DNA from: Collimonas silvisoli
GTDB lineage: Bacteria; Pseudomonadota; Gammaproteobacteria; Burkholderiales; Burkholderiaceae_D
Length of the DNA: 40,537 bases
Reading direction: 5' to 3'
Assembly (NCBI RefSeq): GCF_018305005.1
Contig: NZ_JAGQEG010000049.1
Location: 1-40,537 of the forward strand
Position 1 is the first letter of the stretch. Each line of letters starts with the position of its first letter. The translations under genes were made by a program, and so were the position numbers. Under the pieces are notes generated by a model. It saw nothing but the letters and a program-made list of their open reading frames with translations, made no database searches and was not told the DNA's origin. This document shows, piece after piece, positions 1-40,537 of the stretch.

Positions 1-38
1 TTGAATGATTCAAAAAATATCCGTGGCCGACAAGCTTC

Positions 39-686
39 TTAAATGGTGTTGCTCAACCAAGGCTGCGCAAACAGATGGCGCTCTTCGAATTCGCGGATCT
101 TGTCGGACTGGCGCAAGGTCAGGCCGACGTCGTCGAGACCGTTCAGCAGGCAGTATTTGCGGAATTCGCCCACTTCGAACGGAAAAGCCAGGCTGCCGTT
201 GGCCGTGCTGACCAATTGCTTTTCCAGATCGATCACCAGGCGATAGCCCGGGAACGCCTTGACTTCATCGAACAGGCGGTCGATCTGCGCCTCGGGCAGG
301 ACCAGCGGCAACAAGCCGTTCTTGAAGCAGTTATTGAAGAAAATATCGGCAAAACTGGGTGCGATGATGGCGCGGAAACCGTATTGATCCAGCGCCCACG
401 GCGCATGCTCGCGCGACGAACCGCAACCGAAATTCTTGCGGGTCAGCAGAATCGACGCGCCCTGATAGCGTTGCTGATTGAGGACGAACTCCGGGTTGAG
501 CGGGCGGCGCGAATTGTCCATGCCTGGCTCGCCATGATCCAGGTAACGCCATTCGTCAAACAGATTCGGACCGAAACCGGTGCGCTGGATCGATTTCAGG
601 AACTGCTTGGGGATAATCGCATCGGTATCGACATTGGCGCGGTCCAGCGGCGCCACCAAACCATCCAGTACGGTAAATTTATTCAT
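39..686 (-). CDS. leuD: 3-isopropylmalate dehydratase small subunit
   Basis: This is the small (swivel-domain) subunit of isopropylmalate isomerase, which with LeuC interconverts 2- and 3-isopropylmalate in cytoplasmic leucine biosynthesis. The 215-residue product has the family hallmarks: [20 protein letters not shown] near the N-terminus, [27 protein letters not shown] in the middle, and the [16 protein letters not shown] segment. The length matches the usual 200-216 residues. The frame extends 29 codons further upstream, but I chose the ATG at 686 because the family begins MNKFTVLDG and a GGAATGAAG stretch lies just before it. The gene lies downstream of leuC and the small lipoprotein gene on the same strand, probably in one transcript; leuB would be expected just beyond the left edge. 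Identification is secure. Confidence 0.97.
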
Positions 687-726
687 TTCTTCATTCCAAT
701 CTGCCATCCCCGCTTGCGCGAGGTGA

Positions 727-849
727 TCACTTGCCTTGAATTTTCTCGCCGACGTGTTCCACATCTTTACCAAAGCCGTGGAAAGTATTGCAAGCGCTCA
801 GCGCATAGACGCTGGCCAGCAAAACGCATAGGGTGACTATTTTTTTCAT
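727..849 (-). CDS. Entericidin-like small lipoprotein between leuC and leuD
   Basis: A 40-codon gene reads [20 protein letters not shown] then [20 protein letters not shown]. It has a charged start, a hydrophobic stretch and a lipobox (LSAC) with the lipidated Cys at residue 20, leaving a 20-residue mature peptide with a charged amphipathic tail as in the entericidin EcnA/EcnB family. An AAGGAC ribosome site lies 5 nt before the ATG. The leuC stop is only 19 nt upstream, so it is almost certainly co-transcribed with leucine genes. From memory, a small entericidin-type ORF between leuC and leuD recurs in Burkholderiales; its role there is not known to me. It is easily missed by length cut-offs. 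Confidence 0.85.
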
Positions 850-868
850 CTTTGTCCTTCGAAATTAG

Positions 869-2269
869 TTATAGCGAACGAATATCAACAAAATGGCCTG
901 CAATGCCAGCCGCTGCCGCCATCGCAGGGCTGACCAGGTGGGTGCGGCCGCCGGCGCCTTGGCGGCCTTCGAAATTGCGGTTCGAGGTGGAGGCGCAACG
1001 TTCGCCCGGTTCGAGCCGGTCGGCATTCATGGCCAGACACATAGAGCAGCCCGGCTCGCGCCATTCGAAGCCGGCGTCCTTGAAAATCCTGTCCAGACCC
1101 TCGCGCTCGGCTTGTTCCTTGACCAGTCCGGAGCCCGGCACCACCATCGCCAGCTTGACGTTGGAAGCACGGAACTTGCCGCGCACCACTGCCGCCGCCG
1201 CCCGCAAATCTTCAATCCGCGAATTGGTGCAGGAACCGATGAACACCTTGTCGATACGGATATCTTCCATCGCGGTATTCGGTTTCAGCGCCATATAGGC
1301 CAACGCTTTTTCCATGCCGTCGCGCTTGGTGGCGTCTTTTTCCTTGTCCGGATCAGGCACGCGGCCATCGATCGCCACCACCATTTCAGGCGAGGTGCCC
1401 CAAGTCACCTGCGGTTTGATCTCGGCGGCGTTGAGTGTCACCACCATGTCGAACTTGGCGCCTGGATCGGAATGCAAGGTGCGCCAGTAAGCCACGGCGC
1501 GTTCCCAATGCGGCCCGGCCGGCGAGAACGGCCGGCCCTTGACATAGTTCAGCGTAGTATCGTCGACCGCGATCATGCCGGCGCGGGCGCCGGCTTCAAT
1601 CGCCATATTGCATACCGTCATGCGGCCTTCCATCGACAAGGCGCGAATCGCCGAACCGGCGAATTCGATTGCATAACCGGTGCCGCCGGCGGTGCCGATG
1701 CGGCCGATCACGGCCAGCACGATGTCCTTGGCGGTAACGCCGTCAGGAATCGCACCGTCGACTTGCACCAGCATCGATTTCGATTTCTTGGTCAGCAAGG
1801 GTTGGGTAGCCAGCACATGTTCGACTTCGGAAGTGCCGATGCCATGCGCCAGGCAGCCGAAAGCGCCATGGGTCGAGGTGTGGGAATCGCCGCAGACCAC
1901 AGTCATGCCCGGCAAGGTTGCGCCCTGCTCGGGCCCGATCACATGGACGATGCCTTGACGATGGTCGTTCATGCCGAAATAAGTCAGGCCATAGGTCTTG
2001 GCGTTGGCGTCCAGGGTTTCCACCTGCAAACGCGAGACCGGATCGGCAATGCCGTTGGCGCGGCCGGTGGTCGGCACGTTATGGTCGGCCACCATCAGGT
2101 TGGCCGGCAGCCGCCATGGCTTGCGGCCGGCCAGCTTCAGGCCTTCGAAAGCCTGAGGGCTGGTAACCTCATGCAAAAGATGTCGATCAATATACAGAAT
2201 CGCCGTGCCATCCTGCTCGGTATGGACGACGTGGGATTCCCAAAGTTTATCGTAGAGCGTTTTAAGCAT
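869..2269 (-). CDS. leuC: 3-isopropylmalate dehydratase large subunit
   Basis: This is the [4Fe-4S] catalytic subunit of isopropylmalate isomerase (aconitase superfamily), partner of LeuD in leucine biosynthesis. The 466-residue product equals the E. coli LeuC length. Visible signatures are [14 protein letters not shown] (about residues 125-138), the cluster cysteine in [13 protein letters not shown], and the paired cysteines in [11 protein letters not shown], so all three cluster ligands are present. The start [15 protein letters not shown] is the conserved N-terminus. The ribosome site before the ATG is weak (GGATC). It is followed by the small lipoprotein gene after 19 nt and by leuD, forming a leuC-lipoprotein-leuD unit. 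No leucine attenuator peptide was recognised upstream. Confidence 0.98.
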
Positions 2270-2405
2270 GATCCGGGGCAGCTTCGAGACTGCGCAAAAC
2301 AGTGAATTTAGCTCTTGATTATGCCATAGAAGCAGGCAACTAATGCTGCTTGACGCCGCGAAAACGACACACTAGCGACTGACATGTTGCATATATTCAC
2401 TTATA

Positions 2406-2424
2406 GCGCCGCCCCCAACGGCGC
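2406..2424. terminator. GC hairpin downstream of the EamA transporter gene (weak)
   Basis: A 6-bp GCGCCG/CGGCGC stem with a 7-nt loop lies 26 nt beyond the stop of the EamA gene, in the 180-bp gap before leuC. No T-run follows on either strand, so it is at best a weak or factor-assisted terminator. The rest of the 2270-2449 gap shows no gene; it must hold the leuC promoter if leuC is not read from upstream. Confidence 0.3.
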
Positions 2425-2449
2425 AGAGACCAGAGTTTACTTGAGCACT

Positions 2450-3334
2450 TTACTTCGCTACTTTACTACCCAGATAGCCGGACAGATCGAGCTTGCCGGT
2501 CGCCAAAGCCGTCCCAAGCAACACGATCAGGCAACCGATCAGCATGGGCGCAGTGACTTCTTCTTTCAGAAAAATCGCCCCCCAGATCACCCCGAAGATA
2601 GGAATCAGGAAGGTCACGGAGGCGGCGTACGCCGAGCCCACATGCTCTAGCAAACGATAGAAAATCGCGTAGGCGATGCCGGTACAAACCACCCCTAACG
2701 CCAGCACCGAATACCACGCCGTGGCAGAAACAGGTGCGGCGGGCCAATACCATATTGCCAGCGGCAACAGCACCAGGGTTGCCGCCAGCTGGCTACCGCA
2801 GGCGACAACAAAAGGCGGCACGCCTGCCAGCCGCGTTTTCGAGTAATTGATGGCAAAACCGTAGGACAGCGTGGCCAGCAATACCGCGCCTATCGCCAGC
2901 CACACGCTGGACACGCCGGCGCCGATCTTGTCCGACACCAACGTAATCACGCCCACCAAACCGACCAGCATGCCGATAATTTGCGGCCGGCTCATTGGCG
3001 TTTTCAGCCAGATGAAAGCAATCAGGCCGGTCCACAGCGGCACGGTGGCGTTCAGGATTGCATCGAAACCGGCGCTGAGATACAAGGTCGAGTAGGCGAA
3101 CAGTGAAAACGGCAAGGCCGAATTCGTGACGCCGACAATCAGCATCGGCCACGCCTTGCTACGCAAATGGCTGCGGGCTGCGGCGGAACGCAGTACCGGC
3201 AACAGCACCAGCGCCGCTATCCCCACCCGTAAGGCAATCAGCGGCACCGGGCCGAATTCCGGGGTGCCGACGCGCATGAAAAGAAACGACGCGCCCCAGA
3301 TGGCGGCAAGCAAAAAAAGTTCGGCAATATTCAT
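2450..3334 (-). CDS. EamA/DMT-superfamily inner-membrane transporter
   Basis: The 294-residue protein is almost entirely hydrophobic, with about ten predicted membrane segments arranged as two EamA repeats. The first starts at ELFLLAAIWGASFLFMRVG and the second around WLAIGAVLLATLSYGFAINYSKT. AIWGASF and the closing segment with PIFGVIWGAIFLKEEVTAPMLIG are typical of the RhaT/EamA family, whose members export amino acids or other metabolites; the substrate cannot be read from sequence. I chose the ATG at 3334 (MNIAELF) over a frame extension of 37 codons because the hydrophobic repeat begins there; no clear Shine-Dalgarno site precedes it. The location upstream of leuCD on the same strand is suggestive of a link to branched-chain metabolites but may be coincidental. 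Confidence 0.9.
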   Translation of the reverse strand: MNIAELFLLAAIWGASFLFMRVGTPEFGPVPLIALRVGIAALVLLPVLRSAAARSHLRSKAWPMLIVGVTNSALPFSLFAYSTLYLSAGFDAILNATVPLWTGLIAFIWLKTPMSRPQIIGMLVGLVGVITLVSDKIGAGVSSVWLAIGAVLLATLSYGFAINYSKTRLAGVPPFVVACGSQLAATLVLLPLAIWYWPAAPVSATAWYSVLALGVVCTGIAYAIFYRLLEHVGSAYAASVTFLIPIFGVIWGAIFLKEEVTAPMLIGCLIVLLGTALATGKLDLSGYLGSKVAK

Positions 3335-4039
3335 AATTGTTTTTTTTCGATTTGGATGAACATCAAACATCAGGACATCTGTTTGCATCCGGCAATATAT
3401 CCGATAACGACGAGAGACGTAGACCAAGTTTCTTTTTTCATGCAAGCCATCCTGTCTCCATCTCGTGGAGGACCGCCAATCGGCGACCGCCCACTAAAAC
3501 CCATGAGACTTTTTTTTGCCTGCTTGTCAAAAACGGACAACAAGTATTATCAACGAATTAGCAACGAAATTTCCGCGCATCGCTACTCTTGAAGATGTGC
3601 GTGGAGGCGCCACGAATGCAATGTGTTCTTAAGCATTTTTTGTTAGCGCTCACATGCGGTTGTGATCAAAAAAATATCCACATCCGCCATTCCAGCTGTC
3701 CGAACCTGACAAGGTTTTGTCGTAAGCATTCGATTTTGCAATCCTATTATCAGATCAGCGCAAAAGCATTGGTTCGACGAGCCTGGCGCTGATCGGCTCC
3801 ATTTTCCCGCTCTCTCTCCGGTCACGCTTTGCCTTGTCGAAAAAAGACATTTCCGTTTTGGTTCAGTGAGGCACTCGCAGCGCTTGTTGCCGCATAAGAA
3901 GCTCGCTCCAATCAAGCGAACATCTTCTGCCCGACGCGTTGCCGATATGACCCTCACATGTGGTAACGCTTGTCTATGGCTAGGGGCGCATAGACGGGAC
4001 ACTCTAGTGAATGATGCCCCGCTCCAAGGAGAATCAGAA
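3335..4039. other. 705-bp intergenic region, divergent promoters expected
   Basis: This long gap separates the minus-strand transporter from the plus-strand Gly-rich gene. Short open frames exist here but have no ribosome site or protein-like composition. The stretch is more AT-rich than its flanks and must contain promoters for both sides. I see no strong palindrome, tRNA or terminator. A TGTGATC half-site followed by an A-run near 3661 resembles half of a CRP site but lacks the second half. Confidence 0.5.
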
Positions 4040-4648
4040 ATGAAAAAGCAAATTATTGCTGCATCCGTAGTTTCACTGTTCGCCGTCTCTGCATTCGCTC
4101 ATGAATCTTCAGGATCAGGTTCCGGTTCCGGTTCCGGTTCAAGTACAACTGCCGTCACAACCATCACCACCAGCGTCGCAACTGCGGTGTCGATTGGCGG
4201 CGCAGGCGGCGCAGGTGGATCTGCAACGGCGGGCGGCGCTATAGGCGGATCGGCTACGGGGGGCACAGCCACTGGCGGCAATGCAAGCCAAACCATCACT
4301 GGGGGCACAGCCACCAGCGGCAACAACTGGACCGGCGCCGGCGGCGGCTCGGCAACTGGCGGTGCAACTGCCGCTGGCGCAACGACTGGCGGCGGCGCCG
4401 GTGGCGGCAGCGGCATAACCAGCGCTACCGGCGGCACACAAGCCTATAACGGCAATGCGGTTGCGGGTGGCGGAACCAACTACACCCATACCGGCAACTC
4501 GGACGCATCGATTGCCGCCAGCAATACCGGCGGCTCAGCCGGGAACTTTGTGTTCGCCGGCAGCGCCTCCTCTGGTAATGCAACTGCTGGCAACGGTGGC
4601 AACGGCGGCACTGCCGTATCGAAGGCAGGCGCAGGTAATCAATATTAA
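4040..4648 (+). CDS. Secreted Gly/Ala/Thr-rich low-complexity protein
   Basis: The 202-residue product has a Sec signal peptide (MKKQIIAASVVSLFAVSAFA, cleavage after AFA, residue 20). A Ser-Gly spacer with five SG dipeptides follows. The rest is built from GG-x-A-T/S-GG units such as GGSATGGTATGGNAS and ends in AGAGNQY. No cysteine and no catalytic motif are visible. An AAGGAG site lies 9 nt before the ATG, which fixes the start. Composition suggests an extracellular structural or elastin-like/fibrous protein, but I do not recognise a family. A second Gly-rich secreted gene follows after 97 nt, implying a joint role. The DNA is locally repetitive, so repeat number may vary between strains. 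Confidence 0.8.
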   Translation: MKKQIIAASVVSLFAVSAFAHESSGSGSGSGSGSSTTAVTTITTSVATAVSIGGAGGAGGSATAGGAIGGSATGGTATGGNASQTITGGTATSGNNWTGAGGGSATGGATAAGATTGGGAGGGSGITSATGGTQAYNGNAVAGGGTNYTHTGNSDASIAASNTGGSAGNFVFAGSASSGNATAGNGGNGGTAVSKAGAGNQY

Positions 4649-4689
4649 TAACAACAATCAGCGGCTCGGCTACCGATGAATTGCGGGAT

Positions 4690-4708
4690 GGGAAAAGAAA
4701 TTTTTCCC
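4690..4708 (+). other. Intercistronic hairpin GGGAAAA/TTTTCCC
   Basis: A 7-bp perfect inverted repeat with a 5-nt loop sits between the two Gly-rich genes, 38 nt before the second ATG. It is not followed by a T-run, so it is more likely an mRNA-processing or stability element than a full terminator. It could reduce expression of the second gene relative to the first. Confidence 0.35.
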
Positions 4709-4745
4709 TCTCGTTTGTCAAACCAATCACTACGATGGAGAAGCC

Positions 4746-5687
4746 ATGAAACGCAAACTTATAGGTATCCTGGTAGCCTCGGCCTTTACATTGCCAGCTC
4801 TTGCACAGACCACGCCTACAACCACTTCCACATCTACCGCAACCGCGGTTGGCGGCGCCGGCGGCGTCGGCGGTTCGGCGTCAGGCGGTACTGCGTCAGG
4901 CGGTACGGCTTCGAACACGATATCGGGCACATATGGCGCGTCGGCCACCAATGGCGGCAGCGCAACCGGCGGCTCTGGGACCGGCGGCAATTCGACGGTG
5001 AGCGTGTCGGTTTCCTTGCCGATCTTACCGGCGTCCGGAGGCACTGGAGGCACTGGAGGCACTGGAGGCACTGGAGGCTCTGGAGGCTCTGGAGGCTCTG
5101 GAGGCTCTGGGGGCTCTGGGGGCTCTGGAACTTCTGGAACCGGAGCAGGCGGCACTGCAAGCGGAACTGGAACCGGATCCGGCAGCGCTGCGGGCGATCC
5201 AGGCAGCAGTCCCAACAACACCAAAACCACGGTTGACTATGGCGGCAGCTATTCCGTCAAGACCGTGCCGAATATTGTCGCGCCATCGTTGACCACGACC
5301 TTGTCTGACACCTGCATGGGTTCGGCATCGTTCGGCCTGTCCTTCACGGGCTTCGGCGCAACCGGCGGCAGCACCATGGTCGATCAAGCTTGCGTACGCA
5401 GGCTCGATTCCAGAGAATTCCGCGCGATGGGTTTAAATGACGTTGCACTCGCCTTGCTGTGCCAAAGTGAAGCCAACCGGAAAGCGGTTGAGTCGACCGG
5501 ACGCTCCTGCCCTGGCATGGAGAGGGCCGCAGGACCTGCCGCTCCGGCTGCACCCGCGGCAGCGTCAACCGGCATCATCGGCCAAAACAGTGTCGGCAAC
5601 ATCGGCGATCAGTACAAGGATCCCGTAATACGCGCCCGACTCGGCCTGGACAAATTGCCAGATCTATCGGCATTAAAAGATCACTAA
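4746..5687 (+). CDS. Secreted protein with GGT/GGS tandem repeats and a Cys-containing C-terminal domain
   Basis: The 313-residue product starts with a Sec signal peptide (MKRKLIGILVASAFTLPALA, then QTTP). Residues about 37-150 are Gly/Thr/Ser-rich, including ten GGT/GGS triplets encoded by 9-bp repeats. From about residue 168 a non-repetitive domain follows: VPNIVAPSLTTTLSDTCMGS, a Gly-rich FTGFGATGGSTMVDQACVRRLD, then REFRAMGLNDVALALLCQSE and STGRSCPGM. Four cysteines could form disulfides. From memory, SDTC..DxxC..MG..A.A..LC..CP cores occur in uncharacterised proteins of phages and proteobacteria; I cannot name a function. A Pro/Ala linker and a short tail end the protein. The ribosome site GGAG lies 5 nt before the ATG. 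Confidence 0.82.
   Translation: MKRKLIGILVASAFTLPALAQTTPTTTSTSTATAVGGAGGVGGSASGGTASGGTASNTISGTYGASATNGGSATGGSGTGGNSTVSVSVSLPILPASGGTGGTGGTGGTGGSGGSGGSGGSGGSGGSGTSGTGAGGTASGTGTGSGSAAGDPGSSPNNTKTTVDYGGSYSVKTVPNIVAPSLTTTLSDTCMGSASFGLSFTGFGATGGSTMVDQACVRRLDSREFRAMGLNDVALALLCQSEANRKAVESTGRSCPGMERAAGPAAPAAPAAASTGIIGQNSVGNIGDQYKDPVIRARLGLDKLPDLSALKDH
5037..5135 (+). repeat. 9-bp tandem repeat array inside the Gly-rich gene
   Basis: Four copies of GGAGGCACT are followed by four GGAGGCTCT, two GGGGGCTCT and one degenerate GGAACTTCT. They encode (Gly-Gly-Thr)4(Gly-Gly-Ser)6 and a degenerate last triplet in frame. The near-identity of units at the DNA level indicates recent slippage or expansion; changes in copy number would keep the frame. 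Confidence 0.9.
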
Positions 5688-5708
5688 AAAGAGACGCGAG
5701 GGGATGCC

Positions 5709-6002
5709 ATGAAACGCACGCCATTCTCAAGCGACCAAATTGCTGCCGCTCTCAAACAAGAGGAGCTTGGCATGCCGTTGGCCGATGTGATCAGGCAAGC
5801 TGGAATTACCGAGCGCACCTTCCTCAACTGGAAGAGGCAATACGGCGGCCTGCAAGGTTATCCGCAAGACATGAAGTGCCTGCTAGAAGAAAACGCCAAG
5901 CTGAAACAGATTGTGGCTGAATTGACGCTGGAAAATTCTCGCTTGCAAGACGCACTGGACGACAAGAGGGGTATGCATGAGCACTACGGTTCCTCTAATT
6001 GA
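5709..6002 (+). CDS. Stand-alone IS3-type OrfA-like HTH protein
   Basis: The 97-residue protein resembles OrfA of IS3-family elements. It has an N-terminal helix-turn-helix (FSSDQIAAALKQEELGMPLADVIRQAGITERTFLNWKRQYGG, residues about 6-48) and a C-terminal leucine-zipper-like coiled coil (LLEENAKLKQIVAELTLENSRLQDAL, about 59-84). No orfB/DDE transposase follows and no terminal inverted repeats were found, so this is either the remnant of an insertion sequence or a domesticated DNA-binding protein. It starts 21 nt after the Gly-rich gene with its own GAGGGG ribosome site and looks translationally intact. It could be co-transcribed with the secreted genes and regulate them, but that is inference. 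Confidence 0.7.
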   Translation: MKRTPFSSDQIAAALKQEELGMPLADVIRQAGITERTFLNWKRQYGGLQGYPQDMKCLLEENAKLKQIVAELTLENSRLQDALDDKRGMHEHYGSSN

Positions 6003-6314
6003 ATGAATGCAAGCAACTGGCTTGGGGGAGACAACTCCGCGCGCCATATTGCTTGAGTTCAGGTGGGTAAAAAACGGTTTCCGATTTCATTAAATGCTTG
6101 ATGGAAATTAACATTAGTGCACAGGAGAAATTTCATCACGAGATTTTTTGTTACCGTAAAAAATCTTATGTTGATACGTCACAGAACCAACTATATTTAA
6201 CAATCATTCGCTGGACAAAATCTTATTTTGTAGCAGAATGGGAAATAGTAATTTACCAATAAAAAATTGCGTTCCAGCAATGCACAAAGGTAGATTGCTC
6301 TCGGGGAGAATCAC
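6003..6314. promoter_or_regulatory. AT-rich regulatory gap upstream of the GlxA-type regulator
   Basis: This 312-bp gap is clearly more AT-rich than its surroundings and holds no gene. It contains a perfect 9-bp inverted repeat (AGATTTTTT / AAAAAATCT, 6141-6166, loop of 8), a second inverted repeat ACAAAA/TTTTGT (6215-6231), and a direct repeat AAAATCTTAT at 6160-6169 and 6217-6226 that links the two. These look like protein-binding or promoter elements for the downstream regulator gene, possibly autoregulatory. Confidence 0.5.
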
Positions 6315-7337
6315 ATGGATATCGAGTGCACAAAGACACTTGAGGTGATAGACGACGGCTGCTCAACCAGGCACATAGGGATCATCGTTTTTGAAGGGGT
6401 CGTACTGGCTGACGTGGTGGGCGCAGCAGATGTTTTCGGCATCGGCGACAAGCTGATTTCGACGGTGTTCCCAGGCGCCACGCGTTACGCCGTCTCGATT
6501 CTTTCCATCTCCGGCGGCATGATCATGTCGTCCGCCTCGGTGCAGATCATGACCGCGCCGCTAGCATCTTTCGACAAACATCAGTTCGACACACTGCTCG
6601 TTGCCAGCGGCACTGGAAATTTCGACGCCTACCGAAATCCCGATCTGATCGCCTGGCTACAGCAAATGCGTAGCAGCGTACGCCGTATCGCCGCGATCTG
6701 CACCGGCGTGTTCGTGATCGGCGCCGCCGGCTTTCTGAATCATCGCCGCGCCACCACGCATTGGGCGCTGCAGGACAAGCTGGCGCGTGAATTCCCGCTG
6801 ATTAAAATTGACCGCGAAGCGTTGATCAGCGAAGACGACGGCATTTTCACGTCTTGCGACGTCGGCATGGCCGCCGATCTGGCGCTGCGCTTGCTGGAAA
6901 ACGATCTCGGCCCGGCGGTTGCGCAGCGTGTAGCGCAAAGCCTGGTGGTATGCCAGCGCAGGCGCGATACGCCTTCGCTCAAACCAGCCTCGCCAGCCAG
7001 CGCTCCCGCCAAGAGCAGCAAGATCCACAGAGCCTCGCTCTGGTTTGTCGAGCATCTTGCGGACTCCGTGAGCGTGGTCGACGCCGCCAATTTTGTTTCC
7101 ATGAGCGAGCGTAATTTTGTGCGGCAGTTCAAGCGTGAAACCGGCCAGACGCCGCATGATTTCCTGCTGAACCTGCGCCTGGAAGCGGTGCGCCAGCAAT
7201 TGACCGAGACCGATCTGCCGGTAGACAAGATAGCGCGCCGCTGCGGCTTATTCAGCGGCGAGCATGTCGCTAAATTGTTCCGCAAGCATATGTGGACCTC
7301 TCCGACCGAATATCGCAAGGGCATAAGGCCAAACTGA
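6315..7337 (+). CDS. GlxA-family AraC-type transcriptional regulator (DJ-1/PfpI-like N-domain)
   Basis: The 340-residue cytoplasmic regulator has an N-terminal DJ-1/PfpI-like domain (about 19-205). It begins RHIGIIVFEGVVLADVVGAADVFG and carries the nucleophile-elbow-like segment RRIAAICTGVFVIGAAGFLNHRRATTHW. The C-terminal part (about 235-340) is an AraC-type double helix-turn-helix, with FVSMSERNFVRQFKRETGQTPHDFL and the second helix pair ending in KHMWTSPTEYRK. This architecture is the GlxA family, usually activators of catabolic genes. GGGGAG lies 6 nt before the ATG. The diguanylate cyclase gene follows after 34 nt on the same strand, so the two may form an operon. Confidence 0.92.
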   Translation: MDIECTKTLEVIDDGCSTRHIGIIVFEGVVLADVVGAADVFGIGDKLISTVFPGATRYAVSILSISGGMIMSSASVQIMTAPLASFDKHQFDTLLVASGTGNFDAYRNPDLIAWLQQMRSSVRRIAAICTGVFVIGAAGFLNHRRATTHWALQDKLAREFPLIKIDREALISEDDGIFTSCDVGMAADLALRLLENDLGPAVAQRVAQSLVVCQRRRDTPSLKPASPASAPAKSSKIHRASLWFVEHLADSVSVVDAANFVSMSERNFVRQFKRETGQTPHDFLLNLRLEAVRQQLTETDLPVDKIARRCGLFSGEHVAKLFRKHMWTSPTEYRKGIRPN

Positions 7338-7371
7338 AGAATGGACCAGTGCGTTATTGTCTGGAGAGACG

Positions 7372-8937
7372 ATGAACATTCCCATCGCGATTGCGCATCC
7401 GCCGGCGCATTTCAAACTTAAGGCGCTGCCGATCACCTTTCTTGCGATCATTTTCGTGGCGCTGGTTTGCGTCTCGTTGATGACAGTCGAAGTGTGGCGC
7501 AGCTGGAATGCACGTGACATCGAATTGCGCGATACCGAAATTGCGACATCCAATCTGGCGCGCGCCTTGTCGCAGCATGCCGACGACACGATAAAGGAAG
7601 CCGACACCGTCCTGGTAGGCGTGATTGAACGCCTCGAAGTGGAAGGTACCGGCGGCGCCTCGCTGGAGCGCCTGCATAAACTATTGATCCAGCATATCGC
7701 CGAACTGCCGCAACTCAATGACCTGTCGATTTACGATGAAAGCGGCAACTGGCTGGTCAACGCCCGCAGCGGCCCGATCCCGGTCGTCAACAACTCCGAT
7801 CGCCAATACTTCCAATATCATCGCAGCCATTCTGGACGCGGACCATATATCGGGCCGCCGATACGCAGCCGATCCACCGGCGCATGGGTAGTCACCGTAT
7901 CCAGGCGCTTCAACCATCCTGACGGCAGTTTCGCCGGCCTGGCTTTGGGCACCATCAACATCGACTATTTCAAGACCTATTACGAAAGCTTCGATATCGG
8001 CCGCCTCGGCTCCATTTTTCTGAGCCTGAATGACGGCACCATGCTGGTAAGACGGCCGATGATGGACGATACGATCGGCAAGAATTTGTCTAACAACCCT
8101 ATCTATCGCGATTACGCATCAAGGAGCGCTGCCGGTACTGCCGTCATGAAGGCCGGCCAGGATGGCGTGGAACGGCTGATCGCCTATCGCCATCTGGAAA
8201 AATATCCGCTGTTCGTCACCGTCGCCCGCTCAAAGGACGAGGTATTGGCCGACTGGCGCGCCGACACTTATTTGCACCTGTTCGGCGCCATGCTGCTGAC
8301 GCTGGCCCTGGGCCTGCTCGGCTGGCGCCTGATTCATCAGATTCAACTGCGCTTGCTGGCAGAGACCGATCTGCTGCGGGTCCAGGAATCGCTGAAAACC
8401 CTCAACCGGCATCTGGAGCAGCTTGCCTTGCAAGACAGCTTGACCGGCATCGCCAACCGCCGCCAGTTCGACAGCGCGCTGCGCGACGAATTCAGCCGCG
8501 CCATGCGCACCGCGAATTCACTGGCGCTGGTGATGATCGATGTCGATTACTTCAAACAATACAATGATTTTTACGGACATCTGGCCGGAGACGAATGCCT
8601 GCGGCAGATCAGCAAAGTCGTAGAAGCCAGTAAAAACCGTCCGGGCGACCTGGCCGCGCGTTACGGCGGCGAAGAGATGGCAGTCTTGCTGCCCGACACC
8701 AATCTGGCCGGCGCCATCGCCGTGGCAGAAAAGATTCGTCTCGCCATCTACAATCTGCAGATCGAACATCCCAATGGCCCGGCCGGTGTAGTGACGATCA
8801 GCGCCGGTGTCGACGCCTTCGTCCCGGTCAGGGATGGGAATATTCCTTTTGATCTGATCCAGGCAGCAGACAAGGCACTGTACGCTGCGAAATCAGCCGG
8901 TCGTAATCGTGTTTGCTCCAGTGCCGATCTGCATTAG
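7372..8937 (+). CDS. Membrane diguanylate cyclase with extracytoplasmic dCACHE-like sensor
   Basis: The 521-residue protein would make cyclic di-GMP from GTP at the inner membrane. A transmembrane helix (about 21-37) leads into a periplasmic sensor of CACHE type (about 40-298; LSIYDESGNWLVNARSG and NSDRQYFQYHR are typical). A second helix (302-320) and a linker coiled coil precede the GGDEF domain. The domain has the DSLTGIANRRQFD entry motif, VMIDVDYFKQYND for metal and nucleotide binding, and the active-site loop RYGGEEM (432-436). Met replaces the usual last Phe/Leu of GGEEF. An RPGD inhibitory-site motif (423-426) stands five residues upstream, implying product inhibition. I chose the ATG at 7372 because GGAGAG precedes it; an in-frame TTG lies 5 codons earlier. 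Confidence 0.94.
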   Translation: MNIPIAIAHPPAHFKLKALPITFLAIIFVALVCVSLMTVEVWRSWNARDIELRDTEIATSNLARALSQHADDTIKEADTVLVGVIERLEVEGTGGASLERLHKLLIQHIAELPQLNDLSIYDESGNWLVNARSGPIPVVNNSDRQYFQYHRSHSGRGPYIGPPIRSRSTGAWVVTVSRRFNHPDGSFAGLALGTINIDYFKTYYESFDIGRLGSIFLSLNDGTMLVRRPMMDDTIGKNLSNNPIYRDYASRSAAGTAVMKAGQDGVERLIAYRHLEKYPLFVTVARSKDEVLADWRADTYLHLFGAMLLTLALGLLGWRLIHQIQLRLLAETDLLRVQESLKTLNRHLEQLALQDSLTGIANRRQFDSALRDEFSRAMRTANSLALVMIDVDYFKQYNDFYGHLAGDECLRQISKVVEASKNRPGDLAARYGGEEMAVLLPDTNLAGAIAVAEKIRLAIYNLQIEHPNGPAGVVTISAGVDAFVPVRDGNIPFDLIQAADKALYAAKSAGRNRVCSSADLH

Positions 8938-8949
8938 ACGGGTGTCATT

Positions 8950-9144
8950 TCAAATCCTGCCGCGGCGTCCGCGTTCATACACCAGCGAGCCAACGGCTAT
9001 CAGGCGAAACAATTCCTGCTCGGTCAGCTTGTACGACAGCGCAGCAATCTCACGTGCCAGCATGCCTATCAGCAGATCATTTCCCGGGACCTGTGCTTGT
9101 GGGCTGGCGCAAGCGATCAGATCGACTATTTGTTCGGCTCTCAT
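8950..9144 (-). CDS. Small hypothetical protein, 64 residues
   Basis: The product (MRAEQIVDLIACASPQAQVPG..., ending in YERGRRGRI) is mainly helical-looking, with alternating hydrophobic residues and no signal peptide or membrane segment. A good GAGGTGG ribosome site lies 5 nt before the ATG, which is the main reason for accepting it. It converges on the diguanylate cyclase gene, whose stop is 12 nt away. I do not recognise a family and assign no function. Confidence 0.6.
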   Translation of the reverse strand: MRAEQIVDLIACASPQAQVPGNDLLIGMLAREIAALSYKLTEQELFRLIAVGSLVYERGRRGRI

Positions 9145-9276
9145 GATCCCACCTCAGGTAGTTTTGATACAAGACTTCAGCCCTTGCCTTCCTGCGCCAC
9201 TTGATTCGCCAATCTTGAAATAAGGGAGCCTGGCGTACTGCCAGCGCTTCCCTGGAGCAAGCTGGCAACGCAATTA

Positions 9277-10656
9277 TTATTTCTTAACTCCCCCCAACAA
9301 TCCGCCAAGCAAACCTGACACTGGCGCCAATGGAGTGCTGGTGGTTCCTGTTGTGCCCTTGCCTCCGGTCAGGCCAGCCACCAGATTGGTGACCGGAGCC
9401 AAAGGACTGGCGGTCGAGCCGCTTGCGCCGCCAACCGCACCAGTCAAGCCAGCGACCAGATTAGTGACCGGAGCCAGTGGGCTGCTACCGGAACCCGTTG
9501 CACCGCCGACGGCGCCGGTCACACCACTCAGTACGCCAGTTACCGGAGCCAACGGACTGCCGCCGGCAGCGCCGCCCAATCCGCCGGCCACACCGGTAAG
9601 CACGTTATTCAAAGGCTGCAGCAAACCGCCGGTCTTGTTGCCGAGCAGAGGCTGACCGGTACCAACCAAGGCGTTCGTGCCAAGGCCAGCCACCGTACCG
9701 CCGGCATTACTCGTTACTGGACCCAGGCTGCTGACCCCAGGTACTTTGGCGCCAGTCAGCGCGCCCCCAACAGTGTTGACGCCGCCGCCCACCGCCGCCA
9801 GCAAGGTATTCACGGGCTGGTTGAGGCCGGTTGCGTTGCCGACGGTCTGTGTCAAGGTGGTCACCGTGCTGGTCAGCGGCACAATCGCCTGACTGACGGT
9901 CTGGGTGATCTGTTGCACCGGACCACTAGTCAAGGCGCCGGTCAACGGCGCCCCCAATCCGGAGACTGCAGTACCGACCTGGGTTAGCAAACCGCCTGCC
10001 GGCGTGGTCACGGCTGCCAATGGCGCCAGCGGTCCGCTTCCCAATCCAGCCACCAGTTGCCCGGCGCTCTGTAGCGTGTTCCCCGTTTGCGTGACAACGC
10101 CGCCTGTACTGCCGAGAGTTGTGCCGAGCGCATTCTGGTTAGTGCCGAGCTGACCCAGGCCGTTGCCGATGCCGGCGCCGACGGTGGAAACAATGCCGGC
10201 GCCGTTATCAACCACGCCGCCCAAACCGGTTTTTGCCTGCGTCGGCAACAGCGGTACGTTATTGATGACAGTATTGCCTATCGTATCCAACGCAGCAGCT
10301 GTGTCGGATACGGAGCCACCGACCCGAGAAAGAAATTTACCCGAAGCGCCGCCTGTACCACCTGTGCCACCTGTTCCGCCATCTCCGCCGCCTGTGCCAC
10401 CACTTCCACCGCCCGTACCACCGCTTCCGCCGCCAGTGCCGGCACTTCCGTCAGAACCCCCGCCGCTGCCCGAGCCGGTTCCGCCGCCATCACCGCCTCC
10501 CGCACCAGTGCCGCCTGCAGCGCCCTGACTTGCTCCCGCTACCGATGTCGAGCCGAGCGATTTACCCAGACTCCCGCCGCCGCTGGCGCAGCCGGCGAGC
10601 ATACTGGTCAATAACAACGACGCGACAATCAAGCTACCCTTTTGCGATGTATTCAT
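9277..10656 (-). CDS. Collagen-like/PLAPV-repeat lipoprotein
   Basis: The 459-residue product is a predicted outer-membrane or surface lipoprotein: signal peptide with lipobox LAGC (Cys 23). A Gly/Ser stretch with GGSGGTGGG-type repeats (about 45-107) follows, then a long Val/Leu/Thr/Gly-rich region with motifs like NTVINNVPLLPTQAKTGLGGVVDNG. The C-terminal part has four copies of SPLAPVT(N/G)LVAGLTG-like units. Such proteins are annotated in Burkholderiales as collagen-like triple-helix-repeat proteins, although there is no strict Gly-X-Y array here. The ribosome site AGAGGA lies 9 nt before the ATG. A role in surface structure or adhesion is inference. The DNA repeats (about 9310-9560) could recombine. 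Confidence 0.8.
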   Translation of the reverse strand: MNTSQKGSLIVASLLLTSMLAGCASGGGSLGKSLGSTSVAGASQGAAGGTGAGGGDGGGTGSGSGGGSDGSAGTGGGSGGTGGGSGGTGGGDGGTGGTGGTGGASGKFLSRVGGSVSDTAAALDTIGNTVINNVPLLPTQAKTGLGGVVDNGAGIVSTVGAGIGNGLGQLGTNQNALGTTLGSTGGVVTQTGNTLQSAGQLVAGLGSGPLAPLAAVTTPAGGLLTQVGTAVSGLGAPLTGALTSGPVQQITQTVSQAIVPLTSTVTTLTQTVGNATGLNQPVNTLLAAVGGGVNTVGGALTGAKVPGVSSLGPVTSNAGGTVAGLGTNALVGTGQPLLGNKTGGLLQPLNNVLTGVAGGLGGAAGGSPLAPVTGVLSGVTGAVGGATGSGSSPLAPVTNLVAGLTGAVGGASGSTASPLAPVTNLVAGLTGGKGTTGTTSTPLAPVSGLLGGLLGGVKK

Positions 10657-11191
10657 GGTGCATTTCCTCTTATTGAAAGTTCGAAGCAGTTGTTCCTGCT
10701 TGTCTATTTCGCAAAGAACATGCCACCAGGAAAATCTCTAAGCAAAGGAAAAAGTCACACCACGACTTTCTATTCCAGAAAGCAATAAATCCTTATAAAT
10801 CAATGACTAAGAAATTTCTCACACTAGCCTGAGCGACTCGCGAAGCAAAGTGCCGGGTTGCAATTGATACGTTACATGTAACGTAACAAGGGCTTCGGGA
10901 CAGGAACAATTAATTGCTCTATCGACATCAAAAGATAGGCACTCTCAACGGCCCGGCGTCGGGAGACAATCTGACATGGAGGGATCAGGGCTGCGACCGG
11001 CATTTACCCCGTCGTCATAATTGAGATATTCTCAAGCCTCTAGAAAAAACAGCAACAAATGCAGGTTTCACTGTGTAGTGAATGCAGAGCACGCAACTAG
11101 TTAAGCCAAACAAGGTCAGAAGACGCGCACTGGCCCGAAGGCGCCGGTGATTATTTAACTAAAGTGAGATCGATTGATCAGAGGAACGCCA
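10657..11191. promoter_or_regulatory. 535-bp divergent intergenic region with an 18-bp perfect palindrome
   Basis: No gene is visible here. The region divides the minus-strand collagen-like lipoprotein gene from the plus-strand LysM/M23 gene and must carry both promoters. It contains the perfect palindrome TACGTTACATGTAACGTA (10868-10885) and a smaller TTCACT/AGTGAA inverted repeat (11067-11082). Confidence 0.5.
10868..10885. promoter_or_regulatory. 18-bp perfect palindrome, candidate operator
   Basis: TACGTTACATGTAACGTA is identical to its reverse complement. Its length and TTAC..GTAA symmetry are typical of binding sites of dimeric regulators of the TetR or GntR type. It lies 212 nt upstream of the collagen-like lipoprotein start and 306 nt upstream of the LysM/M23 start. 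The cognate regulator is unknown; none is encoded next to it. Confidence 0.5.
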
Positions 11192-11938
11192 TTGTTGGTC
11201 CAGAATACCGCAGCATCCAGCTCGAAAAAACAAAACGGAATCAAGCATTGCGGCCTTGCGTTGATCCTGCTGGCCACTCTCGCCGCCTGCAGCACGCCGT
11301 CCGGCCCTGACTCCAATCCCGCACAGCCGAGCGGACCCGGCTATTACACGGTGCAAAAAGGCGACACCTTATCCAGCATCGCGCGCAAATTCCGGCGCAG
11401 CAATAGCGACATCATCGCCTGGAACAAGTTGTCGGACCCAAATGACATCAAGGTCGATCAGGTATTGCGGGTCTTGCCTCAGGGCGCCCGCAGCGCCAGT
11501 GCAGCCAGCAGCAAAACCACGCCGCGCAGCGTTGACAGTGCAGATACGGCGGCGGCAGCCGGCGACGAAAAAGATCCGGTCGACTGGACTTGGCCGGCAA
11601 GCGGCCAATCCAGCGGCGGCGTCGGTCAAGGGAAAAAAGGCTTAGACATTTTCGGCCAGCTCGGACAGCCGGTGCTGGCCGCCGCCGCCGGCAAGGTCAT
11701 GTACTCCGGCAGCGGCATACGCGGCTACGGCAATCTTGTCATCATCAAACATAGCAGCAAACTGCTATCGGTCTACGCCCACAACAAAACCATCGTCGTC
11801 AAAGAGGGGCAAATGGTCCGCAAGGGTCAGCAAATAGCCGAGATGGGCAAGTCCGACAGCAACGCGGTCAAACTGTATTTCGAAATCCGGCGCCAGGGAA
11901 AACCTGTAGATCCGTCGCTTTTTTTACCGAGCCGTTAA
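11192..11938 (+). CDS. NlpD-like LysM/M23 lipoprotein (degenerate peptidase)
   Basis: The 248-residue protein is a predicted lipoprotein (ALILLATLAAC lipobox) with a LysM peptidoglycan-binding domain (YYTVQKGDTLSSIARKFRRSNSDIIAWNKL) and a C-terminal M23/LytM domain. The catalytic metal ligands are lost: the HxGxD motif reads KKGLD, and the usual HxH/LHFE site reads LYFEIR. This is as in NlpD/EnvC, which activate cell-wall amidases rather than cutting peptidoglycan themselves. The start is probably the TTG at 11192 because AGAGGA lies 6 nt before it; a TTG six codons earlier has no such site. Since nlpD normally sits beside rpoS, this is likely a second paralogue. Confidence 0.9.
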   Translation: MLVQNTAASSSKKQNGIKHCGLALILLATLAACSTPSGPDSNPAQPSGPGYYTVQKGDTLSSIARKFRRSNSDIIAWNKLSDPNDIKVDQVLRVLPQGARSASAASSKTTPRSVDSADTAAAAGDEKDPVDWTWPASGQSSGGVGQGKKGLDIFGQLGQPVLAAAAGKVMYSGSGIRGYGNLVIIKHSSKLLSVYAHNKTIVVKEGQMVRKGQQIAEMGKSDSNAVKLYFEIRRQGKPVDPSLFLPSR

Positions 11939-11987
11939 GTTGAACAATGAGTTGAATAACAAGTTGGGCAATAAGTCAGGCAAGAAA

Positions 11988-12009
11988 AAGGGCGCATCGC
12001 TGCGCCCTT
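11988..12009 (-). terminator. Intrinsic terminator for the DUF3443 gene, shared by convergent genes
   Basis: A perfect 9-bp stem (AAGGGCGCA / TGCGCCCTT) with a 4-nt loop lies between the convergent LysM/M23 and DUF3443 genes. Read on the minus strand, it is followed at once by TTTCTTG, extending a T-run of five with the stem end, so it fits an intrinsic terminator for the minus-strand transcript. On the plus strand the T-tract is missing, but the hairpin may also act there. Confidence 0.8.
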
Positions 12010-12043
12010 CGGATCATTCACAGCCAAGCCCCTCAACGACCGT

Positions 12044-13267
12044 TCAATAGGCTACGTATGGCCCTGTCGTGCCGCCAGCCGAGACGCCCTCAAGCGCGGT
12101 ATAGACCGAACGGCCAAGGAAGAATGGCAGCCCCCAATCGAAAAACGAAGAGAAAGCCGCGCCGCCGGCCAGATTGTTGAACGCCGTATTATTCGGGTTG
12201 GACTGGAACAGGGAATCCGCATTGACCACATTGAAGTTGACGCTGCCGCTGCGCCCGTTCAAGCCGGTATTCGTCACACTCCGGCTCAGCGTGGCCAAAG
12301 GACAATAAAAGCCCTTGCTCCTGGTGCAGTTGGGGATAGTCGAATCGGCAAAGAACAATCCATTCGAACCGCTGTCAAAAAAAGCCTGCATGACCTGCCC
12401 CTGATACAAGGCGCTCAGATTGCCCGCACTATTCAAGGTATAGACGCTGGCGCTGCCAAGTGCATTATTGGTTTGCGTGCCGATGCCGAAAATCAGCGAC
12501 CCGGTGACACCCGCTGCGCCATTGTCGCCGACTGCCGGCAGCTGTATCACAGTGCCGTTGTTATCCTGCGCGAAAGCCGCTACCGGATTACCCACCTGCT
12601 TGGCTGACGCCAGCGTGGTAGCACTGCAACTCGCACCTGGACAAGTGTAGTACCACCCTTCCAGCGCCTGGCTGGCGCAGGCGGCGCCGCAATCCTGGAG
12701 AAAGGAACTGATGCCCAGCAAGCCGTTGGCATGGAACGCCGCCACCGTGTTTTCCGCAACCAGGCTGCCGGAACAACCGGTAGGCACTGACGGAAAAACG
12801 TTATCGCCGATGATGTGTACCGAGATGCCGCTGGCAACTTCGCCGGCGATACGCAAATCAGCCTGTTTCACCGAACCCCAGCTATAACCGTCGGCAAAGC
12901 GCGCGCATTCGGCCAAGGGATTGCCGCTGGCGTTAGTCACCGCAGGCAGCGTCATATTGCCGGCCAGGACTGACGAGATGATGCGCAAGCCGCTCGATCC
13001 GGTATCGACCAGGATGTGGTCGATGGTCTGGCATTGGGCCGTGCTGCCGGGCTGGCAGACGGTGAGCGTGACATAGGGCGAGTTGATTGAGCCGGAGGCA
13101 GCCGAGGGGCCGCTATCGATGACTATGGCCTGGACATTCTGGACCGGTTGCGGCGTCGGGGTTGGGGTCGGACTGCTGCCAGAACCGCCGCCACCGCCGC
13201 AGGCGAGCAAGAGCAGACTGCTGAGCAGGCATAGCAGATACATCGAAAAGCGCGTGGTCATCCGCAT
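12044..13267 (-). CDS. DUF3443 family lipoprotein with aspartic-protease-like DTGSSG motif
   Basis: The 407-residue product is a predicted lipoprotein (LLSSLLLLAC lipobox followed by five Gly) with a Pro/Thr linker (SPTPTPTPQP). The mature domain carries HILVDTGSSGLRIISS, which looks like the first active-site loop of pepsin-type proteases, and later FFDSGSNGLFF, which resembles the second loop. DUF3443 proteins are uncharacterised in Burkholderiales. The pair of D-S/T-G loops suggests a pepsin-like fold, but activity is unproven. I chose the ATG at 13267 because GGAG lies 7 nt upstream; a GTG four codons earlier directly follows the DUF2844 stop. Co-transcribed with the DUF2844 gene. Confidence 0.87.
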   Translation of the reverse strand: MRMTTRFSMYLLCLLSSLLLLACGGGGGSGSSPTPTPTPQPVQNVQAIVIDSGPSAASGSINSPYVTLTVCQPGSTAQCQTIDHILVDTGSSGLRIISSVLAGNMTLPAVTNASGNPLAECARFADGYSWGSVKQADLRIAGEVASGISVHIIGDNVFPSVPTGCSGSLVAENTVAAFHANGLLGISSFLQDCGAACASQALEGWYYTCPGASCSATTLASAKQVGNPVAAFAQDNNGTVIQLPAVGDNGAAGVTGSLIFGIGTQTNNALGSASVYTLNSAGNLSALYQGQVMQAFFDSGSNGLFFADSTIPNCTRSKGFYCPLATLSRSVTNTGLNGRSGSVNFNVVNADSLFQSNPNNTAFNNLAGGAAFSSFFDWGLPFFLGRSVYTALEGVSAGGTTGPYVAY

Positions 13268-13279
13268 GGTCGTCTCCAC

Positions 13280-13744
13280 TCAGCGAATATTGTCAGGGGT
13301 CACGCCTTGCGGCAACAAGGCAGGCACATAAGCGCTGCCGGCGAAGGAGCGCATATGGCCGCCGGAATGCAATACCAGTTGATCCGACTGAATTGCTACC
13401 GCACGCCGGCCCGCATGCGGCTCACTGGCTGCGCTCACATATTGATCGGCATAACTGCCCAGCAATTGCTGCAGATTCGGCATGCTCGGTCCTTGCCAGC
13501 TGACGGCAAACACCACGTTATCCGGCCCTATGTATTCACGCACCGTGGTGCCCGAGGGCTCTACCACTTCACTGACCGAATAGCCGTTGTAGTTGGTCAC
13601 GCGAGCGCTGACCTTGGCGCTCGCGCTATCGGCCTGGGCCTGGGCCACGCCGGCGGCCGGACCGACAGCCGCGCCGAGCGCCGCAAACGCCGGCACGGAT
13701 TGCGCAAACAGCAATCCGCACATCACAGAAACAGGGAATCTCAT
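13280..13744 (-). CDS. DUF2844 family secreted protein
   Basis: The 154-residue product has a Sec signal peptide (MRFPVSVMCGLLFAQSVPAFA, about 21 residues). The conserved body reads VTNYNGYSVSEVVEPSGTTVREYIGPDNVVFAVSWQGPSMPNLQQLLGSY, followed by SGGHMRSFAGSAYVPALLPQGVTPDNIR, the DUF2844 signature as I recall it. The ribosome site GAGGTGAG lies just before the ATG. Its stop is 12 nt from the preferred start of the DUF3443 gene, so the two are translated as a pair. Linked DUF2844-DUF3443 genes recur in Burkholderia relatives, suggesting a joint periplasmic or surface role that is not yet known. Confidence 0.87.
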   Translation of the reverse strand: MRFPVSVMCGLLFAQSVPAFAALGAAVGPAAGVAQAQADSASAKVSARVTNYNGYSVSEVVEPSGTTVREYIGPDNVVFAVSWQGPSMPNLQQLLGSYADQYVSAASEPHAGRRAVAIQSDQLVLHSGGHMRSFAGSAYVPALLPQGVTPDNIR

Positions 13745-13900
13745 GGCTCACCTCTGCTCGATTAACAAATATCAGAGAAATCATAACCGATGCTGCACAG
13801 CAATTTGCAAAGATGTTTTAACATCCACATCTGTCATTGCCATTCGTAATGTGCTAGATATTCGCGGCACCTGCAATGCGTAAACCTACCCCCAGGATTG

Positions 13901-15259
13901 TCAGCTGCGATTAAGCAGGCGGCTGCGCACGAAACCGATATGTTCCCGCAATACATAAAACTGATCGGCAAAAGCCAGCGGCATTTTCATCCGGTTGACC
14001 GCTTCTTCAATATGATCCAGGCGCTTCAGCAGCTGCGCCTGCTGTTCCGGGGTATCGGTGTCGATGACGGCTGCGCGCTCCAGTGCGATCAAGGTGCCGT
14101 ACCAGCGATAGATGCGTGACTTGATGCGCCAGCCGTAAAGCAGCGGCACCAGGCGGAAGCCCGGAATCAGCAGCAAGATGATCGGCAGCAGCACCACCAT
14201 GGTCCGGTCCACCAGGCTGGCCAGCCAGAACGGCAAGGTGCGGTAGAAGAAACCCTTGCCCGATTTATAGTAGCGCGTGGCATCGTCGCTGATACGGTAT
14301 TCATGCGCCAGCGGCGCCGGAAACTCGCCGGCGCGCTGCAGTACATTGGCGTCGCTATGCACTTCCTTGGCAGCTTCAATCAGCAAATCGGAGAGTGCCG
14401 GATGCAGGTCTTCGCGGGCGATCAGTTCGGCTGTCGGGGCAATCAGGCGGATATCGCGGCTGGGAATATTTTTCCCCAGATCGAATACTCCCTTCGGAAT
14501 ATTCAACTGGTTCAGATAGCTGAAACGGCGGGCGTAGGCGGCCGCTTGCGCAAAATCGAGCAGATGGATGCCAGGCGTGCGCAACAGCTTGCCCATGGTC
14601 GGCGGCGAGGCGGAATCGCCCATCAGGAAAGCGGCGTCGATCTTGCCGTCGGTCAGCGCTAGCGCAGCTTCGTCGCCGGCCATATCGAGCAGCTCAGTCT
14701 TGCCGTCGGCTTCGATGCCATTCGCTTTCAACAACGTCAGCGCCAACACCCGCGAACCGCTGCCTGGCACGCCGATAGACACGCGCTTTCCGTTCAACTC
14801 GGACAAGCGGTCTACCTTGTCACGGCCTCGGTAAAACACCGACACCGGCACATAGGAAACACTGCCCAGCGACACCAGATGATCAATCGGCAGCTCCCCC
14901 GCCACCCCGCCCTGGACAAAACCGACATCGATCCCTGAATGCGGATCGCTCAGTTTCTTCAGATTGTCCAGCGATCCTTCGGAAGTCACGACTTTCAGCT
15001 TGATGCCGTTACGCGCCAAAATCTTCTTGTATTTTTCGGCCGTGTTCCAGAAATTGCTGTGCTCGGGACCGGTGATCATGGTGATGGTATTCGGCGGCGC
15101 GGGATGGATGAACCAGATCGCCAGCCAGATGGCCACCACCGCCAGCAAGGCGATCGGGCCGAAGCTGATGGCTAGGTCGCGCCACGAAATCGCGACGAAT
15201 CGCATCTTGATATTTTTTGCAGATTGTTTCAGTTCGGACGGATTGAGTGGGGTTGCCAT
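13901..15259 (-). CDS. Membrane-anchored TAXI-type TRAP solute-binding protein
   Basis: The 452-residue protein has an N-terminal membrane helix (DLAISFGPIALLAVVAIWLAIWF) and a TAXI-type binding domain (about 60-340). Visible blocks are VTSEGSLDNLKKLSDPHSGIDVGFVQGG, LNGKRVSIGVPGSGSRVLALTLLKANGI and MGDSASPPTMGKLL. A second hydrophobic segment (MVVLLPIILLLIPGFRLVPLLYG) precedes a C-terminal cytoplasmic coiled-coil-like tail (QQAQLLKRLDHIEEAVNRMK). Classical TAXI proteins are free periplasmic binders; anchoring at both ends and absence of DctQ/DctM permease genes nearby suggest a sensor or non-transport role. The start is uncertain: an ATG 13 codons upstream overlaps the preceding gene, and neither has a good ribosome site. 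Confidence 0.85.
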   Translation of the reverse strand: MATPLNPSELKQSAKNIKMRFVAISWRDLAISFGPIALLAVVAIWLAIWFIHPAPPNTITMITGPEHSNFWNTAEKYKKILARNGIKLKVVTSEGSLDNLKKLSDPHSGIDVGFVQGGVAGELPIDHLVSLGSVSYVPVSVFYRGRDKVDRLSELNGKRVSIGVPGSGSRVLALTLLKANGIEADGKTELLDMAGDEAALALTDGKIDAAFLMGDSASPPTMGKLLRTPGIHLLDFAQAAAYARRFSYLNQLNIPKGVFDLGKNIPSRDIRLIAPTAELIAREDLHPALSDLLIEAAKEVHSDANVLQRAGEFPAPLAHEYRISDDATRYYKSGKGFFYRTLPFWLASLVDRTMVVLLPIILLLIPGFRLVPLLYGWRIKSRIYRWYGTLIALERAAVIDTDTPEQQAQLLKRLDHIEEAVNRMKMPLAFADQFYVLREHIGFVRSRLLNRS

Positions 15260-15285
15260 GAGAATTATTCTATTGTTGTGAGCTG

Positions 15286-18200
15286 TCAATGCCGACATGC
15301 TAACGGCGTGTCGCTGGCGTCCGCTTCCATCATGGGCAGCAGGGTCGGCGTCAGCGATTTCAGCAATTGTACCGAAAGCGCACTCGTGAACTTATAACTG
15401 GCCGCATAGGGCTCGTGGACGTAGGCGGTCATGGTGCCGAAGAAGCGATCGCCGATAAAGAACACGAAAGTGGCGGAACGGTTCACGGCGCGCGAAGAAA
15501 TCAGCCTGCCGCCCGCCGCATAGACCTCGAAGCGCTGGTCGCCGGTGCCGGTTTTTCCGCCAACTCCCAGCGGCTTGCCGTTCGCATGGCGTGACGGCAA
15601 GCCGCCCTTGAGGCGCTTGGCAGTGCCGCCCTCCACCACGTCGATCAGCGAACGGCGTACCACGTCGGTTATTTCTTCGGGCAAAAGCCGTTCCGGCGCC
15701 GGCCCGCTATTCTCGAAGTGGGTTTCATAAGGCGTGCCTTGCGCCAGCTCCAGGATTTGCAATTTCTTGAGCGGCAGACGCATGCCGTTATTGACGATAA
15801 TCCCCATCAATTCCGCCAGCGCGGCAGGCCGGTCGCCCGAGGCGCCAACTGCGCTTGCATAAGAGGGGGTAAGCGATTCGAAGGGATAGCCAAGCCGCCG
15901 CCAGGCGCGGCCGATCTCCAGAAACGCCTCAAGCTCCAGCATTTGCCGGATACGCTTATCCTGCTTATTTTTATTGTGGGTTTTGAACAGCCAGGCGTAG
16001 ACCTCCTGGCGCGCGTCGCGGCTGGCGTCCAGCGTTTGCGTCAGTGTCGCGTCCGGATGCTGGCGCATGAATCCGAGCAGCCACAATTCCAGCGGATGGA
16101 TGCGCGCGATGTAGCCGCGATCGGCCAATGAGAACTTGTCCGGCCCGTACTGCAAATACAGCGCACTTAATTTGGCTTCCGACAAGCCGTCTTTGGGGAA
16201 TTGCTTGCGCATGAAGGCAGAGAAATGCTGCAGATCCGCATCCGGCGCAATGCTGCGAAATATCGTGGCAAGCCGTGCCGGCGCCGGATGCATGTTTTCC
16301 AGCAACAGTTCCTGCGCCTCCTGGGGCGTCTTGCCATGGTATTTCTTGTAGAAGCGAAGCATGAACTGACGTCCTTCTTTGTCGGCAAAGCGGGATAGTA
16401 TTTCTTGCCGCTTCGCAGCACTCAGACCGTCCATCGACGCCGAACCTGCGCCAACCATCTTGAATTTGTAATGCCGCACGATGTCGCGCATGAGCCGTAC
16501 AAAAACCAGGTTCACCGATTGCTGGAAACCTTCGCGTACCGTCATCACCTTGTAGTTTTCTTCAGACTCGAAATTCGAGAATGTCTGCACCCCGCCGCCG
16601 GTCACGAACGCTTCCCCCGGGCTGCCCGAGTAGCGGCGCTCCATGGCCGCTTCCAGCATCGCCGGCAAACCGCGATCCTGTGCTTGCGCCAGGTAGGTCA
16701 GCGCCCACAGGCTCAGCACGTCCTCCTTCTCCACTTGCAGCTGGGCACGCTGCTCCAGCGTCATGCCGGTGTAACGCTGATGCAGATCGGCGATTATTTC
16801 GAGATAGGTAATCAGCGTGCGCAACTTGGCGGTAGACCCCAGATTGAGTCTGGCGCCCTCGTTGATATCGAAGGGCTGATCGAAATTATCGGTCTGCACC
16901 CGCAGCAGGTTGGCGCCGTCGCGCTGCTCGAACAGCGTGAAACTGAAAATCAGCTTGCCCGGGTCGTCACCCGGACTGAGCATGTTATGGCCATACAGTT
17001 CAGCCGTTTTTGCATTGGCCGGTTGCTTGAGCTGACGCAGCACGGTCGTCACTGCACGCTGCATCTCGCCATTCATGGTGGTCGCTGCGCTAAGATCCAG
17101 ACGGTCCAGATCGTACAAGTGGTTGATATGCAACAAACCGGAAAGATGGGCGCGCAACGCAGTCACCGCTTTACGCGTAATAAATGAGATCGGCGGCGCG
17201 CTGACCGGTTTTTGCTGCAGATTCAACTTGACCGGCAACGCCGCATCGCGCAGCGCCGCCGGGATGATTCCCGCTGTCGCCAGCAGCCGCAAATGACTAT
17301 CGGTCAACTGTTCCAGATCGGCGGCGCCTTCCCGCAGGTAATAAGATGGCCGGCGCTGCGCGATCATCAGCGAAAGCGCCTGTTTGAACGCCTCCGCCCT
17401 GCGCTTTAGCCGATCGGGATCGCCTTCCACCGCATCGGCGTTGTTGTCCAGGAGTTGATTGACCTCCGCGAAATCGCGCCCGAACCAGGCCCACAAGCCG
17501 TCGCCCAAGCCATCGATTTCGCCATAGCCGGGCTTGGCCGCAAGCGGCACGGTATTCAGGTAATCGACCACGATCTGGCGCCGTACCGGCAGCGTATTCT
17601 CGCCGCCCAGATACGCCCTGACCGAGGCCGACGCCATCTGCCGCAGCTTTTCCTGCGGCGATGCGGTACGCCCCTCAGGCGAATGACGGTATTTCTCGAT
17701 CTGCGTCACCAGTGTGCTGGCGCCCGGCGTCTGGTGCGATTTATCGAACACATGCACGCCCTGATCAAAGATGGCTCTGGCGAAACGGCTCCAGTCGATC
17801 GCCGGATTGTGGAGCGGATAGCTGGTAGTGAGCAGGTCGCGGTCCTCGATAAACAGCAGTGTGTCTGCCAGCAAGCGCGGCACCGACTCGAAATCCTTAT
17901 AACTGCGCTCGGGAAAACGTTCCGAGTACAGGGATTGTTTATTGCAATCGAGTAAATCGAGGCCCGCTTGCGTCTTTTCGCTATAGACCGGGGACAGTCC
18001 TTTATCCACCAGTTCCGCCAGCTTTGGCGAGATCCGCGCCTGCTGCGTAATCTGGTAATCGTGTTTGCCCAGATATTGGGTAAAAGCCGGGATCTTGCTA
18101 TACCCGAGGCGTTCGTCGTAAGGGCCGGTTTTAGGAAAACGGATAGCGTCGCTTGCGCCGAGTTCAAGTTTGAATGTCAGTTCGCGGCCAAGTTCGGAGA

Positions 18201-18318
18201 GATGGCGCGCCTGCCATTGAGATGAGCGCATTTCGTTATTGACCAGCCGGGCCGCGAACACCAGCAGCCCGAGCAAACTGATCAGCAATAGCAATTTGGC
18301 CCAATTACGTAGCGTCAC
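15286..18318 (-). CDS. Large bifunctional penicillin-binding protein (GT51 + transpeptidase)
   Basis: The 1010-residue protein is anchored by one N-terminal helix (8-24) and acts in the periplasm. The GT51 glycosyltransferase part (about 140-330) shows FIEDRDLL (catalytic Glu 158), PGASTLVTQIEKY and EKLRQMASASVRAYLGG. These are diverged from the common EDRxFxxH and GGSTITQQ forms. The transpeptidase part has the nucleophile motif STAK (495-498), an SVN motif in GFQQSVNLVF, and VGGKTGTGDQRF for the KTG box. It is longer than PBP1a/1b, with a big insertion between the SVN and KTG motifs rich in charged helices. The GTG start has no strong ribosome site. It ends inside the upstream margin of the TAXI gene, so the two are probably co-transcribed. 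Confidence 0.9.
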   Translation of the reverse strand: MTLRNWAKLLLLISLLGLLVFAARLVNNEMRSSQWQARHLSELGRELTFKLELGASDAIRFPKTGPYDERLGYSKIPAFTQYLGKHDYQITQQARISPKLAELVDKGLSPVYSEKTQAGLDLLDCNKQSLYSERFPERSYKDFESVPRLLADTLLFIEDRDLLTTSYPLHNPAIDWSRFARAIFDQGVHVFDKSHQTPGASTLVTQIEKYRHSPEGRTASPQEKLRQMASASVRAYLGGENTLPVRRQIVVDYLNTVPLAAKPGYGEIDGLGDGLWAWFGRDFAEVNQLLDNNADAVEGDPDRLKRRAEAFKQALSLMIAQRRPSYYLREGAADLEQLTDSHLRLLATAGIIPAALRDAALPVKLNLQQKPVSAPPISFITRKAVTALRAHLSGLLHINHLYDLDRLDLSAATTMNGEMQRAVTTVLRQLKQPANAKTAELYGHNMLSPGDDPGKLIFSFTLFEQRDGANLLRVQTDNFDQPFDINEGARLNLGSTAKLRTLITYLEIIADLHQRYTGMTLEQRAQLQVEKEDVLSLWALTYLAQAQDRGLPAMLEAAMERRYSGSPGEAFVTGGGVQTFSNFESEENYKVMTVREGFQQSVNLVFVRLMRDIVRHYKFKMVGAGSASMDGLSAAKRQEILSRFADKEGRQFMLRFYKKYHGKTPQEAQELLLENMHPAPARLATIFRSIAPDADLQHFSAFMRKQFPKDGLSEAKLSALYLQYGPDKFSLADRGYIARIHPLELWLLGFMRQHPDATLTQTLDASRDARQEVYAWLFKTHNKNKQDKRIRQMLELEAFLEIGRAWRRLGYPFESLTPSYASAVGASGDRPAALAELMGIIVNNGMRLPLKKLQILELAQGTPYETHFENSGPAPERLLPEEITDVVRRSLIDVVEGGTAKRLKGGLPSRHANGKPLGVGGKTGTGDQRFEVYAAGGRLISSRAVNRSATFVFFIGDRFFGTMTAYVHEPYAASYKFTSALSVQLLKSLTPTLLPMMEADASDTPLACRH

Positions 18319-18448
18319 TTTTTTCTAAAGTTGAAATGCGGCTTGGCGGGAGTGCCTGTATTTCAAGATAATCGCCTTTTCAGCCTATGTCTAGCTGCGA
18401 TTGAGACGCCTATTTTTGAGTCCCGAGGCCCCCGGCGTCGCGTCCACG

Positions 18449-19720
18449 CTACTCCACAAACAGGGTGGCGGGAGACTCCAGATAGGCGCGCAGCGACTGC
18501 ACGAACTCGGCCGCATCCAGGCCGTCGACCACCCGATGGTCGAACGAAGACGACAGATTCATCATCTTGCGCGCCACCACGGTATTGTCGCGCATCACCG
18601 GTCTTTCGATAATCCGGTTGACGCCGACAATCGCCACCTCCGGGTGATTGATCACCGGCGTCGATACCAGGCCGCCCAAGGCTCCCAGGCTGGTGATGGT
18701 GATGGTGGAACCGGAGAGTTCCGCGCGCACCGCCCGGCCCGCGCGTGCGGCCTCGGCCAGACGGCTGATTTCGGCCGCATTCGACCACGGGTCGCGCGCC
18801 TCGGCATGATGCACCACCGGCACCATCAGGCCGGCGGCAGTCTGGGTGGCGATGCCGATATGCACTGCGCCGTAACGCGTGACGACGCCGGCGTCATCGT
18901 CGAAGCGGGCGTTGCATTGCGGGTACCGACGCAACGCCAGCACCATGGCGCGCATCAGCAGCGGCAACAAGGTCAGTCGGCCGCGTTCGCCAGCCCATCT
19001 CGTGTTCAGGTGCGCGCGCAGCGCCTCGATTTCGGTGACATCGCATTCTTCAACATAAGTAAAGTGCGGGATGCGGCGCTTGGCGTCCTGCATCTTTTGA
19101 GCAATCTTGCGACGCAAGCCGATCACCGGCAGCGCCTCTTCGCCATGGCGCTCGGCATAGCGGCTGCCGTCTGCGCTGGCCGCCGGCAGACTGCTGCCAC
19201 GGGCGACATAAGCGTCGAGATCCTCATGCGTGATGCGGCCATCTGTGCCGCTGGCAGGCACGTTTTGCAACTCGATACCGAGCTGGTGGGCGCGTCGGCG
19301 CACGGCGGGAGACGCAGTCGGCGGACTGGTAGCTTGCCGTATCGCTTGCACGGGGCCAGAGCCTTGAGCCGGCACGATGAGTTTGGCCGCGGGCGCTTCC
19401 TGCGACGGCGCAGCGACCGGCACCGGCGTTACGGTTGTCGGCGGCAGAGCAGTCAAGGTCGAATCAGCATGTTCAGCTTCTTCGACCTCAAGCCGTATCA
19501 GTTCGCCGCCTACCGCCAGCACCTGGCCAGGCTCACAGCCCAGCGCCACTACCCGGCCCACCACCGGAGACGGAATCTCGACGGTGGCCTTGTCGGTCAT
19601 CACGTCGGCCAGCACCTGATCCTCGACCACGCGCTCGCCGAGCGTGACGCGCCAGACCACCAGTTCGACTTCGGCAATCCCTTCGCCGATATCCGGCATT
19701 TTGATTACATGGATAGTCAT
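18449..19720 (-). CDS. bkdB: Branched-chain 2-oxoacid dehydrogenase E2 (dihydrolipoyl acyltransferase)
   Basis: The 423-residue E2 core transfers acyl groups from E1 to CoA. It has a lipoyl domain with the lipoylated Lys 44 in DVMTDKATVEIP and a Pro/Ala linker. A peripheral subunit-binding domain (SPAVRRRAHQLGIELQNVPASGTDGRITHEDL, about 145-177) follows. The catalytic domain ends with the active-site SSFDHRVVDGLDAAEF. Length and domain order match Pseudomonas BkdB. Its ATG overlaps the E1-beta stop (ATGA) and is preceded by GGAGG, so it is translationally coupled. It could serve another 2-oxoacid complex, but the 410-residue E1-alpha partner favours the branched-chain type. Confidence 0.92.
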   Translation of the reverse strand: MTIHVIKMPDIGEGIAEVELVVWRVTLGERVVEDQVLADVMTDKATVEIPSPVVGRVVALGCEPGQVLAVGGELIRLEVEEAEHADSTLTALPPTTVTPVPVAAPSQEAPAAKLIVPAQGSGPVQAIRQATSPPTASPAVRRRAHQLGIELQNVPASGTDGRITHEDLDAYVARGSSLPAASADGSRYAERHGEEALPVIGLRRKIAQKMQDAKRRIPHFTYVEECDVTEIEALRAHLNTRWAGERGRLTLLPLLMRAMVLALRRYPQCNARFDDDAGVVTRYGAVHIGIATQTAAGLMVPVVHHAEARDPWSNAAEISRLAEAARAGRAVRAELSGSTITITSLGALGGLVSTPVINHPEVAIVGVNRIIERPVMRDNTVVARKMMNLSSSFDHRVVDGLDAAEFVQSLRAYLESPATLFVE

Positions 19721-20763
19721 CGTGCCTCCAGCGCGCGTTTGAAGGCCGCCCCGACACGGGCCGGGCCGGGGAAATAAGCCCATTCCTGAGCGTGCGGATA
19801 AGGCGTGTCCCAACCGGTTACGCGTTCGATCGGTGCTTCAAGATGGTAGAAACAATGCTCTTGCACCAATGCCGCCAATTCCGCGCCGAAGCCGCTGGTA
19901 CGGGTGGCTTCGTGCACCACCACACAGCGTCCGGTCTTCTTGACCGAGGCGACGATGGTCGCCAGGTCGAGCGGCCACAGGCTGCGCAAATCGATGATCT
20001 CGGCGTCGATGCCGGTCTCGCGCGCCGCCGCCGCCGACACGAATACCATGGTGCCGTAGGTAAGCACGGTCAGCTCGGCGCCGGCACGGAAGATCGCCGC
20101 CGATTCCAGCGGCACTGTGTAATAGCCGTCCGGCACCTCCCCCAGCGGATGCTTGGACCAGGGCACTATCGGCTGATCGTGATGACCGTCGAACGGGCCG
20201 TTATACAAGCGTTTCGGTTCCAGAAAGATCACCGGATCGTCATTCTCTATCGAGGCAATCAGCAGGCCTTTGGCGTCATACGGGTTGGATGGCATCACCG
20301 TGCGCAAGCCGCAGACGTGGGTGAACAAGGCTTCCGGGCTCTGGCTGTGGGTCTGGCCGCCATAAATGCCGCCGCCGCAAGGCATGCGGATGGTCATCGA
20401 CGCCGTGAATTCGCCGGCCGAACGGTAACGCAAACGCGCCGCTTCTGAAACGATCTGGTCCGAGGCCGGATAGAAGTAGTCGGCGAACTGGATCTCCACC
20501 ACCGGCCGCAAACCGTAGGCCGCCATGCCGACGGCGGCGCCGACAATCCCGCCTTCCGAGATGGGGGCGTCGAATACCCGCGAAGCGCCGTACTTCGCCT
20601 GCAAACCTTCGGTGCAGCGGAATACGCCGCCAAAAAAACCCACATCCTCACCGAAAATGACCACATTGCTGTCACGCTCCAGCATGATGTCCATCGCCGA
20701 ACGCAGCGCCTGGATCATTGTCATCTGCGTCGTCGCCGGCTTGACATCTTTTTGCGCTGACAT
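19717..20763 (-). CDS. bkdA2: Branched-chain 2-oxoacid dehydrogenase E1 beta subunit
   Basis: The 348-residue protein is the transketolase-like beta subunit of the thiamine-diphosphate E1 component. Characteristic segments are NVVIFGEDVGFFGGVFRCTEGL near the N-terminus (with the conserved Glu of the TPP site), FDAPISEGGIVGAAVGMAAYGLRPVVEIQFADYFYPASDQI, and MTIRMPCGGGIYGGQTHSQSPEALF. The C-terminal part has the RTSGFGAELAALV segment and ends by overlapping the E2 start. I chose the ATG at 20763, preceded by GGGAG; an in-frame GTG two codons earlier overlaps the E1-alpha stop. Middle gene of the bkd operon. Confidence 0.92.
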   Translation of the reverse strand: MSAQKDVKPATTQMTMIQALRSAMDIMLERDSNVVIFGEDVGFFGGVFRCTEGLQAKYGASRVFDAPISEGGIVGAAVGMAAYGLRPVVEIQFADYFYPASDQIVSEAARLRYRSAGEFTASMTIRMPCGGGIYGGQTHSQSPEALFTHVCGLRTVMPSNPYDAKGLLIASIENDDPVIFLEPKRLYNGPFDGHHDQPIVPWSKHPLGEVPDGYYTVPLESAAIFRAGAELTVLTYGTMVFVSAAAARETGIDAEIIDLRSLWPLDLATIVASVKKTGRCVVVHEATRTSGFGAELAALVQEHCFYHLEAPIERVTGWDTPYPHAQEWAYFPGPARVGAAFKRALEAR

Positions 20764-20765
20764 GA

Positions 20766-22034
<1,269 letters not shown>

Positions 22035-22107
22035 TTAGCAAACTTTAACGCTGGCGGGTTTGACTTTGCGCGGCCTGATTTTGTTCGTCACCCAGTCGGT
22101 ACAGCGA

Positions 22108-22593
22108 CTATAACTTGTAGCCGATTTGCCGCAACAAATCCTTACGCCACTGGATGTCGCCGTCGCCTTCGACGCCTTTGGTAAGCAGGCCGTCCACCAC
22201 GCCTAGCACACCCCGTCCCTGCTCCGTTTCAGCAAGAATCACTTCGGTCGGATTGGCTGTCGCGCAAAAAATGCGGCATACCTCCGGCACCATTTTGACT
22301 GTGTTCAGCACGTTCAGCGGATAGAAACCGTCGCCAAGGAAGATGATGAAGCAATGGCCGGCGGAAATTGCTTGCGCGTTTTTCTGGGCAAGCTCCACCA
22401 TGGCGGGATCGGTGCCCGACCAGCGTATCAGGCATTTGCCGGAGGCTTCGCAAAATGCCAGGCCGAAGCGGATGCCCGGCACTGCAGCAACCAGGGCTTC
22501 ATGCAGATCCTCCACGGTTTTGATGAAGTGGGCCTGGCCAAGAATGAAGTTGCTCGCTTCCGGCTTATCGATTTTCACCGCCATGAGCTGCAT
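22108..22593 (-). CDS. Adenosine-specific kinase family protein (DUF355)
   Basis: The 161-residue cytoplasmic protein matches the small adenosine-specific kinase/DUF355 family in length and in segments such as NFILGQAHFIKTVEDLHEALV, GIRFGLAFCEASGKCLIRWSGTD, GHCFIIFLGDGFYPLNVLNTVK and ILAETEQGRGVLGVVDG. The family name comes from an archaeal structural study; its physiological role in bacteria is unclear. I chose the ATG at 22593 because AAAGGAG precedes it; the frame is open 24 codons further. It lies upstream of the bkd operon on the same strand with a gap of 109 nt, which probably holds the bkd promoter. Confidence 0.88.
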   Translation of the reverse strand: MQLMAVKIDKPEASNFILGQAHFIKTVEDLHEALVAAVPGIRFGLAFCEASGKCLIRWSGTDPAMVELAQKNAQAISAGHCFIIFLGDGFYPLNVLNTVKMVPEVCRIFCATANPTEVILAETEQGRGVLGVVDGLLTKGVEGDGDIQWRKDLLRQIGYKL

Positions 22594-22683
22594 GACGCAC
22601 TTCTCCTTTGCCAGCGTTGGCTGCCACACCAGGCTTGCCGCCCGCGACCGGCTAACAAGCCCCAAAACCCAAAGCCCTTCAGC

Positions 22684-23154
22684 CTACATCCGATGGGCGA
22701 AGCGCGCCCGTTCAGCCTGGTCCATGAGATCGAGGAAATGCGCGGTCTGCATCTGTATCAGGGCTTCGTGGTCGCCTGCCTCGAAATAGATTTCCGGCTG
22801 TTGCGCCAGGCTCTCGTCGAGATAGGTTTGCACGCCGTAGGCGGTGCAGACCGGATGCAGCGCGCCGACATCGCAATCCTTGAACATCTCTCGCAGTTCG
22901 TCTTCGCTGGCCAGCACCAGATGGCGCCCGGTCTTGTCCCACAGCTCGGACAAGTGCAAGTGATAGGTTGAAGGCAGTACCGCCGCCACATAGCCATGCT
23001 CGTCTTCCAGGACGACTGTCTTGGCCAGGCGATCGCCCGGAATATGCGCCGCCTCTGCGGTGCCGATGCTGGTGTGGGTGTGCGGATGATGCAGGATTTT
23101 GTAATGGCTGCCTTTGTTGCGCAGGCAATCTTCCAAGGTGGCGGAAACTGACAT
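22684..23154 (-). CDS. YbaK/EbsC-family aminoacyl-tRNA deacylase-like protein
   Basis: The 156-residue protein belongs to the YbaK/EbsC/ProXp fold, which hydrolyses mischarged tRNAs in trans. Support comes from LAKTVVLEDEHGYVAAVLPSTYHLHLSEL (with the conserved Lys of the active site in AKTV), LVLASEDELREMFKDCDVGALHPVCTAYGVQTYLDESL (GALHP/G-pocket region), and IYFEAGDHEALIQMQTAHFLDLM. The substrate type cannot be decided from sequence. GGAGGAGG lies 6 nt before the chosen ATG. It is followed by the DUF355 gene 90 nt downstream on the same strand. Confidence 0.88.
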   Translation of the reverse strand: MSVSATLEDCLRNKGSHYKILHHPHTHTSIGTAEAAHIPGDRLAKTVVLEDEHGYVAAVLPSTYHLHLSELWDKTGRHLVLASEDELREMFKDCDVGALHPVCTAYGVQTYLDESLAQQPEIYFEAGDHEALIQMQTAHFLDLMDQAERARFAHRM

Positions 23155-23280
23155 GATGATCCTCCTCCGGGATGAGGTGGACAAAAAATTATTGGCTATT
23201 TGTCTCAATATAGTGCGCTTCCCCCCTTCTGGGAAGGCTTATTAGCGCCGCATCCGCGGCATGCACTCGCGCAACGCCAC

Positions 23281-23305
23281 CTGGCGGCCATCCGATGGCC
23301 GCCAG
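23281..23305 (-). terminator. Strong hairpin downstream of the His-rich lipoprotein gene
   Basis: A perfect 11-bp GC-rich stem (CTGGCGGCCAT / ATGGCCGCCAG) with a 3-nt loop begins 20 nt past the lipoprotein stop. No T-run follows, so it may act as a transcript 3-prime-end stabiliser or a weak terminator. Confidence 0.45.
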
Positions 23306-23325
23306 ACGGCATCCTTATGCCCTGC

Positions 23326-23760
23326 TCAATGGCGCATCCCGGCGCCCATGCCGCGGCTATGGAATCCGGCACCGGCACCTGCGCCCGCACCCGCGCCAGT
23401 GCCGGCCGCAGCACTCTGATGCATTGTCGAACCGTGATCAAAATGATGATGATGATGGACCCGGTCGATAAAGATAAAGTCCGCGCCGAAACCGTACGGT
23501 CCCCAATACCAAGGATCGTAATAGGCATAGGGGTAGCCGTAATATGGCCGGTCGGCATTTTGCATGAGTTGCCATGTGCCGTCACTTTGCAGGCAAGCAA
23601 CACCGGTGACCGGTTCTACCTTGCCGTTGATTTCAGCCTGAGTCGTCAATTTCTGGCAACTCGCTTTGCCGGCGTAACCAGACGTGCCTTGCGTTCCACT
23701 GCAGGCCGAGAGAGCCAATAGAAGTACGACCAAAGGAATTTCGTTAAACGTGATAAACAT
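23326..23760 (-). CDS. Small lipoprotein with Tyr/Pro-rich and His-rich segments
   Basis: The 144-residue product has a short signal and lipobox (VVLLLALSAC, Cys 20), then an extracytoplasmic region. A conserved-looking part SCQKLTTQAEINGKVEPVTGVACLQSDGTWQLM contains two Cys that may pair. This is followed by a Tyr/Pro/Gly-rich stretch (YYGYPYAYYDPWYWGPYGFG), five consecutive His in VHHHHHFDHG, and a Gly-Ala repeat near the C-terminus. The His cluster could bind metal. The N-terminal half resembles proteins of the surface-antigen/RT0821-like kind but I cannot place it firmly. An AGGACG ribosome site precedes the ATG. Confidence 0.75.
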   Translation of the reverse strand: MFITFNEIPLVVLLLALSACSGTQGTSGYAGKASCQKLTTQAEINGKVEPVTGVACLQSDGTWQLMQNADRPYYGYPYAYYDPWYWGPYGFGADFIFIDRVHHHHHFDHGSTMHQSAAAGTGAGAGAGAGAGFHSRGMGAGMRH

Positions 23761-24000
23761 GATGTCGTCCTAAATGAATGTCCGACGTAGCAGCACGCGC
23801 AAACTGAGTGGCCCGCGATATCGGCTTGCTTCCCAGGCAAAGCCGCCATGGCGATACGCTGTCCGGCGGCAAGCTAGCCCGTATTATGTAAACGCAGGGA
23901 GCGGCGCCGCTATTCCAGCATATTCCAGCAATATGTTGATTTTTTATGGAAAAACGTTTGCGGGGCTGGCGCTGAGAGGTAGCCGGCAGCGCAACGGAGG

Positions 24001-24783
24001 TCAGCGCCACGCCTCGGGATGGCCGCCCAAGGCACTGCATACGTCAATCGCCATCGAACGCAGACGGGCCACCGATGTCTGACCGGACAGCGCATATCCC
24101 ATGCCCTGGCTTACCCAGTAAAAGGTAGCTCGCTTACCGTCTTGGAGCAGGCGGAACGCCGTGGTGTCCTTGCTTGCCGCGGTAACGTACAGGGTCAGCC
24201 GTTCACCCTTGCCGTTCTGATACATGAACTGCGCTGCCGGACCGGCTTCGCCAGGCAGCAAGCGCCCTCCCACCAGCATGTAACCGTATTCCTGCAGCGA
24301 TGGCGCGGTCAGCGGACGATCCAGACGCTTCGACAGCCAGTTAATCAAATGCTCTTCTTCGACTGCGGCAATTTCAACCGGATGCCGTTGCTCCGGTGCA
24401 TAGACAGCGTAGGCAATATCCGCACGCTTGGCGAACGCCGGCTGCTCGTCATAGAAATACGGCACCATCCAGCCAGACGCCAGCCCGCACAGCAAGCCCG
24501 CTGCGAGCCACCCGCCAGCCGCTCCGGCACGCCGCCACCACGGCGCCCGGCGCGGCAGGAAAATGCATCGGACATTCTCTTGCGGCATCGCAAACAAGGC
24601 CTTTAACGCAGCATTCTGGGCCCGATAATCGGCGACGCGCGCGCTATCCTGCGGATCGCTCGCCAGCCGTTCAACGACAGCGGTCCGCGCCGGGCCGGAA
24701 AGTTCATTGTCGACCCATGCCGATAGCGTCTGCAGATGGGCTTGCTCCGGATCCGGCAACGTCGAGAAGGTCTCTTCATTCAT
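24001..24783 (-). CDS. Transmembrane anti-sigma factor (zinc-free type)
   Basis: The 260-residue protein has an N-terminal anti-sigma domain (LQTLSAWVDNELSGPARTAVVERLASDP, residues 17-44) that lacks the His-Cys-Cys zinc ligands. One membrane helix (about 88-108) and a periplasmic C-terminal domain follow. The latter contains YMLVGGRLLPGEAGPAAQFMYQ and the tail FYWVSQGMGYALSG, which match equivalent segments of the second anti-sigma factor in this window. It should hold the ECF factor encoded 27 nt upstream inactive at the membrane until a signal arrives. The ribosome site is weak. Last gene of the three-gene operon. Confidence 0.85.
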   Translation of the reverse strand: MNEETFSTLPDPEQAHLQTLSAWVDNELSGPARTAVVERLASDPQDSARVADYRAQNAALKALFAMPQENVRCIFLPRRAPWWRRAGAAGGWLAAGLLCGLASGWMVPYFYDEQPAFAKRADIAYAVYAPEQRHPVEIAAVEEEHLINWLSKRLDRPLTAPSLQEYGYMLVGGRLLPGEAGPAAQFMYQNGKGERLTLYVTAASKDTTAFRLLQDGKRATFYWVSQGMGYALSGQTSVARLRSMAIDVCSALGGHPEAWR

Positions 24784-24810
24784 GGCGTGTTTCTCATTAC
24801 TTGTTTCTCG

Positions 24811-25341
24811 CTACTTGTTCCTTGCTGCATTCCTTACTACTTTAAGAGGCGGCCGCTTGCTGCCTGGATCTTCCTTCAACAAAGAGCGCATGTGCTCGCG
24901 GGCACGCGACAAGCGCGACATCACCGTGCCGACCGGGACGTTCAGGATGCCCGCCACCTGCTGATAACTGAGCTCTTCCAGGCCGACCAGCAACAGCACC
25001 TCGCGCTGCTCGACCGGCAGGCAATACAGCGCGTGCTGGACGTCGAGCAGGAACAGCCCGTCGACTTCGTCGGCCGGCGCCGCCATCGTACGCCAGGGCG
25101 CGCTTTCATCATCGACGGCGATCTCGCGGCGCTTGCGCAACTGGTCGATAAACAGATGCCTGAGGATGGTCAGCAGCCACGCCCGCAAATTGCTATCCGG
25201 CTGCAAGGTATGCCATCGGTGCAGGGCGCGCTCCGCTGTGTCCTGCACCAGATCGTCGGCCCACGCGGCATCGCCTGTCAGCGCGCGGGCGTAACGCCGC
25301 AGCACCGGCAGCCAGACCACCATGTCGGCCTCGAAACTCAT
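24811..25341 (-). CDS. ECF sigma-70 family RNA polymerase sigma factor (first module)
   Basis: The 176-residue protein has sigma region 2 (AWADDLVQDTAERALHRWHTLQPDSNLRAWLLTILRHLFIDQLRK, about 27-70) and region 4 (LPVEQREVLLLVGLEELSYQQVAGILNVPVGTVMSRLSRAREHMR, about 105-150), with no region 1 or 3, as expected for ECF factors. I chose the ATG at 25341 with GAGAAG before it; a GTG lies six codons earlier. It sits between the secreted Yx(FWY)xxD protein gene and the anti-sigma gene. A 7-bp GC hairpin (25417-25433) lies in the 102-bp gap before it and may tune its level relative to the first gene. Confidence 0.93.
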   Translation of the reverse strand: MSFEADMVVWLPVLRRYARALTGDAAWADDLVQDTAERALHRWHTLQPDSNLRAWLLTILRHLFIDQLRKRREIAVDDESAPWRTMAAPADEVDGLFLLDVQHALYCLPVEQREVLLLVGLEELSYQQVAGILNVPVGTVMSRLSRAREHMRSLLKEDPGSKRPPLKVVRNAARNK

Positions 25342-25443
25342 AAGGGTCTTCTCAAGCACCCAAACTAATCGTCAATAACTGCTGCGGCGGCTGTCGCCCC
25401 GGACGGCGTTTCGTTTCGCTGCGTTGCGCAGCGCCGCATTTCA

Positions 25444-25806
25444 TCAGGGTTTCGCCGTATGCCACACACCTCCCTTGCCGTCGCCGTTGGCGTCGCCAGC
25501 TTTCTGGTCCATGGCGAAACGGTACAGCGGATGTCCCTTGTAGGCCCATTGCCGCTTGCCGTCAGCGCCTGTCACAAAACTCCAATCGGGAGCGGCCTTG
25601 TCATAGGAATCCGCCAGTGCCGCCGGCCAATTCGCGGCACAGCTGCCGTCGCAAGCACTCTTGCCGGCTACCGTATCTTTATCAAAGATATACAGTGTCC
25701 GCCCCTCTGCATCGACCAGCTTGCCATTGACGGCCTTGGGTGCTTCGGCCAAGGCGGGTGCCGCAAGAGTGGCGCAGCTCAGCAGCAGAAATATGGTTTT
25801 TCGCAT
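25444..25806 (-). CDS. Secreted COG4315-type protein with Yx(FWY)xxD repeats
   Basis: The 120-residue product has a Sec signal peptide (MRKTIFLLLSCATLAAPALA) and two motifs of the family: YIFDKD (39-44) and YRFAMD (95-100). Cys 52 and Cys 56 lie in the SACDGSCAANWPA segment, typical of this group. Its role is unknown; members are often encoded with ECF sigma factors. It is the first gene of an operon with sigma and anti-sigma genes. A GAGGAG site precedes the ATG, and a GGAAT-type ECF promoter lies about 80-100 bp upstream. It is a likely main target of its own sigma factor. Confidence 0.88.
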   Translation of the reverse strand: MRKTIFLLLSCATLAAPALAEAPKAVNGKLVDAEGRTLYIFDKDTVAGKSACDGSCAANWPAALADSYDKAAPDWSFVTGADGKRQWAYKGHPLYRFAMDQKAGDANGDGKGGVWHTAKP

Positions 25807-25882
25807 GATGTCTCCTCAGGATGATCGATAGAAAAATGCAGCCGGAAACCAGCGCTGGGAATGATGGCTGGGATAGCAGTTA

Positions 25883-25909
25883 AACGTCCGGCATGACTAG
25901 TTTATTCCA
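25883..25909 (-). promoter_or_regulatory. Candidate ECF promoter for the COG4315-sigma-anti-sigma operon
   Basis: On the minus strand a GGAATAAA -35-like element (GGAAT at 25909-25905) is followed after 17 nt by CGTTT (25887-25883), close to the usual ECF pattern GGAAC-N16/17-CGTT. It lies 77 nt upstream of the first ATG. The same GGAATAAA core recurs in the two promoters of the second ECF module. Confidence 0.5.
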
Positions 25910-26065
25910 ACTTTCTGCAACCCTTTGATACATTATTTTCATTCTGTTGACCATTAATCCTGGGCAACCACCGGCTGTCGGCGGATGGTTTGCCGGGACG
26001 ATCCGGATCATTTCGCAAAATCCTCTACACTATTGCATCTAACCTATTCGACAAACCAGGCTTGC
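25910..26065. other. Divergent gap before the ABC transporter operon
   Basis: This stretch is non-coding and must contain the plus-strand promoter of the ABC-FtsX-CrtC operon. I see no palindrome or clear sigma-70 element worth naming. Confidence 0.35.
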
Positions 26066-26782
26066 ATGTACGCCGATACTGAAACCATGTCCTCCACGCC
26101 TCCTTTGGATGGCGGCGTCCCGGCGCTGGAATGCCACGGACTGCGCAAGTCTTACGGTCATGGCCGGGTGGTGCTGACGCATCTCGACTTCACGCTGGCG
26201 GCGGGCGAATATATCGCCATCATGGGCGATTCCGGTGTCGGCAAATCGACCTTGCTGAACCTGATCGCCGGCCTCGACAGCGCCAACAGCGGTTCGATAC
26301 TGATCGACGGCGTCAACATATCCAGCCTGGATGACGATGCCGCCACCCTCCTGCGCCGTCAAAAACTCGGTTTCATTTTCCAGGCCTTCCATGTATTGCC
26401 GCACCTGACTCTGCAACAGAACGTTGCCTTGCCCCTGCTGCTCAACGACGCACCGCAGGAGCGTGCGCTGGAGTTGCTGGCGGCGGTCGGGCTGGCTGGC
26501 CGCGGCAATGACTTCCCGCGCCAGCTGTCGGGCGGTGAAATGCAAAGAGTCGCGATTGCGCGCGCCCTGGTGCACCGGCCCAAACTGATCCTCGCCGACG
26601 AACCGACCGGCAATCTCGATCCGGATACCGCACATGAAGTATTGGCCCTGCTGCGCCAGGAGATCAAGGCCAACGGCGCCTCGGCCATCATGGTCACCCA
26701 CTCTGCGGTCGCCGCCGCCAGCGCCGACCGCATCCTGATCATGAGCGCCGACGGCTTGCAGCCGTTGCCAGGCAAATCTTGA
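26066..26782 (+). CDS. ABC transporter ATP-binding protein (LolD/MacB/AttE-like)
   Basis: The 238-residue ATPase has Walker A GDSGVGKST (54-62), Q-loop FIFQAFHVLP, signature LSGGEMQRVAIARAL, Walker B LILADEPTGNLD and the H-loop MVTHS. The pattern and length are those of ATPases that drive FtsX/MacB-type permeases rather than importers. The permease gene follows at once with stop and start overlapping or nearly so. The ATG at 26066 gives MYADTETMSS; an alternative ATG lies seven codons later, and neither has a strong ribosome site. The complex probably moves a substrate at the outer face of the inner membrane. Confidence 0.92.
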   Translation: MYADTETMSSTPPLDGGVPALECHGLRKSYGHGRVVLTHLDFTLAAGEYIAIMGDSGVGKSTLLNLIAGLDSANSGSILIDGVNISSLDDDAATLLRRQKLGFIFQAFHVLPHLTLQQNVALPLLLNDAPQERALELLAAVGLAGRGNDFPRQLSGGEMQRVAIARALVHRPKLILADEPTGNLDPDTAHEVLALLRQEIKANGASAIMVTHSAVAAASADRILIMSADGLQPLPGKS

Positions 26783-26793
26783 CTCCTGATGCA

Positions 26794-29367
26794 ATGAGGC
26801 CGAACGCCGCCGCCCTGGTTGTCAAAACCGGCAATCCGATCGTGCTCTTGTCACGCTGGCTGCTGCTGGGCGAATGGCGCTCGCATCCGGTACGGGCGCT
26901 GGTAGCGATTGCCGCCATCGCGCTCGGCGTCGCTCTCGGTTATGCGGTCGACCTGATCAACGGCGCCGCTTTCAATGAGTTCTCGGCCGCCACCAGAAGC
27001 TTGTCCGGCCAGTCCGATCTGCAGTTGCGCGGCGTGCAAGGCTTGTTCGACGACGCCGTCTATCCGCAACTGGCGCAACGCGAAGGGGTGGCCGTCGCCA
27101 GTCCGGTGCTGGAACTCAATGTCACCGTACCGGGCCAGGCCAACGCGCTGAAAGTGCTTGGCATCGATACCTTCCGCGCCGCCCGCGTCACGCCCGACCT
27201 GATTGGCACAGCCGATCCGGAGCGGCCGTTCGACACCCTGGCCGACGACGCCATCTTCCTGTCGCCGGCAGCCCAGCAATGGCTGCAGGTACAACCTGGC
27301 CAAACCCTGGCCTTGCGCAACGGCACCGCCATCGTCAAGCTGCGGGTGGCCGGCGGCCTGGTGCGGGCGCGGGCCGGACAGCGGCTTGCCGTGATGGATA
27401 TCGGCGCGGCCCAATGGCGCTTCGGCCGCATCGGCAAACTATCGCGCATCGACCTCAAGCTGCAGCCAGGCGTCAACCGGGAAGCATTCAGGCGCGCCTT
27501 GCAAGCTGAGTGGCCGATGGGCTTGCAGGTATCGGAAAGCCAGGATCAGGACAGCCGCAACAACAATATGTCGCGCGCCTATCGCATCAATCTGAATGTG
27601 CTGGCTTTGGTGGCGTTATTCACCGGCGCCTTCCTGGTGTTCTCGACCCAGGCGCTGTCGGTGATCCGGCGCCGCTCTCAATTTGCCCTGCTGCGCGTGC
27701 TGGGCTTGCGCCGTGCTCAGTTGTTACGCCAGGTGCTGCTGGAAGGCAGTTTGCTGGGTTGCCTGGGGGCGCTGCTCGGACTGGCGCTGGGCTACGTATT
27801 GGCGGCGGCGGCCTTGCATTTTTTTGGCGGCGATCTGGGCGGCGGTTATTTCCGCGGGGTGCAGGCAAGTGTGCAATTCGATGTGCCGGCGGCGCTGGTT
27901 TTTTTTGCGCTCGGCAGCGGCATCGCCCTGCTCGGCAGCCTGGCGCCGGCACTGGAAGCAGCCCGGGCGCAACCGGCGGCGGCGCTCAAGGCCGGCAGCG
28001 AAGAAACCGCGTTGGCGCGGCTGGCGACACCGTGGCCGGCGCTGGCCTGCCTGTTGCTCGGTGCGCTGCTGACGCGGCTGCCGCCGCTGTTCGACTTGCC
28101 GATCTTCGGCTATATGGCAGTCGCGCTGCTGTTAATTGGCGGCATCACGCTGATGCCGCGAGTGGCGGCGCTGGTCTTTTCCGCGCTGCAAAGATTCAGC
28201 CTGGGACGCCGCCACGGTCTCGTCACGACGCTGGTGCTGGCGCGCCTGGCAAACGTGCCGGGGCAAGCCTCGATCGCGCTCGGCGGTGTGCTATCCAGCT
28301 TTAGCCTGATCGTGGCGATGGCGATCATGGTCACCAGTTTCCGCATATCGGTTGACGACTGGATGCAGCAACTGCTGTCGGCAGACCTGTATGTGCGCTC
28401 GGCCAGCAACGGCGAGACCGGCGCCTTGCAGCCCGCCGAGCAGCGTTTGCTGAGCACGGCGCCAGGCGTGGCGCGTGCCAGTTTCCTGCGCACCTCGCCG
28501 CTGACGCTAGATCCGGCGCGGCCACCCGTGATATTGATCGCACGCGCCATCGACGCCGCCGATCCGGCGCGCATGCTGCCCATGACAGGCCCGGTACTGC
28601 CGCCAAGTGCGATTGCCGCGGATAGTTTGCCGATATGGGTCTCGGAAGCCATGGTCGATCTGTACGGCTACCGTCTGGGACAGCAAGTCACGTTGCCGCT
28701 GGCGATGCATCCCTATCGCTTCACGGTGGCCGGCGTCTGGCGCGATTATGCGCGGCAATCGGGAGCAATCGAGTTGCGCCTGGCGGATTACCAACGCTTA
28801 AGCGGCGATACCGAAGTCACCGACGCCGCACTCAGCTTGCAGCGCGATGCCGATCCCGGCGCTGTGATCGCGGCGCTGCGCAGATTGCCGTTCGGGGCCA
28901 CGCTGGAATTCTCCCAGCCAGGAGAAATCCGTGCCCTCACCTTGAAGATTTTCGATCGCAGTTTTGCCATCACTTATCTGCTGGAAATCGTCGCCATCGT
29001 GATCGGCTTGTTTGGCGTGGCGGCCACCTTCTCGGCGCAGACGCTGGCGCGGGCGCGGGAGTTCGGCATGCTGCGCCATGTCGGCGTCACGCGCCGCCAG
29101 ATCCTCTCGATGCTGGCGCTGGAAGGCGGCTTGCTGACCGCGCTCGGCATGCTGGTCGGTTTTTTGCTGGGTTGGGCGATCAGCCTGATTCTGGTGTTCA
29201 TCGTCAATCCGCAATCGTTTCACTGGTCCATGGAATTGCACATGCCTTGGCTGGGGCTGGCGGCGGTGGCGCTGTTGCTGCTGTTGTCGGCCAGCGCTAC
29301 GGCTTTGCTGGCGGGTCTGCGTGCGGTGTCGGTCGATGTGCTGCATTCGGTACGGGAGGATTGGTGA
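26794..29367 (+). CDS. Giant FtsX-like ABC permease
   Basis: The protein (857 residues from this ATG; 862 from a TTG at 26779 that overlaps the ATPase stop) contains two FtsX-type repeats. The first has a membrane helix at VRALVAIAAIALGVALGYAVDLI, a large periplasmic loop, and three helices from NVLALVALFTGAFLVFSTQAL onward. The second begins near IALGGVLSSFSLIVAMAIMVTSFRI with a second loop and helices ITYLLEIVAIVIGLFGVAATFS, LLTALGMLVGFLLGWAISLILVF and the last one before the C-terminus. This resembles AttF/AttG of the Agrobacterium att cluster fused into one chain. Neither start has a good ribosome site. The CrtC-like gene overlaps its stop by one base. Confidence 0.9.
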   Translation: MRPNAAALVVKTGNPIVLLSRWLLLGEWRSHPVRALVAIAAIALGVALGYAVDLINGAAFNEFSAATRSLSGQSDLQLRGVQGLFDDAVYPQLAQREGVAVASPVLELNVTVPGQANALKVLGIDTFRAARVTPDLIGTADPERPFDTLADDAIFLSPAAQQWLQVQPGQTLALRNGTAIVKLRVAGGLVRARAGQRLAVMDIGAAQWRFGRIGKLSRIDLKLQPGVNREAFRRALQAEWPMGLQVSESQDQDSRNNNMSRAYRINLNVLALVALFTGAFLVFSTQALSVIRRRSQFALLRVLGLRRAQLLRQVLLEGSLLGCLGALLGLALGYVLAAAALHFFGGDLGGGYFRGVQASVQFDVPAALVFFALGSGIALLGSLAPALEAARAQPAAALKAGSEETALARLATPWPALACLLLGALLTRLPPLFDLPIFGYMAVALLLIGGITLMPRVAALVFSALQRFSLGRRHGLVTTLVLARLANVPGQASIALGGVLSSFSLIVAMAIMVTSFRISVDDWMQQLLSADLYVRSASNGETGALQPAEQRLLSTAPGVARASFLRTSPLTLDPARPPVILIARAIDAADPARMLPMTGPVLPPSAIAADSLPIWVSEAMVDLYGYRLGQQVTLPLAMHPYRFTVAGVWRDYARQSGAIELRLADYQRLSGDTEVTDAALSLQRDADPGAVIAALRRLPFGATLEFSQPGEIRALTLKIFDRSFAITYLLEIVAIVIGLFGVAATFSAQTLARAREFGMLRHVGVTRRQILSMLALEGGLLTALGMLVGFLLGWAISLILVFIVNPQSFHWSMELHMPWLGLAAVALLLLLSASATALLAGLRAVSVDVLHSVREDW

Positions 29368-30482
29368 TGTTGCATGGCGTTCGTCGCTGGTTATGTCGCT
29401 GGTTATGTCGTTGGTCATGCCGGTTATCAGGCGCCCTGCTGCTGTTGCTCGCGCCGCCGCTTTTTGCCGCAGCGCCCCAGTTTGCGCAGGTAAGCCCGGA
29501 GCGGCCGGTGATGCTGCCGCAGGATAGCGGCGCCCATCCCGGCTTTCGCACCGAATGGTGGTACGCCACCGGCTGGCTGGCTACCCCGGACGGCAAGCCG
29601 ATCGGCTTCCAGATCACGTTCTTCCGCTCCGCCTCCGAACATGACCGCGCCAATCCCAGCGCCTTCGCACCGACCCAGTTGATCATTGCCCATGCAGCGC
29701 TGTCCGACCCCAGCCTGGGCAAGCTCTTGCATGCGCAAAAAAGCGCCCGCGCCGGTTTCGGCCTGGCGTATGCCAAGGAGGGCAACACCGATGTCGCGCT
29801 GGACGACTGGCGCTTGCTGCGCGGCGCCGACGGCCGTTATCAGGCCAGTATCGCAGCCGGCGAATTTACCCTGCAACTGAGTTTGACGCCAAGCCAGCCG
29901 CCTTTGCTCCAAGGCGAGCGCGGCTATTCGCGCAAGGGACCGCAGGCGGCGCAAGCCAGCTACTACTATAGCGAACCGCAGTTACAGGTCGGCGGCAAGC
30001 TGATCCGCTCGGGACATGCACAAGAGGTCAGCGGCAGCGCCTGGCTGGATCACGAATGGTCGACCAGCGTGCTGGACGCCGATGCCACCGGCTGGGATTG
30101 GCTGGGCGCCAACCTGGACGACGGTTCGGCCTTGATGGCGTTCCAGATCCGCAGCCGTAGCGGCGGCAAGATATGGGCGCACGCCGCCCTGCGCGACGCC
30201 AGCGGCAAGGTGACGCAATTCGGCCCCGGGCAAGTCAGCTTCCAGCCGCAGCGCAAGTGGCGCTCACCGCGCACCGACGCCAGCTATCCGGTGCAGCAAG
30301 CGTTGCGTACCGGCGCCATCGAATGGTCGCTGATTCCCTTGCAAGACGATCAGGAACTCGATTCCCGATTATCGACGGGATCGGTGTATTGGGAGGGTGC
30401 GGTAACCGTCAATCGCGATGGCCGGCGCGCCGGCCGCGGTTATCTGGAGCTGACGGGTTATCTCAAGGCGCTGAAATTTTGA
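29367..30482 (+). CDS. Secreted lipocalin-like / CrtC-AttH family protein
   Basis: The 371-residue product has a signal peptide with an unusual Arg/Trp/Cys-rich start (RRWLCRWLCRWSCR) followed by LSGALLLLLAPPLFAAAP. The body carries the family motif FRTEWWYATGWLATPDGKPIGFQITFFR, then YYYSEPQLQVGGKL, GSAWLDHEWSTSVLDADATGWDW and a C-terminal GRGYLELTGYLK. These are hallmarks of the carotenoid 1,2-hydratase (CrtC)/AttH/DUF2006 group, two lipocalin-like domains. No carotenoid genes are near, so a hydratase role is unlikely; linkage to ATPase and FtsX permease suggests a lipid or envelope function. GGGAGGA lies 6 nt before the ATG, which overlaps the permease stop. Confidence 0.9.
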   Translation: MLHGVRRWLCRWLCRWSCRLSGALLLLLAPPLFAAAPQFAQVSPERPVMLPQDSGAHPGFRTEWWYATGWLATPDGKPIGFQITFFRSASEHDRANPSAFAPTQLIIAHAALSDPSLGKLLHAQKSARAGFGLAYAKEGNTDVALDDWRLLRGADGRYQASIAAGEFTLQLSLTPSQPPLLQGERGYSRKGPQAAQASYYYSEPQLQVGGKLIRSGHAQEVSGSAWLDHEWSTSVLDADATGWDWLGANLDDGSALMAFQIRSRSGGKIWAHAALRDASGKVTQFGPGQVSFQPQRKWRSPRTDASYPVQQALRTGAIEWSLIPLQDDQELDSRLSTGSVYWEGAVTVNRDGRRAGRGYLELTGYLKALKF

Positions 30483-30518
30483 AGTGATGCTTTGCAAGTC
30501 GGACTGGCCGCATGGCCC

Positions 30519-30551
30519 GAAACCGCAAGCACTTCCATTGCTTGCAGTTTC
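30519..30551 (+). terminator. Intrinsic terminator of the ABC-FtsX-CrtC operon
   Basis: A 13-bp stem (GAAACCGCAAGCA / TGCTTGCAGTTTC) with one mismatch and a 7-nt loop is followed by CATTTTATT on the plus strand. It begins 37 nt past the last stop of the operon. Confidence 0.75.
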
Positions 30552-30663
30552 CATTTTATTATCCCGGACTACACTTAAGGCCAAGCTGAACAGATGCAAA
30601 AGGTGATACATTTAACACACTTGGTTCAAGCACCAGCTTGATGCATTTTTTATTGGGAGACGC

Positions 30664-31026
30664 ATGAAAAGTCCATTTCTATTTCTCGCCATCGCCACCA
30701 TTCTTCTCGCCGGCTGCGTCGTACCACCTACCATGCGCACCTATACACCGCCGCCGCGCAGCTCCGCGCCGGCGCCGGTATCGCTATCAGAATCGCTAAG
30801 TCCGTCCGAACAAATTATCGACATGCCGCAACAGCCTGCCAATCGGAAAGGCGGTGAATTATCGAACACCGTGGAGCGCATGGCGAGAAAGACGGCTTGC
30901 ATTCCGGCCAGCGGCGCAACATTGATCGCCAAGACCGCTGCGGTTGAAACCTATCAGGTCAGTTGCCAGGACGGCCAGCAACAGCTTTACAAGTGTGAGC
31001 AGCGGCAATGCCGCATGATGAATTAA
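30664..31026 (+). CDS. Hypothetical lipoprotein, 120 residues
   Basis: The protein has a clear lipobox signal (FLFLAIATILLAGC, Cys 18) followed by a Pro-rich stretch (PPTMRTYTPPPRSSAPAPV). The C-terminal half has four Cys (TACIPASG, YQVSCQDGQQQLYKCEQRQC) suited to two disulfides. GGGAGACGC precedes the ATG. I do not recognise the family. It is followed after 35 nt by another tiny lipoprotein gene. Confidence 0.78.
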   Translation: MKSPFLFLAIATILLAGCVVPPTMRTYTPPPRSSAPAPVSLSESLSPSEQIIDMPQQPANRKGGELSNTVERMARKTACIPASGATLIAKTAAVETYQVSCQDGQQQLYKCEQRQCRMMN

Positions 31027-31061
31027 AACCCGCATTAAAACCCCGGCCACAGGCGCTTCCC

Positions 31062-31205
31062 ATGAAAACAGCACTAGGAATACTTGCCCTCGTTTCGCTG
31101 CTGGCCGGCTGCGCCTATCCAAATCTGAAATGCGACGATCCCGACGTCCGCCCGTCCTGGTGCGACGATACGGGCGGCATGCGCGGCACAAAACATCCGC
31201 AATAG
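31062..31205 (+). CDS. Tiny lipoprotein, 47 residues
   Basis: The sequence MKTALGILALVSLLAGC carries a lipobox with Cys 17; the mature part AYPNLKCDDPDVRPSWCDDTGGMRGTKHPQ has two further Cys. The ribosome site is poor (AGGCG). It lies 35 nt after the preceding lipoprotein gene in the same direction and is probably translated from the same mRNA. Function unknown. Confidence 0.6.
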   Translation: MKTALGILALVSLLAGCAYPNLKCDDPDVRPSWCDDTGGMRGTKHPQ

Positions 31206-31254
31206 ATGCAACGCTGCCGGAACCGGTAGCTCGACAGCGTGACCCCTCAGCGTC

Positions 31255-31869
31255 TTATAGCGGCGGTGCGGCGATGAACTCGGCCAATTGTTCAGCCTGC
31301 TCAGAGTACGATTGCAGTGTTGGATAATCCGCCGCGATGACGATTTCAGGCAGCATCATTTGCGTGAAATGCCAGGCAACGGCGGTTGTCACCCCGGCCT
31401 GATTGATCGTCTTGCTGGCGACCTCCAGCGGTTTATTACGCAGTTCAATCTCCAGCGCCTGATAAGCCGCAAACAGCTGGCCCTGGACGCGGGCGACCCA
31501 CGGCTCGTACTGTTTTTCTGCCGGCCGCAAATTGCGCTCATAGGCGATCTGCACAGTTTTTTCGCAAGCCGCCAGCGCCAGCCCGATAACCCGCAATGCA
31601 TGCTGGCGCTCGCCGATGGCAGTTGGCATCAGGCTCTTGCCAGGCGCCGCCAGCGCTTCGGCATAGTCCAGGATCAGTGTGGAGTCCATCAGCAACTCGC
31701 CATCGTCGCACACCAGCGACGGCGCTTTGACTACCGGATTGATTTGACGGAATTGTTCGAAAGTGCTGAATACCGAAATGGACCGGTGTTCGAACGGAAT
31801 GGCAAGCAGTTGCAAGGAAATCGAGACACGACGGACATAGGGTGAGTCAAGCATACCGATGAGCTGCAT
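31255..31869 (-). CDS. Glutathione S-transferase family protein
   Basis: The 204-residue protein has a thioredoxin-fold N-domain (MQLIGMLDSPYVRRVSISLQLLAIPFEHRS, then NPVVKAPSLVCDDGELLMDSTLILDYAE, with the cis-Pro and the D-S glutathione-contact pair). An all-helical C-domain follows (LALAACEKTVQIAYERNLRP...). SPYVRRV places the Ser catalytic region as in many bacterial GSTs. Substrate unknown; likely detoxification or a related thiol reaction in the cytoplasm. AAAGGAG precedes the ATG. A remarkable perfect palindrome lies in its leader 30 nt before the start and is probably regulatory. Confidence 0.92.
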   Translation of the reverse strand: MQLIGMLDSPYVRRVSISLQLLAIPFEHRSISVFSTFEQFRQINPVVKAPSLVCDDGELLMDSTLILDYAEALAAPGKSLMPTAIGERQHALRVIGLALAACEKTVQIAYERNLRPAEKQYEPWVARVQGQLFAAYQALEIELRNKPLEVASKTINQAGVTTAVAWHFTQMMLPEIVIAADYPTLQSYSEQAEQLAEFIAAPPL

Positions 31870-31898
31870 AGTTTCTCCTTTGATGGTTCAGCGACGAA

Positions 31899-31927
31899 CG
31901 TCACTGCATCTGACAGATGCAGTGACG
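31899..31927 (-). promoter_or_regulatory. Perfect 13-bp-arm palindrome in the GST leader
   Basis: CGTCACTGCATCT and AGATGCAGTGACG are exact inverted copies separated by three bases, ending 30 nt upstream of the GST start codon. No T-run follows on the minus strand. It could be an operator for a dimeric repressor or an mRNA hairpin. The adjacent 31928-32025 stretch shows no gene. Confidence 0.6.
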
Positions 31928-32025
31928 CATTGAATTTATCGAAAGGAAATAATCCTAGCATGGAACAGCAACATCGATGCATGCCAGTCTTGCATCAACG
32001 CAGGCAACAAGGAAAGCCAGCCGCT

Positions 32026-32211
32026 TCAGGCTTCCTGTACCTCGCGCTTACTCGGGGTTGCGTAGATATCGATACATTTGAACGTATCCGCATAACGCTT
32101 TGGATCGCCGCCGGCTTCCAGGCGTTTCTTGAATTCTGCTGCCTCAGCGGTGCTGTCAAATTCGTAAGCCAGTCCTTTAAAAGTGACGGTCGCTTCATTC
32201 AGCCTAACCAT
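32026..32211 (-). CDS. Small hypothetical protein, 61 residues
   Basis: The product (MVRLNEATVTFKGLAYEFDS... ending KREVQEA) has mixed charged and hydrophobic composition typical of a small soluble alpha/beta protein: TVTFKGLAYEFDSTAEAAEFKKRLEAGGDPKRYADTF suggests a strand pair followed by a helix. AAGGAG lies 6 nt before the ATG. I do not recognise the family and give no function. Confidence 0.7.
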   Translation of the reverse strand: MVRLNEATVTFKGLAYEFDSTAEAAEFKKRLEAGGDPKRYADTFKCIDIYATPSKREVQEA

Positions 32212-32607
32212 TGCAATCTCCTTAGCTTAGTGTCAAAAGTAAGGGCCATCCCGGCACGGCTAAAAGTATCGGCTTGCCGTTTGTCGCAAGGAAAAACAGC
32301 GATACAGAATAACGATACTGCTGTGCATCGAAAGACAGGAATACCCGGCTCTGCCGCAATAGCGGCACGCCGTGCAAACGGCCCGCTTCGTTTTCTTGAT
32401 AGTACGCTTTTGGTGATTCTTCTTGAACTGTCAATACTGGCAGCTATGTGCGTATTCGCGCCCCGTCATCTAGAGAGGCGGTTAAGATGCCGCAAATTAC
32501 TGCCGTTCAGGACTCATTCACTTTCGTCTACGAACTGGCATCTGTCAAACAAGAAAATGTTATAAGTTTGGTGGCGCTTATCAGAAAAAGCTAAAGAAAG
32601 GCCCCGA
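32212..32607. other. Gap of about 400 bp with no convincing gene
   Basis: Two weak open frames occur. One on the minus strand (32222-32434) needs a TTG start and ends directly at the ribosome site of the small gene below it. One on the plus strand (32487-32594) is described separately. Codon use in the rest is not protein-like, and no hairpin with a T-run was found. Confidence 0.35.
32487..32594 (+). CDS. Possible 35-residue ORF
   Basis: The frame reads MPQITAVQDSFTFVYELASV and continues to ALIRKS. An AGAGG stretch lies 8 nt before the ATG. It runs into the 3-prime side of the anti-sigma gene on the other strand. Composition is plausible, but nothing else supports it. Confidence 0.2.
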   Translation: MPQITAVQDSFTFVYELASVKQENVISLVALIRKS

Positions 32608-33363
32608 CTATTGACGTACCGTGGAGCGCACCATCCCCACAAATTTTTCCAGCTCGCCGGCAGCCAGATCGGATACCGTCCAGTAACTCATGCCATCCCA
32701 GGTCCAGCGCACCAGATGATAGCCTTGACGATTTTGCAACTGCGGCGCAGCATCTTTGTCGCTGCTCGGCCATATATACAAATTAATCGGGTGTTGCGCG
32801 CGCCGGTAGATCAGCGCGGCCACCGGCCGGCCGCCGAGATAATCGAGGCGGCCGCCGATCAGCGGAAAACCCTGTGGCGCCAGATCGACCACCGGCGGAG
32901 AAAAATTCAGCTTACCGTTGAACCAGGGTTTTACCGTGTGCTGGTCGCTTGACGCCACATCCGACAGATGATCTACCTGGAGCGAACGAACATGGCTGGC
33001 AACCACTTCTTCAGTCAACCTGTCCTGGTCCGACGGCAAATTGAGGTACAGACCAACGCTCCATGCCAGCGCCAGTCCGGCTGCCATGGCGGCGCCGAGA
33101 TTGAGCCAGTTGATATGCCAGGGCTTGGCGCGCGGAGCATCTTGCGGCAACGCAGCATTGATGCGGTGCGCAAGATGCGCCGGAGCATCGAAGTATGGCG
33201 CCTCCTTCTTAAAGCGCGCGCTGACGATGCGCTGCGCTGCATATTCGCGCTGACAATCGACACAGCTCTCTAGATGGCGCTGCACCTCCCGCGCCTCTAC
33301 CACGCCTAGCTCTTGATCTGCATAAGCCGGCAACAGCGCCAGTATTTCCTGATGATCCATCAT
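32608..33363 (-). CDS. Transmembrane anti-sigma factor with zinc-binding domain
   Basis: The 251-residue protein has an N-terminal zf-HC2 type anti-sigma domain with ligands His 30, Cys 34 and Cys 37 (HLESCVDC). A single membrane helix follows (about 86-109, LNLGAAMAAGLALAWSVGLYL), then a periplasmic C-terminal domain. GFPLIGGRLDYLGGRPVAALIYRR and WDGMSYWTVSDL parallel segments of the other anti-sigma factor at 24.0-24.8 kb. The ATG overlaps the sigma-factor stop (ATGA), implying coupled translation. It should bind and release the ECF factor encoded upstream. Confidence 0.9.
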   Translation of the reverse strand: MMDHQEILALLPAYADQELGVVEAREVQRHLESCVDCQREYAAQRIVSARFKKEAPYFDAPAHLAHRINAALPQDAPRAKPWHINWLNLGAAMAAGLALAWSVGLYLNLPSDQDRLTEEVVASHVRSLQVDHLSDVASSDQHTVKPWFNGKLNFSPPVVDLAPQGFPLIGGRLDYLGGRPVAALIYRRAQHPINLYIWPSSDKDAAPQLQNRQGYHLVRWTWDGMSYWTVSDLAAGELEKFVGMVRSTVRQ

Positions 33364-33908
33364 GCCTCCTGCCTGGCCGGCGCAAGAATTGCCGCCAGCA
33401 ATTTACGGCCGCGCCCGAGGCGCGACATTACGGTACCGATGGGAATCCCGACGATGGCGGCGATCTGTTTATAGGACAGCTCTTCCAGCTCGCGCATCAC
33501 CATCACCTCGCGGAACTCCAACGGCAAGGCTTGCAGCGCCTGCTGCAACTGCCGCTCGCTGTCTTTCTGCATCAGCAGCGTCTCCGGATTGTTGTCGGCA
33601 GATTCCGTGCCGACGATGCCGCAGGCGTTGAAATTGTGCATTTCCTCGTCAAAGGCGGTTTCCTGCCGCTGCTTCTGGTGCTCCTGATACCAGGTGTAGA
33701 AAGTATTGCGCACGATTGCCAGCAACCAGGCGCGGCTGTCTTCGCCATGAAAACCGTCGAAAAATTTAAAAGCCCGCAAATACGCCTCCTGCACCACGTC
33801 CTCCGCGTCCTGTCGGCTGTGCGTAAGCCAGCACGCCAGGTTGAACGCTGAGTTCAAGTGCGGCAGCACGCTTGCTTGGAATCGCTGTTTTTTTGTGGGT
33901 TCGATCAT
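33360..33908 (-). CDS. ECF sigma-70 family RNA polymerase sigma factor (second module)
   Basis: The 182-residue protein shows region 2 (SRQDAEDVVQEAYLRAFKFFDGFHGEDSRAWLLAIVRNTFYTWYQE) and region 4 (LPLEFREVMVMRELEELSYKQIAAIVGIPIGTVMSRLGRGRKLL). The frame is open further upstream, but the ATG at 33908 (MIEPTKKQRF) gives the usual ECF N-terminus and has GGAAA before it. It is the first gene of a two-gene operon with its anti-sigma factor. A GGAAT-N16-CGGTC promoter begins 31 nt upstream, indicating autoregulation. The divergent neighbour with a mirror promoter is a broken gene. Confidence 0.93.
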   Translation of the reverse strand: MIEPTKKQRFQASVLPHLNSAFNLACWLTHSRQDAEDVVQEAYLRAFKFFDGFHGEDSRAWLLAIVRNTFYTWYQEHQKQRQETAFDEEMHNFNACGIVGTESADNNPETLLMQKDSERQLQQALQALPLEFREVMVMRELEELSYKQIAAIVGIPIGTVMSRLGRGRKLLAAILAPARQEA

Positions 33909-33938
33909 CCAGACGTTTCCAGGGTTCATGTAGCACAA

Positions 33939-33964
33939 GACCGCTGATACCAGAAATTTATTCC
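33939..33964 (-). promoter_or_regulatory. ECF promoter of the sigma/anti-sigma operon
   Basis: Minus strand: GGAAT (33964-33960) and CGGTC (33943-33939) are separated by 16 nt, a good ECF-type -35/-10 pair. The -35 is embedded in AATTTATTCCCG (33955-33966), which has an exact inverted copy at 33995-34006. Confidence 0.65.
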
Positions 33965-33996
33965 CGGAAAACCGGCTCAAATAAGAATCTCAAGCG

Positions 33997-34022
33997 GGAA
34001 TAAATTACAGGGTACACCGGTA
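33997..34022 (+). promoter_or_regulatory. Mirror-image ECF promoter facing the metallophosphoesterase remnant
   Basis: Plus strand: GGAAT (33997-34001), a 16-nt spacer and CGGTA (34018-34022) repeat the geometry of the divergent promoter, with -35 inside CGGGAATAAATT (33995-34006). It lies 54 nt before the ATG of the broken metallophosphoesterase gene, so that gene was probably a regulon member. Confidence 0.65.
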
Positions 34023-34075
34023 TAGGGTTTTGTCGATCAAGTGATCGCTATAACCACGATAATTACGGAGGTGTT

Positions 34076-34253
34076 ATGGACCATGCCATCAAGCGGCGCA
34101 GCTTCCTCAAGCTGGCCGGGCCAGGCGGCGCCATCTATGTTTCCGGTCTGAGTAGCTGAGCCAGCCCCGCTGCAAAACCGGGAAACGCCAATGAGGACTT
34201 CTTTTTGTCCAGCTATCCGATACCCACTGGGGTTTCGACGAGCCGCCCAATCC
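34076..34253 (+). pseudogene. 5-prime remnant of a Tat-exported metallophosphoesterase
   Basis: A GGAGG site and ATG begin MDHAIKRRSFLKLAGPGG, a twin-arginine signal (RRSFLK). The frame hits TGA at 34157 after VSGLSS; a single base change from TTA would explain this. The same frame continues ASPAAKPGNANEDFF, and then a one-base shift restores VQLSDTHWGFDEPPNP, where SDTHWG is the first metal-binding D-x-H motif of the metallophosphoesterase family. Homology stops at about 34253, where sequence from an opposite-strand YdeI-like gene begins. It therefore carries a nonsense mutation, a frameshift and a large 3-prime deletion. The retained ECF-type promoter shows that it was controlled by the neighbouring sigma factor. 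Confidence 0.75.
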
Positions 34254-34441
34254 AGCATGCGGGTGAAATCCTGGATGCGCTTGGCGCGGGTCTCGGCTTT
34301 TTTAGCGGTTTGAATCCTGAACAGGACAGCGTAGCGATTACTACTGTTGAGAGTGGCGAAAAATGCCTGCGCCCGTGGACTGGCGTCCAGCGCCGCCTGG
34401 AAATCCGTCGGCACGGTCGAGCTGCTCGCCGAGCCCCATCG
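34251..34441 (-). pseudogene. C-terminal remnant of a YdeI/OmpD-associated family gene
   Basis: On the minus strand about 63 codons read RWGSASSSTVPTDFQAALDASP, then AQAFFATLNSSNRYAVLFRIQ and AKKAETRAKRIQDFTRMLD. This matches, from memory, the C-terminal end of YdeI/OmpD-associated proteins (about 190 residues when whole). The N-terminal two thirds are absent, replaced upstream by the promoter region of the MarR gene. The last residues run into the metallophosphoesterase remnant. The frame is open, but the product would be a fragment without a normal start. Confidence 0.65.
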
Positions 34442-34462
34442 GGAAAATTTTCCAGACAAAAC

Positions 34463-34481
34463 TATATCGCATTGTGATATA
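34463..34481 (+). promoter_or_regulatory. Candidate MarR operator
   Basis: TATATCGCATTGTGATATA is a 19-bp near-palindrome (eight of nine arm positions pair around the central T). It ends 48 nt before the MarR ATG and overlaps a TATATT -10-like hexamer. Position and form fit an autoregulatory MarR site. Confidence 0.5.
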
Positions 34482-34529
34482 TTATTCGCTCTCAAGAATC
34501 CTTACTCCCCCCGAAGAACCGCGCCACAG

Positions 34530-34937
34530 ATGCAATCCCCCTCCTTATCCAAGCAAGACTTCGAAGCCCTGTCGACATTCCGCTACCAGCTTCGGAAATT
34601 CCTGCGTTTCAGTGAAGAAGCAGCCCAGAGCGAAGGCGTCACTCCCCAGCAATATTTGCTGTTGCTGCATGTGAAAGGCGCTCCCGGCCGCGACTGGGCC
34701 AGCGTAGGCGAGCTTGCCGAACGCTTGCAATCGCAGCATCACAGCGTGGTTGCGCTGATCTCGCGTTGCGAAAAACTGGAATTGGTGGAACGCCGCAGCA
34801 GCGAGATCGACCGCCGCCAGGTGAATATCCACCTGTTGCCCGCCGGCGAACGCTGCCTGGCCAAGCTGGCGGAATTGCATCATGCCGAGCTGAATACCCT
34901 GACCGATATCTTTCGCGTCCCGACTATCAATACCTGA
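34530..34937 (+). CDS. MarR-family winged-helix transcriptional regulator
   Basis: The 135-residue protein begins MQSPSLSKQDFEALSTFRYQLRKFLRFSEEAA. It shows the MarR winged helix: VTPQQYLLLLHVKGAPGRDWASVGELAERLQSQHHSVVALISRCEKLELVERRSSEIDRRQVNIHLLPAGERCLAKL, with the DxR-type wing (EIDRRQV). The open frame extends upstream through the YdeI remnant, but homologous sequence starts at 34530. It is a cytoplasmic dimeric repressor or activator. Its probable partner gene, a CBS-domain chloride-channel-like gene 10 nt downstream, is reduced to a stub. Confidence 0.88.
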   Translation: MQSPSLSKQDFEALSTFRYQLRKFLRFSEEAAQSEGVTPQQYLLLLHVKGAPGRDWASVGELAERLQSQHHSVVALISRCEKLELVERRSSEIDRRQVNIHLLPAGERCLAKLAELHHAELNTLTDIFRVPTINT

Positions 34938-34947
34938 GAAATTCACC

Positions 34948-35208
34948 ATGCCCATCAAGCTTAGCTCTGCATCGACCACATTGTTCAATCCCGCACATAT
35001 GGAACAATCCGCTGCCCTGGTCGCCCTGCCGTCAGAAACCTGCCGTATCGTGGCAGCGCGTATGGCGACCCACCACCTTGAACGGCTGCCGGTGGTAGAC
35101 GACCTGCAAAGCCGGCGCTTGATCGGCATCGTCAGCCGTAGCGATCTGATCAAACCATCGCGTTTGTTTTTCGATGAAGAGCAAAAACGTGAACGGCTTT
35201 TGAGTTAA
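34948..35208 (+). pseudogene. CBS-domain fragment, probably a deleted ClC-type channel gene
   Basis: The 86 codons read MPIKLSSASTTLFNPAHMEQ, then LVALPSETCRIVAARMATHHLERLPVVDDLQSRRLIGIVSRSDLIKPSRLFFDEEQKRER. The second part is a typical C-terminal CBS half-domain (HLERLPVVDD..LIGIVSRSDLI) with the tail known from ClC-type chloride channel proteins of Burkholderiales, as I recall. The membrane part is missing, so an internal in-frame deletion of an originally longer gene is likely. It might still be translated as a small CBS peptide after the MarR gene. Confidence 0.6.
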
Positions 35209-35225
35209 GGGATCTACGCAGCGCG

Positions 35226-35903
35226 CTACTGCGCGTCCATCCAATCCGCCAACTGATCCAGTCCCTCCACGACATGATCGGGAGACTGCCCCAGCTCATC
35301 GAACGTGTTGCCGGCCCGGTTAATCCAGCACACGGCATAGCCGAAATGGCGCGCTCCGGATGCATCCCATGCATTTGAAGAAACGAACAGGAGTTCCGAA
35401 CAATCGCAGTTCAACCGTTGCTCGGCCAGTGTGTAGACGCTGCTGTGCGGCTTGAAGATTTGCGCATCGTCGGCGCTGATCAGATGTTGGAAGCGGCGTT
35501 CAAGTCCGGACGCCACGACGACGCTGCGAATCGAGTTGGCCGAACCATTGGATAAAATCGCGAGCGGCATCCCCATCGCCTGCAGTCTGGCGAGTGCCTC
35601 AGGTACTTCGGGATAAGGCTTGATCTTGAGATATTCCTTGCAGAGCGCGGCGCACGCGGCATCATCTAGCGGCAGCTTCAAATGCCTGGATGCAAATACC
35701 AAGGCATCATGGGTTACCTGCTCGAAATCCGCATATGCCCCCATCAGGCTGCGCAGCCAGGTGTATTCGAGTTGCTTCTGCCGCCAGACGGTGCTGATCT
35801 CAAGTCCCCGGCCCGGATGATAAGCGTCGCATGACGCGGCGACCGAATGCACATCGTAAAGCGTGCCGTAAAGGTCAAATACGATGCCTTTGATGGTTTT
35901 CAT
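35226..35903 (-). CDS. Haloacid dehalogenase type II-like hydrolase
   Basis: The 225-residue HAD-superfamily enzyme has the nucleophile motif FDLYGTLYD (Asp 10), the cap region (RQKQLEYTWLRSLMGAYADFEQVT), motif II ILSNGS, motif III Lys in IFKPHSSVY, and motif IV LLFVSSNAWDASGARHFGY. The LYGTLYD and SSNAWDASGA forms are those of (S)-2-haloacid dehalogenases, which release halide from 2-haloalkanoates by hydrolysis. The physiological substrate is unknown. The gene is convergent with the CBS stub. Confidence 0.92.
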   Translation of the reverse strand: MKTIKGIVFDLYGTLYDVHSVAASCDAYHPGRGLEISTVWRQKQLEYTWLRSLMGAYADFEQVTHDALVFASRHLKLPLDDAACAALCKEYLKIKPYPEVPEALARLQAMGMPLAILSNGSANSIRSVVVASGLERRFQHLISADDAQIFKPHSSVYTLAEQRLNCDCSELLFVSSNAWDASGARHFGYAVCWINRAGNTFDELGQSPDHVVEGLDQLADWMDAQ

Positions 35904-36003
35904 TTATTGTCCAGTCATCGGGAGAAAAGCTGTCAACCCAGATCTGACGCTACAGCGGCACGCATGGATGGGCCGCACTGGATAAATTGTATCCGGAAAA
36001 AGA

Positions 36004-36027
36004 AAAACGGCCGTAAAGAGCCGTTTT
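36004..36027 (-). terminator. Intrinsic terminator of the cNMP-binding membrane protein gene
   Basis: An 8-bp stem (AAAACGGC / GCCGTTTT) with an 8-nt loop lies 36 nt past the stop of the minus-strand gene. On the minus strand the stem is followed by TCTTTTT, making a convincing U-tract. Confidence 0.85.
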
Positions 36028-36062
36028 CCTGATAGCCGCATGCCGCGACCTGACTTTGACGA

Positions 36063-36653
36063 TCACTGAGACATATCCGCGATGGCCCGTTTTGTAATCA
36101 GCCGCGCCAGAGACATGCCAAAGCGCGGGTTCTGGTAGAAGGCCTGCATCACTTTTTCATTGGATACCGCGAGCAATTCCCCGTCCATTTTGCATACCGC
36201 CGTCCATGGCCGTTTCTTCTCAGGAGCAAACACGCCGATTACGCCGGCAATCTGACCTGGACCGATATCGCGTTGAATTTCGTCGACCCGAATCGCGCCG
36301 TTGAGAATGTAGTACATCTCACGCGCCGGATCGCCCTTGTAGAACAGAATATCTCCCGCAGCGAAACGGCGCTTGGCGGCGAACGGCAGCAAATGTTCAA
36401 TCGGCACCTCGCCTTCCCCTGCCTGGCGCACCAGGCCGATGAGCTTCCGAAGTTCCAATACCCGAAGGCCATTCAGAGGCAGCAGGAATAAATGCAGCAA
36501 CAGGACCGGATACAAATGGGCAAAGTACCCATACGCGATGAACGCCACGTTGCTGCACAGGGCGATATACCGCAAAGGCAATATCGCCGTCATGCAGAAC
36601 GTCACGAAGGTCAAGGCAGAAGCCACATACCCGATCGCCGCTAACCAACTCAT
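36063..36653 (-). CDS. Membrane protein with C-terminal cyclic-nucleotide-binding domain
   Basis: The 196-residue protein has about three short membrane segments (4-22, 27-47 and 49-65), then a cytoplasmic cNMP-binding beta-roll (about 85-195). The roll has AAKRRFAAGDILFYKGDPAREMYYILNGAIRV and the phosphate-cassette region GQIAGVIGVFAPEKKRPWTAVC. The Arg of the cassette is at about the expected place (RPWTA), but the FGE motif is replaced by VIG, so nucleotide binding is uncertain. No helix-turn-helix is present, so it is not a Crp-type transcription factor. GGAG precedes the ATG. It may be a signal-sensing membrane adaptor. Confidence 0.85.
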   Translation of the reverse strand: MSWLAAIGYVASALTFVTFCMTAILPLRYIALCSNVAFIAYGYFAHLYPVLLLHLFLLPLNGLRVLELRKLIGLVRQAGEGEVPIEHLLPFAAKRRFAAGDILFYKGDPAREMYYILNGAIRVDEIQRDIGPGQIAGVIGVFAPEKKRPWTAVCKMDGELLAVSNEKVMQAFYQNPRFGMSLARLITKRAIADMSQ

Positions 36654-36861
36654 GCTCTGCCACTCCTGTCTTGAATACCTTGTCCACCACCATGCGCCTG
36701 GACGCTAGCGCGCTTCAACTATGCCGTAGTGTAGATTGAGCAGCGAATCCAAAGCCAATTCCAATTATCCATGTCAGATATGCGTTCGACGAATAGCGCT
36801 ACGTGAACAAGATGTCTGCGACGGTGCGTGAGTGATATCCAATGGGATCTGCGGCAGCTCC

Positions 36862-37303
36862 TCAGGAAAGTTTCGTGAGCAAGGCGCGTGCCGCTGCTTC
36901 CGACGAACCCGGGTTCTGTCCCGTAATCGGGAGACCGTCGGTCACGACATGGGACTGCCAGTCGTCTTTCTTGGAATAGACTGCGCCCTGTTGCTTGAGC
37001 ATATCCTCAACCAGGAACGGCACGATCTCGGTCAGTCCCACGGCCGCCTCTTCGCTGTTGGAGAACCCGGTTACCGCCTTGCCCTGCGCCAGCGGCTTGC
37101 CGTCGGCTGACTTGGCATGCCGCAATACGCCGGGAGCATGGCAAACCGCAGCGACAGGTTTGCCGGCGGCGATAGCAGTCTCGATCAGGGAGATCGAAAC
37201 AGGATCTTCTGCCAGATCCCACAACGGTCCATGACCGCCCGGGTAGAACACCGCATCGAAATCACTGATAGAGACGTCTCTGTTGACCTCTATGAGATCG
37301 CGT
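36862..37303 (-). pseudogene. 5-prime-truncated DJ-1/PfpI glutamine-amidotransferase-like gene
   Basis: From about 37303 on the minus strand, the reading frame gives DLIEVNRDVSISDFDAVFYPGGHGPLWDL, the catalytic elbow AAVCHAPGVLRHAK, and a full C-terminal part to ...GSSEAAARALLTKLS. This is the type-1 amidotransferase-like DJ-1/PfpI (Hsp31-like) family, normally about 225-230 residues. Roughly the first 90 residues are missing, and an in-frame TAA stands just upstream of the conserved part. No valid start with a ribosome site exists for the remaining frame. The break lies near an IS-end-like sequence at 37436. Confidence 0.75.
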
Positions 37304-37435
37304 TAAAGGAGGCCATAGATGTCATACGGGTGCATCGCCTTTGATGGCTGGGCCACATCATTCCAAGTTAAATTTAGCTTGGAAAAAGTGTGCCGTAGAT
37401 TTCTCAATATTTTTGCTTCCAAGACCTGTGCTACT

Positions 37436-37462
37436 TGAACCGCCCCGGATTTTGAGGACGCT
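37436..37462. mobile_element. Solo IS3-type terminal-repeat-like sequence (tentative)
   Basis: TGAACCGCCCCGGATTTTGA and the following GGACGCT resemble, from memory, inverted-repeat ends of certain IS3-family elements of Burkholderiales. No second copy or transposase frame is seen in the surrounding 190 bp, so it may be a leftover end. It sits between the truncated PfpI gene and the LysR stop. Confidence 0.35.
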
Positions 37463-37492
37463 CCACCTTGACATCAGCCATGGTCAGCGTTA

Positions 37493-38404
37493 TCACGGTT
37501 CAAAGCATGCCACGATTGCACCTTGTACGGCAGTGACGGCCGAATCCCGTAGCGCTACGGTCCTCCAGCCGAGTTCGATCGGGTATCTGGGTAAAAATAC
37601 GGGACACGACATCACAAGCAATCCGGTTAGTGCAGCGATCGCTAGGGCCGCATGGGTTGGAATTGTTGCGACTGCGTTCGAGCCCTTGAGCAAGTAAGGC
37701 AAGGCAGCGAAATGAGTCGTCGAGGCGGCAACGTGCCTCTTCTTTCCCACATCCGCCAATGCTTCGTCAACGATTCCGATGACGCCCCCGGATGAAACTA
37801 AAATGTGCTGTCTCCCAATGTAATCGTCGAGTGACAGTACGTAGTCGGAGGCTGGAACGGTCAATGGATCAACCAAGCACGAGTACGCTCCTTCCCCAAG
37901 TGCCTGACGACTTAACCCGCGAGAAGAGAAGCCGCCTGAAGCGATTGCGAGATCTATTTCCCGGTCCAAGAGTGCATCAGCAACGATCTGACTGTGCGTT
38001 TGCCTAAAGATCAAACGTAGGCCGGGCGCGGACTTTTCCACTGCATCCACCAAGCGCTTTGCGAGAGCTATCTCAAAGTCGTCTGAAAGACCGATTGACA
38101 CTGACCGGCCTCGATAATCATGCGCATCTCTGGATATCATCGTAATTGTTTGTCGAAAGCGGCCCAAGGCCTCTCCGATTACTGGATTCAATTCGTCTGC
38201 ACGAGCGGTCGGCATTAAGCCGCGTCCAGTTCGAGTAAACAACGGATCTCGATACAACGTTCGCAGTCGCCTGAGCGCGGCACTGACGGCGGACTGCGTC
38301 TGATCGAGCCTGATCGCGGCACGGCTCGCGCCACCTTCCTCATAGAGCGCCTCAAACACTTTCAACAAGTTAAGATCTACTCTAGAGATATTAATATCAT
38401 TCAT
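37493..38404 (-). CDS. LysR-family transcriptional regulator
   Basis: The 303-residue protein has an N-terminal winged helix-turn-helix ([62 protein letters not shown], residues about 5-65). An effector-binding domain follows ([22 protein letters not shown]..., [12 protein letters not shown], ...[11 protein letters not shown]). The [13 protein letters not shown] and [10 protein letters not shown] motifs are of the NodD/LinR-like LysR subgroup. I chose the ATG at 38404; an ATG 14 codons upstream is also possible. It is divergent from the nitrilase gene, so it probably controls that gene. It overlaps a 12-bp GATATTAATATC palindrome at its 5-prime end. Confidence 0.92.
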
Positions 38405-38487
38405 ATCGTTTATACATAGATGTCCGTTGCTTGATTTTACAGGCATGCGATTATGGATGCATCTCCTTTTTAAATGTTAGGAAAGTA

Positions 38488-39411
38488 ATGCCAACCTCAA
38501 TCGTTGCGGCCTTGCAGATCGGCTCCTCTCCATCTGGCAAAGCAGACACACTTGCTCACATCTTAAGCTTTGAGCAACAAATCATCGACTCTGATACATG
38601 CCTTGTAGTAATGCCTGAAGCTCTTTTGGGCGGCTACCCTAAGGGTGAGATCTTTGGCACGCGTCTGGGTTACCGTTTGCCCGAAGGGCGCGAGTCGTAT
38701 GCCCGCTACCATGCCAACGCGGTTGATGTACCCGGAGAAGAGACTGCAGCCCTGGCTGGTCTGTCGGAGCGTACCGGCGCAAGTCTGGTAGTTGGCGTGA
38801 TCGAGCGTGACGGCTATACGCTGTACTGCACTGCGTTGTTTTTTGACCCGGTCAAAGGTTTGGTGGCCAAGCATCGCAAGCTTATGCCAACTGGCACAGA
38901 GCGGTTGATCTGGGGGCAAGGAGATGGTTCGACATTGCCCGTGGTTGAATCTCCGGCTGGCCTCTTGGCCTCGGCCATATGCTGGGAAAACCATATGCCA
39001 CTGCTGCGCTCGGCGATGTATGCCAAGGGCGCACAGATATGGTGTGCACCGACAGTGGACGAGCGCGATATATGGCTATGCTCGATGCGGCATATTGCCC
39101 ATGAAGGGCGCTGTTTTGTAGTCAGTGCTTGCCAAGTGCAGCCATCTCCAGCAGAGCTAGGGATTGAGGTCCCGCACTGGGACACTAACCGTCCCCTGAT
39201 TCGTGGCGGCTCCGTCATCGTTGGCCCCCTTGGCGACGTGCTGGCTGGACCGCTGATCAACGAAGAAGGTTTGGTCGCCGCCGCCATCGACATTGACGAA
39301 CTGGTCCGGGCGCGCTACGACTTCGACGTCGTCGGCCACTATTCCAGGCCTGATGTCTTTGAGCTCAGCGTGGATCAGCGGCCTAAGCCGGGCGTGAAAT
39401 TAACCGATTGA
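38488..39411 (+). CDS. Nitrilase (carbon-nitrogen hydrolase)
   Basis: The 307-residue enzyme has the full catalytic triad: Glu 44 in [14 protein letters not shown], Lys 131 in [13 protein letters not shown], and Cys 165 in [13 protein letters not shown]. These motifs are the nitrilase-branch forms (CWEN) typical of enzymes that hydrolyse nitriles to acids, rather than amidase or CN-hydrolase variants. AGGAAAG lies 4 nt before the ATG at 38488; an in-frame start upstream lacks a site. Divergent from the LysR gene, so likely induced by a nitrile-type effector. The acid product pathway is not encoded nearby. Confidence 0.94.
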
Positions 39412-39864
39412 CTTTTTCATACAAAGCTAATTCAAGACCTTCCTTACCCAGACCGTGCATTCAAGAGACCGCATACCACTGGCTAAATCAGCACCGCTAT
39501 GAACGCCCGGTACGAAGTAGTGAATAGGTCCGCTGTATCGAGTCTCTTTGCGCAACACTTCCGGCAAGTACCTCCTCCAGCTAGGTTTCGGATGAGCCTA
39601 GGAAAAACGCGCTGCGAACGCTTTTCCTATGCGTTTACCTTTGCAATGTCGAATTTCAGCGCGAAATTCACACCTGGGTCGGATGATGAAGAAATTGCAG
39701 CCCATCTATGTGAATGGCGATGGCTGTTAGCATGGTTGTCGCCGAGGCGAAGTTGTCGAAGACCGGTTCCAGCATGTATTACCAACTGATCAAGGTAAAA
39801 GTAAAATGATTAACTTAATCCGTCCCCGAGCGATGTTGATCAGGGACGGAAAAATGCGATCCTG
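39412..39864. other. Gap of about 450 bp with no convincing gene
   Basis: Open frames here are short, without ribosome sites, and of unlikely composition. A weak 8-bp inverted repeat (TCCGTCCC / GGGACGGA, 39819-39850) with a long loop lies just past the stop of the hydrolase gene. It could act as a poor terminator for that gene but lacks a T-run. Confidence 0.35.
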
Positions 39865-40537
39865 TTAGCTCTTCATCGCCTCCGTTGCAGCCTCATCGAT
39901 AAATGCAGACACTTCCACCGGTTTGGACGCCAACGAAGCATGGCTTGCCTTCAACGTAATGATCTTTCTGGCGCCGAGCCGCACTGACATCCGTTCTTGA
40001 TTTTCGGGTGCAATCATCCTGTCGTCGCTGGAAATCTGATACCACGAAGGCTTTTTTTTCCAAGTTGGATTCGTGATTGTGTCACCGAAAGTACCTGCAA
40101 GAGGAGCCTTTTGGGTCACAGCCATTACTAGCCCTTCATCCGTAGTCAGATCCTGGCAGAGGCTTTCGTGAAATTTCTCAGGGTTGAGCCATAAATAACC
40201 ATCGCTATCGGGGGTAATATCGGGTGCCGCAACCGGGAGATGTTCCTGGGTGATGCCGCCTGGACTCTCACCTGCGTCCGGAGCAAATGCGGCGATATAT
40301 ACCAGGCCAACCACATTTGGCTGATCTCCCGCTTCTGTAATGACAGCACCACCATATGAGTGGCCCACCAGCAAAACGGGGCCTTTCTGTTGGGCGATCA
40401 TCTTGCGAGTGCGCTCTGCATCTTCTGCAAGCGATGTCAGCGGCAATTCAACAGCGAAAATGGATGTATAGCCCTTGCGTGAGAGTTCGACGATAACCTT
40501 GCCCCAATGCGCTGCGCCACCCCAAAAGCCATGTACC
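39865..40537 (-). CDS. Alpha/beta-fold hydrolase, N-terminus beyond the window
   Basis: The frame is open from the right window edge, giving VHGFWGGAAHWGKVIVEL, then SRKGYTSIFAVELPLTSLAEDAERT, and the nucleophile elbow LLVGHSYGGAVI with the catalytic Ser. VYIAAFAPDAGES and the late KASHASLASKP with a probable catalytic His also fit. VHGFWGGAAHW is the oxyanion-hole region near the start of the fold, so only the first part, probably including a signal peptide, is missing. Such small secreted hydrolases often act on esters or acyl-lactones, but the substrate is not determined. The ATG at 40446 that would give a shorter protein is not the true start. Confidence 0.88.
   Translation of the reverse strand, partial: VHGFWGGAAHWGKVIVELSRKGYTSIFAVELPLTSLAEDAERTRKMIAQQKGPVLLVGHSYGGAVITEAGDQPNVVGLVYIAAFAPDAGESPGGITQEHLPVAAPDITPDSDGYLWLNPEKFHESLCQDLTTDEGLVMAVTQKAPLAGTFGDTITNPTWKKKPSWYQISSDDRMIAPENQERMSVRLGARKIITLKASHASLASKPVEVSAFIDEAATEAMKS

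Follow-up and report, generated by a model that had tools for sequence, protein, structure and literature searches.

Mirrored ECF-type promoters predicted between a sigma/anti-sigma operon and a metallophosphoesterase relic in Collimonas silvisoli

The intergenic region upstream of an ECF sigma factor gene in Collimonas silvisoli is best read as a pair of independent divergent promoters, which would be recognized by the adjacent ECF sigma factor and probably also by its paralogue (probability roughly 0.85). In the window, by which the whole analysed stretch of 40,537 nucleotides is meant, the arrangement is most likely a sigma/anti-sigma switch under its own control, with a local effector, a metallophosphoesterase (MPE), that has become a relic. 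The -35 boxes lie in two 12-bp arms that are exact inverted copies with a gap of 28 bp, and pairing ends at 12 bp both outward and inward. The left arm, AATTTATTCCCG (33955-33966), is the extended -35 box of the sigma-side promoter and the right arm, CGGGAATAAATT (33995-34006), is that of the MPE-side promoter, neither arm being assigned to a strand; the arm core GGGAATAAA is the portion conserved at other loci. The predicted promoter of the sigma/anti-sigma operon (33939..33964, minus strand) has a -35 GGAAT at 33964-33960, followed after 16 nt by a -10 CGGTC at 33943-33939, and the predicted promoter toward the MPE relic (33997..34022, plus strand) has GGAAT at 33997-34001, again 16 nt, and CGGTA at 34018-34022. 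Both are exact matches in the genome-wide search described below. These arms and boxes had been proposed in the first-pass annotation and were borne out in coordinates and letters; its further proposal, that one promoter reads toward the ECF/anti-sigma operon and the other toward a broken MPE gene, agrees with the gene layout as predicted. Sigma-70 promoters and terminators were sought at 33800-34300 and none were found.

The product of the sigma factor gene (33360..33908, minus strand, with a longer frame from 33929) scores above cut-off for Sigma70_r2 and Sigma70_r4_2 and contains no Sigma70 regions beyond these two. Initiation is probably at 33908 rather than at the upstream ATG at 33929, because the longer frame has TGA as its seventh codon in 9/14 genus orthologues, the window included; a start at 33908 would leave space for a short leader past the predicted -10. 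The next gene (P0002, 32608..33363, minus strand) encodes the anti-sigma factor, a zf-HC2 protein with a zinc-finger-type HX3CX2C motif, a hydrophobic stretch, one predicted membrane helix and a periplasmic domain, in which the residues around DQHTVKPWF are near-invariant. Compared with the PDB, the structure model of the anti-sigma factor (mean pLDDT 82.1, pTM 0.57) resembles RseB/MucB and ChrR only weakly and in part (best E 1.1e-3, TM ~0.25). It is the periplasmic domain, at residues ~112-251, that shows the weak partial fold match to RseB and MucB, which are envelope-stress sensors.

Within the genus, the sigma gene is present in 14 of the 15 genomes, the exception being a genome of 1.7 Mb. 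The proposal had been staked on conservation of the boxes at orthologous sigma genes, and the sigma-side box (GGAAT-N18-GT) is intact at all 14 genus loci, with the mirror kept at 19/19 family loci outside the genus (L073-L091), each of which also has a divergent MPE gene. A comparison with relatives carrying an intact MPE had likewise been suggested; the local MPE is intact at the same place in 8/14 genus loci and lost in six, the window among them, and the MPE-side box is intact in 8/8 loci with the gene versus 2/6 where it is gone, and one of these two boxes is the window's (Fisher p 0.015, which ignores shared descent). All six genomes without the local MPE have an MPE at a second locus, and the local gene is lost in 6/8 genomes with a second MPE versus 0/6 without one (p 0.0097, again taking no account of shared descent). 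In the window, the relic of the Tat MPE gene (34076..34207, plus strand) meets a stop after 27 codons and its similarity ends near residue 56. Adjoining it is the relic of a YdeI/OmdA-type gene (34250..34438, minus strand; OmdA), of which the C-terminal part is left (residues 138-200, 79%). In relatives, a cupredoxin gene lies between the MPE and YdeI/OmdA genes, and no match to it was found in the window locus. The rightward promoter in the window appears to be a recent relic, its effector genes having been deleted or broken.

A possible hairpin, CGATC-AAGT-GATCG, is present in the MPE leader (34034..34047, plus strand). The palindrome, CGATC-NNNN-GATCG, follows the predicted start, precedes the ribosome site and is also seen in related MPE genes. 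Two of its pairs are changed on both sides among 16 sequences, as happens in 19/500 shuffles, and 90.6% of cells are paired, a value equalled in 84/500 shuffles; the hairpin may be taken as a lead, for which the support from pair changes is weak.

Outside the genus, 30/195 family genomes match at E<=1e-50 and 16/300 order genomes at E<=1e-45. In six of the 19 family loci mentioned above, cytochrome c is also found on the divergent side. Among the 14 new order loci (L177-L190), the mirror is present in 7/8 with a divergent MPE, in 0/1 with an upstream MPE, and in 2/5 of those without an MPE within the fetched 3.0-3.5 kb. The named loci are the best 80 of 572 confirmed relatives, from named collections that may leave out records of the window's genus. 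In these best 80 of 572, the mirror accompanies a divergent MPE in 16/23 loci versus 0/10 with a same-strand upstream MPE; it is present in 0/2 with a downstream MPE, in 3/26 with an anti-sigma gene and no MPE, and in 0/19 with neither. The mirror as defined is absent from seven of these 23 divergent-MPE loci, and a stricter test in which C.GT is also required retains 9/23, the expectation from mononucleotide shuffles being ~0.02 under the looser definition and 0.00 under the stricter one. At the ten same-strand loci of the best 80, GGAATAAA is found just ahead of the MPE in nine and GAGAATAAA in the tenth, with GT at the fixed -10 distance in six and AT (ATC) in four. The box therefore follows the gene, since the mirror goes with a divergent MPE and GGAATAAA precedes the MPE where both genes share a strand. 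The sigma module is distributed over beta-, gamma- and alphaproteobacterial records, together with records labelled Acidobacteria, Verrucomicrobia, Gemmatimonadetes and Planctomycetes.

These arrangements bear on whether the inverted repeat could instead be an operator for a dimeric regulator, with the ECF-like boxes incidental, which is considered highly improbable. Such a repeat is indeed rare by chance, as dinucleotide shuffling of the intergenic region (167 bp) gave an exact 12-bp inverted repeat separated by <=60 in 1/5000 cases, and this would suit an operator; however, a lone box without a mirror partner is retained where gene order differs, and GT stands at a fixed distance after each arm. 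In 60 loci chosen by back-to-back GGAATA alone (the -10 was unused in the choice, and the loci are not independent by descent), the fixed -10 distance holds G in 59/60 and T in 59/60 on the sigma side, and G in 54/60 and T in 56/60 on the other side. The distance from GGAAT to GT is constant at 18 nt among relatives, whereas the gap between the boxes varies from 1 to 68 bp across the 60 loci and shows no helical phase after removal of similar loci (15 left; R 0.22, p ~0.47). As the spacing between boxes varies, the inverted repeat as such is probably not the functional unit and is better described as two back-to-back copies of an extended -35 box. Helical phasing of the -35 boxes had been considered, as the raw gaps placed 29/60 loci in one of five phase bins, and was not upheld. 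Across the whole window there are six exact 12-bp inverted-repeat matches, compared to a mean of 0.25 and a maximum of 4 in 40 shuffled windows; three of the six are registers of a single repeat at 31899-31901.

Searching the genome with GGGAATAAA-N13-CGGTN returned four exact sites in 5,656,530 bases, against an expectation of ~0.17 (13 fixed bases, equal base frequencies), and all four belong to the mirror pairs of two paralogous sigma loci, one pair at each. The second pair, C111:63351-63376 (minus strand) and C111:63407-63432 (plus strand), lies upstream of a sigma gene whose product is 52% identical to the window's sigma. The first-pass annotation had expected a direct regulon prediction for the sigma factor, and this held in part: the search yields a small regulon of two loci, but it cannot be pinned on one sigma alone, because a paralogous sigma factor stands behind the same boxes. 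A wider regulon was rejected, as the two one-mismatch sites are intragenic, one on C99 in a cytochrome oxidase frame and the other on C176 in a frame resembling a transposase, and sites with <=2 mismatches show no excess over the reversed-pattern control (86 versus 127). Two sites with a 14-nt spacer also occur in the genome (C165 and C189). With the looser pattern GGGAATNAA-N13-CNGTN, 39 sites were obtained in the 15 genus genomes, of which 30 are at the two sigma loci, and the remaining nine compare with 11 matches for the reversed-pattern control.

At the second locus, sigma, anti-sigma, cytochrome c, MPE and cupredoxin genes follow one another on one strand. The MPE there is intact, Tat-type and an open frame of 301 aa, and an extra box, GGGAATATTT...GTTATA, lies ahead of cytochrome c in 8/8 second loci compared. 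The effectors are a Tat-type calcineurin-like phosphoesterase and a cupredoxin with a CoxB copper-domain profile, joined at the second locus by cytochrome c. In seven genomes (L039 and six related loci), the second mirror keeps its leftward half (G000:C111:63351-63376, minus strand) with no evident gene behind it, and this half is directed antisense into a gene of lipoprotein-like type. Like the rightward promoter of the window it may be a relic, or it may drive an RNA; no Rfam match was found in the four loci searched. Behind this promoter, no common ATG or GTG frame was found in the seven genomes, and only a TTG-started frame of varying length recurs (6/7 genomes). A short frame starting MRNDHK was seen by eye in the stretch that separates the mirror of the second locus from its sigma gene (L039 upstream of 5599, and L040-L042).

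The window also contains a second, unrelated sigma/anti-sigma operon (24001-25908, minus strand), composed of a promoter-like GGAATA-N17-GT with a -10 of CGTT (25908-25884), a Lipoprotein_15 gene (25444-25806), the window's other sigma factor gene (24811-25359) and an anti-sigma-like gene (24001-24783). A fourth match to GGAATA-N17-GT in the window is located at 23892-23916 (minus strand). The promoters could in principle be real and yet be served mainly by the paralogue or by this other sigma rather than by the adjacent one, which is judged improbable. The same boxes are found at the paralogue's own promoters, the other operon has GGAATA and GT at the same distance, and the related sigma factors RpoE1 and RpoE4 of S. 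meliloti are reported to have overlapping activities (available part of PMC3511301). However, the paralogue is absent at E<=1e-30 from 7/14 sigma-bearing genus genomes, and the sigma-side box is retained in all seven and both boxes in 6/7. The -10 of the window's other promoter is CGTT, not CGGTM, and the boxes remain with the adjacent sigma gene throughout the family and the order.

With the two boxes taken as independent promoters of the adjacent sigma factor, the membrane anti-sigma factor presumably holds the sigma until a signal frees it, whereupon the sigma, in the RNA polymerase holoenzyme, would bind GGGAATAAA-N13-CGGTM on either strand and set the two transcript starts. Leftward firing would amplify the sigma/anti-sigma operon in a positive feedback, and rightward firing, in relatives, would switch on the Tat-exported MPE and the cupredoxin. 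In the window's genome, the effector set survives at the second locus, where a paralogous sigma and related boxes accompany it. It is tentatively suggested, at somewhat less than even odds, that the regulon has been rewired: the local MPE operon decayed, and the window's sigma was kept for driving the cytochrome c-MPE-cupredoxin genes of the second locus in trans. If so, two paralogous sigma factors with near-identical boxes would share one effector set, with cross-talk between them. One of the six genus genomes without the local MPE, G012, keeps the cytochrome c, MPE and cupredoxin genes and the GGAATA box before cytochrome c at its second locus (L173, G012:C24:215500-225500). The second sigma gene is absent from this 10-kb stretch, and of the second anti-sigma only residues 152-234 are left, the front of the gene being gone; the single sigma gene of this kind in G012 at E<=1e-30 is the orthologue of the window's sigma.

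For an ECF sigma module, the comparison provides a sharp and testable promoter rule, CGGGAATAAA-N13-CGGTM, which links this module to an uncharacterised periplasmic set of MPE, cupredoxin and often cytochrome c. The genus may serve as a natural experiment in promoter decay after effector loss and in one regulon common to two sigma factors. A pairing of the sigma module with an MPE was not found described in the open-access literature searched, of which the available parts were covered; the main ECF reclassification may catalogue it.

Among known systems, the SigR/SigH type combines a zinc-finger anti-sigma factor with a GGAAT-like -35. SigH (5zx2 and others) is the nearest solved relative of the window's sigma (PDB profile E 3.2e-34, single sequence 1.7e-26); the anti-sigma factor here differs in having a predicted membrane helix, and that of the paralogue in being without the zinc motif. 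The scores stay below the cut-offs of the curated models, with 117.3 versus 251.55 bits for NCBIfam SigH_actino, 33.2 versus 62.5 bits for antisig_RsrA and 227.2 versus 248 bits for the NCBIfam PRK12533 sigma model.

The ECF26 group is the other close comparison. Its promoter consensus, in the available part of PMC6180224, is -35 GGAATA and -10 GT, which is also seen here, and in S. meliloti its members (RpoE1, RpoE3, RpoE4 and RpoE6) have a sigma gene followed by a one-helix membrane anti-sigma (parts of PMC6180224 and PMC3511301). The anti-sigma factor here is similar in its N-terminal anti-sigma domain, one predicted membrane helix and periplasmic domain. In the same sources, RpoE6 is divergent from a serine protease gene, and the RpoE4 regulon includes cytochrome c and a blue copper protein. 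In contrast to the CGGTC and CGGTA found here, the ECF26 sulfite-oxidase promoters have a -10 of CGTC (available part of PMC6527743), and the ECF26 neighbours are a sulfite oxidase, a lipoprotein (Lipoprotein_15) or a protease, whereas here they are MPE, cupredoxin or cytochrome c. Compared with an RpoE6-like pSymA protein, taken for RpoE6 by its divergent serine peptidase gene, the window's sigma has 36% identity (79.7 bits) and the window's other sigma 43% (117 bits). The -35/GT rule fits ECF26, but a clear placement of the sigma there is not supported by its -10, its neighbours or its distance from the RpoE6-like protein. The operon of the window's other sigma is similar to the rpoE1 operon of ECF26, which includes a lipoprotein gene, and has the same -35 as the mirror promoters. 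ECF16 (S. meliloti RpoE7 and Brucella BcrS) is alike in uniting a sigma/anti-sigma pair with a target operon, as far as the available text goes, but has unlike effectors and a different promoter, (T/C)GTAAC-N17-CGAA (part of PMC8315932). The targets of RpoE7 in S. meliloti are transcribed divergently from its own gene, and divergent, autoregulated ECF targets are already known from RpoE6 and RpoE7 (available part of PMC6180224).
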